From Watersipora subatra (taxonomy: Eukaryota > Bryozoa > Gymnolaemata > Cheilostomatida > Watersiporidae), in contig NC_088708.1 in NCBI RefSeq assembly GCF_963576615.1, positions 5,952,001 to 6,016,000 of the forward strand: a DNA stretch of 64,000 nt. The letters are read 5' to 3'. Numbering within the stretch: position 1 is the first letter of the stretch; every line of letters starts with the position of its first letter. The notes below the pieces were generated by a model. The model worked only from the letters and a program-made list of their open reading frames with translations, was not told the DNA's origin and ran no database searches. Positions 1-64,000 of this stretch are shown here, piece after piece. The position numbers and the translations under genes were made by a program.

Positions 1-148
1 CACCTTTTGCACATACTACACACGCACACACTACACGCACCACACGCACACACTACACGCACCACATGCACACACTACACACACACACCACACGCACACA
101 CCACCTTTTGCACGTACCAAACACTACACGCGCACACAGTACACACAG
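1..148. repeat. CA-rich simple repeat at window edge
   Basis: Imperfect repeats of cacacg/ctacacg/cacca run from the first base to about 148 and continue beyond the window. No coding signal is seen. Confidence 0.8.
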
Positions 149-1570
149 GATCAAAGATTCCAAGTATTTTTGAATGAATTTTAGGCATAAAAAGACTGTT
201 ACTAGAAGCGACTGATTTTAAATGATAGTGGTGTTGAGGTGTTTAGACTACAGCAAATAAACTTTAAATGTAACTTTTTCGCATACAAATAAATAGTAAT
301 ACTGTCTATGAAAAATTGAAGCATATTTTTTCCTTGGCGTGACAAAGTTTAAATGTTTTTGAAGACTGGCCAATTATAAAAATAGTAACCATTTTTTAAG
401 GAAGTAATATATGCCATAAATGTCTATTTTGGCATCATGTATATGCCTTGGCAGCGCGGTGCTTCCTTAGCACACAGAATGCTATGCCATTTATCTTTGA
501 TTGACTGCTTGATGGCATTTCAATTAAAATTGAAGCACGAAAATTAGGACTAGGACAGTCTTATGAAAACTCAGTGGCTCATCTATACCCATAATGCACT
601 TGGAAGTTGGCACTAACAAATGTGGTTGTGTAGTTGCTAAATCTTAAGTAATGGGTAGTTCAAAGGTACCTTTACATACCGTACTTACAACTTAAGGTAT
701 TGCAGTTGTCATCATATATGCCTCATCATTCTGGGTATGATAAGCTAAGAAAACTGTCGCTTTAGCAAAGTTGAAATAACACCTGTGCCATTCACTATTG
801 CCAATACCAGACTTGTGACAATCGTGGGAAAAGTTGTGACACTGCTGAAAAGGTCAAGGCCAGCTAATTACATCCGCCACCAGATTCTTTCGATTTAAAA
901 ATAATAATTGCGTGACTTTTTTTTATTCCACGCTTAGAAATGCCTTAATGCCTTAGAAATGCATTAATTCAAATAATTTAAGAATGAAAAGCACTAATCT
1001 ACAGCCAGAATGGTATGATCAATATAACAAACCATCAGTAACAGGGAAGCTTAGCAACCGAAATATATAATAATAATGCTGACATGTATTAACAACCAGA
1101 TCATCGCTTGATGACATACATGTTTGTTGCTCAAACTCCCTCTTCAAAATAAGCTGTCAAACTGATAAACATCTGAGGAATTTCCTATACAAAGCAGCAG
1201 CCATAAGAGATTTAAAAATGAGTTTGAATTACCTGTTATGTTTGTAATTATATTGCTGAAAAGTTCAATGCAGATAAAAGAATGTCTGCTAGGGCAACTT
1301 TTTCATAGCAGAAACATTAAAAGTTAAAGTATCAGGGTTGACTGATACTCATATCTATGCATCATATCATATACAGGTGGATAAATATTCACATCCATAC
1401 AGTTTTAATCCAAATTAATAAAAATCAATAAATATATAGAATTTTTAACAGATTTTCTTTCATAGCCTTTGAAAAATATTGCCATTATGATAAATTGTTT
1501 TTCATTTTTAAATTTGTAGTAGAAACTCTGCAGTTCCATTCTTGATTTCTTTTTAAATGCCATGTGTTTG
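149..1570. other. AT-rich non-coding stretch, nothing recognised
   Basis: Frames are short and broken on both strands and no exon with matched splice sites was found. It probably belongs to a NOMO intron or 5' flank, because the recognisable NOMO exons downstream cover only the C-terminal fifth of that protein. Confidence 0.4.
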
Positions 1571-1742
1571 CTATAATAATAATAATGGTAATAATAATAA
1601 TGATAATAATAATGTTAAGGCCCGGACTCAACATGGACTAAAACGAGTCACCTACCACCACACGACTGGGAACAAAAACTCTAACAATAATAATAATGAT
1701 AATAATAACGATAATAATAATAATGATGATAATAATAAGGTG
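1571..1742. repeat. AAT/GATAAT microsatellite split by unique segment
   Basis: Two blocks of (taa/tga)n, about 1571-1617 and 1683-1742, flank roughly 65 bp of non-repetitive sequence that is clearly more GC-rich than its surroundings. The Asn-rich open frame here is only the repeat being read. Confidence 0.8.
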
Positions 1743-2059
1743 CTTTTGGGCCCACAACATTTTAGTTCACAAGAGCAATTCTAAATACCAGCTAATAATG
1801 AACAGCAACAATGTTGTCATCATCAACAGCAAGAAACTACAATGGAAATCTATTCAAAGTAAATGTTATTACACTTGTGAGATGAGTTTTGTGGGAATTT
1901 TTATTACGTTAGAGATAAGTAACCTTGTGGTTTGACAGGACGTGGTTTCGATAGACCTAGATGATTTATTCTTATTTGACTAACTTACTGTTAATATAAA
2001 ACCTACGACTTTGGTACCGATGATGCATATTCATTTGCTGCAAGATGAATGCAGCAACG

Positions 2060-2818
2060 TAGATTAAAAAGATTAATACAGCAATATAACAACTGACTCA
2101 TACAAGGTTAATACAGCAATATAGCAACTGACTCATACATGATTAATACAGCAATGTAACAACTGACTCATACATTGTTGATACATCAATATACCTGACT
2201 CATACAAGGTTAATGCAGCAATATAACAACTGACTCATACATGGTTAATACATCAATATAGCAACTGACTCATACATGGTTAATACATCAATATAGCAAC
2301 TGACTCATTCAAGGTTAATACAGCAATATACCTACTGACTCATACAAGGTTAATACATCAATATAGCAACTGACTCATACATGATTAATACAGCAATGTA
2401 ACAACTGACTCATACATTGTTAATACATCAATATAACTGACTCATACAAGGTTAATACAGCAATATAACACCTGACTCATACATGGTTAATACATCAATA
2501 TAGCAACTGACTCATAAATGGTTAATACAGCAATATAACAACTGCCTCGTATAAGGTTAATACAACAATATATCAACTGACTCATACAAGGTTAATACAG
2601 CAATATACCTACTGACTCATACAAGGTTAATATATCAATATAGCAACTGACTCATGCATGATTAATACAGCAATGTAACAACTGACTCATACATTGTTAA
2701 TACATCAATATAACTGACTCATACAAGGTTAATACAGCAATATAACAACTGACTCATACATTGCTAATACATCAATATAACAACTGACTCAATACATGGT
2801 TAATACAGCAGTATAACA
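2060..2818. repeat. 35-bp minisatellite, about 21 copies, AP-1-like motif in each
   Basis: The unit is close to 35 bp (ggttaatacagcaatata followed by acaactgactcatacaa). Nearly every unit keeps a perfect TGACTCA; the unit near 2543 has lost it. Unit variants (cagcaatata/catcaatata, aaggtt/atggtt/atgatt/attgtt) recur in the same order near 2312-2470 and 2588-2745, which points to duplication of a block of about 276 bp on top of the basic unit. Confidence 0.9.
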
Positions 2819-3366
2819 GCTGGCTGTTATCACTCTCGCCATTATTCAGACTAGTTCATGTCACGTGGAGCTATCACACAAGCACTATCATTAAAATGTT
2901 TTGCCTCGGCTTCAAAACTACCAAACCGATCTTGTTACCCTACATATAAGGCCTAAGGATGCTTATTCAGTATGGATAGTGAACTCCTGAATATCAAGGG
3001 AATTATTGTAGGCCTTGTTTTATCAACCTTTGCCTAACTGATATGTTCCACTACACAAGTCCAACTATATATACAGTACTGACAAATCTCTGTTAGGCTC
3101 TAGACATTCTAGTCATGCTGTTCTATATAATGCTTGTATCACTTTTCAATAAGCTGACACGTTTGCCATAAATGCTTGTTTGAAATGTGCCAAGCTTTCC
3201 ACAGAAATTTGCATAGTTAAGAGTGGAACTAGCTGCACAGTGTGGCAAGTTGGCACACTGTGCAGGTGAATGGGCAAGCAATCACATGAGCGCCTAAGAA
3301 TCAGTTTTTAAGCCAAACAATAATACAGTAGTCCTCTAATGTTGTGCATTGGCATAAATATATACA

Positions 3367-4530
3367 TACTAGCTGTGCCACCAGAAAATTGATTTGTATT
3401 TAACATATAACAACATTTGCCATTATGACTTTCAAAGTACATATCATGAGAGAAGTGTGTCGTGTAGTTGAAATAAATTAGGAGAAAAATAAAAACAACT
3501 GTAAAGGTTTTAAAACTTTGTCAAACAACTGTACTTTTCGAGCTAGTAGCCTGGCATATTGTCAATGGAAAACTCCATTAAACCATAACTGTCACGAACA
3601 ACTTTTATTGTATTTACTAGGTAAATCAGACACGCTGATTCCGATGTTGTACTCAAAATAAAGATTAGTCCACTAACCTCCAAAGTCATTTAGGCTTTTT
3701 TAAAGCGTTTCAATATCCGTTTCGAAAACAACACAATCGGCATTACAAGCTCCGCCCATAAATATGTGACGAAACCTAGCTTTTTCAGAAACGGAAGTTA
3801 GGAAAGTTTAGTCCGATTTAGAATAATAGAGATGGGTGTCTTAAAACCCATTATTATCGAAATCCAGCCTGTAAAATAATTTCAGTTTTTTATGAAAGGG
3901 ATATAAACTATTTAAAATTGCTCGCAGCTTGTTACATGACGTTTAAATGGGCTGGACGCCGAGAAAAATGAGCTCAAAAAGCGCGGTTTTATCACGAGTT
4001 AGCGTTGTTATCGCGCTTTTTAAATATGCAATGCTAAATAGCTTATCTACCTTTCAGAAAAGACTGATATTATTTTTAAAGCTGGATTTAGATATTAATA
4101 TATTTTAAAACACCCATCTCTATTATTCTAAATCGGTCTAAACATCTCTACGTAACTTCTGTTCCTAAAAAGCTAGGTTACGTCAAGTATTTATGGGCGG
4201 AGCTTGTTATGCCGATCGTGTTGTTTTCGAGACCGATATTAAAACGCTATAAAAAATCCTTTATTACTCTGAAAGTTAGTGGCCTAATCTTTATTTTGAT
4301 TACAAAATCAGAATCAGCATGTCTGATTTACCTAGTAAATACGATAAAAGTTGTTCGTGGCAGTTATGGTTTAAGCTAGTTAATAAGGTTAGGCTTCCAA
4401 TGACGGTAAGCCATGACTTTGAGTCTGTATTGTTGTCCAGCTCAGCTGTTCTAATAATAGCTATAGCTGGATTTCCAACACACGACACACGGACTTTAAG
4501 AAATATATATATAGATAAAAGATAAATAAA
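3367..4530. repeat. Dispersed repeat copy A, interrupted by a palindromic insert
   Basis: The flanks 3367-3577 and 4375-4530 match the repeat at about 48990-49350 almost base for base (for example agaagtgtgtcgtgtagtt near 3451). The 5' end tagctgtgccacc matches the terminal inverted repeat of the 49-kb copy. The middle of this copy is split by the TTAA-flanked palindrome. No coding content is seen. Confidence 0.75.
3582..4370. mobile_element. TTAA-flanked palindromic (foldback) DNA element
   Basis: The ends are inverted copies starting ACCATAACTG and closing CAGTTATGGT. The inverted similarity continues inward for about 290 bp per arm around a centre of about 200 bp. TTAA lies directly outside each end (3578-3581 and 4371-4374). 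The related repeat at 49.2 kb carries the uninterrupted site (ccaCTAAgctag at 49180-49190), which fixes the insertion boundaries. No transposase frame is present, so it is a non-autonomous element of TTAA type, as used by piggyBac and Kolobok superfamilies. Confidence 0.8.
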
Positions 4531-4737
4531 TGAATATGTGTATATAAATATATATATTTACTGTCATTTATTAATATTTAATGCTGCTAAATATGGTTAC
4601 TCATAGCATTTCCAAAATTATACAGTACAGAGAGTACAGTCAGTACAGGTGATCAACAGTTTGTGACCTCAAGTATTGTTTACATTAGTTCTTCATTCAT
4701 TCTGCATTCAGAGGAGCTGGTTGGTATCCTACTCAAC

Positions 4738-5361
4738 TATTTAACTTTTCTATTAAATCACATGCCCTGCAAGTTACATAGTGTGATAGTACACCTACAC
4801 ACCCTCTATTTAACTTTCCTATTGAATCACATGCTCTGCAAGTTACATAGTATGATAGTACACCTACACACCCTCTATTTAACTTTCCTATTGAATCACA
4901 TGCCCTTCAAGTTACATAGTATGATAGTACACCTACACACCCTCTATTTAACTTTCCTATTGAATCACATGCTCTGCAAGTTACATAGTATGATAGTACA
5001 CCTACACACCCTCTATTTAACTTTCCTATTGAATCACATACTCTGCAAGTTACATAGTATGATAGTACACCTACATACCCTCTATTTAACTTTCCTATTG
5101 AATCACATGCCCTGCAAGTTACATAGTATGATAGTACACCTACACACCCTCTATTTAACTTTCCTATTGAATCACATGCTCTGCAAGTTACATAGTATGA
5201 TAGTACACCTACACACCCTTTATTTAACTTTCCTATTGAATCACATGCTCTGCAAGTTACATAGTATGATAGTACACCTACACACCCTCTATTTAACTTT
5301 CCTATTGAATCACATGCCCTGCAAGTTGCATAGTATGATAGTACACCTACCCACCCTTCAT
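4738..5361. repeat. 69-bp minisatellite, 9 copies
   Basis: The unit begins tatttaactttcctattg and ends in cctacacaccctc. As 69 is a multiple of three, both strands read as 23-residue repeats without stops; this comes from the periodicity and is not good evidence of a gene. Copies differ by one to four bases. Confidence 0.9.
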
Positions 5362-5447
5362 TGCATGCTGACTGTTTAAGATGAAATTGTTTCCTTAGCA
5401 TGGTATCTGTAGGCAGTCAAAGTCACTGTACACATATTCCACCTTAA

Positions 5448-6349
5448 AGGTTGACTTGCAAAAAAATTCACATTACAACTATTTGAAATCAAAAGATTTA
5501 CCATGTCTTACTCTGCTGTGTTGTAGGTGCAAAAAGTGTGATTACAAGCTTTTAAAAGCTCAAAAACGAACATTTAATCGCAGCCTCCTTGAAAGCGCCG
5601 TAGATTAGAATCAGTTTTTTAAAACGGCTCAAATGGGACGTAGTTGAACACGATGGCTTCTGTTTATACTTTCATGCAACTTCATTCGTCGAAATATTTT
5701 CACAAATATACTTCATGCATTCAATAAAACCATGTCTATTGTCCTTACGCGTTTATTTCATCATCATTGTAATGTTGTCACTTTGAGCACTGATATCTCA
5801 AAACTTATCGTAAAAATTTGTTTAATTTTTTAACCTAAGCTCGAAGGAATGCATATCATCCTCTGATAAACATGACGAGTCTGTTGGTCACCTGTGTTAG
5901 TCGAAAAATGCTGCAGAAATTATTCGCGCTGTTTGACAGAAAGTATGGGTCACATTATCAGACTACGGCTAGGCGATTCGACCAAGCTGAAACAAAACTG
6001 TAAAGTAGCGAGCATCTATATTTTATACTGGCTTTCCAGTAGAACCCGAAGTGTTTGGCATAAACTAATGCTACGAGACGTTTTATATTGAGCCTTTTAT
6101 TGGCCTTTCATTTCATGTGATAACATCACATGTCAAGACACTAACCATAATGTTTCAGTACGTCGTCGAAATAAAGAGATTCCAAACTACAGCGTTTTTT
6201 TTATGGTTGCGATTAACTGTTCGCTTTTGAGCTTTTAAGACCTTGTAATCATATTTCTACATATTTTGCATCTACAACACAGCAGAGTAAGAATGGTGAA
6301 CCTTTTGATACCAACTAACTGTAATGTGAATTTTGTTGCAAGTAAACCT
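5448..6349. mobile_element. TTAA-flanked DNA transposon with long terminal inverted repeats, copy 1
   Basis: The termini AGGTTGACTTGCAA and TTGCAAGTAAACCT are inverted repeats of about 130 bp (roughly 5448-5575 and 6222-6349). TTAA flanks both ends (5444-5447 and 6350-6353). A second copy starts at 28913. There is no transposase reading frame, so it was mobilised in trans. The TTAA target suggests a piggyBac or Kolobok source, not resolved further. Confidence 0.8.
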
Positions 6350-6432
6350 TTAAAAAACTAGAAAAATCATTGATAGTCAAAGGTAGTGACCAGGTTCTTA
6401 TCCAAAAGTTTCCATATACTTCAACTGGCTCT

Positions 6433-6542
6433 CAATGCTAGTTTTAATGCTAGTTGTAACGCTAGTTGTAACGCTAGTTGTAACGCTAGTTGTTACTGTA
6501 GTTGTAACGCTAGTTGTTACCTTGTTGTTATGCTAGTTGTTA
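6433..6542. repeat. 12-bp minisatellite (gctagttgtaac)
   Basis: About nine imperfect copies of a 12-bp unit; the last few are degenerate. Confidence 0.8.
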
Positions 6543-7203
6543 GGTTTGTACCAAGGTTCTAATCTACTATTGAGCAATGGAATTGAAGATTCTCCATCCT
6601 CGTCTATTCAGTTTCAGCATTGCCCTGTTAGGGTAAATAAAAACAGTTTCAAAATGTCTTACATCCATATACACTAGTTATGATAAATCTATCATTTGTT
6701 ACTCCAAATTGATTATTAAAAATACTACTGTATAACATATGGTTTTTTGTGCATATTCTATAATAATTGTTTCCAACTTTTAACAAACTTATAGTGTTTG
6801 AGAGAATATGTAAAATTAGCTTCTCAGCTTGGTTAAACAGGAAATGAAGCTATTTTATGTTTGGTTTTGGAACTTTTTCACGTGATTTCCTTTCTTTAGA
6901 CTGGAGTAATTCTTCAGCTGTTCTGAAATCAACAATTATTAGATTCATTGGTCAATTGCTGTGAATTTTTTTGAGGTTTTCAAAAAGCTATTCCAGTAAT
7001 AAGTAATTACCATGCTTACAAACCACCACCGGTTGCAGCCTGTAGCCTCATTACTAGCGGCACATTTATTCACCCCGGGCAGATATCAATAACAGCATGG
7101 CCAGAACCTTTAATAACATTTATGAAACCTGAGCGGTAATCATCTGAGCAATCGTTACCTGCTGGTTTCATGCTGCATCAACCCGAATTCTTATTTTTTG
7201 TAG

Positions 7204-8690
7204 TGTATTCGGCAGCGCAGTAAATTTAAGGTCGGAGGCAGTGAGTCAAAGGATCCATATCAAGGCTCGTGGTATCAAAGGTCAAGAGTGTATAAACACA
7301 GAAGAAAGTAGTCAAGGTCAAGTGGATGGCAAGTTCCGTATTCGTGGATTAAAGGTAGGACAGGCGATGGTTGTGATTGTGCGAGTTTATACCCACGATT
7401 CACCAATTTTAACCCATGCATGGCAGTGACAACAGTTGGGTCACAAACTTTCCTCTAAAACGATTAGGTTGATACTTTGAAACATCCATAAAATTCACGG
7501 AATCCACAGTGGCCTTTAGCAACTATCCCGTGCACAATTCGGGTTTGCAGTAAACAAAACTCAAATAATCTAGCATTTTTTTCAATATCATAATAAATGA
7601 AACCAAATAAACTCACTACTATCTAGGATGTTCAGTGTATCTGGGCTGTATTTGGGCTGTCAGGAGCGATATTGTCATTCTCATCGATCAGTGCAACATT
7701 CTTGCCTTTTCTTGACAATATTCATGTTTCCTAGTCCTTGCATTCACTCTAGATGATCTTTGCTGATGTCTCACAAAAACTTACTGTTGTCTTTAAAAAA
7801 CTCAAAAAATTGCCAAGGCGTTAAGACACCTTTGGTCGGGCTACCCTCTCCCCCCCTTCAGGAGTTCGTTATTAGAGGCAGGCAATTCCTAGCGTCTTTG
7901 GATAATAACAAGACTATAAATTAAAGGTTGAAGAGGTCTGTCATATTTCATTACATGTAATCATGACTTTCACTCAAATATTCATCAGAGTTTACTATGA
8001 GATGAGCTGCCACGCTATCTGCAAACCCAGCATGAATACCTTTAACATATTATTTTTGTCTTATTGGCATTTTCAAATTGAGTAGAATTAATGCAGAGCT
8101 GATTTGCATAGTACTCTGATTATTCTATGATTATGTCTCATTAGAAATGAATTTGTGGTGATTTTCTATCTTTGCTGTTAGCAATGACACTATAATGGAT
8201 AAATTCCATTGCCAATTGTTTCATTACAGCTCAGTGATATATGGCTGGCAAATGCGTCAGTCTATATTGGTCAGTCTATATTGACGCTGATTCCTAGGCA
8301 CCTAATGGGTGTGCAGGGCTCACTCGCTCACCTTCTCACCTCTCCTACTTATGCTCGATACACGAATGCACTCTACTTTGCACCAAATTAAACTATCATT
8401 ATTCTGCTTACACCGTGTGCCACCGTATCTATGTCGAATAAGCTCCCTTCTTGAGCATGTAGATTAGTTGTCTTGCAGCCTGGCTGTGGATACACGGTGA
8501 CACTAACCGTAGATGATAGTACCGGCAGCCCAGCGATCTACCGAGTCTCCCCTCAGCACATAAACATAGACGTGAGTTCTGCCATCTTGTTGCCCTTGCA
8601 TAGCGTCTTTGAATGTTGCCGAAAGTATAGCGTAACATGATAAATACCATCTAAAAACCCTGTGAGATTATAGCTGCCCTAGTAAATATG

Positions 8691-8759
<69 letters not shown>

Positions 8760-11700
8760 TCACGTTTTAACCTCACAAATCTGCTTGTCAGTAGGAGAAA
8801 AAGTACTCGGGTGGCTGCTGGCTGTGAAAAGTTATTTGTAATTGTTATGACACATAGGTGGTTTGACCTTGGGAGTTATGGCTTATACCTTTATTTTGGT
8901 TGGGTATGCTAATGCAGTCAGGTTGTGAGGCTTGGTTAAGTTTGTGTCCATTTAGGCTTACAGCATTTGTAGCGCTATTATAGAGCATGCCATTTGGCCA
9001 GGGATTACTCTTTTCACGGATTAAGGTATGGCAGACGTGCCTGCATTTGAACAAGGAAACAAGCACGCGCTGGCGAGGGATTAGTGTTCACTTTGAGAGG
9101 GTAATAAACAGGATATCAGTAGGTAGTGTAGGACTTCTTGCAAGGAATGGCCTGGTACCAACACTTCTCAAATCTGATCATAGAGCATACTGACATCCAA
9201 GTCGAATAGGATGTGTTTTCTTATATTTTATTTAATTATTTTATTGCCGTGGTACCATAACGAATACAATACTTTAAAATCTGTGGTAGTTGTTGTGGAG
9301 ATCACCTCTATATGGTTTTGCTCTTTTTTCAATGAAGGGTCTATGGGCTTAAGAGTGGAGCCACTAACACACATTGGCCTAATGAGAGTGTCATACTCCT
9401 GCGTTCACTAAATGCCTTCCGAGCGTTGATTCTTAATGTTGATTCGTGGTGATGATATTTGCATAGTGGCACAATGTTTAGTAGATCATTGAACTCTGTT
9501 GATAATCTCAAATTAATGTAAATAGCCAATCTAAATTCATGTCCAAAGCATGTGTGTACCATAACATGTGTGGTGGTTGGGTATGGTGACGGTCCTGTCT
9601 TTACATTTCCACTTGGGAAATAATCCACTGGCATCTCACCTCTATTTTTCCTTCACCTTGAACTGTGGTTTATCAATTGCCAGTTTAGACACATTGTGCA
9701 CATTTGACGGCTTTCGTTCTAGCCAACTTGGAAAAAATTATCCTATGAACATTCTCTGTTATTGCTCATCAAATTAGTTATAGAGTGCATATCCTTTTCC
9801 ACCTTTTCTATACAAGACTTTTTCATTTAGGTAAAAGAAGTATTTTATATCATTTAAGTGGAAAGAAAGCAGTCACAGATATTAGTTGATGGATTTTGTT
9901 GCAGATGGAGGCAGCTGATGCTAATATTGGAAAATTTACTATAAGCGAGAGCCTGGCTGTCACAGATGTGGCGGTGTTTATTAACTGTTCTACACAGTAT
10001 CTATCGACACTCAAGGTATACCTCAGTATCTCTCTACACTCAATATATACCTCTGTATCTCTCTATACTCAAATTGTACTTCAGTATCTCTCTATAGTCA
10101 AGGTATACCTCAGTATCTCTCTATACTCAAGGTTTACCTCAGTGTCTCTCTATACTCAAGTTATACCTCAGTATCTCTCTACACTCAAGTTATACCTCAG
10201 TATCTCTCTATACTCAAGGTATACTTCAGTATCTCTCTATAGTCAAGGTATACCTCAGTATTTCTCTATACTCAAGTTATACCTCAGTATCTCTCTGGAC
10301 TTAAGGTGTACCTCAGTATCTCTCTATACTCAAGGTATACCTCAGTGTCTCTCTATATTCAAGGTATACTTCAGTATCTCTCCATACTCAAGTTATACCT
10401 CAGTATCTCTCTATACTCAAAGTATACCTCAGTATCTCTCTATACTCAAGGTATACCTCAGTATCTCTCTATACTTGAGGTATACCTCACTATCTCTCTA
10501 TACTCAAGGTATACCTCAGTATCTCTCTATACTCAAGATATACTTCAGTATTTGTCTATACTCAAGGTATACCTCAGTATCTCTCTATACTCAAGGTATA
10601 CCTCAGTTTCTCTCTATACTCAAGGTATACCTCAGTATCTCTCTATACTCAAGGTATACCTCAGTATCTCTCTATACTCAAGTTATACCTCAGTATCTCT
10701 CTATACTCACGGTATACCTCGGTATCTCTCTACACTCAAGATATACCTCAGTATCTCTCTATACTCAAGGTATACTTCAGTATCTCTCTATACTCAAGGT
10801 ATACCTCAGTATCTCTATACTCAAAGTATACCTCAGTATCTCTCTATACTCAAGGTATACCTCACTATCTCTCTATACTCAAGGTATATTTCAGTATCTC
10901 TCTATATTCAAGGTATACCTCAGTATCTCTCGATACTCAAGGTATACCTCAGTATCTCTCTATACTTAAGGTATACCTCAGTATCTCTCTATACTCAAGT
11001 TATACCTCAGTATCTCTCTATATTCAAGGTATACTTCAGCATCTCTCTATACTCAAGTTATACCTCAGTATCTCTCTATACTCAAGGTATACCTCAGTTT
11101 CTCTCTATACTCAAGGTATACCTCAGTATCTCTCTATACTCAAGGTATACCTCAGTATCTCTCTACACCCAAAGTATACCTCGGTATCTCTCTATACTCA
11201 AGGTATACTTCAGTATCTCTCTAGTCAAAGTATACCTCAGTATTTCTCTATACTCAAGGTATACTTCAGTATCTCTCTAGTCAAAGTATACCTCAGTATC
11301 TCTCTATACTCAAGGTATACCTCAGTTTCTTTCTATACTGAAGGTATACCTCAGTATCTCTCTATACTCAAGGTATACCTCAGTATCTCTCTATACTCAA
11401 GGTATACCTCAGTTTCTCTCTATACTCAAGGTATACCTCAGTATCTCTCTATATTCAAGGTATACCTCAGTATCTCTCTATACTCAAGTTATGCTCTCAG
11501 TATTTCCTACAGCTTGTCAGCATTCCGTGTCTGCATATGGTAGAACATCTACTCTGGCATATGCTACCCACATTTCCTCACACAGCTATATATATATATA
11601 TACATGTATATATAGATCCTGTGGATATTTTTGGCAAGTTCATTGAATTTATTTACTAGTTTATCTCCGAGTTCCCCGTCTTCTTTGGGCTGGGCGCCAA

Positions 11701-14700
11701 TATATTTTTTTGCTCTCAGGTGATAATCAGTAAGGAAGGATCTAGCGCCCCGCTACAGTCTCTCGGTGCATCCGAAAGTAAAGTTATTTTCCTTTCCAGC
11801 CTGCCTATGGATTCTTCGGTAAGGCTTTTACATGTCACGTATCAGCTCACCCTCCCGGTTTGTCTAGGACAACTATGGCAGATTTGCTCAGCTTTTTTAA
11901 AATACAAAATATAACATTTTTATTCAATATTGTAAGTGGTGGCTCATGAATTCACATGACCTTCACCATTGCATACCACGTATTAACTTATGATATAAAT
12001 GATGAGCTCTCAAGTTGTATAGTGCTGGAGTGTAATGAGTCTGTAGAGGAAGACATGTGCTGGAGACAGAAACTGGTACAGGACTCATTAGGGGCTTCGC
12101 TTGTCAGTCTGTCAGATGCCTCACACCCAGTGCTTAATCAGTTGGCACGATTCCCTATTTGTGTCTCCATCATCATGTAATACAATTCTCAAAAGCATAA
12201 TATTAGTTTCTATTCCTCTATTGTATAAAGATTTACATTAATTATCTCATAAAACGTTTTTAACCTATAAGCCCGTGTTTATAGTGATTCGGTGGCGAAT
12301 ATGCAGGACTTTAAAATTCATAGATGTACTAATGTGACAATAAAGTATTATCGGCCCTTTTCCAGGCAGGTGTCTTCTTTTTGATTGGACATGTTACCGA
12401 ACCATGTTAGAATTTTCTGGATGCATCAGAAATATCATAATGCAGGTATAATTTAACAATTATGTTAATTCAGTCGTCGGTGCTACTATAACTCAGTGAC
12501 CTTCATGTACAGAATAATAGTACTCTCTACCTTACTACTCTACCATAGTACTCTTTACCATAGTACTCTTTGCCATAGTACTCTCTACCATAGTACTCTT
12601 TACCATAGTACTCTATACCATACTACTCTCTACCATAATACTCTCTACCATAGTACTCTTTACCATAGTACATTCTGCCATAGTACTCTCTACCATAGTA
12701 CTCTCTACCATATTACTATCTACCATAGTACTCTTTACCATAGTACTCTCTACCATAGTACTCTCTACCATAGTACTCTTTACCATAGTACTGTTTGCCA
12801 TAGTACTCTCTACCATAGTACTCTTTACCATAATACTGTCTACCATAGTACTCTCTACCATAGTACTCTTTACCATAGTACTCTATACCATACTACTCTC
12901 TACCGTACTACTATCTGCCGTAGTACTCTCTGCCATAGTACTCTCTACCATAATACTGTCTACCATAGTACTATCTACCATGGTACTCTTTACCATACTA
13001 CTCTCTACCATGATACTCTCTACCATAGTACTCTCTACCATAGTACTCTTTACCATAGTACTGTTTGCCATAGTACTCTCTACCATAGTACTCTTTATCA
13101 TAATACTGTCTACCATAGTACTCTCTACCATAGTACTCTTTACCATAGTACTCTATACCATACTACTCTCTACCGTACTACTCTCTGCCGTAGTACTCTC
13201 TGCCATTGTACTCTCTACCATAATACTGTCTACCATGCTACTCTCTACCATAGTACTCTATACCATACTACTCTCTACTATAATACTCTCTACCATAGTA
13301 CTCTTTACCATAGTACTCTTTGCCATAGTACTCTCTATCATAGTACTCTTTACCATAGTACTCTATACCATACTACTCTCTACCATAATACTCTCTACCA
13401 TAGTACTCTCTACCATAGTACTCTCTACCATAGTGCTCTCCACCATAGTACTCTCTACCATAGTACTCTTTACCATAGTACTCTTTGCCATAGTGCTCTC
13501 TACCATAGTACTCTTTACCATAGTACTCTATACCATACTACTCTCTACCATAATACTCTCTACCATAGTACTCTCTACCATAGTACTCTTTACCATAGTA
13601 CATTCTGCCATAGTACTATCTACCATAGTACTCTCTACCTTATTACTATCTACCATAGTACTCTTTACCATAGTACTCTCTACCATAGTACTCTCTACCG
13701 TAGTACTCTCTACCATAGTACTCTCTACCGTAGTACTATCTACCATAGTACTCTTTACCATATTACTATCTACCATAGTACTCTTTACCATATTACTCTC
13801 TACCGTAGTACTCTCTACCGTAGTACTCTCTACCATAGTACTCTTTAAAGTAGTACTATCAGTAAAGTCAAGGACTGACAAGGCTTTGATGAATCAGCAG
13901 ATATAAACCGATTCAAGCACTGCTAACATCACATTTTGTACAATGAGTTCCTAAACTCTCTTTCTTTAAAAAGTATACAAACTAAGATGTGCACTAAACT
14001 TCTATTCATAGTGCAAGCATCAATTCGTTCACCCTTTCTACTCAAACAACCTAAATAAACTATATGCATGGATTAACTGTTCAATTTGCCCCTGTATACC
14101 TGTGCCTGCATACATTCAAACCTACGATATAAAATTTCGGGAAATATTAACTACATCACACGGTAATTTCCATCAGAAAAAGTTCGAAAAATTTTACAAC
14201 ATTACTGTTTCATTACTAAACAAGGAAAAGCTGTTAACAGAAAAATTTAAAAGTAATAAAAATATGTAAATTAAGTCAAATCAAATTATATCTAGTGTAA
14301 GTTGGAGTAATGACTTTCTATAACACGCTTTTTCACTGGAATTTGTCATTGCAAAGCTTGCACTTCCAATCTTGTCTCCCTAAGGTAAAGTACCAATAAA
14401 CACATTGCTTTAATGATTAACGCTCTATGCTGTTTTTTTTTAAATGTCATCAAAGTTTTACATTCAGTCTTATGCTTAAGTTTATATAATCTAGTTTTGC
14501 TAATGCTGTATTTAACCATTTATTGTTTATTTCAGTAGAAACCTTTAGACGTAAAATGGTCTGGCAAACATGTCTTTTACTAAGTTTGATGAATATCGTT
14601 GTAACTCTGTTAGCAAATAATATGAAGAACAATTAACATGTTCGTGTAATGTATTTCTTTTTTTCATGTTTAATTGTGACTGTTATTTGTTAAAACATTT

Positions 14701-17700
14701 TTTGTCTTTTACTCTTACCGCTATGCTTTGGATCTGTAAAGAGAGCTATTTTTGTGAAGAGGCAAAAGTTTCCCTAATCAGAATTTGTGTGAAGATGTTA
14801 CATTATTAGTAGCAGAAGCAATTACGAGTTTTTACTAAAAATGAATGTGGTTTAAAATGCAATAAACATTCAGTTTTCATATTTAGTTTGATCTGACATT
14901 ACATATCACTTTGCCAAAGAATGTTTTGTATAAATAGATTTAATCCTGCCAGCAAATGCCCTTTGCAAAAAATCTTTAAAAAGTTCACCTCTCATTAAAA
15001 GTTAGCTCCATGAGTTGCCAAAAGTAAAATTTCTTCAAGGCACGACTATATTATTTCTTGACAATCATTGCATTTCTCTCATGCTTTGTAGCTCCATGTG
15101 TAAATTGAAGTCTGTTCGTATCAACCCTACATAACTTACTACTGAACGCCTTAAAAAGAATAACTGTCATATGAAAATGCACGAGGTATACAGCTAGCAT
15201 TGGCGTGCTGTCTTTAGAGTGTCATGCGCTGCCTGTTAAGCAATGGTGGAATAAATTCATGCATCAAAATTAATTCTTGTTGCCTCATTTCTACTTGTAC
15301 CCTAATTTATTGAATTATATTTTATTACTTCTGCACTGACCTTGTCTCTAGTTTTCATGGCATCTCAAGTTGGTTTTGTATCTGAAATCATTGTAAATGA
15401 GGGCAAGGATCAAATCATTTTAGATATTAGCAATTAGCAATCGTGACGGTGTGCTGTACCGACAGCTGCCGGCAATGTAGGCCTCTAAGAGGTCATGAGA
15501 TGTGCCTCAATCTTGGTGCCTTTGGCTAACTGCGGATTAGCAGTTTACCTGTCAGACCAACACAGGGATGATCCATAGTCAGACCAGCCTGGCACGTAGC
15601 ACTTGTCTATTTTCTTTACTTCTTTACGCTGTTCCAAACTTTGCGTGCTAGGGGAGACAAAAGTCACCGTAAGCAGTTCGCCAGGAGATGACAAGCGATG
15701 TATTCAAATACGCATCACTCATGTAACTCTTCATCGCTGTTTGTCATTCTTTATCACCCAGTCTTTGCCTCCGACAGTCCAGCACACTACTTATAACTTC
15801 TGCCCGAGTATTTCATGTCATTAGGTAGTTTATTTTGGAAATTTTACTAGTTGAAGTGTGTATATTATCAGTAGCTTTATAATTGTTCCTGCTGACTACA
15901 TCGTACATCATGTAAAAAGACTTCTTCAGTTCTGAAGAAAATATTAAACTTTATCTACAGCACAATTTGTCATTCCTTAAAGGAAACACGTATCTGCAGA
16001 TCTACTCACTGTCATTACCCACTTTGCTGTCCACTCGATGCCGACTCTTGCGTAGGAAACATAAGCTAAGCAGCCTGTGGAGGCAGGAGTAGAGTGATTC
16101 ATCTTAAACCTGTTAATAGTGTGACATTTACTGCATCCATCATTCTATTGAATCCTAAATCATTTTTTATTCAAAATCGAGCTATTTGGAAACTGTTCAC
16201 CTATTGAGTGGTCAGTGTTGATAAGATCAATTTGGCTTTCACAGAATCACATTTATTTGCTATGACATCTTCAAATGTTGCGCGATACAATCTTCAACTT
16301 TTGTCGAACATGCGATGAGAATATGTGATGAGTTGATGATATACGTTTGATGAATATTTGATAGAATGAGAGGAAAGAGGCTCGTGCTAGAAACCTAGAA
16401 ACCTTTACAATAGCTGTAGTTTTATTGCAACTTTGATTGCCAAAGTTTTATCTAACCTGAGGTCTAGGTTAGAACCATGCAGTTACAATGTTTGCCGCGT
16501 GGGCTAGTGCCGACATAGAGTCTGCTATGTCAAGGACTTGTACTATCATCAAAAGTATCTCTCGTCTTTTGTGCTTATCTGCATGACTACCTACCTATAC
16601 ATACATATAGCTACATTCTGAGTATTTACACATAAATTCTTATATGTACATACTATATACACATGCCTGCATACACCCCTACACATGCCTGCATACACCC
16701 CTGCACATGCCTGCATACACCCCTGTAAATGCCTGCATACACCCCTACACATGCCTGCATACACCCCTACACATGCCTGCATACACCCCTACACATGCCT
16801 GCATACACCCCTACACATGCCTGCATATACCCCTGCAGATGCCTGCATACACCCCTGCACATATATGCTTACATATGCACAACTACCCAATCATATCCAC
16901 AGATTAGGATTGAGTAGTTATGCATACACCTACACATTCATACCTACATAAACATGTGTTCATCCTTACCTGCTCATACTTACATGTGCACCTTTCGTGT
17001 TACGTGACAAAGCTACAAGAGGCTCCATCTACAGCTATCTACATTTCTACTCGCCACATGATATGCTTAGCTGAATACTGTTGTTTATATTGGTGTACTT
17101 ACATAGACACTGAACTCACCAGTGTACTTACATAGACACTGAACTCACCAGTGTACTTACGTAGACACTGAACTCACCAGTGTACTTACGTAGACACTGA
17201 ACTCACCAGTGTACTTACGTAGACACTGAACTCACCAGTGTACTTACGTAGACACTGAACTCACCAGTGTACTTACGTAGACACTGAACTCACCAGTGTA
17301 CTTACATAGACACTGAACTCACCAGTGTACTTGCATAGACACTGAACTCACCAGTGTACTTACATAGACACTGAACTCACCAGTGTACTTACATAGACAC
17401 TGAACTCACCAGTGTACTTACATAGACACTGAACTCACCAGTGTACTTACATAGACACTGAACTCACCAGTGTACTTACATAGACACTGAACTCACCAGT
17501 GTACTTACATAGACACTGAACTCACCAGTGTACTTACATGGACACTGAACTCACCAGTGTACTTACATAGACACCGAACTCACCAGTGTACTTACATAGA
17601 CACCGAACTCACCAGTGTACTTACATAGACACCGAACTCACCAGTGTACTTACATAGACACCGAACTCACCAGTGTACTTACATAGACACTGAACTCACC

Positions 17701-20700
17701 AGTGTACTTACATAGACACCGAACTCACCAGTGTACTTACATAGACACCGAACTCACCAGTGTACTTACATAGACACCGAACTCACCAGTGTACTTACAT
17801 AGACACCGAACTCACCAGTGTACTTACATAGACACCGAACTCACCAGTGTACTTACATAGACACCGAACTCACCAGTGTACTTACATAGACACCGAACTC
17901 ACCAGTGTACTTACATAGACACCGAACTCACCAGTGTACTTGCATAGACACCGAACTCACCAGTGTACTTACATAGACACCGAACTCACCAGTGTACTTA
18001 CATAGACACCGAACTCACCAGTGTACTTACATAGACACCGAACTCACCAGTGTACTTACATAGACACCGAACTCACCAGTGTACTTACATAGACACCGAA
18101 CTCACCAGTGTACTTACATAGACACCGAACTCACCAGTGTACTTACATAGACACCGAACTCACCAGTGTACTTACATAGACACCGAACTCACCAGTGTAC
18201 TTACATAGACACCGAACTCACCAGTGTACTTACATAGACACCGAACTCACCAGTGTACTTACATAGACACCGAACTCACCAGTGTACTTACATAGACACC
18301 GAACTCACCAGTGTACTTACATAGACACCGAACTCACCAGTGTACTTACATAGACACCGAACTCACCAGTGTACTTACATAGACACCGAACTCACCAGTG
18401 TACTTACATAGACACCGAACTCACCAGTGTACTTACATAGACACCGAACTCACCAGTGTACTTACATAGACACCGAACTCACCAGTGTACTTACATAGAC
18501 ACCGAACTCACCAGTGTACTTACATAGACACCGAACTCACCAGTGTACTTACATAGACATCTAATATAACCTTTGACAATGTGTGTATTTTAAATTCCCT
18601 TGTACTTCCCTGTACTTATTCCCTATAAAATCCATCCTTATATTTAATTTACTTGCCCACTTCTTTCAATCCTTTTTTTCTCTCTTCCTCCCCCTCTTCC
18701 CTTCCCTCCTCCCCCCACTAGGATTTAGCTGTGTACGAAATTTAAACATTGCTACAAATCGAACTGAAAATCCATTAAAAACTGCAGCCTTTTTTAAAGC
18801 TTTTTTTACTGCAGCCTTGTCGTATGAATCAGTCAAGCACATACAGAATCTAATAATAGCCTGATGTTCTGATATTACAATTCTACAAAAGTCTCTTATC
18901 TCTTAAGTTTTTGCCCTTCTCACAGGCCGAGTCAAATGAGATTAGTGATAACTAATGACTGGTTATACAAGGCTGGAGGAGGCAGCTGTTAGAAATATTC
19001 CAGTTTGGATTTGCTGGAATTAATATCGTCTTAGCTCGTGTCCCTCCCTTTTGCTGTGACCTTCACTTTATACTAACTACAATCTGTACAGAAACTTAAT
19101 AAAATATTTATTAGGTAATAAAAAAGCTTCAAGGAGAAGTACAAACACAACTCGTCTTCCTTTGGTAAATTCCTATGCTTCAACCAACTCAATAGTTTGC
19201 TTCCATTAGCCAGTTCAGAGCAGATAGTAGAAAAATTGGCTGTTGCAGAAATACAAAGTGATGCTGGAGTCATCGCTGTCTAAAAAGTTGTACGAGTATG
19301 AGACGAGTGAATATCTCATGACAGCTGATGAACCTGCCAAAGCCCTTGCTATGTCATTCAATCCCAAGGTAATAATAGTCTCTCTAGTCATACTCATATG
19401 CTTATTGAAACAAATTGATGAGGTAGTAGGTAGTATGACTAGCTTGGAGGTGAATACCCGCAGCTGATGTTTGCAAGCAATGGCAGGCTATATGACAGGG
19501 AAACACCACTTACTGTCATCGAAACATTCTTGAAGAGCATTTACAGCAGCAGAATTCTTGATCATCTCCTGATGGTGAAAATGGATGGCACTAAAATTGA
19601 ATCAAATCAACTTCCAGATGTCATATTTTAGCTGCCCACAAACACAGTTGCTTGGCTTAAAATGGTTTCACAAACTGCCCAGCAGTAGAGGATTTGTTAT
19701 TATGGAAGAATTTTACCGATGAAAAATAGAACATAGTGTGTAGGTCTTCCAGACACTAAGGTTATCATATCATGGTTTCATTAGGTGTCAAAGTTACAAA
19801 TGCTCATCTGATGGCGACAAAAACAAACAAGAAATCTTTATCATTTAGCCGGTCAATCTTTTTCTTGTGTGTTTAACATGCATCAGTGCTAGTTGTGTTG
19901 GTTATGTTTGCCATAGACTGGTGGATTGTGAAAAATATAATGTAAGGGTTTACCGGGTCGGCCTCTATTTCAGGGTTGCTACAAGTTCTAATCCTTTAAC
20001 TGTTGTTCTTACAGGTTCGCAGCAATTTTGAGTACGAGGTTAAAGAGAGCAGTTTGCTCGCCTTGCTCATCGTGGTTCTCAGCACGCTACTTCTTGTCAA
20101 CAAGCAGGCCTGCTTTGACATGTTTTCTCAGGTTTGTATCCTTGCCTCCAGAGCACTCCTCTACCGCACTTCATTTGCATAGTGTAACGATATAGCTCCC
20201 AATACAACATTTTTTGTCCTTTGACTTCAGCCCTTATCTCATAAATGATTTAATTTTATGTAACAAAATTGATATAAATCTGTTATAATTGTGACACAAC
20301 TGTTAATTAACCCATTTTAAAACAGTTGTTAGCCACGAGAGCTCTACCAGTATATGGTCAAAGAAAATGTACCCCATTTATCATCAACTTTGCGACGCCA
20401 GTCATCTCATTTAAACAGCTCAAAGACTTAATCAAATGAGTTTCATTAAAGTTCATGGCATTTTGACTCTTTCGATTAAATTGGGATCTTTCACAAAAAA
20501 TATTTTGCTCACCATTCTTTAAAAAAACTAACCAGCTTCTATAGCAGTTATTGTTGCTATTATAAGCTGTTCAGGTTTTTTGACAGCCTTTTTTTTCGTT
20601 ACGTTTCTAAACGTAGAGCTTGGTCATAACAACTGTCTCTAAATAATTTATAATGTAGTTACCACTGTTAATTAGTACTACATTGCTGAAGTTGTCATGA

Positions 20701-21558
20701 TAAATGTTTTTCAGTAGTAAAAATATCTTTTAGCGACATGGTGTTTTACTAAGCCGTGTGCTCCTAAATCATTCTGGCCGCAGTACAAAAGCTTAGTACC
20801 ACACTCATTGTTCTACCTAGAATTATTAATGGAAGCATAAACTTGATTTTTTCATTCAAGGTCATGATCGACTATTGCATATTCTTGCTGACAAAGAGTT
20901 TGAAATTTTTTAAAGGAGTAGTCAAGTCCCAATTTGATCTCCTTCAGATCTAAGTTAATATTTCTTGAGAATTGATAAAGCCTTGAGCAGTGAGCTGAAT
21001 CTAGTAATGTCTCATGAGGGATACGGGTGGCGAGAGAGGACGCTATAAACACCTCTACTTTGACTCCAACATGTCTTGGCATCAAAACCTATCACATTCA
21101 CAATCTCTAAGATATGGCCATCTAACGCTATTAAACTATTATAATTTATTACGTGCAATATTTTGTTCTCATCTGATAAGTTTCTCAGACAAACAGCAAT
21201 GAAGATGTGTCGTCACTCGACTGTATAGGCATCTTCCTTCCTCTCTCAGCTGGCTGTAGTTATTCCTGACTAGAAATATAATTAGCTAGCAATAAATAAT
21301 CTTACCAGTTTATTGAGAGCTCAATAGCTGCATTATCTGCCCAATGTTTTGATTAGTGCTGCGCCTAGCATCTCTTATACTTTTCAAATGCTTTTTTTTT
21401 CCTCTTCTTGAGGCAGAGTGTGAATTAAGTGTTCATTGCAAAGACTTCCATTTCTATGACTCATTGGTTATTCAAGACTTTTTATAAATGCAAATATGCT
21501 GAGCGTATTTTATTCGTTTAATTTCCAGGTTGCTAATACGATAATGAGCCAGCAATGA
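7204..21558 (+). CDS. NOMO: NOMO (BOS complex subunit / nodal modulator), C-terminal exons
   Basis: Seven exons join in phase with GT-AG introns: 7204-7354, 8479-8571, 9905-10015, 11720-11818, 19249-19368, 20015-20131 and 21529-21558 (stop TGA), about 240 residues. Recognition is from memory of vertebrate NOMO: the beta-sandwich tail motif GKFRIRGLK followed by PGCGYTVTL, then QYLSTLKV, FLSSLPMDS and SFNPK, then one hydrophobic segment (LLALLIVVLSTLLLV) close to the C terminus. Known role: NOMO is an ER type I membrane protein with a large lumenal chain of Ig-like/beta-sandwich domains, in the NOMO-TMEM147-nicalin complex that works beside Sec61 in multipass protein insertion. The N-terminal part (some 950 residues) was not found upstream. 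Exon 3 ends inside a tandem array (see repeat 9995-11490). The gene ends tail-to-tail with the ETS gene. Confidence 0.85.
7355..8478 (+). other. NOMO intron, no element recognised
   Basis: Intron between the FRIRGLK exon and the PGCGYTV exon. The donor is AAAG|gtagga and the acceptor tcttgcag. A short pyrimidine run (ctctccccccctt, near 7848) is the only notable feature. Confidence 0.5.
8691..8756. repeat. (TA)n microsatellite
   Basis: About 33 almost uninterrupted TA dinucleotides inside a NOMO intron. Confidence 0.95.
9995..11490 (+). repeat. 29-bp minisatellite seeded on the NOMO exon 3 splice donor, about 51 copies
   Basis: The unit is CAGTATCTCTCTATACT followed by CAAGGTATACCT. The first unit (9995-10023) is the last 21 bases of the coding exon plus the first 8 of the intron, and the second begins exactly 29 bases later at 10024. 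Most units therefore repeat the exon end and its GTATAC donor; variants with caagttata lose it. Since 29 is not divisible by three, the frame rotates and reads as a 29-residue repeat. Two long frames stay open (to 10969 and 10306-11280). Confidence 0.92.
11590..11613. repeat. Short TA-rich repeat (tatata/acatgtatata)
   Basis: Perfectly symmetric TA-rich tract in the NOMO intron, about 100 bp before the acceptor at 11719. Confidence 0.6.
12531..13858. repeat. 15-bp minisatellite (taccatagtactctc), about 89 copies
   Basis: The unit is 15 bp with frequent single-base variants (ctctt/ctctc, gccata, accgta). Because 15 is a multiple of three, frames on both strands stay open, including a 450-codon frame at 12496-13848. 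Reading as a five-residue repeat in several frames on both strands is a property of the array and not evidence of protein. It lies in the NOMO intron 11819-19248. Confidence 0.93.
13859..16660. other. NOMO intron, AT-rich, no gene recognised
   Basis: Only short frames without matched splice sites. A slightly GC-richer stretch at 15440-15600 may be an old dispersed repeat, but no ends or internal promoter boxes could be defined. Confidence 0.5.
16661..16864. repeat. 22-bp minisatellite (acacccctacacatgcctgcat), about 9 copies
   Basis: Copies run head to tail and are nearly identical; the cac/cag/aaa variants lie in the same position of the unit. Short frames on both strands are shadows of the array. 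Confidence 0.9.
17092..18560. repeat. 29-bp minisatellite with antisense splice-donor motifs, about 51 copies
   Basis: The unit is gtgtacttacatagacacc followed by gaactcacca. The first third uses cactgaact (five neighbouring copies with acgtagac, 17157-17280), and from about 17560 nearly all copies are caccgaact and almost identical, which shows recent spread of one variant. On the minus strand each unit reads CTGGTGAGTTC and ATGTAAGTAC, two sequences that fit the 5' splice-site consensus. It lies in the NOMO intron 11819-19248. Confidence 0.93.
18561..19248 (+). other. End of the large NOMO intron
   Basis: A strong pyrimidine tract at 18660-18719 ends in cactag and is followed by an open frame to 18864, but the peptide is not NOMO-like and no matching donor follows. 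The functional acceptor is gttgcag at 19248. Confidence 0.4.
20132..21528 (+). other. Last NOMO intron
   Basis: AT-rich intron before the tiny 30-base terminal exon, with acceptor atttccag. No internal feature is supported. Confidence 0.5.
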
Positions 21559-21711
21559 TGGACATCTGTAATTACCGCTGAAGCTTTCGGAGAACCTGAA
21601 ATGGTGGAAACTCCATTATCTTGTGTATGATTATTGTTGTGTAAATATATATGTAAATGTCGTTTGTGAATACGATATTTTATATATTATTGTAATATTT
21701 CTTTAACAAAA

Positions 21712-21717
21712 AATAAA
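21712..21717 (+). terminator. NOMO polyadenylation signal AATAAA
   Basis: The first canonical AATAAA after the stop, about 155 bases downstream, in an A/T-rich 3' UTR. It lies 150 bases from the stop codon of the convergent ETS gene, so the two 3' UTRs are adjacent or overlap. Confidence 0.6.
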
Positions 21718-21866
21718 TATCAAAAGAAACAATGAGAACACTCTTTATAACAAATAACAGAATGTTTTTGTAATATGAACAAGGTATAAACTTGAAACAA
21801 GATATTAAAATATATGAAAATAAAACAAACAATGATCAACAACGTTCTGGGATGATTGATAATTAT

Positions 21867-23783
21867 TTAGAAGGCTTCCATCACGAGACTCTCCATGATG
21901 TCGTTAAACATGGCATCATTACTGTAGTAGCTGTCTGGACTGCTGCTTTCATAGCTTGTTATAGAGTTTGAACGGCACCGTGTCTGCGGAATATGGTTAG
22001 AGTTGGAGTTGTTTTGGTTGTATAAAGCATTGTGAGAACTGCCATAGGCTGCAACTGCTGGTGCTGGGCCAGTTTTTGGCATGCCTTTTGATTTGTTTAT
22101 AATGTTGTCAATGTTTTCCATTATATAACCAGCACTGGGTTTCTCTTCTGTTACCATACTTATCGCTTCGCCATTCACTAAATCTGTCATGAAATGGTGA
22201 CTGTCCTGGTAGACCTGTGCAGCAGTCGTGTGGTTAGCTTGCATAAGGTTTGGCGTATATATGGGTGGCACAGTCGGTGCTGCCATTGGGGACTGCACAA
22301 TCTGTTGTTCGACAGACCTGCTTGAAAAACCAACCAGCATCGGCTGTGGCCATTGCTTTTCGGGGTTTGCCATAGATGTTGCCACATGGTAAGCAGGTGA
22401 AGGGTGTTGGTGACAGGCCTGTGGAGAATCTAAACCCTTCGGCCAACCTTGAGGCAATGTTTGGTTCCAGTTGAAGCTTGCGTGGTTCTGGTGGTAGGAG
22501 GGGCTAGGTGTGACTGGTGAGTAGAATGGACTGGCTTGACTACTGGTTGGGCTAGGTTGGTAGCCTGGGGTCATGACATGCTGTGTTGGGTTTACCTGAG
22601 CTGCAGAGTTTCTTTGAGCTTGGCTATTGGTCGAGCGACGGTAATATGGTTGAACTTCGTAGGATTTCAGAATCTCTCGCGAGTTAAACTTGTAGGTGTA
22701 TTTTCTCTTGGGTACCTTACGAAGAATTTTTTTCTCATAGTAATGGCGAAGCGATCTTGAAAGCTTCTCATAAGTCATGTTTGTCCTATTCCTTTTTTCC
22801 CCCCACATATCAGCTAGTTTTGTAGGGTCTCTTATTCTGAACATTCCTTTCTGGTCTTCCCACGTTGCCACATTAGATTTATTCGAGTCCAGCAATATGT
22901 CGAAAAGAAACATCCACAGATGGCAGTGCGTCGTATCTGCAAGAGTAGACCGCACATTCATTTGCCCGCAATCGTATATATTTTAGTATGTGTACACTCC
23001 ACATTTAACATTGAGCAAGGCAAATTAAGCATCTACATATGAGCTCACCTTTCAGGATCTTCTTCTTGAGAATGTTGAAGGCATCCACCTCAGACATTTT
23101 GTCATAAGCACTCGATACCGTCTCCACTGAAAAAATAGGTTACAGTTAGCATTAAGTCAAATTAAATGTTGTTAGTTTGGCATATACATTATAAGCTGCA
23201 TACAGATCTGTAGTGCAATATGGTAATGATTCTGGGAATATTCGCTGCTATGTTTCGCTCTGTTTCACGAGTGATAAGTGTGTACTTCATCAGTGACAAT
23301 ATTCATGTATCATTGAAAAGCTCTTTGGCTGTTTAACTCTAATATCTCAACTTCCTCGTTGTTGAATCCGTGCCATGCGCCAATTTAAAAATAGAGCCCA
23401 CACTGCATAATTGAAATGTGATTCAGCAATAGAGTTTGCCAAATGTTTGATTTCAGCTAGAACACTAACTCACCTGCTTTCTGCTCCTGGACAGTTCTCA
23501 TAGAGTTTGGCGGCTTTGCTTGTAGCTGTTCGCAGGATAGTCTCAGCATCTCAAGGCTGCTCTTCCCTTGCTTATCTGTAAGGATAAAATTCCATGTAAT
23601 TATAACAAATCGATTCTGAATCAAACAGCGAACTGATGAGAAGAGTGCGCGAAGAAACAATTGAACATTTCTTGACCTACCTGAGGGATTGCTCAGCTTG
23701 TCGTTATTATAAAACTGCTCCATGATTTGTTTTTGTGAAGCCATTTGGTCAACAAAATGTTCTGGATATAGTCCACTGTCCAT
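21867..23783 (-). CDS. ETS-domain transcription factor
   Basis: Four exons in transcript order: 23806-23681 (coding from the ATG at 23783), 23575-23474, 23126-23049 and 22936-21867. All three introns are phase 1, and the joined frame is 450 residues. The ETS DNA-binding domain is residues 101-180: it opens LWMFLFDILL, has the WEDQKGMFRI and LADMWGEKR strands, the recognition helix MTYEKLSRSLRHYY with both base-contacting arginines, and ends YTYKF. By eye it is nearest the ESE (ELF3/EHF) or ETV6 groups; the subfamily is not fixed. No Pointed/SAM domain is visible. The long C-terminal part is rich in Ser, Pro, Gln and Asn, typical of an activation or repression region. The start is chosen because CCAATGG is the first ATG of the exon and the upstream sequence lacks a convincing coding exon; a noncoding leader exon may end at 24434 (donor gtaagg). 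It should act in the nucleus at GGAA-core sites. Confidence 0.88.
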
Positions 23784-23806
23784 TGGAAGAGATGGTTGCT
23801 TGCCTT

Positions 23807-24922
23807 CTAAAATAGACAATTTGTACAAAATTAGCAGGCTGAACAAATTGTGACAGCGGGTCAATAAAAAATTTCAAGTCACTTGCGACAATCCTAAACT
23901 AATTCTGACACAGACATATTCTTTCATCAGTTCTACAAAATCACCACAAAGTTCGTTTCTTATAGTTATATGCCAGAAATAGCCAAGCAACACGTTGAAT
24001 TCATTATCAAAAATTCTAAAAACTTTGCCGATTCGAAAGTACTGTTAATGGTTACCTTGGCAAATGTGCAGTTATGATCTTGTAGATAGATTATAGTCCA
24101 ATAAGTAATGCTGTTGCTCTTTGTAAGACGATGCAACTGTCTGATAATTTATTGCTAAATGACTAACATTTCTCGATCGTTATTTATATATCTGTAGTGT
24201 ACGCGCTTTGCCACACCCAAAAATACATACACCAAATGTAACCTTTTAGTTGGTATTACAGGCGGCTCTGTGATTGGCTGATACAGCTCACTCCGAGCCT
24301 AACGCCTTACCACTGTGCACCATTAATCATTCTTTCAAATGCTTAACCATAGTAATCTCGTGTTCATTTATCATTGTTTTACGAAGGTAATGTTTGAAAT
24401 ATATTGATGAGGTTGTTTTTTGCTTTCTATCCTTACCGAGCTGAATACGTGATAAATTGTTAATCCATAGCAATATTATAATAAGTGTGAATGTGTCTAA
24501 AAGATCTTTCTCCTGTCAACTAGTATAATTATTCTCCAGAACTCATCGTAGTCGTTGTATGATAATTTTAGTTATGTGTTACCAGTGATTTGCCACCCAC
24601 ACAGAACACCCATTAGTCTTCTCCATATATTCCTACTGACTAATGGGCAATGAAATTAGCACAAATTCCTTTGATTTTGATTCAAAAGCAAGTGTCTAAC
24701 TAAGCAACCATTTAAATCGAAGTATACCAAATAAAGAGACAAGTATAGTTTACAGCCTTGAAGAGAACATTTTATATTATTAACTTCAACAAAAAGTGCA
24801 TTTTTTAAATTTGAATTGAACTCGGCTTCACATCACTAGGACTGAAGTTCCTTTACAAAAATAACAAATCTTATGTAAAATGAAAATAAAATAGCAAATT
24901 GCAAACGCTCTGTGACAACATC
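23807..24922. other. Intergenic between ETS factor and P450
   Basis: About 1.1 kb separating the ETS coding start from the 3' end of the upstream P450 gene on the same strand. It must hold the ETS promoter unless that gene starts inside the P450. No TATA box or exon is assigned with confidence. Confidence 0.4.
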
Positions 24923-27900
24923 TCAATGGCGGTACAAATCATTGAACTTTATAGGGATCTGTTTGCCAGGAGTAAGAAGAGCTCGAGTGAGAGGAGTCCA
25001 AACAGGTTTACTCTTGTCAAGGGTTAAATTGAACTGAGTGAGCACCTGTAACATTAAGTATTCGCAGTAAGTACCTGTTCTTTAGCTCCTGGCTATCAAA
25101 TTGGACACAAATAACTCATGTGCTTTCCTCTCAAAAGATATGCTTGGATTCCTTGCATAAAAGAGTATGGGCATTGACCTAGCCATCAGATAAATCAAAC
25201 ATAATGGCTTGATTAAATCAAAGTCTACAGGTAACTACCAGCTTCATGTTGAATTTTATTACAAAACTACTCAAATTGTGATCTCAGATGTTACCTTGAT
25301 GATGCAGAGGGCTATTTCTAGTTCAGCTATGCGCCTACCTGCAAAATTACAACAAAGTTTGGCTAGTCACATAACTATGACAATGTACTGATCAGTGTTA
25401 TAGGGTTTGGTATGAGTCTGCCAAATGATTACAAAGTAGTCTTAGTAGTCAAACAAAGTAGATTACAAAGTAGTCAAAATACTCTTACCAATGCATGCTC
25501 GCGTTCCAAAGCCAAATGGAATTGAAACGAGTTTCCTTTCTGGTGAGTCAGTTGTCGTTGTATTCCTATCAAATCGCTCTGGAATAAATTCATCGGGATT
25601 TTGCCAAACGTCTGGATCTCGGCAGATGCAGTAGTGCCAAAACATAACTTTGTCCTGCGGTACAAACATATTGTTTGGTATGCTATGTGTAGACGAGAGT
25701 AATGATTAAATGAATGAAAATAATAGCTGTAGTGGAGTTACTCTCCCATCGTTTAATGGAGGAACAACTCCTAGATTTCTCACCTCGGCCTTAAACTGTA
25801 TGCCTTTTTGGGAAACAAAGTCTTTACGGATAGTTCTGCCATTAATAAATAAGATAGGATACAGCCGCAGTGTTTCTTTGATGCACATATTGAGATATTT
25901 TAGGTTTTTCACAACATGAATGTCAAGATGATCCGAGTGCTCGAGGATTTCAGCTCTTAACTTTTCTTGTTTCTCGGGATGTGATGCGAGAAGGTAGAGC
26001 ATGAATCCAAGAGTATTGGATGACTGCAACATCAATAATCTGAGAGTAAAATAGTAAGCAGTAAGAAATAATATTAACAGTGAAAATAAAATAACATGAA
26101 ACAGCTACGTATCACAATAATTAATTTGGAAAGCTATGAATTACAGAGATAAGACTGACCGTATCAACACCACCAAACAGAAACTCCATGAGCATATATT
26201 CTGTGTCCAGTCTAGATAGTGCCGAATTTGCCAAGAGAGATGAAGCCATTGGGGTGAAATCGAGGCTAGAGCTATCTAGCCTGTCCATCATTTTTTCCAA
26301 AAAGTACTGAGCTGGAAGACAAATAGCAATAAATATTTGGCTAATATGGCTCATCTTCTCATAAGTCGGATGGTAACAATGGAAGTTGTTTACCTAAGTG
26401 AAACATGGAGTAGACAACTTGTACTGACAATAGTTTGATGAGAAGGTAACTTCTAATGGTGCGTTTACACTGGCCGACACCGACTTCGATTAGGTGCCAA
26501 TACCCCGACTCGGACAGGTACCTCCGACATTTCACGTATGGGTGCCGACACCGACTCCCCCTTTACATTGCAACAATCAAACGATTTTTGTCGGTACCAA
26601 CAGCCAATCACAGCGTTTCGCCGTTCTGACCTTCACCCGACCACGCGAAGACGAGTACACATAAAAATCAACGCGCTTGATGTGGAAAATTATATACTAG
26701 TACTACACTACTACTACTGCTCCTACTACTACCGCTAGAAGCAACTACTGAATGCCAAACAATGAATGAATTATGAGGCAATGAAAATCCGAGCAAAGAA
26801 CTGTACGTACAGTTCTTTCGTCCGAGTAATTACAATAAATAAAATGAATAATGAAGAAGATTGAATGGTGAATGTATATTTGTGGTAGTAGTAGTGTGAT
26901 GGACGCCGGGCCAACACTTTACACTTCTTGTAATTATTTGTTTGTATATATTTTATATGTCTGTAAAGATTTTATTATATGGGTTGTCCTTTTTATTCCC
27001 TTTTTATTGTTGGCCTTGTTACTCGTTATGCTATCAATTGTCGTCGTTTATGTTGTCATATCAACGCACTAGCGGGCCTAATTATTGGCCATTTAAACAT
27101 TGTTAGCCGGTGTTCTCACTCGGTCCCGTTAGCCGGAACGGGCAATTTTATTGTATATAAGGGAGCAACGCTTACTTAGTAGACAGAGCAAATGGCCGTC
27201 CGCTCCTCGGCTAGTGAATTTCCTTCGCTAATAAAACATTGAATGAAATCACACGCAATTTATTTCTGTATGACATAATCTAGATCGTGCCAAGTAAGGG
27301 CCAGCAAATTCCTTTACAGTAGTACTAGAACTATTAGTAGTACTAGTAGTAGTCGTACAACTGGCTATTCACTTTTAATTAATTTAAATTAAAGAAAAAA
27401 CTTGATTTTTTGGTACTCTCGCGTTCACATCGTTGCTAGCCATGCTGGTTCACTATTAAAAAAAGAACGAGGGAAAGTTTAATGACAGTCTCCTAGCCTC
27501 TCATTAAACCTAGCCTTTTCGTTTCATAAACTTAGCACTGTCATTAAAGCCTAGGCTCATTTAATCAGAGGCTCCTAGCTTCTGATTGGCTGATGAGCAT
27601 CCGATTTGTCGGTGCAACCGGGCACTGCTGGGTTTCTCCGACACCGACTTTCAGATCGGTGCCGACACCGATCTTTCTGTTCACACCTACCGACACCGAC
27701 TCATCAAATTTGTCTGTGCACGACAAAATCGGTGACAAAATCGGCCAGTGTAAACGCACCATAAGCATTCACACTTGCAGCAAAACTGATTAGAGTGACC
27801 CATGCGCGACTTACTCCAGAGTCTGCAGGGGCGACAAGTGTAAGCGTGCTCTAGCGTACTAGTAACCTAGTGAGATTGTCTTCGCTACTTTGCCAATACC

Positions 27901-30900
27901 ACTACTGCTCAAATTTTCAGCAATAATCTGACCATGATCTATTCGTCTGGTCAAAGTTCGTTCATCACATTAACCACGGTTCAGAACTTTACTGTAAACT
28001 GTTTAAAAAAATAATAATACCAGTACCCTTGCAGTCTTTTTCTCACCATAGCTATAGCTAGTAGTGGTGCATTGCCAACTTAGGATAATGAGAACTTTGT
28101 AACATTTGTGAAATTTTTATGATCAAATGCAGATAATAGTAATGCAAAGTTTCCAAAGAGAAAGCGGCAAGCAGATATAGCACTTGATCATATGTTAAAT
28201 ATTGAAGGTGTACAAAACTAAGTTTGCACGTATGCGTGTCATTTCATATACATGTGTATTTCATATACATGTGTATTTCATATACATGTGTATTTCATAT
28301 ACATGTGTATTTCATATACATGTGTATTTCATATACATGTGTATTTCAAGTGTTGATAATTATTTCAAGAGTTGATATTATTAATCTTTTCTCTACAACG
28401 GAGGGATCTAATCGACTCATAGAAGTCAATGCAAACCGCTTATCAGTCGACAATGATGCTTTACCTAAAAAGCTTTCAGAGGTTTTTTCCATACAAATGG
28501 ATTTTTATCTTCTGCAACGTGCAAGACCGCAGAAGGTAATCTTGAGTAGTCTCTACCCTTTGTTTTTAAAGTCTGGCTGTGCCGTAACATTTCCCTTTAT
28601 TATCTCTTTATGACTTTTTGCTTACAGTGCAATCAAATAAACTAGATGTAGATGAATATCCCCACAGCCCTTGTAAAGATCATCTTCTCGGCTCTTAAGA
28701 ATGTATTTTTCTTGCGGTTCATGAATATCCTTCAATCCAGGAATGCTTATCAGCCAAAAAAATGTATTCCTCATAGAAAGCCTTTGTTGGTACAGCATAA
28801 ATTATATTAAGCATTCCAAGGAGTCTCTAAAATGCTTATTAATCATTAAATTGGTAGTGTTTTCTGTTTGTAAAAAGTGCCTTCTGATTAAAGCATTTAC
28901 TGTTTTTGTTAAAGGTTGACTTGCAAAAAATTTCACATTACAGTTATTTGGTACCAAAAGATTCACTGTGTCTTACTCTACTGCGTTGTATGTGCAAAAT
29001 ATGTGGAAATGTGATTACAAGCTCTTAAAAGCTCAAAAACAAACAGGTAATCGCCGCCATCATAAATACGCCATAGATTGGAATCCCTTTCCAAAACAGC
29101 TCAAATGGGAAGTAGTTGAACACGATGGCTTCCATATACACTTTCATGCAACCTCATTCGTCGGAATATTTTCACAAATATCCTTCATGCATTCAATAAG
29201 ACCATGTCTATTGTCCCTACGCGTATATTTCATCCTCATTGTAATGCTGTCACTTTGAGCACTGATCTAAAAACCTACTGTGAAAAACATGGTTTAATTT
29301 TTGAACCTTAGCTCGAAGGATTGCATATCATCCTTTAATAAACGTGACAAGCCTGCTGGTCACCTGTGATAGTCGAAAAATGCTGTAGAAATTGTTCGCG
29401 CTATTTGGCAGGAAGTATAAGTCACATGATCAGATTACGACTAGAAGATTAGACCAAGCTGAAACGAAACTGCAAAGTGGCGAGCATCCATATTCGATAC
29501 GGGCTTTCCGGTAGAACCCGAAGTGTTTGTCATTAACTAGTGCTATGAGACGTTTTATATTGAGCCTTTTATTGCCATTTAATTTAACGTGATAACATCA
29601 CGTGTCAAAACAATAAAAACAATGTTTAAGTACGTCGTCGAAATAAAGATATTCCAAACTACGGAATTTTTGCTATGGCAGCGATTAACTGTTCATTTTT
29701 AAGCTTTTAAGAGCTTGTAATCACATAGCAGTTATAAAGCTGGGTGCATATCTAAAGATCTTAAGTTTTGAAAGTCTCCTACCTGGCAGGAGTTTTCAAT
29801 TCAACATTTGCCCTTGCAGGGTGAATTTTACTCACTATAGCGGTAATCTGTCTGCAGCTAGAAAAGTCTTATTTCTTGTCATCTGTATATTTCTTCAAAA
29901 CCATTCTTCTAAAGGCCTTAAAAAGCGACATGACCAACTGGCTAGTAAAAAATTATTTCAAATTGTAGACTTTTCTTTACAAGCAGTGATGTCATAATTG
30001 TTTGAGAGATAACATGGATACTGCAAAACCTCTAATTCAACACTTATTTGAATGCAGCTTTGAAAAATAGAGCATCACTTAAACGCTGCCTCCATTTGAC
30101 TGCCACTTTGATTTTTTTGTAATAAGTAATGACCCATAATAGCAAGTGATCAGTAGACAAGCGTCCACAAAAACATGCTAATACAATTCATTCTTTTAAT
30201 GTTTCTGTTCGTATCAAAGTCCGTTCTCCAACTTCAAAGCTCTCCAGGTTTTTTCGTTAAAACTTTGAAAGCAATACCACAAAATAATTAACAACTGCAT
30301 CATGCTAATAGTAGTTCCTTGTCTACGCAGTCTTGATACTTTGATGTATATGAAAAACAATTTACATTTACGATGGTATGTGACTAATTTTAGGCTAAAA
30401 TTTGTGCTTAGCACAAATTCGGCTAAAAGGTTATCATTATTTGTGTGAAATGCAACACGTGAAAGTTTTGCTCTGCTAAAAACAATGTTTGGACGCTAAT
30501 ATTGACTAGTTCGACATTGTAGATAGAGTTGAAGTCAGGAAACATTGTGGAAGGTATTAAACAGCCAGAAGATGTTCATTCCATCGAAAGCAACAATCAG
30601 AACGCAACTGGCTGAGCAAACGACGCAAATACATGTATACTTGTTTCAAAAATGTTAATTGTTTCTCCGTGTATTATAAGTGTCATGCGATTATAACACT
30701 TGTTATTAAATATATATTTATAGCATTTGATAGATTATTATTATATAACTTATAAATTCAGATTTATAGAATTATATTTAATAGCATCCTTGCGTTTCTT
30801 TCAACTCGGCTTACAATAAAAGCTAGTTTCGACTGTAAACTGCAGCAAACATATCAATGAGTGCAATGAGCTGTTATGCAACACGATTAAATATAGTTAT

Positions 30901-33900
30901 AACAGAAATTACATGACTAAAAATAGGAATTAGAGGAAGCACATTTCACGTAAATTGTTTTAATATCATTCGAGTGTTATTGCAGAAAAGTATGAAGTTG
31001 TACTTGCAGCTGCGCATAGTTGCATCGGACACGAATATTTTCTTAGCATTTAGACACAAAATGTTCCCCAAGATGTTGAATAATAGACCACCCTACAAAC
31101 TATTAGCAAACTTTAATAAACCTTACGATCTACAGCTCCTTGTATCTACAGCATCACTCTCCCGCAGTATGACCCAACCCTTTTAGAACTCAATTCTAGC
31201 AATGCATGGTTCCTACCCTTACAAAACATGTTCATAACTCACTTGAATCCTTTGTTTTGTCCCAAGCCTGTTCGTGTTGCTGCCATTTTTTGGTGTTGTA
31301 TTTGAGCTGAAGTTTAGCGAAGATCATAAGAGAGTTAAACGAGGACTCTAGGATGACGCTCACAGCACTTATGAACTCGTCTCCCCTTTTACTTGGTTCA
31401 ACAGCCAGACAGCCTGCCCTTTGACCAAAGATTATTGAGACAATGCCTGTAACAAATAGTAACATACAGGTTTCAACACTTCACCTTTGGGAAGATAACA
31501 TTGCACGGTTTAATTACTTTGCAAGAATTACCAATAGAAGTAGTGACTGTTTACTACCTGTTCTGCGAATATTCAACAGTAAAAAATGTGTAGGCGGCTG
31601 TTCAGTGAATGGGTCGCAAATATGGCACAAGCGTGTGAATAAAAATATGAAACTTAAGAGTCATTTCCTCTTACAACCCAATATAATTTACTATTGTTAA
31701 TCATTTTTGTTGTTGTTCAGATGAATGCAAGATATATACATTTGTCTACAAAACCCTTTTGTTATCAACTCTATAGTGAAAGACCAGGCATCAATCTGTA
31801 TCAGAGAAATTGCATTAGAAAACCTTTGTCCTAACCAATATTTCAAAAGGCATTCAGTTTGAATGACCAAAAATCTGCCAATTTTTTTCTGTCACACTTT
31901 ATAAGAACCAATAGAAATTATGGTCTTCCCAACTGTACTTATAAATGTTAATATTAAGATATCTCCACCTGAATTACAGTCATTCCTAAAGCTGCTACAC
32001 GTATCAAACTACCATTGTTCCATAAAGTTCCTACTACAGTAGGTGCTCCTACAACGTAAATAATCCGCTGCAAGAGCATTTACGTTATGTTATACAGAAT
32101 TTACGTTAGAAGAAGAGTAAAATACACGTAAATTGCCTAATCCGTTCCAAAATCTTTCCAAACTCACCCCTTTGGCCATGTAAAAAGAAAAAGCTTGACT
32201 TAACTTTTTTAGTTTGTGGGCTGCTAGTTAGTTAGTACCGTAACTGTACCGTAACTGTACCGTAACTGTACCGTAACTGTACCGTAACTGTACCGTAACT
32301 GTACCGTAACTGTACCGTAACTGCAGAATTACTGGTTTACATCAACCACTTTTCTCCTTTTTATCATCAATCTCACTAGTTGTATAGACCATGATTGTGG
32401 TAATTTTACAACAAGTTGATGGGAAAGTACATTTTCGACATTCATTTACAACAATTTGTTTATTTTTTCTAAACAGCAAAGTTTATTCCGCAAAGTAAAA
32501 CTAATAACAAATATTTTGTACGTCTACGATAAGGCAAACACCAAAATCTTTTTACTATAAAAAGCAGTTCTACCTGTTCATCGTCTACCTGTATCTAGGG
32601 GTCAAGGTTAGGATAAAAGATAACTTTCGGCGATACTCAACTCGTAACCTTTAAGATTGGTGGACGGACGCTGTAACACCTGCACCAATCAATCGCCTTT
32701 TTATTTATGAACAATTGCGCAGCTATCCTATTTTCCTTTTTGTCGACACATTTAATTATCTATTACGACAAACTAGAATGTCGTGAAAGTTATATTTAAT
32801 GCAATACACAAGGCGTTTTTTCTTCCGCAAGTGTGGTGACATAAACTAACATTCAAATCAAACTTAAAAACTCACCCCATTTAACAATTTACGTTACATG
32901 GAATTTATGTAATACGAAGCAAAAAATTCACAAATTGTTTGCGTTATTTGGAATATACGTTATAGGAGGTATACGTTATAGGAGCATCTACTGTATATCA
33001 ATTGTACATTGCATTAAATGATGAGTGACAGTAAAAGACTGATATTCAGTTTGCAGGGCAGGAATCAGATATAATAACTGACGGGTTGAGTCGGCAAACC
33101 CTACCATCAAACGCAAATCGATAGAGATGTAAAGGTAGACTGTCTACATAGCCTGATTCATCTCGCATCAACTCGATATGATTACAAAAATCTTCAGAAA
33201 GCTTCTCAAGACAAGGAACAAAGTCTTCCATAGTAAAGGGTTTCAGCATTAGAGACTGCACTGATTTACGCTTCCTTGCCCAGTCTTCATCTTGCCTGAA
33301 ATGTAACAAAGTTTGCCTCAAAATATAAATCAAATTGTAGACTGACAGTGTGGCATCCCAAGATCCGCCTAATGAACAGCTGGAAAATGACTCAACGATA
33401 TTCAATCGAAGTGAACCATTTTAACCATTCTGTAAGCAAATTAATGACAACACAAATACAACAGAAGTCAATATTGCTTAAACCTGAACCTTGTAAAAAA
33501 TATCATTAACAACTGAATTAATAACTAGTTATCAGCAGAAATACATTAATTTCACAATAGTCATAATCTATGTTCAGTAAACAGGTGTTTCCTACAATAC
33601 AATTAGCATAGAGCAAACTAGCAGTGGGCAAATATGAAATGCTCATCGCAATTTGTTGTTTCAACATATACAGTCAAACATGGATAACTCGAACTTCACG
33701 GGACCGAGCAAAAGTGTTCGAATTATCAGAGCGTTCAAGTTATCAGAGCACTGTCACAAGTCCATGTATTTACTTATTTATTAGTAGATACATGTACATA
33801 TGCAAACTATAATATAAATCAAAAGCACAAATGGCTTGTTTCAAATTAAATGCTTCTAATGTAAAGTTTAAAATGTTTTTATCAAAAAGTATAGAGATTT

Positions 33901-36900
33901 TTCTATCACTTGAGATTGGTTTGTTGTTTGAGGTGATGTTATTGCCAGGACGTTTTTTTAGATTGACATTGGCAAAACTTGATCGTTGTTGAAATGCTCA
34001 AAAGAAAAGACATCTTTTTTTTTTAGCGTTTTACCCACGATCAATTTTGCTGATTGTTCTTGAAGTTTATGCAACTTCAAGAAAAAGTTACCAAAGAAAA
34101 ATCCCTTACTTTACCTGGGATTCGTTAAGAGCAACACTCCGCCCGTGCTATTAATCGTATAGCAGTATAAATCAAATTTGACCAAACCTTTAGAAAAGTC
34201 GTTGACAAAATTATTTTGCCGATGGTGGTAATAACAACGCTTATGAATTACGAAAAGATGAGGTTTACCTCTATGGCTTTGAATAAAGTGATTTTCTAAA
34301 GCGATAACAACCGTTTCAGTAGCCGTTGGGCAAAAAAACAGTTCGAATTAACAGTGTTGAGTTCGAGTTATCTATAGCAATTTATCATTGCGTGGGAACG
34401 GACCAAAGAAACCGTTCGAATTAACCATGTGTTCGAGCTATCCGTGGACGAGTTATCCATGTTTGACTGTATGTACCTATTATACAAATTGAATGGTGCT
34501 GGAGTTGTCATTTCTTACCAAAAATGAGAAAGTAAATCTAATGTGTCAGATTTATTCAAAAGTGAATACATTGGGATTATCTGCCAAAGCAACCAAATCT
34601 TTGATTTTCAACTACAGATATTTTACAACAAAAAGAAATGCTCAACTTTTATATTGTAATAGTACAAAAAGTATTGTGTATTTGAAAAATGTTGCATTTA
34701 ACTATTGCTGAAAGTATATGACTGACTTGAAAATTTTAATTTCTCAGCTCAGCAGCTATTTGCAACTAGTACATTTCATGTACTTATTAAATTAAAATAT
34801 GTTAAATTGATTTATTGTAAAGAGTATTTCTAATTGTATTCAGCCTCCTCAGACCAGAGAAGAAATACCAAGAACAGCTTTTCTGAAAACTTAAAATTTT
34901 CCTCGGTTCATTTGGTCTATGAGCAGCAATACATTCAAACGCTAGCAACTGTCTCCCATGTCCCTGCTTATCTAATACTTTATACACATGTGAAATTAAA
35001 AAAATAGGTCATTTTCAATGCATGGAAACTATGCTAAATGTAATTTTCCAGAAGATGCTATTTTTTCCAACGTAGAATTAGTGAAGAATGGATCCAAGGT
35101 TCCTTCAATGAATGGAAACAGTAGTCATTGATGATTTCAACTACAATAAGCGATATCCCACTTTGCATTAGTGCTATTCAGATTCATTTGCTATAAAAAA
35201 ATTTATTTAATCGTAATTTAAATCGAAACCATAAAATTTACTACAATTAACTTTAAGTATGAATAAGCGTAAAAAATCGTTGGTTATAAAGCTGCTACAG
35301 ATAAACGAACATCATAGGTCGATGACCATGTGATATTTGCTTGGTAAAATATTAATTTAGGTAAATAGTTTGGTTTTAATGCAGCATCACCAAGAACTAG
35401 TCAAACTTTTTTTACATATAATTTTTTCGACGTCTTTGAAAAGATAATGACTCCCTATGAAAGATATTTCCAATTATGTTAATTATAAACTTAAATTCTT
35501 TAGCAATACCGACTTGAAGAACTCTGAGGTGATAAGAGTAGATACAATAGTATTATTAGCCAGAATTGTTTTCTCTACTGATATCAGATTATCATTAGCA
35601 TTGGCCAGCCTTTAGTCATTGGTCCTTGCCTATTTAACATTTAAAACCTATGGCATAAAGAACCTTCTTCATAGTAGCATAGTGTCTGCCCCACCAGCAT
35701 TTTCACAGCATAAATAGACTTTTGCTGCTGTTAAACCTCCTCTGAAGCTGCTTACAGCAAAGGCCTTTAAAGATGTGATTGCGTCAACAAAGCCGATCAA
35801 ATGAAATTAAGACCAATAAAAGACTAAAAAATCAACTACAACTTCATGTCATTTTTGTTTTTGTAGACTAACCCTGTCCAGAGATATAAATAAGCGTTTG
35901 AATGAGATCATTTGAGATGTTCAGATTCGAGCGGGTGCTTTATTCGTGACGTGCATAGTGATACATATGAAAAGAGCCCATGAGCAATAAATATAAGATC
36001 TCTTCTTTGGCCAATCAGCACGAAATTGTTATATAGATCATAATAAATGTTGTCTGTGATCTCAAAAATTCTTGTCGTATATTTTACTCAATTACTAGTT
36101 CGGCGCATCGACATCGTTATTTAATTTACTGAATTAATTGACATCGTTAATTTACTGAATTACTGCATCGACACGTTTTATTGACGAACAAAAGAATTTT
36201 AAAAATGCTTCCAGTTTATGTTTTCTATCAGTGTTTTCTATTATGTTTTCTATCTCTTTTTTCTGAGCATCAGGTGATTAAAGATTGGGGCAGGCAGCGT
36301 ATGGTTAGAGCTGACAGGCGTCAGCAGCGTTTTGTTGCAGAAGAAGATAAGAGAATGGAGGTACATTATCATCATCATTTATCTCCTATATATATATACT
36401 AGACTAAAGGTACTAATTGTAGTAATCAAGAATACATTTACTGATTAATAAAATTATAACTTATTGCTAATACCAATCATCGTTTCATAACTTTTTCATC
36501 TTTTCACCTAGCTATAATATTTGCTTCAATTTTTTTGCAGTTTTAGCTAATAAATTAGATGTATGATTAGAATTTCTGTTCACTTCTCACTTGTAGAAAG
36601 TGAGGAAAATGAATTAATCAATGCTCATCTTTAACTCCCAAAAACAAAGCTTCGAATTGTTGGCTTGGCGTACTTATGCTTTTGTTAAACATTTGTTCAT
36701 TTTGTAATTTTACGCTCTCGATCCAACTCCCATATAGAAAGCTTTCAGTCGATACCTGTTAAAACAACATTTCTATGAATGACATATATGTATTACATTT
36801 GTTTCATCGATTACAGGATGTTTATGTGGCGCCCCCACCCGAGCAGTTGTGGAAACTGCCATAAACAGAAAAAAGAGACACGAATGTGCGCTGCACAAAC

Positions 36901-39900
36901 CATGATATGTTTTGTTTGAGTTTACTGCAGTAAATTAATTTGTCCTATTATATGAGCTGAAACTATGTGAGTGGCCACGACTTGGATGGATGTTTTTAAT
37001 AAAAACTTTTTGCCAAGATGGAAATCTTTTGGCTTATAAAATTATATAATAGAATGATAATGTTGAAGATAATTCAAAACACGATTTGCAGAACATGTTA
37101 AATACATCATAGCCCCGTTGCCACCTGTGCTGAAATCTTGTTTAATAAATGGACGTATGAAGTGTAATCAGAGCTGTATTGACAGGTACTTTTGCATAGC
37201 TCGACTCAATTCCGACAGTCTAAATATTAAGAGCTCAAAAAAGTTTATGCTCCACACTACTAAGTGAAAACAGATGAGTCCACAATCCGCCAACCAGGTG
37301 CAAGAATGGCTTGATTAATCTTTCGCCAGAATCTCAGTTGATTTCCGTCAACTCATAAAACCATTTTTTTTGTACTTGAAGCAACTAATCAAATGTAACC
37401 AGTAAAGTTTTTCTACAAATTGATACTAATAATGACTAGATAACCTTGACTATATATTACTTTTTTTATGGATGCAGTTGGTTTCGCTATATATTCGAAC
37501 ATGTTCTTTTCAAAGATGTGGCTTGCTTATTTTATTTAGTAACTAGTTTCCGGTGTGGGTAGCAACTGAGAACTTCGCTGATACAAAGGCCGCAATGAAG
37601 TAAGTTAGAGCTGCATAGGACTAGACTTCTATCGCAATAGCCGATGTGAATACGAAAGATAGAGACAGGCTGTTTCACTATATACAGTGAAACTCGGATA
37701 AATCGCCCTCGGATATATCGAACACATGGTTAACTTGAATGGATTTGCTTGGTCCGTTCCCACGCAATGATAAATGGCTTTAGATAACTCGACCGAAACT
37801 CAGTTAACTCGAACAGTTTTTTGCCAAACGGCTACCGAGACGGTCATTACTATCGCTTTAGAATATCACTTTATTCCAAGCCATAGAGATAAACATCGAC
37901 TTTTAGTAGTTCTTAGGCCTCGTTATTACCAACATCGGCAAATATTTTCATTAACGACTTTTCTAATGGTTTGCAAAAATCAAATTTTATCAAACATCCG
38001 CTTAGTGATAAGCCCTCTGAATGCAAAAAAAGCAAGGTAAAATTTGGATAACTTTAAAGCAATATCGGCAAAATTGATAATGGGTTTTTAATAGTAAAGC
38101 AGTTTTGTAATAACTGACTTACTGCAAAATTGATCTTGGTTAAAACGCTTGGTAGAAAAATACATATGTATTTTTTCTGAGCGTTTTAACCACGATCAAG
38201 TTTTGCCAACTTTAATCTGAGAACGTCCTGGCAGTCACATCACCTAAAGCAACAAACAAATCTCAAGTGATAAAAAAATATCTATACTTTCTGATTAAAA
38301 ATATTTAAAACTTCACACGAGGGACCCTTTAACTTGCAACAAGCAATCTATGCTTTTGATTGATATATAGTTTGTATATATACATGTATCTACTGATAAA
38401 TACGTGCACTTATGACTGTTCTGATAACTTGAACGCTCTAATAACTCGAACACTTTTGCTCGGTCCCTTGAAGTTTGAGTTATCCGTGTTTCACTGTACA
38501 TCATTTTGGGCAAGTCTGGACTCTTTTTTTTTCTGAGCGTTTTACCGCGATCAATTTTTGTCAATTCGAATCTTCAAATATCTTGACAATGAGATCGCCT
38601 AAAACAACAAACATCTCGAAAAAAAATCGATACTTTTTGTTAAAATCAACTATAATTTGACGCAATCACATCTTTAAATTTGGTTGATAAGATAAGCGTG
38701 TTCAAATAGCAAGACTTTACTTCCTGTAATGCAACTTCAACACCATGCAATAGGTTGCTAAGGTAAGATATCACTTTTAAAGGCATAAGGTCATGGTGAC
38801 CTTTTTTGCGCAACTTTCATTAGCTTTTCATATGCTCTGTAACGCTACAAAGTTTAGAAACGGTTAATTCGAAGATTCTAACCAGCCATATCAACCTGAC
38901 AAATACTGTCATTTGCAGCCTTCACATAAATCTTACAAGTTGTCAAGGAATGCTGAAGAAGGCTACAATGCCAAGTATGAGTGGTTTGCAGCTATTGACA
39001 TCGGTGAGTGCATCTGCACCAAGAAGGAATGTTGGACTCTATGAGCCTAGGTAAAAGCACCTTTTTTGAAACAAGCAGTAAGTTGATTAAAATATGCATG
39101 AGAAGTTGATGAAATCTGCTATAGCCTATAATACATGCAACCCTCTTAAAAATTTCAGGGAAATCATAACAGATGTTTTTGTACCAAATATTTAACTTTA
39201 GTCTTGGCAAAGTTACCCAAACACATTTATTGAGTTATTTAAAACAACCATTGCTGTATCACTGTAATAACTGTACATTTGCAAACAGACAGTGGTGACC
39301 TTGAAGTATTAGTAAATCACTATCTTTTGCGCAAAGATTGAAGTTTTCTATGCATACAGCGTATCTCAACAAGCATGTGAAAATATACCTATAAACAGGT
39401 CAACAGCTATTCAATGTCTTCTAGCACTCTGAAATAGGGATGGCATTTGTAGTTTGGAAAGGTGTGATCATCTATCGTTGGAGTTGTCCCACCGATAGCG
39501 ATAGTATCGAATTATCAATGAGCAGACAGAGTTTACCAATAGTTATCGCGTGACTTTGCAGCTGGTAAAACTATCGTATTATCGTGCCTAAAAAGATCGA
39601 TGATTGTGGAGGGGATAGGAAAACGAAAAGCTGCAGCATAAACAATAAAAACTACAGGCAATCTTGGATAACTCAAACTTCACGAGACCGAACGAAAGTA
39701 TTCGCGTTATCAGAACGTTCAAGTTATTAGAGCACTGTCACAATTCCATGCATTTAGTAGTAGATAAATGTACATATACAAACGATATATAAATCAAATG
39801 CATAGATGGCTTGTTGCAAACTAAAAGGCTGCTACTGTAAAATTAAAAAGAAATTTCATCAGAAAGTATAGAGACTTTTCTATCACTTGAGATTGGTTTG

Positions 39901-42900
39901 TTATATTAGGTGATGTGATTGCCAGGACGTTTTTTATATTAAAATTGGCAAAACTTGATTTAGCTCACTTTTCTTAGCTTTTGGAGGGCCACTGCAAAGC
40001 GGATGGTTGGCAAAATTTGATTTTTTGTAAACCTTTAGAAAAGTCGTTAACAAAAATATTTTGTTGATGAGGGTAATAACGACATCCAAGAACTACTAAA
40101 AGTTGAGGTTTATCTCTATGGCTTGGAATAAAGTCATCGACATCCAAGAACTACTAAAAGTTGAGGTTTACCTCTATGGCTTGGAATAAAGTGATATTCT
40201 AAAGCGATAGCAATCGTCGCAGTAGCCGTTGGGCAAAAAACTGTTCGAGTTAACCAAGTTGAGGTCAAGTTATATAAAGCAATTTATCATTGCTATCATT
40301 GCGTGGGAATGGCCCAAACAAATCCATTGGAGTTAACCGAGGGCGAGTTATCCAAGTTTGAGTGTATCTGCAAAACTATCAGGTTATATTCTTTTTACTA
40401 TTCGATAACGATATATAAGTTTCGGCTGTTTTGATAGGCTAAAAATAGGCAACATATTCATATCGAGAAGACAACTACCGACTATCACTATCGAGCTATC
40501 GTGCAACCCTACTCTGAAACTATAGCATTAATTTACAATGTGCGGGTTTACTGGTCATAGAGATTTAATTGCGTGTTGCCAATGACTTTGCTTACTCGTC
40601 TATCCACATGTATTTGGTTGAAGTTTCGGTGGCATGCAAGGTTGTGACACATTAGAAGGGCATTCTTGCAGTGCAGCAATTTTGCAGTGCATTATAACTT
40701 TCTAACAACCAGTAGATATTTACTCCCACTGTGATCTACTGCCATTTACTTCCATGATGCATTACCTGACACCCAGCAATCCATGCATACTGCAAATGCG
40801 CATTGTTTTAAATTCGAACTGCTCGTGTAAGCAATGATATACAACCCCCACAGGATAGGCGACGGCATCACGTGGGCGGAGCCTAATGATCGAGCTCAAT
40901 TGGGATGAACCCGAACACAGCACCCGGACAAACAAATATGCTGAATAACACCCCTTGTAAATTTACAAATATTATTAACAATAGTCGTTATTTTACTGAT
41001 CTTTTGGTTTCATTTTGTTGTCAAATAAATAAAGTTGCCCAATACTGTCATCGTTATGATCAGTCAGTTGTCATTCACAAGCATTTGTGATATTAATAGT
41101 CGCAATTGTAAAATTGCCCAAATTTGGTTTTATATTTAGATTTTGAGTATGAAAACTACACTCCACACCCTTCCCTGCTGTCCCATCTTATTGGCCAGGT
41201 AAAACAATGTGACACCGATAAAGGACTTTGTCATTTTATATTAGGGGTGGCAAAATATTAATCAAAAATTAGTAAAAAAAGGTCATTGTTCGGGTGATTT
41301 TGGGTAAATTTTATTTAACTTCAAGCATATACTACGACCCCTACCAATTTCAAAATTAATATAAGTAGGTAATTTGAAATGCTTTATTTTCCATGGATCC
41401 ATTAATTTGATTAGGTGTTACCTCTACATTGTAGAAATTCAAGGTTTGCTATTGTGAACGGGGGGGGGGGGGGGGGGGGGGGGGCGGGGTCTACTGAATG
41501 AATGAGTTAATGACACAAGCATTGCACACTGTGCAATAAGTTACTGGTAGTACTGCCACTGCACCAGTGGCAGTAATAATAGTACGTGCTGCGCGCAATA
41601 GTAACATAATAGCAGTGAAATATTTATCGAGATCTCAGGCCACAGCTTTTGTTGCTGCATGACCACACAATGGATCTGACTAGTGACCATGTTATATTCT
41701 GTACCCCAATCATAGCTATAACTGCCATATCTTTTCTAAATTTATGAGGGCTAAAGGTGTAGAATCCAGGCTACTCACATATACCCAATTGAGTATCACC
41801 TTCACATAAAAATATGAAAGCACCATGATTTTGAGCAAGATCAATTTACAGTAGTTGCCATTACTGATATCATCAGAGTGATATGTGCGAGCATCATATT
41901 TTACCATAAAAAGGGCACAGAGGGAAGCACCATGAGAAATGTGTCAAGTAGGGCAAGATCTACTGGAGTTCCGCTATCAACATTGTTTGCTATAAGATTA
42001 CTGCACTACTGCAGGCAGGTCCATCCAGGTCAAATATTATGAGGCATGGAGACATGTAGACAAACAGTAGTGGTGCCATGCCTCTGCGTGGCAGTTGTTT
42101 TTAACCTGGTCAAATTAAAATACTCGTAGGAGCTGTCTTTTTAGCATGCATTTGTTGCCGACACCATTGGTGAGTTGCTGCTATTTTAAGATTTGCTCTT
42201 GTAACGTAAAATATGAATTTTATTGTGGAGCAGAGTAAATTTCCAATTCATTCTTCAATTGACAAGCATCATGTAAGAAAAAAACAACCGTGTGTGTTTT
42301 CAACTTTCAGGTTAACATACAGTTGATTGAGAGTCAAATTGATTGATGTTCAGGGAGCTCATAATTATAAGGAAAATAGTGAAAATGGTAATGTTACAGT
42401 AAGACACAAAAGCCTGGTTATGACCTACTGAACTGGGAACACGCAACATCTACTGTGTATTTAGCTTCTTGTCAATGTTTTGTCACTCGTGTGGCTCACT
42501 TGGATTTTTAATACGGAGCTCTTCACACCATGAAAGATTTTCCTATTCACACCTTAGGCAGAGACCTGCTAGCTTGCGAATGCCCCAGTGATTCCTGTAT
42601 TGAGAGTAAATGCATGCACACAGCCGCTACAGGTAACAATCACATCGTAACCGTGCAACAGTAGCAGACCAGTTGAGAGAAATTGATGGAATACACCTGA
42701 ACTAAAGTTAGTAACGTGAAACAAACTGAGGAACTTCCCTGACACCTTTGCAGCCAGGCAATAGACATAAATGATGAGATAAGATAACACCTCTATTAAC
42801 TTTCTTTACTTATAAGGACGAATAGAACGACTCTGGTTGGATTACAAGCCTTGGGCCACCTGCCATAAATTTACCTCTATAGTGCAGACCTGCAACTATG

Positions 42901-44979
42901 CTTAAGGACTACAAGCCATTTATAACCACAAGTTTTACAGCTTTTGCTAGAATTTATGAAGTTTCCTCACATGACTGACCACTGCTTGGCAGAGTCAACA
43001 TTGACTAGCAACGGTTGACCTGGTAATGAACTGAGCGAATCAAAATAATTCTGGGTACATTTGCACTTTCGAGATTTTGTACTCCAGTTGGACTTGTGTG
43101 TACTTGTCTGAGAGGCAGCTGTGAAAGCTGCTGAACAGCACATGACAACAATCATAGATCCTCATCGAATCATGTTCTAAAAGGAAAGAGCCTACTCTAG
43201 GTGTATTCAAAGCTTACAAGCCAGTGTCAAACCATTGACGACTGCTAGCGGTTCAACAGTTTACAATGGTCCCTCTATATACAGGCGACTCTATTTACAA
43301 CAAAATTATGATACAAGATGCCTTTTGACGTAAGATATGGCTTGAGGTACACTCATCTCAACAAACATCACGTAAATAAATGTATAAAAAATAGTCCAAT
43401 AGAAATATAGTTTTTGATTCTATGTTTTTGTGAACTGTCTGTCACTCTTCCTCACTTCTGTGCTGCTTGCCCTTATCACTATTCTTCCATCACCGAGCAT
43501 AAACCTCCATTAACCATGGCGATTTTCTCCCAAGCATGTGTGTTGTTGCTGTTGTTTAGGAAATTAATTAACTAGCAATAAACCGATTGCTTTGATGCTA
43601 TAGGGTATAACCATAATTCTCTAGGAGCTTATAACACACTGTAGACAAAACACTTTACAAATCAGTTAGTGCATATAATAGGCTCTTATTATATTTAATT
43701 AATATTTTCAGATTAATCTTATTATCGTTTTTATCTTCAATTCTGATTTGAGTGGATGTTAATAATCCGAAAGATACCATTTGAAATGCCGTATTATTTT
43801 ATCTAACCTCACTCAAAAAGCTAGCAAAGCTGTGACAACACAGAGAAACCAACGGAAACAAATAAAATCACACACGGGAAAACTTATCGCTCATGAAGGG
43901 AAACAAACATCCGGACCTATGAATGATTCTATGAAGGGCTTTAATATGTTTGCTCCTTGTTTTGGATATAGATATGTTATATAGTTGTTCAGAATTGAGT
44001 TGGATGATGTTGGCAGGCCAGAAATGGATTAAATGGTTTATGAGAAAAATGCATTAGCTATTCAAGATGTTCTAGATAGGACCACAATGCAAGATCAAAT
44101 TGATATCACACGGATAGGCATGCTATGGCAATGCACTGGCTTGAAACACAATCTACATTGTGATCTGAATCACTAAAGATTCTTGTGAATGACATCTACA
44201 GAATGCTGCTCTTAAAAATTTGAGGTTACTCAAGAGCTTCCTGTATGGTTGACTGACCAGCAGAGTCACACCCGAACAGTGACAGCCAGGAGATGGTATT
44301 TGAAGCTCATCGATATATGTGCATAATAAACCAGCACCAAAGGACTGTATGTAAGTATATATACCACAGTCAGATGGGACAAACTTACGACGTGAGTAGG
44401 CCGCCGGAGACATTATGCTTGTTTAGATATTCTACCCAAGAGAGAGGGGGCTCTCTGAAGGGAACAGGATCTTGCTGCCTCAAAACCTCTTCCATAAGAT
44501 TAGCATCGGCGACTGCAAAGGCTCTTGAGCCAAATGTGAGCCGAATAACCTTTCCATATTTATCCACCAAGTCTTTCTGCAAGACGAAGTTTATCAGTAT
44601 AATACTGTTTGTACATGCAATCACTGACAAAAGTATCAACTCTCATAAAGTTGAGTGACGTGGATAGCGAAAAGCCAAATACTTTGGCACTATACAACAC
44701 AGAGAAGCTCAACATCCTAACTATTCGATCTATGGCAAAACTTACAGTCACGATATGCAGCCGATGCCTATTGCTCCCCGCGAATACGTGCATTGATCCT
44801 ATCTTTGGCAGAGCAACCGGGCCTGGTAGGTCTTCCCATTGGGTGACTCGAGATAGTAGGCTATGGGTAGCATAGATATGCCGATTATTTGCACGGTGTG
44901 CGCTAGAAGATATCCTCGAAAACAGTTTGCGTGCACAGATCGTGTGAGCAGCAGACATATCGCAAGCCGTGTGCATCAC
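24923..44979 (-). CDS. Mitochondrial-clan cytochrome P450, nine exons
   Basis: Exons in transcript order: 44979-44746, 44576-44389, 33295-33105, 31446-31243, 26311-26160, 26023-25784, 25654-25489, 25338-25295 and 25045-24923. All have GT-AG borders and matching phases and join to exactly 513 residues, a normal length. An N-terminal Arg/Ser/His-rich stretch (residues about 15-45) fits a mitochondrial presequence, followed by the proline hinge LPGP. Diagnostic motifs: I-helix FGGVDTS (residues 318-324), K-helix ETLR (373-376), PERF (428-431) and heme loop [10 protein letters not shown] (450-459) with Cys457 as heme ligand. The heme loop is followed by [10 protein letters not shown], the basic patch through which mitochondrial P450s bind adrenodoxin. 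Expected role: a monooxygenase of the mitochondrial inner membrane acting on a steroid, sterol or xenobiotic; the substrate cannot be read from sequence. No key residue is missing. The gene spans 20 kb, with an 11-kb intron. Confidence 0.93.
26457..27761. mobile_element. PIF/Harbinger-like non-autonomous element
   Basis: Terminal inverted repeats TGGTGCGTTTACACTGGCCG and CGGCCAGTGTAAACGCACCA are flanked by the 3-bp duplication TAA (26454-26456 and 27762-27764), the TWA target typical of Harbinger. Subterminal regions repeat ccgacaccga on both sides. No transposase is visible. A solo LTR sits in its middle. Location: P450 intron 26312-31242. Confidence 0.8.
26895..27318 (+). mobile_element. 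Solo LTR of a Gypsy-like retrotransposon, nested in the Harbinger element
   Basis: The 424-bp unit begins TGTGATGG and ends TTTACA, with a 4-bp direct repeat GTAG on both sides (26891-26894 and 27319-27322). It has a TATA box (tgtatataaggg, about 27152) followed by a likely transcription start and AATAAA near 27229, in LTR order. No internal genes are present, so it is the fossil left after LTR-LTR recombination. It is younger than the Harbinger element around it. Confidence 0.6.
28237..28350. repeat. 17-bp minisatellite (tttcatatacatgtgta), about 6.5 copies
   Basis: Nearly identical units in a P450 intron. The short plus-strand frame across it is a by-product. Confidence 0.9.
28913..29727. 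mobile_element. TTAA-flanked DNA transposon, copy 2, lacking its far end
   Basis: Aligns along its length with 5448-6240, starting AGGTTGACTTGCAA after TTAA (28909-28912). Similarity stops at about 29727 within the right inverted repeat, so the outer part of that end is missing. The two copies differ by many substitutions and small indels, so both insertions are old. Confidence 0.75.
30019..30905. mobile_element. Pogo-like element copy, right end not found
   Basis: Similar to the left and central parts of the element at 46289-47909, including cattgtggaaggtatta and a shared run around gaagatgttcattc. The left end ctgcaaaacctctaattc resembles the pogo-type terminus. No matching right end was found and no intact frame exists. 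Confidence 0.6.
32037..32993. mobile_element. TA-flanked MITE (Tc1/mariner or pogo type)
   Basis: Terminal inverted repeats CAGTAGGTGCTCCTACAACG and CGTTATAGGAGCATCTACTG, with TA on both sides (32035-32036 and 32994-32995). There is no transposase. An 11-bp minisatellite lies inside. Location: P450 intron 31447-33104. Confidence 0.8.
32236..32325. repeat. 11-bp minisatellite (taccgtaactg), 8 copies
   Basis: Perfect head-to-tail copies inside the TA-flanked MITE, so the array expanded after that element formed. Confidence 0.9.
33671..34469. mobile_element. TA-flanked pogo-type MITE, copy 1
   Basis: Ends CAGTCAAACATGGATAACTC and GAGTTATCCATGTTTGACTG, flanked by TA (33669-33670 and 34470-34471). 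The inner part contains a conserved block (cacttgagattggtttgtt, then gccaggacg) shared with copies 2 and 3 and with the foldback at 55.5 kb. Non-autonomous; largest P450 intron. Confidence 0.85.
36274..36360 (+). other. Candidate exon, function unknown
   Basis: An open 29-codon block between a pyrimidine-rich acceptor (ttttttctgagcatcag) and the donor ATGGAG|gtacat, both phase 0. The peptide is highly charged ([20 protein letters not shown]), which is unusual for random AT-rich DNA and fits a coiled coil. It lies antisense inside the P450 intron 33296-44388. No neighbouring exon was found, so it could be chance or a remnant. Confidence 0.25.
37685..38496. mobile_element. TA-flanked pogo-type MITE, copy 2 (inverted relative to copies 1 and 3)
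   Basis: Ends CAGTGAAACTCGGATAAATC and GAGTTATCCGTGTTTCACTG, with TA at 37683-37684 and 38497-38498. The internal order is the reverse complement of copies 1 and 3. Confidence 0.85.
39435..40511. mobile_element. hAT-like element carrying a nested MITE
   Basis: The ends TAGGGATGGCA and TGCAACCCTA are imperfect inverted repeats. A perfect 8-bp duplication CTCTGAAA lies directly outside both (39427-39434 and 40512-40519), the hallmark of hAT insertion. Without the nested copy the element is about 365 bp. It has no transposase. Confidence 0.8.
39655..40364. mobile_element. TA-flanked pogo-type MITE, copy 3, nested in the hAT-like element
   Basis: Ends CAGGCAATCTTGGATAACTC and GAGTTATCCAAGTTTGAGTG with TA at 39653-39654 and 40365-40366. 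It includes an internal tandem duplication of about 55 bp near 40083-40192 (catccaagaactactaaaag twice). It is younger than the hAT-like element. Confidence 0.82.
40520..44388. other. Rest of the 11-kb P450 intron
   Basis: Apart from the poly-G tract nothing is defined. A minus-strand frame at 42967-43155 starts with a signal-peptide-like stretch but has no supporting splice sites or family resemblance. Confidence 0.4.
41460..41484. repeat. Poly-G tract, 25 bases
   Basis: An uninterrupted run of G followed by cgggg. It could form a G-quadruplex, with C-rich antisense in the P450 transcript, and its length is likely unstable or partly a sequencing effect. Confidence 0.9.
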
Positions 44980-45130
44980 TTCTACGCTCCCAGTAGATTA
45001 GTATCGCCCAGTGCTCCTGTACTTAATTGAACGACGAAAAGCTGTCCTCTTAAGCTCCGCCCATTGATGAACCGTTCATGTAGCGTGTGAGTTCATGTAG
45101 CGTGCCTGCGCTCGCGGCCGCATTATTTCC
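44980..45130 (-). promoter_or_regulatory. Likely P450 5' flank/promoter
   Basis: The only CpG-rich stretch nearby (gcgctcgcggccgc near 45110) lies just upstream of the P450 start, with a GC box (ctccgccc, 45055-45062). No TATA box is evident. The assignment rests on position and base composition only. Confidence 0.4.
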
Positions 45131-46288
45131 ATAGTCCAAAGGAATGCGGCTGGCTGAATGGTCTAGTGCCTAAAAGGCGATCAAACAATACTCTTAATCA
45201 GCGATGTGAAAAGCCACAGTCTACAGCTGCTAACGATCAGCCAGTAAGCCTTTAATTGATGTACTGTACTTGTTTGGAAAGCAACCTGTAGACAAAGGCT
45301 ACATTTATAGACCGATGATACATACTGGAGCCCCTCAGATCATATCATTTTGGAATAACATTGTCAATCAGCTGAGAGACTGCTGAGGATTTCCCTTCTA
45401 TTGCGGTACTAGTTGAATGCCCGGTATTGATGTGTTACTGTAGTTACCTACAGTAACTTAAGTGTATTTAGTAGCTATGATCTGCAAGAAAATTTAACAT
45501 TACAATGTCCTACATGCAGTCAACATTGAATTTAACTTAAATGATTTTAGCTTACAAACCACATACTTGAGGCTAATTTTTAGTACGTCGTTTGCTAAAC
45601 TAAACTTCAAACTTGTGAAAGACTAAAATTTTATCACCTATTTGTTTTTTAATTCATTTTTTACTAAAACTAATAACGAATTGCGCTGAACTGAGATAGT
45701 GAACATTGTATATCTTTTTCAGGCGTAGTGGGAGGGATTTCAGAGAATAGCATATCGGCATTTTGGTCGTATATACTCAGTACACCGACGGCCTAATTTT
45801 AATTTCGATAGAAATTTTTGTTGGTATCATATGGCGGAAAACAAATTCGCTCTAGTGTGGCAAGGACGAAAAAATATCGCGCTTCATAAAGTAAAGCGAA
45901 AAAATCTTATAACAGGGCATCGTAATTTGTAGGTGCACTGTATTAATAAATAATTTGGCAAGTACAAGGGTATACAGCATAATTATAGTAAGAGCAACGG
46001 GCAAGAAAAGAACAGCTTAGTTTGGTGGTTATGTTTGTTTTACAACTGCAAACTTGTGGTTGCAATCTTTGTGAGTTCAAATACAGTACAAAGAGCATTT
46101 GTCTTTCTTAGAGTTTAATCGCTATAGCTGGACAGACGACAGACAAACAAACTTTGAGATTTATATATATAAATATAGGCAAATTGGTAAGAATTTTATT
46201 TGTTTATGCTAAATATGGGAATAGACATGAACTTATTTGACAATGCTTTGATACTTTTAGATACAATTTTAGCCATGATTTTGAGATA
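45131..46288. other. Intergenic, no gene recognised
   Basis: AT-rich spacer upstream of the P450; frames are short. A fragment near 46125-46175 (tatagctggacagacgac) resembles the dispersed repeat at 49 kb. Confidence 0.45.
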
Positions 46289-47909
46289 CCCGTAAAACCA
46301 CTAATTGAATGCCACCTCTATTTGAACGCCGCCTCCAATTGACGCCACTCTGAGAGAAGGGTTGAAAAATAGACCGCCACTCTCCGATTGAACACCACTT
46401 CCACTTGACCCCCATTTTGATATTATTTTATCTTTTCGAGCCCATAATATAAACTGATCAATAGAAAAGTGTCCGCAAAATCTATTATTTATTCGCATAT
46501 TAATAATGGGCCGTTTATATCAATATCAGTTAATTCTTTCGTTGTCCAATTCCAAAGCTTTTCGTTTTGTTCGTTAAAACTTTGAAAGCAGCACCCGTAG
46601 CAATAATCAATAATGGTTTCAGGCTAGTAGTAGCTTTCTGTATAGCGCGGTCTTTCTGCTTTGAAGTAGCCTACATTTATTAACAATACGGCTTAAATTT
46701 ACAATGGTAGATGAACTTTCAAAGCGGCGCTATAAAAATAATTACTGTCTCCGGCTAATAGTGGTTCCTGATGCTTCGAAGTACATGTACATATATAAAA
46801 AGTAAAGACGGTTTAAATTTGCGATAGTAGATAAAACTTTGAAAGCAACGCCAATGAAATAACTACTAACTGTCTCAGGCTAATAGTAGTCCCTTGTTTA
46901 ATGCGGTCCTAATACTTCAAAGAACATGCATATAAAAACCGGTTCGCAAGTTTTGGACCAAAGGCTATGTTTATTGCGAGCAAAACCTTTACGCGTTGCG
47001 TTAGTGCTAAATACAGCGCGTAAAAGTTTTGCTCTGCCAAAAAATTGTTTGTACTATATCGACTAGCCCAGTAGTGCAGAAAAAAAGTTGATACCAGAAG
47101 ATATTGTGGAAGGTATTAGACAACTAGAAGATGTTCATTTCATGGACAGCAATAATCAGAATGCAGCTATCCAAGCAAACGATGGAAATATTTTTGTTTT
47201 AAAAATTTTAACTTTTGTTTCTGCATGTAATATAAGTATGGTTCATTTATGTCACTTGTTCATGAATATATATTTGTATCATTTGATAGATTATTGTTGT
47301 ATAATTTATAAATATGCTGATTTATAGCATGTTATTTAATAGCATCCTTGCGGCTATCTTAACACCGCTTACAATGGATCGATGCTGATAACTCCACTTC
47401 TATTGCACATAAAAAGCTAGTTTTGGCTGCAAACTGTAGCAAACATACCTATCAATGAGCTATTATTCAACAATGTTAAATATAGATATAAAATATAATA
47501 TGTCTTCAAATTTAGAATGAAATGAAATTTTAAATTCCAACAAATTGCAAAGAAGTACACAGGCTTTAATATCATCACAAGTCAATTGTAAGCACTAGAT
47601 ATCAACTGGTAGAGATATTTCTCAGTTTCTTGTTGTAAATCTATTAGGAGATCTTTGACAAGTTTGAGGTAAATTAGCAGATTTGTTGAATTCAAAATGT
47701 TTAATATCTGTCTACCAGAAAAAGAGAGCAAAATATAGGCAACTTCTGCTTCGCCCGTAACAGGGCTAAATTTATCTTTCGAAAATTCGGACGAGCCCTT
47801 TGAAAAATAGACCTTCAGCCTCTATTTGAACGCCGTCTCCAATTGACTGCCACCATAGAGAGAAAGTTGAAAAATAGTGCGCCATGGCGTTCAAATAGAG
47901 GTTTTACGG
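46289..47909. mobile_element. Pogo/Tigger-like DNA element, degenerate
   Basis: Ends CCCGTAAAACC and GGTTTTACGG, extended inward by gaatgcc/ggcgttcaa-type inverted matches, flanked by TA (46287-46288 and 47910-47911). The interior holds a short frame (47088-47327) conserved in the copy at 30.0-30.9 kb (IPEDIVEGIRQLEDVHF), which may be a transposase fragment. A block of about 150 bp starting near ttaaaactttgaaagca occurs three times in a row (46.57-46.95 kb), against once in the 30-kb copy. Confidence 0.65.
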
Positions 47910-47911
47910 TA

Positions 47912-48734
47912 TCGACCATTTTATTCAAAAGCTGTCCCCTTGACTGTGACCTTTTTCCTTCACTGCTTCCTTATTACCCTAAGTATGTCAATTTCTCAAA
48001 CTCAGAATTAGGAGTGAGTTTCAAATGTTATGCATACACTTTCAACTGCAGAGCTAGCTTAACCTCTGATAGAATGGCTCTAATGAATGACAGGTTTTTA
48101 GTGTTTTAGTCATCTTTAAAAATATTTGCACAAAAGCATGCCAAGGGGCATGTCTGCTTTATGAACTTTGGTTTGAAAATGCATACAGGTAAAAGCTACC
48201 TTCTTTTGAAGGAATTACAGTGATATTTGCATCAAATCAACAATTGGTAATTGTTAGTTGTGTTCTCAATCAGCCGACACAAATAAGCTTTGTCACATCT
48301 GATATGGAATTTTTGTGAAAGAGTTAGCAGCCGAGAAGTAACCAAAATAAATATAGATACACTGAATGAGGTGAATTCACATACAAACGCTGTTCGCTTT
48401 GTGTAACAAAGTGAACCAGAACTTTCTATTGAAACAAAATTCAACCAATCACCGCACATCTCAAGAACCTTTGACACATTGTAGTAAATCCATCATCACA
48501 TTGCAAGACAAATCAAACAGGTAAGCTAAATAATCGTACAGAGCCTCATCTCATCGATAGCTCATCAAAGCTAATCAGTGATATGTATAGACAATGTTGA
48601 TAGGAATAAAGACTTGTATTTGTTCCAAAATGTTCCTAGTTCAGAAGATGGATCGACGAGGAGAGGCTGCAAATCGAATGCACCAAGACCTAAGGAAGAC
48701 AACAGTATACATACCGTAAATACAATAAAGTAAA
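47912..48734. other. Intergenic, no gene recognised
   Basis: No frame with splice support and no repeat ends detected. Confidence 0.45.
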
Positions 48735-48736
48735 TT

Positions 48737-49377
48737 TTACAATCTATATATATATATTTCTCAAAGTATGTCTGTCATCTGTCTGTTGCCTGTCTGTCAT
48801 TCTGGCTATAGCTATTATTAGAATAGCTGTAGCTGGACAACAATGCTGACGCAACGTCATGGCTTACCGCCATTAGAAGCCTAGAGCCCATTAACTAGCT
48901 TACTGAAATTACTAGCTTACTAGCTAGTAATTTAGTTGATGATTTAATGATTAGTTGTGCCACCCGGCGTTGCCTGTGTAATAGAAGAGTCTTTGGACAG
49001 AAAATTGATTTGTATTTAACATATAACAACATTTCCCATTTTAACTTTCAAACTACATATCATGAGAGAAGTGTGTCGTGTAGTTAAAATAAATTAAGAG
49101 AAAAATAAAAACAACTGTAAAGATTTTAAAACTTTGTCAAACAACTGTACCTTTCAAGCTAGTAGACTGGCATAAATTCCACTAAGCTAGTTAATAAAGT
49201 TAGGCTTCCAATGACGGTAAGCCATGATTTTGAGTCTGCATTGTTGTCCAGCTCAGGTGTTCTAATAATAGCTATAGCCAGAAAACCAACAGACAGATAT
49301 ACGACATACAGACGGACTTTGAGAAATATATATGTATAGATTTTTAACACCCTGGTAACGCCGAGAGGCACAGCTAG
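48737..49377. repeat. Palindromic cluster of the dispersed repeat (copy B)
   Basis: The segment 48737-48905 is the reverse complement of 49175-49345 (shared core ggcttaccg/cggtaagcc, gttgtccagct, atagctattattag). Within it, 48953-49377 is bounded by inverted ends ttagttgtgccacccggcgt and acgccgagaggcacagctag. The same family forms copy A at 3367-4530. No coding content. Confidence 0.7.
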
Positions 49378-51240
49378 TCACTGAATAAAAGGATAACAAT
49401 CAACAAACAATAATTCAGTTTCATGGGCTAATTAGGAATGTTTTGACAGATTATTCGGTGAAATTTGGTCCGAAAAAGTCTGCCATATAAGTTTTATTCA
49501 TCTGGAAAAGTTCCAATATGCAAAAAGATTTGCTCATTCCTTTGCAAACATAATTGTGAAATGTGACCGCTGATTGTGCTATCGCTGCTGTGATTTCTGT
49601 GTTTATGTGCATTAATTTCTTGCCAATGTAGCTGTTTCTGATTACAAAATAAGCTCGGCTTTACTTTGCAAATGTCAATATTATTTTTTATATTTTTAAT
49701 ATATTATTAGACAATAGGAATAACAAATGTATTTGCATGAATAATATCTACTGACAGGGTAGGTCTGTTGAAGCGCTTGTTTGCAAAATAAACTAGTCTG
49801 TCAAGAAGATTGACCAAAAATTATTGCAGATTATCAGCGAGGGCTAAAAATAGAATATTATAGATATACGGTCTGCAAAAAACGGATGCTTGTCAAAAGA
49901 TGCGATATGCACTCTCATAATTCTAGTGAAGTAGTGAATTAACCATAAATAGCGAGCCCATTATGTGCATCCTGACTGCAAATAAATTTCAATTTTTTTT
50001 TTAAAATAGCAAGTAATACGAAAATGTGCATTTTTGTTTTTAAAATACCATAAAATTTGTGTGCCATACCAGTATGAATCAATTATACAAAAGAGCAACT
50101 AAACCATGTCTTGCTTACAAATCACAAACAAGAAATATAGCTTACCATATAATAATATAATAAGTGATGTACTCACAAAGTAAAAAACAATGTAAAGGCA
50201 TGCTTGTACTTGAACTCTAATCAACAAAGGTGTGAAAATGGGATGTTTCTCGGGGATATAGTGAAGTTTGCTTCTCTCAAGGTTTTAAGACTTAACAGTA
50301 AGAACGTTCTTTTCAGACTTGCTCCAACTTTGTGCTGAATTCTTGATCTTTTAAAAAATTTTCAAATGTAAAATAATAAAGATTATATTTTGGGAATCTT
50401 TGCACAATGTCAAGAAACTTATGCTGAACTCTTTTCTCTACAATTTTATGTTCAGTCAGATTCATATAGAAAATGTGATTAATGGAAATGTTGTAACTTA
50501 AATGGACTTTTTAATAAAGACTCACAAATCCAGCATTCTCTGCTGCTCTTGCAGATTTGTTTCCTTTGTCAAAATAATCATAATGAGAATGGTTCAATTT
50601 GAAAATTATATATTTGTCTGCACCAACTAAAAGATTGTTGCATTATATTCTCATTTGTAGGAAATAAATATTACTAATCCTTGTTTGCTAATGCATTCTG
50701 ATAGCCATCGTTTAATAGCTCTGTTTGGTGTTTGTAGAGAACAAATGTACCTTATATGTTTTTCCCTATGATATTTCCTATAGCTTTTCTCTTTTTAGAT
50801 TGTCATATGTGGCTGCTGCCTGAATGAGCAACACTTGAAAGCCTGCTATTCCGTTTTCAGTTACTAACACGCTTTAGGATTTCCCATGCAAGCACCAGAT
50901 GAGCATCTATGAACAAATCTTTTTAAAATATTTATCATTAGATAGGGTACTCGATAGAAATAGGCGTATCCATAAACTCAAAGCCATTCTCTACGTACTT
51001 CTTACAACGACATGGCAGTTCCTCTGAGAAGTAAACATATGGAATACCAATTTATATCCTCTATATGCATAAGAGAATTTCAAACGTCTATATATTTATT
51101 CTGGCAGTTGAAGAGCAATGCTAGATAGGAAATTAAGGCATTGCAACTTGCAAGCTGTGTATATGCCCTGATCTTGTCAACTAGTTCAAGGCATAGACGT
51201 ATTAACTATACTAGTTAATAGGTCTGGTAATTGTTTGGTA
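49378..51240. other. Intergenic, AT-rich, no gene recognised
   Basis: No exon or element ends found in about 1.9 kb. Confidence 0.45.
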
Positions 51241-51254
51241 CGTACAAACGTACG

Positions 51255-51400
51255 GATATACATACAGATACAGTCGAGCCTGGTTTCAGAAATGGCCAGT
51301 TGGCTGTAAACATGCATACAGATGCAGTCGGCCCTGGTTTTAGAAATGGCCAGTTGGGTGTATAGACATGCATACAGATACAGTCAACCCTGGTTTTATC
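51255..51400. repeat. Tandem repeat of about 56 bp, 2.5 copies
   Basis: Units start catacagatacagtc and include ctggttt..agaaatggccagttgg. The third copy is partial. Confidence 0.8.
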
Positions 51401-52100
51401 AAGATTCACTTCTCCAAACTTCCAATTGTCAGAGGTCCAAACAATTATATGATACAGCCATATCTGTCCGAAAAATGACAACATTGACTGATAGGTGTCC
51501 GCTAGTTTCCCACCAGTGTGTTGCACTGTAATTTTCATTTACTATTATTACTATTAATATTGTACTAATATACTGTATATTGCAGGTATAATCATATTTT
51601 ACTCTCTCTCACATATACTATATATGCATATTGTAGCCTAGAAGTATGTGTTTTGTACAGTACTCAATTTTTGATGTCCAGACTTGTTCAATGTCTGAAC
51701 ATGGCCCAGTCTGTATTAGAGTGAACAAACAGGGATTACTTGTATACTGTTGGTACATGATCAGTTCAAAATGCGCACCCAGCAAGGATACTGAACTGTG
51801 TGAGACCAAGTGCAGATGGGAGCACTGTGTATAACCATTATATTAGCAGCATAATATTACAAGGAAGCCAGGGAGAAGAATGTATACAATATATGTAATA
51901 TTCTTGTACAGTGCGAAAAGATGCTAAACAAGCGACAAGAATGCCTTGCATGTATGTAATTCCTCTAAAAAATGATCGCATTTTTCACTAGACCACATCT
52001 CCAAGCCAAAATGATACATACAAAAATAAAACAAAAGCTCTCCTGATGGCACGAAGGAGATGATTATTAGTCCAGTTACTGACAGCAGCTGTTACGCTGG
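51401..52100. other. 3' flank of the SAXO-like gene
   Basis: No further gene or element ends recognised. No clear AATAAA on the minus strand was found close to the stop. Confidence 0.4.
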
Positions 52101-55100
52101 TTACGCAGGTGTGCTGCTGCCTGGCTTTCGTGATGAACTATGCTGCCTAGAAACGGGAACACTTGCTTGCTGATTTTGTCGATCAGCACCGTCAATACTC
52201 GGCAGCGCATTGCCTTGCCCATTGATGAATGCATCACTGATAAACTGAAACTTCTTGAATGAATCTGCATAGTTGGTAGAAATGTCCATCGGTGGGCGAT
52301 TAGGATCAAGTTCATATTTTGGGCGGAAGCTTTGAGGAGGCGGCAGGAACTGACCTACAACAAATTGCACTTGTGAAAATGTGTCTTGATATGTGTCTTA
52401 TTTTTTATTAATACTCAATATGAAGGTATATAAGAAACCTAATGCTACTTCTTTGCAAAAGAAATCGAAAAATCAGGCTGTTCTCATGTTTCTAGCAAAA
52501 ATAGCCCATCGTATAATATTTAAATAAGATCGATAAAAATAAAACAAAAAATTTTGTAATAACAGACCTTGTTGGTGCTTTAAAAATTTCCATAAAAAGA
52601 ATGTTGTTTGCAATAAAATATAGTAGATAGTAGATTTAATGATCTAAAAAGTGAAGTGTTCAAACTAGATTAGCTGAGGGTCGGCTAGATATCAACAAGT
52701 ATAAGAGGCCACAATAGCTGGGTGTAAGCGTGCTGAACAATTAAAAATCACTCCACGATCAAATGATCTGTCTCGTAGGAGACTTTTCGCAAAATTTAAA
52801 GTTTGTTCTAGACATGCCTCCTTTAAATTCTCCATAAGGTGAGCTTAAAATGATCTTAGTGGGATATGGGTCAAGGGTATTGCAATAGATAGTAGAGGGA
52901 TAGGATCACCTTTAAACTGGTCATGTGCCTCTGTATGACTGTCCATTTTCACTCCCGGCTTGATGAAGGTGATTTGTGGCGCGTATGACTTTGGCTTGCT
53001 CATCGATCGAAATGTGAAGTCATCTTTGTAGTTGGTGGATAACTCAACATTCTCCTTGCCGAGTTTTAAAGTGGATACTGGCGGCTGATAGCTGACCTTG
53101 TCACCCATTTTCGCACCAACTGGGAAGTCATGCTATAACACAAACTTGGATGATCAGGATGTTGCGCAATTAATTGTACAGAAGCACGGCCTTGACCTAC
53201 AGTATGTAAAATCCAGTCAATCAAATTGGAATCTGAGCAACCCAAATATTCATTAGGTCTTAAATTACGATTTTTCGAGACTGAAGTGTCTGAAAAAGTG
53301 AGTCAAAAGATAGACGATGTTGAGAAAAGAGGCTATAATGCAGTGTGTTAGCTGTTTAAGCCTCAGCATCCCAGGTGCAAGTTAGATGTCCTGGTTTAAT
53401 GACAGAAATGGTGTCTTCAGGATTGTTTGGTTTCGCAACAAGTGATAATAATTAAAGCTATCAAGGTGTATATCAATTTTACGTTTCGTCAATAGTCATG
53501 AAGGCTGGTTCACACTATATCGCCATATGTCGGAGTTGCGCTCTCTCAGAGATTATTTGTCTATTATGTGCACCGTAAACCGAAGACATCGTCGAGGCAA
53601 CACGAATATTTCAAGAAAGATTGCAGCTGTCCAACTTTCCCGATAGTTTGCCGAGCATCAACAACAGCCAGTGCAACGTGTACCATTTCGACGATGGTAC
53701 TTGGTCGTCACGTATTGCTCAACCCATATGTTCTTTATGACAGTTGCTGCGGGACTAGTATTTCATCATTTCCGGAAAAGCATTGTATAATATAAATGCA
53801 ATGCCACGACATTTTGCTGACGTAAACGCGGATGGGTTTGCGATAGTGTGAACATTGTTATCAGTGACGATCACCGAAGTATTGTGTGATTAACATCGAC
53901 ATGCGACGATATAGTGTGAACCAGCCTTTAGTGAGCAGCGTGCTAGTTTTCCATGACTAATATAGATGGCTGTAAGTTGACTTCTTGGTCTCAAGGCTAG
54001 GTCACATCCCGCCTTTATAGAGATACCCAAAACATGCATAGACATCAAATAGTCCTTGCAGTGAACAAACCTTGTAAGTGCTCTGTGTCTGTAGAGGTAT
54101 TCCAGCACCTATGGACTGCACCTCTTGCCAATGATCACCTTTGTTCACTGTCGAGCATGGCTGCTTTCGTACATTTGTATAAGCCACAAAGTCATTCTTG
54201 CTTGTCGTTTCATGGCTAAACTTTGCAGATGGCTTCCTGTACTCATACGACGGAGCATAGCTTCAACAAATGAACGCATATTGTGAAAGACTCGGTACAC
54301 CTCACGGATGAAAAATTAAGAAATTATAACTGATTTAAAAAACATGGCTAAATCATCTTACGGAGCACACTTCTTTAGAAGTTCTACAGTATGAGGTTTT
54401 TTAATCAACTTATAAATAACTTATTAACTTATAGCTTTGTATTTAAATAGTAAACTACAAAACTTGGACGATAACTTGGACAGATCACTCTGTCGGTTTT
54501 ATTTCCTAATCGTACTAAATATTTCTACAGGACAAATAACTGTCGTAGCCCTCTCTTTAAACCTTCGGCTCTCAAAAATAGCACCTCTCTTTAACTCATG
54601 CTCACTAATCCTCATGTGAAACACAGCAGGACACAAGACAGAATGTTGCCCTAGCATAATGTCTTCTCAGAAGACTATTACCAAGAGAACATAAATAAAC
54701 CTCCATTGATTTTAATCAACTGAGCTGGAAATTTTCTATTAAGGAAATATAAGCACTTCATATAATGTAGATTAGGTTTATTATATACTTTGCAATCAAT
54801 GTTTATGAGCTATTGCGAAAAGGCTGTCTACCGTGCAGTGCCACTACAGCGACTCAAATCCAGCTCAATCAACAGTTACAGACTTCGCTTGTGGTTCTAA
54901 TTTTCAGAGCCCACTTTAATGAGAGCAAATGTATGCTGCTCTTATATGGGACATTAGTGTCTTAGGAGACTTGTCCAGCGCCTCTGTTGAAATGAAGTGT
55001 CTCTCATAGTTATAGCAACAGTGATTACTAGTAGGCTGTTTGCTGGTTAGTAGCTGATGAAGTAACCTTCTGTCTGTTTGAGTTTGACTCTTATGAGTTC

Positions 55101-58002
55101 ATGTAAAATCTGCATCTTATTTCAATGATGTGAACATATTGTAGTTTATCTAATAAAAACCAGTTTTTGGGTTTAGGAATTCATGAACTGCTGATATCAT
55201 CTGGTTTTGAATACTGAAGTAACAAGACAGTAACTGAAGGTAACAAGACAGTAACTGAAGGTAACAAGACAGTAACTGAAGGTAACAAGACAGTAACTGA
55301 AGGTAATAAGACAGTAACTGAAGTAACAAGACAGTAACTGAAGGTAACAAGACAGTAACTGAAGTAACAAGACAGTAACTGAAGGTAACAAGACAGTAAC
55401 TGAAGGTAACAAGACAGTAACTGAAGGTAACAAGACAGTAACGCTTAAGGCTTGCTTAAAGATCAACTTGAACAAAGTTTTAGTAGAATGTATCAGAATT
55501 TTTCTATCATTTGTGATAGTTGTTGATGTTTGAGGTGATCTGACAGCCAGTATGTTTCAAGATTAAAATTGACAAATCTTGATAGCCATTAAAATGTTCA
55601 GAAGAAAAATACATGACAAAATGATATCACTAGTTGCTATCATTGAGATCGGCTATTACATAGAAAGCGCAGAATTACGTGTCACTATATTCTGTCGGTC
55701 TCTTTTCAACAATAAACATCATGATCGCGCTTTCGCTTGATCTGAACGTTTCAATCGTGATCACATCTTGAAACATTCTGGCAGTCAGATCACCTCAAAC
55801 ATCAAAAACAATTGCAAATGATAGAAAAACACCAATACTTTCCGATGAAATCTACTAAAGTTTTGTGTAAGTTTACCTTTAATGCTGTATAATAATACTG
55901 GTTTTTACACAGATGCTGATAAATGTACTCAGAGTTTACTAATAATAAAAAAGAAGCAACATTCTTGTATGATTGAGCTGAGGGTATAACATGTAGAGCA
56001 AGTTATGGCTTAAATCAGAACAACCTATTATTTCAGTAGCCCTTATGATATACTATATTCTGATTATTTAACCAAGAAGAATTTGCAAATAAATATTTAC
56101 TGTAAATAATTAGAAGGGACCTACTAAAAGATTATTACAAAAATAACTGCAGCACTTCTTTGTATTATTAGCGAACAGCAAGCAATATATATGACTTAAC
56201 TGGAAAGCACATACGAAGACAAAGGTGCATTTGGCTACATACAATTCTCTAAGCCCTAGAAATTCTTTGATTCAAATGGAAAACTGACAAAAAAACACGA
56301 AAAGTACACCATCATAAAGATTCTTAAAGCAGGAACTAATTCAACAGGATTTACTGTAATCATTCAGAAACCGAGTCCCGAATAAGTTTGTTATTATCAT
56401 AACATTAAGTCGTTTTTTGTAAGTTCATGTTCATTATTTGAGCTACAAAAAAGAGACAAACTGGCGTTTGGACTGAAGCCATTACAAAACAATGTTGTAG
56501 TAGCTTCCTTTTAAATTTAAACTATGGCTAACTCAATGGAATGCATTTTGTAATTCTTGATGGAACGGCCACTTATTACAAACGCCTTATCGTGCAGAAG
56601 CGTGTAAGTAGTAAAAAGCAGATGGGTAAGAGAAGCAGTAGCTAAAAACCTTTTAGTCTTGACCACTCCTCTATCCTTAAACTGTTCCTTATACCCACTT
56701 GCACCTTCGAATGACCCGCTCATGATGTTATTGTCCTTCAAGCGAAAAGCTACAAAAGTATAGATCATACGTGATCTGCAAGCAACGGTCCATCAACGTG
56801 ATACTTCTAGATTAACAGACCATCTCGACAGGGCAAAAGTACAACATTTTTTTATTTGGTTGCCAAGGTCTAACCTTTCACATGTTCAATCGGCTTGTTG
56901 GTGAATGATTCTCGATTTTCTGTTGTTCCCTTAAATGGCGTATTATTTCCCATTGGCTTGTGTGCAGGTCTGATCATTGCGGCTGGAGTGACTCTCTGGC
57001 CCTGGTACGCTTCCTAAAAGTTGATTGGGCTGAGGGGAATAAATGCATGAATATCATTAACAGGTGCCCGTTCATATTCCACATGATTACAAACTTCGGG
57101 GTCATTGAAAAAAAAAACAATAGTTAAAATGAGAGCTCTGCCCTAATATTCACATTTTACTAAAAATTTATATCACAGCAAGATTTTTACATGGGCGTAA
57201 ATATAGCTCATAGATTTAACAGTTTTTACAATAAAGCAAATCCAATGTATTGCATGTGAACGCCAGCACGGCGATAGTCAGATAACGGGTTATTCATAGT
57301 GCCGCTGCTTTATTAAATAGCAGAAAAAAGGACTTGAGTGGACAGATTAAAACAAAAAATAGCAACAACAGTAAAGTACGTGAGAAAAATAAATTGTGTA
57401 ACGGACAATTTTTTCTTCAAAAGGACAAACAAGTTAAAAATATGCACAGAACGAAGGAACCAGTCAATAGCGTGTCAGCAAAGATAAGAGCTATACCAAA
57501 TATTGTACATCAATTATTTATGGTATTGACATAAAGCATACATATTAGCTTTCTTTTTATTGCGCAGCATAAATCAATATCTAGCAGGAGTGAAGAGTGA
57601 GAAACTGTTTGGTGTAGGGACACTATGCAGTGAGCCTCATGGTACCTGATGTGAACCATGACTGCCAGAGAACAGCTTATAGCATAACTGGGCAGCTAAG
57701 TTTTATAATAGGCCTACCCCGCTTCTGTAAATATAGCACCACTTTATGTTCTTACTTTTGAGAAAAATAAGTGGCCTCAAGATAATTAATGGCAGGTTTT
57801 TCAAAACAATACGAGCTGCTTTAAAAATCTAGCTGATGCAGCTGGCATTTGACCATACACTACTAACAAACTTAGATTGTCAAGAAGTATCCCCAGCAGC
57901 CTATAACCATACCTTATTTGTAGTCGTAGTTTCCATCTTCATTCCTTGTTCCGGAGACAGGTTGTCAGCCTGCTTTATCGGAGCGAGTCGAACAGCCAAC
58001 AT
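52101..58002 (-). CDS. SAXO-family (stabilizer of axonemal microtubules)-like protein
   Basis: Six exons in transcript order: 58032-57913, 57013-56875, 56749-56650, 54260-54071, 53132-52910 and 52354-52101 (stop TAA). All are GT-AG with consistent phases. From the first ATG (58002) the protein is 331 residues; the frame is open further upstream in that exon, so an earlier start is possible. It has no signal peptide or membrane segment. It is built of spaced repeats in which an aromatic/proline stretch (SYAP, YQPP, SFRP) precedes a T.Y..DF-type core: TTSKNDF, STNYKDDF, STNYADSF. These resemble the Mn repeats by which SAXO1/2 bind microtubules in cilia and flagella. Expected place: inside axonemal doublets or centrioles. 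The Ser/Gln-rich C-terminal tail is lineage-specific. Family assignment is by eye. Intron 53133-54070 holds a TIR element and intron 54261-56649 a minisatellite and a foldback. Confidence 0.72.
53501..53928. mobile_element. Short inverted-repeat element (MITE) in a SAXO intron
   Basis: Ends AAGGCTGGTTCACACTATAT and ATATAGTGTGAACCAGCCTT are near-perfect inverted repeats. The target duplication is not clear, so the superfamily is open; the end style resembles Harbinger MITEs. No coding content. Confidence 0.75.
55213..55442. repeat. 21-bp minisatellite (aacaagacagtaactgaaggt), about 11 copies
   Basis: Units of 20-21 bp; copies lacking one g shift the frame. It lies in a SAXO intron, directly beside a foldback element. 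Confidence 0.9.
55455..55880. mobile_element. Foldback element related to the pogo-type MITE interior
   Basis: Arms of about 125 bp (near 55460-55590 and 55750-55875) are inverted repeats, including tgaggtgatctgacagccag opposite ctggcagtcagatcacctca. The same block (tgaggtgatgt.attgccagga) lies inside MITE copies 1-3 at 33.9, 38.2 and 39.9 kb, though the TA-flanked ends are not seen here. Confidence 0.6.
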
Positions 58003-58635
58003 TTTGCTAGTCAGATCACTTTTCTTCACAGGCTGCCCAGATGAAGCACCAACACAATTAGTACATGCCTTAACTCACACAGCAAGAGCTTATGTTTCAT
58101 ACAATCCAAAGATCAATTTGCAGCAGTAGAAGTATATGTGCACCTCCAACAGGTTGATGAAGTGAAAAATATTATCAGTGACTTACCTTACAACTGCAGT
58201 TGTAACAAGAAGCTGATTGCCACTCATGTAACTAGGGTGGCTGCTTAGCCAGGCAGCAATGAATATTTGAGTTAACACAATAAGCGCTAAGATATCACAA
58301 TGCTAAGTATACAGTGCATTGAGATTGCCCTACAATGTATGTAACTAAGGACCGCTGATTGAACTTAGAAGACGCGCAGCACATTGGCCCTGCAGTAATC
58401 GATGACTGAAGTTGCGTGTTAGCTCACAGAACCAATTTAGACACCTCAAACTGAAACCAGATAATACAAGCTGGCATTTGACAAAAACATCAACCAGGCT
58501 CCAATAAGTGATTGTGTGAAATGGAACTAGGATTACATGTTTGTGTACAAATGGATTATATCACATGGATCAATCAATAATCACACAGGAACGCTACTCA
58601 TATGGATGATATATAGTAAAATATATATAACATAC

Positions 58636-58810
58636 CAGTAGGGCTCACGACTCATAACCTTGTCAGCAATTGTTACCCAAAGATGCTATCCAATTGAACT
58701 CTCAACCTATACACGTATGTTTGTTAACCGCCGGGTCCTGTGCTAGCAACTAAAATCCACATGGGAATGGATTTGATCTCAGGACCTCCAGATCTATAGC
58801 CTGTCTTAAC
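58636..58810 (-). mobile_element. Possible tRNA-derived SINE fragment
   Basis: On the minus strand, 58712-58636 reads like a tRNA body: gttcaattggatagcatc (D-arm/A-box style) followed 30 bases later by ggttatgagtcgtgagccc (B-box style). A second B-box-like stretch (ggtcctgagatcaaatcc) lies upstream at about 58780. No acceptor stem closes, so it is not a functional tRNA. Confidence 0.4.
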
Positions 58811-58839
58811 AAACCTGTTTTTGCTTTGTCTACCGTCGA

Positions 58840-58884
58840 GCGAAGCGAGGGTTATTTTGCTCGCTTCGCCGGAGGACAACTCCG
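58840..58884. other. Two adjacent perfect hairpins
   Basis: gcgaagcgag (58840-58849) pairs with ctcgcttcgc (58860-58869), then cggag (58870-58874) pairs with ctccg (58880-58884). GC-rich in an AT-rich setting; probably the end of an unidentified mobile element. Confidence 0.6.
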
Positions 58885-59195
58885 CAAAAAAAGTTTGTCA
58901 GGACATGATAGCCAGCTGTAGTAACCGCGGAAAATGGGTTCTTTGGGAACACTCATGCTTTTTTAATGGCTTGCTGGGGATTTGGGTACTGTTTTGGTGA
59001 GGATTTAAGTTTTAGACGAGTTACTCAAATTTCAACACAAAACTGTCTTTATGGTCTTCTGTCCTGGTGTATCGACTGCCAAACTGCAGGAAGCATGACT
59101 ACTCCTACGTATGTACTGCCAACTTGCAAGGTGGGTTATTGTTTGATTTATACTTGTTTTGCTACTTCATTGTATGACAGACAAAATATATTATC

Positions 59196-59201
59196 TTTAA
59201 T
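59196..59201 (-). terminator. Possible RPS9 polyadenylation signal ATTAAA
   Basis: The minus strand reads ATTAAA about 60 bases after the RPS9 stop. It is the best candidate at a suitable distance. Confidence 0.4.
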
Positions 59202-59258
59202 AATCACTAAGTGTATTGGTGATAGAAGACTGCATTATGTATGAACACAATCAACAAA

Positions 59259-60589
<1,331 letters not shown>

Positions 60590-60597
60590 CTTTAATA

Positions 60598-61104
60598 CTG
60601 CTCACTCTACAACAATTCCATACTATATATCGACTTTCACTTTTTCATAAGCATTGTGGAAGTAAATACAACTATGTAAAAAAGAAAAAACAACAGCTAT
60701 GTTTAGAGTTCATGCTATAACTGAAACAGGCTATTGTCGGCATACCTGCCAACTCTCACGCATTGGGCGTGAGACTCACGCAATCACCCCAAAGAAAAAA
60801 TGAAAATGCGTGAGAAACGCGGGAGATTTTTGCCCCATTTTCCACAATTTTATATATACTATCATTGATACATCAATTGCCCCAAAACCAAATCTCACGC
60901 ATTGCCCCACTCTTGGGTTGGCAGGTCTGATTGTCGGTACCATATTAAAAATACCCAGAACCATGCATAGATCATGTACTAAATTTATTGTTTAGCATAG
61001 TAATAAATAGATGATTACCTACTATAGCTCACGTGCTATAAAACGTTAAAGTCAGAAACAGAAGTATCAAATGACATTAGAGAAGGCGTGGGACATCGAC
61101 TTAC
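60598..61104 (-). other. RPS9 first intron, in the 5' UTR
   Basis: Inferred from the donor GCTCTGAG|gtaagtc at 61104 and the acceptor agtgagcag at 60598. It contains hAT MITE copy 1. Confidence 0.6.
60741..60929. mobile_element. hAT-type MITE, copy 1
   Basis: A 189-bp element starting CATACCTGCCAAC and ending GTTGGCAGGTCTG, with a perfect 8-bp duplication ATTGTCGG on both sides (60733-60740 and 60930-60937). Internal ctcacgcattg motifs are also mirrored. It is too small to code for a transposase. Confidence 0.88.
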
Positions 61105-61130
61105 CTCAGAGCTAGTACGTTGGAAAAAGG
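61105..61130 (-). promoter_or_regulatory. RPS9 5' leader exon with TOP motif
   Basis: The minus strand reads CCTTTTTCC at 61130-61122, a terminal oligopyrimidine start as in ribosomal protein mRNAs, then 17 bases to the donor gtaagt. Known role of TOP: growth-dependent (mTOR/LARP1) translation control. The exact cap site is inferred. Confidence 0.6.
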
Positions 61131-61563
61131 ACCCGCAGCGAGTTCACGTGGATATTGCCAGATTCATTCGCCAATCGATGAACGCTACTCTTGAACAGTA
61201 AATAAAATTTGAACTGAGAAAAATTAAAACACTATGTGGGAAAATTGTTTTAAAACAACTGCACGCCTCACAAATTTTTTGTGGGTACATTTTAATATCG
61301 GCTTGTAAAATTAGTTTTTTAACGCGCGCAGAAAAAGATACCCGTGTAGAATGCGCGGTTTAGCAGATACTTCTTAAAATTAAAAAATGTTAAATGTTTA
61401 AATTTACTTTGTTAATTTTATTTATTAAAACGAAAAAAAAATTAAAAAACAACGGTTGCAATTAATCAATTACAACTTTTAAAAGAAAATGCTTAGGAGA
61501 CTTCGCTTTTTATTACCGAAGATGCCGACAACGTAGCATCCGAATCGACTATCTCGTACAAAA

Positions 61564-62437
61564 ATGAATTCAGTTAAAGTTAATTATGCAGCTGTTGGAA
61601 TCACTTTGGTTGTTGTATTAGTTATGACGCTTAAAATGTATCACACTCGTGTAACTTATCGACTACATGTAAGTTTTGGTATAGAATTGATATGTGGTGT
61701 AAGAGGCTCAGTGTAAACTGAAAAAGACAATTTAAGCATTTACCACTCCTTTTTTACAGAATGTTTTCATTATTTATGTATTGATTAAACCACTATGCTA
61801 TTGGATACACTTTTTATAAAATCATTCAGATTTTAGAAAAAGCTTATTCATTTAATGAAATACATTCACGTCCAAGGTTTCTGTTTCAACTGCTTTGATT
61901 AAATCTATATAGTTTTTTTTCTCAATGGCCTTTACAATAAATATGTACGATTGCTTCATCACAGGAATGTGGAGAAGCATGAATTTGTTTGTATTTTCTG
62001 TATACATATATGTTGGATGCAAAAGGCATAGAATTTACCAAGTGTAACCAGACCTGCCAACCCAAGAGTGGGGCAATGCGTGAGATTTGGTTTTGGCCCA
62101 AAACTTTTGGGGCAATTGATGTATCAATGATCGTATCTATAAAATTGTGGAACTTGGGGCAAAAATCTCACGCATTTTCATTTTTTCTTTGGGGTGATTG
62201 CGCGAGTCTCACGCCCAATGCGTGAGAGTTGGCAGGTATGAGTGTAACTGAAAAAACGTCATAGTCTCAAATTTTGATAATATTTTAGTATGTTGTTGCC
62301 CATGTTAAAAAACGCTTGAATCCCAAATTTTGATCTTTTAGGGTGATCGGTTCAGGTGCTATGAGGATTTGAACTTTGACCATTTGTCGCCCGAGTTTGA
62401 GGGCATAGCACATCTAGCTGACTTTAGACTTGTATAA
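61564..62437 (+). CDS. Candidate small single-pass membrane protein (66 aa)
   Basis: Exon 61564-61668 starts with ATG (MNSVKVNYAAVG...) and ends at a consensus donor CAT|gtaagt. Exon 62342-62437 follows the acceptor cttttag and reads GDRFRCYEDL...ADFRLV before TAA, in phase 0. The product would be 66 residues: a short N terminus, a hydrophobic segment at about residues 9-24 (AAVGITLVVVLVMTLK), a basic stretch, and an acidic soluble tail. This looks like a small signal-anchored protein. I do not recognise the family. It is divergent from RPS9, with start regions about 430 bp apart, so they may share a promoter. hAT MITE copy 2 lies in its intron. If the second exon is wrong, this is only the first exon of a longer gene. 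Confidence 0.5.
62049..62240. mobile_element. hAT-type MITE, copy 2, inverted
   Basis: A 192-bp reverse-orientation copy of 60741-60929: starts CAGACCTGCCAAC, ends GTTGGCAGGTATG, with the perfect 8-bp duplication AGTGTAAC (62041-62048 and 62241-62248). Confidence 0.88.
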
Positions 62438-62504
62438 TATCAAGAATATACAAGTTAGAGGTCTAGATTTTGTTTAGAGTTAGAGGTCCAGACAACCTAT
62501 AACA

Positions 62505-62864
62505 CGTTGTGCTGCTTTGAACCTTGGTTCCAAAATCGCTGCTTGTTCTGCGACTTCTTCAGTGGGTACATAAAACACCCCAACCCCAGCAGTGTTTTCC
62601 CTAGCGTATTTGTATTTTGTATTTGTACAGTTACACTGAGCAGTCTTTCTTTTGTTGACTTAACTAACTGCTCGGAGTGGCGGGTGGCCAGTCGCCTGAC
62701 CACCCCACCAATCCCATCGCACGGACTTTTTCCATGTGAGGTGGCAAAGAAGCTCCAAGATGCTGTAAGATTGAAATCAAGCTCATGGTGACATAGTTGG
62801 CAAAGTTTTTGTAATTCTTGTATTGGGCGCCAGATCCATCACTGAAATAATTTACATGAGTCAC
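62505..62864 (-). pseudogene. Fragment of a multicopy invertebrate gene family, minus-strand piece
   Basis: The minus strand encodes NYFSDGSGAQYKNYKNFAN and, downstream, sequence homologous to the plus-strand piece at 62955. I recall similar 'FSDG-AQYKN' and 'HGKGPCDGIGG' proteins as repeated, uncharacterised genes in many invertebrate genomes, possibly carried by mobile elements. The frame is interrupted and the piece is short, so it is a relic. Confidence 0.55.
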
Positions 62865-62899
62865 TTGAGGTAGGCTTTCTTTGATGAATCTGATGAGCG

Positions 62900-62953
62900 T
62901 TCTCTGGAATGTATGTATACATTCTAAAGAGTGTTCTCTGGAATGTATGTATG
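62900..62953. repeat. Direct repeat gttctctggaatgtatgta, two copies
   Basis: Two 19-bp copies (about 62900 and 62933) lie between the head-to-head gene relics, with a small palindrome (gaatgtatgtatacattc) at their junction. Confidence 0.7.
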
Positions 62954-62954
62954 T

Positions 62955-63706
62955 TCACTGGGAAAGGTCCGTGCGATGGGATTGGCGGGGTAGTCAAGAG
63001 ACTGGCCACCCGTCACTCCAAGCAGTCAAGTCAGGGAAAGAAAGACTGCTCAGTGCTGAGCAACTGCACAAGTATGCTAGGGAAAACATTGCTGGGGTGG
63101 AGGTGTTTTATGTACCCACTAAAGAAGTCGCAGAACAAGCAGCGGTTTTGGAACCAAGGTTCAAAGCAGCACAACGAGTCATTGGTTGTCGGGACTAGCA
63201 CTGGTTCAAGCCACTCAATAGAACAGCCATTGAAGTTTGCAAACTTTCACCACTGGCTGATGAAAAATGTACCTATGCTACAAGGATACAAAGTTGGGAA
63301 AACTGATGACTCACATGTTACCAGCAATACCTTAACACCTCAACCTGGACAATATCTGGCCTGTATATATGATGGTTGGTGGTATAGGGAGATGGCGATT
63401 GGCTATGATCAAGAGAACAATGATGTTAATGTGAGATTCATGCACAAAGGCTCAACAAACAGTTTCACATGGCCAAAGCGAGATGACATCTGCTGGGTAC
63501 CACAAGAGCATGTTCTATTAGCTGTGGCGCCGCCATCTACCACAAACTCAGGCAAAACATATGCATTTGAAGCTACAACAGTGGATAACATTGAGGAATG
63601 TAAGTTAAGAAAACATTTTAAGGCTCATTACTATCACAATCACAAACCACAAGCACACAGCAAATTTGAACTTGATAGGATACTAATCAGCCAAGTTAAA
63701 GCTTGA
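62955..63706 (+). pseudogene. Relic of the same gene family, plus-strand piece with C-terminal domain
   Basis: Contains GKGPCDGIGG near its start and a well-kept C-terminal part (about 63290-63706) with a PGQYLACIYDGWWYREMAIG motif, RFMHKGS and DDICWVPQEHVL. This resembles a small Tudor/SH3-like barrel seen in the same uncharacterised invertebrate proteins. The reading frame is not continuous over the whole piece. The first 220 bp are an inverted duplicate of 62505-62738. Function unknown; sequence to 64000 beyond it is noncoding as far as seen. Confidence 0.55.
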
Positions 63707-64000
63707 CAAGGGGGGATCATCTCATTTAATTGAGGCGATTTGCAAAAGTGCTTGGAACTCAATTTTAAGCATTTTACAGTCTGAAACACACACTTTTGAT
63801 GGTTTTAATGAAATTTGCATATGTTAATTGGTGTAAAACAGAAGAAAAATGTGACTTTGTTGAAACCACATGTTGACCTTGACCTCTACTTTAGCACTAT
63901 TTCGACAAAGACATTAATTTTGTATGGCTTCTAGACGCTGACCCGATGCATCTACAGAGAAGATGAGACTAGTTTTGGATAGCTGAGGCCTGGAGGAATT

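Follow-up and report, generated by a model that had tools for sequence, protein, structure and literature searches.

A 29-bp minisatellite that begins within the end of a NOMO coding exon and repeats its 5' splice site

Within the 64,000-nt stretch of DNA analysed here (the window), which includes the 3' portion of a plus-strand NOMO gene with introns in phase 0, a 29-bp tandem array begins inside a coding exon and continues deep into the following intron. The first unit (unit 0, 9995-10023) consists of the last 21 bases of the exon at 9905-10015 and the first 8 bases of the intron, and thus contains the true donor, AAG|GTATAC at 10015|10016; it is followed by 51 wholly intronic units (10024-11497), many of which carry a donor signal of their own. 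The explanation that we favour, with a probability of roughly three in four (0.74), is that the array belongs to the 'mirage' type of minisatellite, which spans an exon-intron boundary, and that splicing still proceeds mainly from the first donor. As the identity and position of the units suggest, the 29-bp segment spanning the exon end would have been tandemly duplicated and the copies would have expanded to 51 through ordinary minisatellite turnover, with most of the splicing presumably still carried by the first donor.

Any such explanation requires that 9905-10015 be a coding exon, as the preliminary description had proposed, and homology bears this out. The exon is 111 nt long, starts and ends in phase 0 (3' end CAG TAT CTA TCG ACA CTC AAG), has NOMO2 and Pfam matches and belongs to a series of plus-strand NOMO exons that includes one ending at 7354 (placed by its end only), those at 8479-8571 and 19249-19368 (both phase 0, from the sequence and the NOMO2 alignment) and the next exon downstream, at 11720-11818 (99 nt, phase 0, starting with GTGATAATCAGTA, from the NOMO2 alignment). 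Because it aligns to human NOMO2 when spliced with its neighbours, 9905-10015 is, as judged by sequence comparison, a real NOMO exon. A provisional spliced model in which the junctions were slightly off produced a match to NOMO2 with an E-value of 1.8e-10 and to the Pfam family NOMO_12th with an E-value of 4.4e-16 (59.8 bits, cut-off 27); with corrected junctions, the translation of the joined exons (190 residues) matched NOMO2 with an E-value of 1.9e-13 over residues 25-189, in an alignment of 165 residues that contains one 3-residue and one 1-residue gap. Since the NOMO2 homology crosses the junction ('..cstqylstlkviisk' in the window, '..tsseylptlwvklyk' in NOMO2) and the E-value improved once the junctions were corrected, the exon boundaries appear credible. 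The 70 residues encoded by the exons 9905-10015 and 11720-11818 alone reach 26.9 bits in NOMO_12th, just below the cut-off of 27, and a PDB search with these residues did not find NOMO, the one match being a chance hit with an E-value of 7.5.

The array itself is continuous. Tandem Repeats Finder reports a single 29-bp array at 9995-11503 (52.2 copies, 89% matches), which wrap-around alignment resolves into 52 full units and a 12-base remnant (11498-11509), ending at 11509; the rest of the intron (11510-11719) contains no recognizable unit remnants, the best local score being reached by 480 of 500 shuffles. Unit 0 shares 26 of its 29 bases with the consensus, including 18 of the 21 exonic ones, whereas across the 62,270 remaining positions on the plus strand of the window the best match is 18/29, and 14/21 for the exonic part, which argues that the identity between the exon end and the array is not due to chance. 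Since the 29 bases upstream of 9995 match the consensus at just 12 positions, the array can be taken to start at about 9995. The composition of the first unit that had been described from the sequence, and the start of the next unit exactly 29 bases on (at 10024), were thus both recovered by alignment. Across the 51 further units there are 73 changed cells, a mean of 73/51 = 1.4 per unit; differences at non-donor sites average 1.3 in the first six units and 1.0 in the rest, and unit 51 shows 2 differences from the consensus plus an insertion. That the whole pattern is an artefact, produced by a wrong exon end or by an assembly error that extended a short repeat into the exon, seems highly improbable, given that the boundaries are backed by NOMO2 homology across the junction and that the copies hold many different variants, unlike the product of mechanical duplication. 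Among the 11 picked arrays of at least 100 bp in the window, this is the only one to overlap an exon, in a comparison with eight exon intervals of which three are ORF-based or approximate and lie outside NOMO. Exact matches to the array sequence numbered 0 in a viral and 0 in a prokaryote collection, as expected for an animal intron.

The direction of the transfer can be read from the coding frame. In this frame, the exon end encodes QYLSTLK and the consensus unit QYLSILK, and of the three nucleotide differences between them, two leave the amino acid unchanged and the third exchanges Thr and Ile. Because Thr is present at the aligned place in NOMO2 and also in 4 of the 51 copies, Ile is, from these comparisons, the derived state that arose in the array. 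Given that the end of the exon consists of conserved coding sequence of NOMO, from which the consensus differs either synonymously or by a change from Thr, the NOMO2 state, to Ile, the polarity in which the exon seeded the array, and not the reverse, is supported. The proposal that a coding-exon 5' splice site lies inside the repeated unit and was amplified from the exon into the array is upheld at this level.

The fate of the repeated donors is the next issue. Donor signals persist in a large part of the 51 further copies (GT in 39, AGGT in 33, the exact 9-mer AAG|GTATAC in 29 and the exact 13-mer ACTCAAG|GTATAC in 21), so there are indeed dozens of near-identical donors in a row; the accompanying statement that most units carry the donor context stands for GT and for the 9-mer and fails for the 13-mer. 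The most variable of the 29 unit positions is donor +1, changed in 12 of 51 copies, followed by C28 (9), C16 (8) and donor -1 (7). The two nearest decoys, units 1 and 2 (10024-10081), have 3 and 5 differences from the consensus and no GT in the donor register, and it is not until unit 3 (10082-10110) that a decoy has its donor intact, following 10102. GT is missing from 4 of the 6 copies closest to the exon and from 8 of the 45 others (Fisher p 0.022, with the cut chosen post hoc), and a rank test for loss nearer the exon yields p 0.049 for GT; as the same test yields p 0.30 for AGGT, selective loss of decoys near the exon is left as a hint.

Could the array then function as a dial of splice length, such that several of its donors are used and NOMO isoforms arise with insertions in steps of 29 residues, perhaps varying between individuals along with the length of the array? 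The retention of GT in 39 copies and the presence in 29 of the identical 9-mer, for which the predicted U1 pairing is the same as for the true donor, would be compatible with such a function. So would the fact that the reading frame of the exon 9905-10015 stays open into the array until a stop at 10967, and that for 8 of the 39 GT decoys (k=3,12,15,21,24,27,28,31) it is open all the way through the exon 19249-19368. However, the frame is shifted by 27 of the 39 GT decoys, every one of which leads to a stop, and another 4, though in frame by length, read past the stop at 10967. Furthermore, GT is kept irrespective of frame, with 12, 13 and 14 GT-bearing copies among the 17 in each class (k mod 3 = 0, 1 and 2, respectively), which rules out frame-selective donor retention, and the position that varies most is donor +1, the opposite of conservation. 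The insertions would be expected to split a folded domain that is transthyretin-like, to judge by its Pfam name. Taken with these observations, the dial appears quite unlikely.

A property of the unit that bears on how the spare donors might be tolerated is its predicted capacity to fold. The donor lies within the word AGGTATACCT, a perfect palindrome identical to its reverse complement, of which the array has 25 occurrences and the remainder of the window's plus strand none. Together with a second pairing arm, AGTAT/ATACT around a CTCTCT loop, it would allow neighbouring units to form a hairpin of 10+5 bp (AGGTATACCT plus AGTAT-CTCTCT-ATACT), and 43 of the 51 neighbouring unit pairs could make 9 or all 10 of the outer pairs, with G-U allowed. 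Arrays of six consensus copies are predicted to fold better than those of 998/1000 dinucleotide-shuffled and 1000/1000 mononucleotide-shuffled units, and the folding z values are -9.9 and -12.4 in two interior stretches and -7.9 for 11352-11470, vs -1.3 for the exon with units 0-5. Among nine other arrays of the window compared with shuffles in the same manner, six do not stand out, two do so mildly (12/200 and 13/200) and one, a 17-bp array at 28236-28348 (GTGTATTTCATATACAT) whose unit is also self-complementary, stands out as strongly as the NOMO array (2/200).

Across four folding settings, none of the 33 decoys with intact AGGT is predicted to be more open than the true donor; among all 51 copies, the GT-less ones included, 12-14 are, chiefly those with broken donors. 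The predicted openness of the true donor is 0.007-0.055, a span bracketed by the values for four other NOMO donors in the window (0.003-0.37), and its U1 pairing, at -5.7 kcal/mol, is the weakest among the five. When U1 pairing is multiplied by openness, the true donor comes first in 4/4 settings with 15-49% of the weight, compared with 3.0% from U1 pairing alone, and its share falls to 3-12% when the pairing arm of the decoys is changed in silico. The decay of units 1 and 2 can be rejected as the cause of the openness of the true donor, which changes little when these units are repaired in silico to the consensus. Nevertheless, because the true donor is predicted to be only 0.7-5.5% open, 12-14 copies are more open and the decoys retain 51-85% of the weight even with folding in the model, structure alone would be insufficient to secure the first donor, and exon definition along with the order of transcription would have to supply the rest. 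Selection on the hairpins is unsupported in that variation is greater at paired positions (3.4 and 2.7 variant units per position) than in the loop (1.2); since the paired positions are not conserved, we read the folding as a by-product that would make the array tolerable and not as a selected device.

Under the mirage explanation, we would expect the first donor to be dominant, and three circumstances may assist it: the exon that it defines has a normal size and 3' splice site, whereas decoys lengthen the exon by 87 to 1,444 nt; the two nearest copies lack GT; and the neighbouring decoy donors are computed to lie in hairpins, where U1 would reach them less easily. In classic work on duplicated donors, the downstream copy is often favoured, which counts against this expectation. 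The likeliest leak would be low-level use of the in-frame decoy of unit 3 at +87 nt, which would insert 29 residues. The locus amounts to a natural competition experiment, in which one true 5' splice site precedes 39 competitors with GT, 29 of them having an identical 9-mer, and the pattern of its transcripts would test how a first donor is chosen, through exon definition, the order of transcription or RNA structure.

Minisatellites at exon-intron boundaries are already known as a kind, to which the NOMO case adds a large number of copies, a self-pairing donor and a footprint of the word CAGTA discussed below. The 31-bp VNTR of the human CBS gene reportedly has a donor in each unit. Among the closest counterparts are the 'mirages' of amphioxus (cephalochordates), characterized as minisatellite-like tandem repeats of exon-intron boundaries, many copies of which contain AG/GT, with length instability, with boundary copies that escape homogenisation, with RT-PCR results suggesting that splicing is undisturbed, and with a proposed model of intron gain (PMC3087553); a further article describes mirages in additional lancelet genes (PMC3902484). 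As in these repeats, the NOMO unit spans the exon-intron boundary and many, although not all, copies keep the signals (AGGT in 33/51, GT in 39/51). The dimensions are different, with 6 and 3 units of 150-160 bp in BflGb6, 157 bp in BflGb9 and 10-72 bp in Adh3 (PMC3087553), against 51 further, self-folding copies of 29 bp in NOMO, and it was in the amphioxus genes that normal splicing was tested. The CBS VNTR is placed on the boundary of exon 13 and intron 13 in two reports (PMC1395315, PMC5188458), one of which terms it a non-coding sequence and associates higher repeat number with lower CBS activity (PMC5188458). It is likewise a short-unit repeat on an exon-intron boundary, but the NOMO array differs from it in gene and in unit length (29 bp). 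In paralogues from human segmental duplications, internal tandem repeats at exon-intron boundaries alter splicing and can create new introns (PMC2812944); these are recent paralogues with RNA support, unlike the one NOMO copy described here. No report of the NOMO array was found in the literature covered by searches that were not aimed at NOMO itself, and nothing to the point on hairpin-masked repeated donors was present among the 10 matches listed of 63.

The precedents for intron gain raise the question of whether the intron itself was born from the array. According to this hypothesis, the exons 9905-10015 and 11720-11818 were once a single exon, and slippage within it, between two CAGTA words at a spacing of 29 bases, duplicated a coding segment of 29 bp that bore AGGT. 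Several copies would then have made a spliceable intron, as in the Rogers model, and this intron would subsequently have grown and acquired 210 bp of other sequence, the array being the relic. This is a claim on origin and is compatible with the mirage explanation, which concerns function. The Rogers model posits intron gain through tandem duplication of an AGGT segment, and fission yeasts furnish a precedent in introns formed from repeated copies of a 24-bp exonic segment with AGGT (PMC4974935), next to the amphioxus intron-gain model (PMC3087553). The NOMO intron resembles a gained intron of this type in that the duplicated coding segment contains AGGT and could serve as a 5' splice site, with AAG|GT both in the unit and in the ligated junction, AAG|GTG, which is a proto-splice site.

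Several features of the flanking exons point in the same direction. The joined 210 nt of exon contain exactly two CAGTA words, at 9995 and 11728, which after removal of the intron are 29 nt apart, the length of the unit, which itself starts with CAGTA; the expected frequency of CAGTA is 0.0013 per site. The homology between array and exons begins at the first of these words and ends after the second. The word TCAGTA is found at +8..+13 of 5 out of 7,494 GT sites. The exon start GTGATAATCAGTA also resembles the intron start GTATACCTCAGTA, with an anchored gapped score of 14, compared with -6, -6 and 2 for three other exon starts; a score of 14 is reached at 41 of 7,494 GT and 2 of 415 AGGT sites. 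On the other hand, this pattern was noticed post hoc, after the alignment had been seen, and without gaps the two starts match at 8/13, as do 413 of the 7,494 GT sites (5.5%). The middle of the octamer differs, GTGATAAT vs GTATACCT, although the 21 exonic bases are well kept. With respect to the 3' half of a Rogers-type intron, only the exon start is similar: the 21 bases that precede the 3' splice site are like the unit in composition only (738/3,000 shuffles are as good, and 1,307/3,000 in the comparison with the consensus), the wider stretch 11690-11740 scores as 46/500 shuffles do, and the absence of unit remnants from 11510-11719 likewise speaks against the hypothesis. The likeness of the exon start and the spacing of the CAGTA words hint at, but do not prove, a birth of the intron through tandem duplication, a possibility to which we lean less than to its opposite. 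A chain of events that joins this origin to the predicted folding is more doubtful still: a CAGTA microhomology (5 bp, 29 bp apart) in one NOMO exon would have seeded an AGGT repeat, the copies of which became an intron, and self-folding would have masked the spare donors such that the first was used and the newborn intron, being tolerated, could grow to 51 copies. Should the NOMO genes of relatives lack this intron, it would represent a rare case in which the source sequence and the slippage footprint of an intron are still readable.

The window contains other repeats and genes. The 11 picked arrays make up 6,582 bases, or 10.3% of its length. In the next NOMO intron, there is a second 29-bp array (17093-18559; 50.6 copies, 99% matches) of different sequence, and because its copies are nearly identical, their comparison suggests that it grew recently; the same intron harbours a 15-bp array of about 89 copies (12517-13844). 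On the minus strand, an open frame at 21870-22982 encodes an Ets domain (Pfam E 9.5e-28), and pieces of cytochrome P450 are found at 25466-26104 and 44388-44642 (Pfam E 1.3e-16 and 1.2e-16), with a third match (0.0015) below the cut-off; perhaps these pieces are parts of one long gene. Finally, two similar open-frame stretches on the plus strand, at 5399-5783 and 28920-29255, are probably copies of a dispersed repeat.
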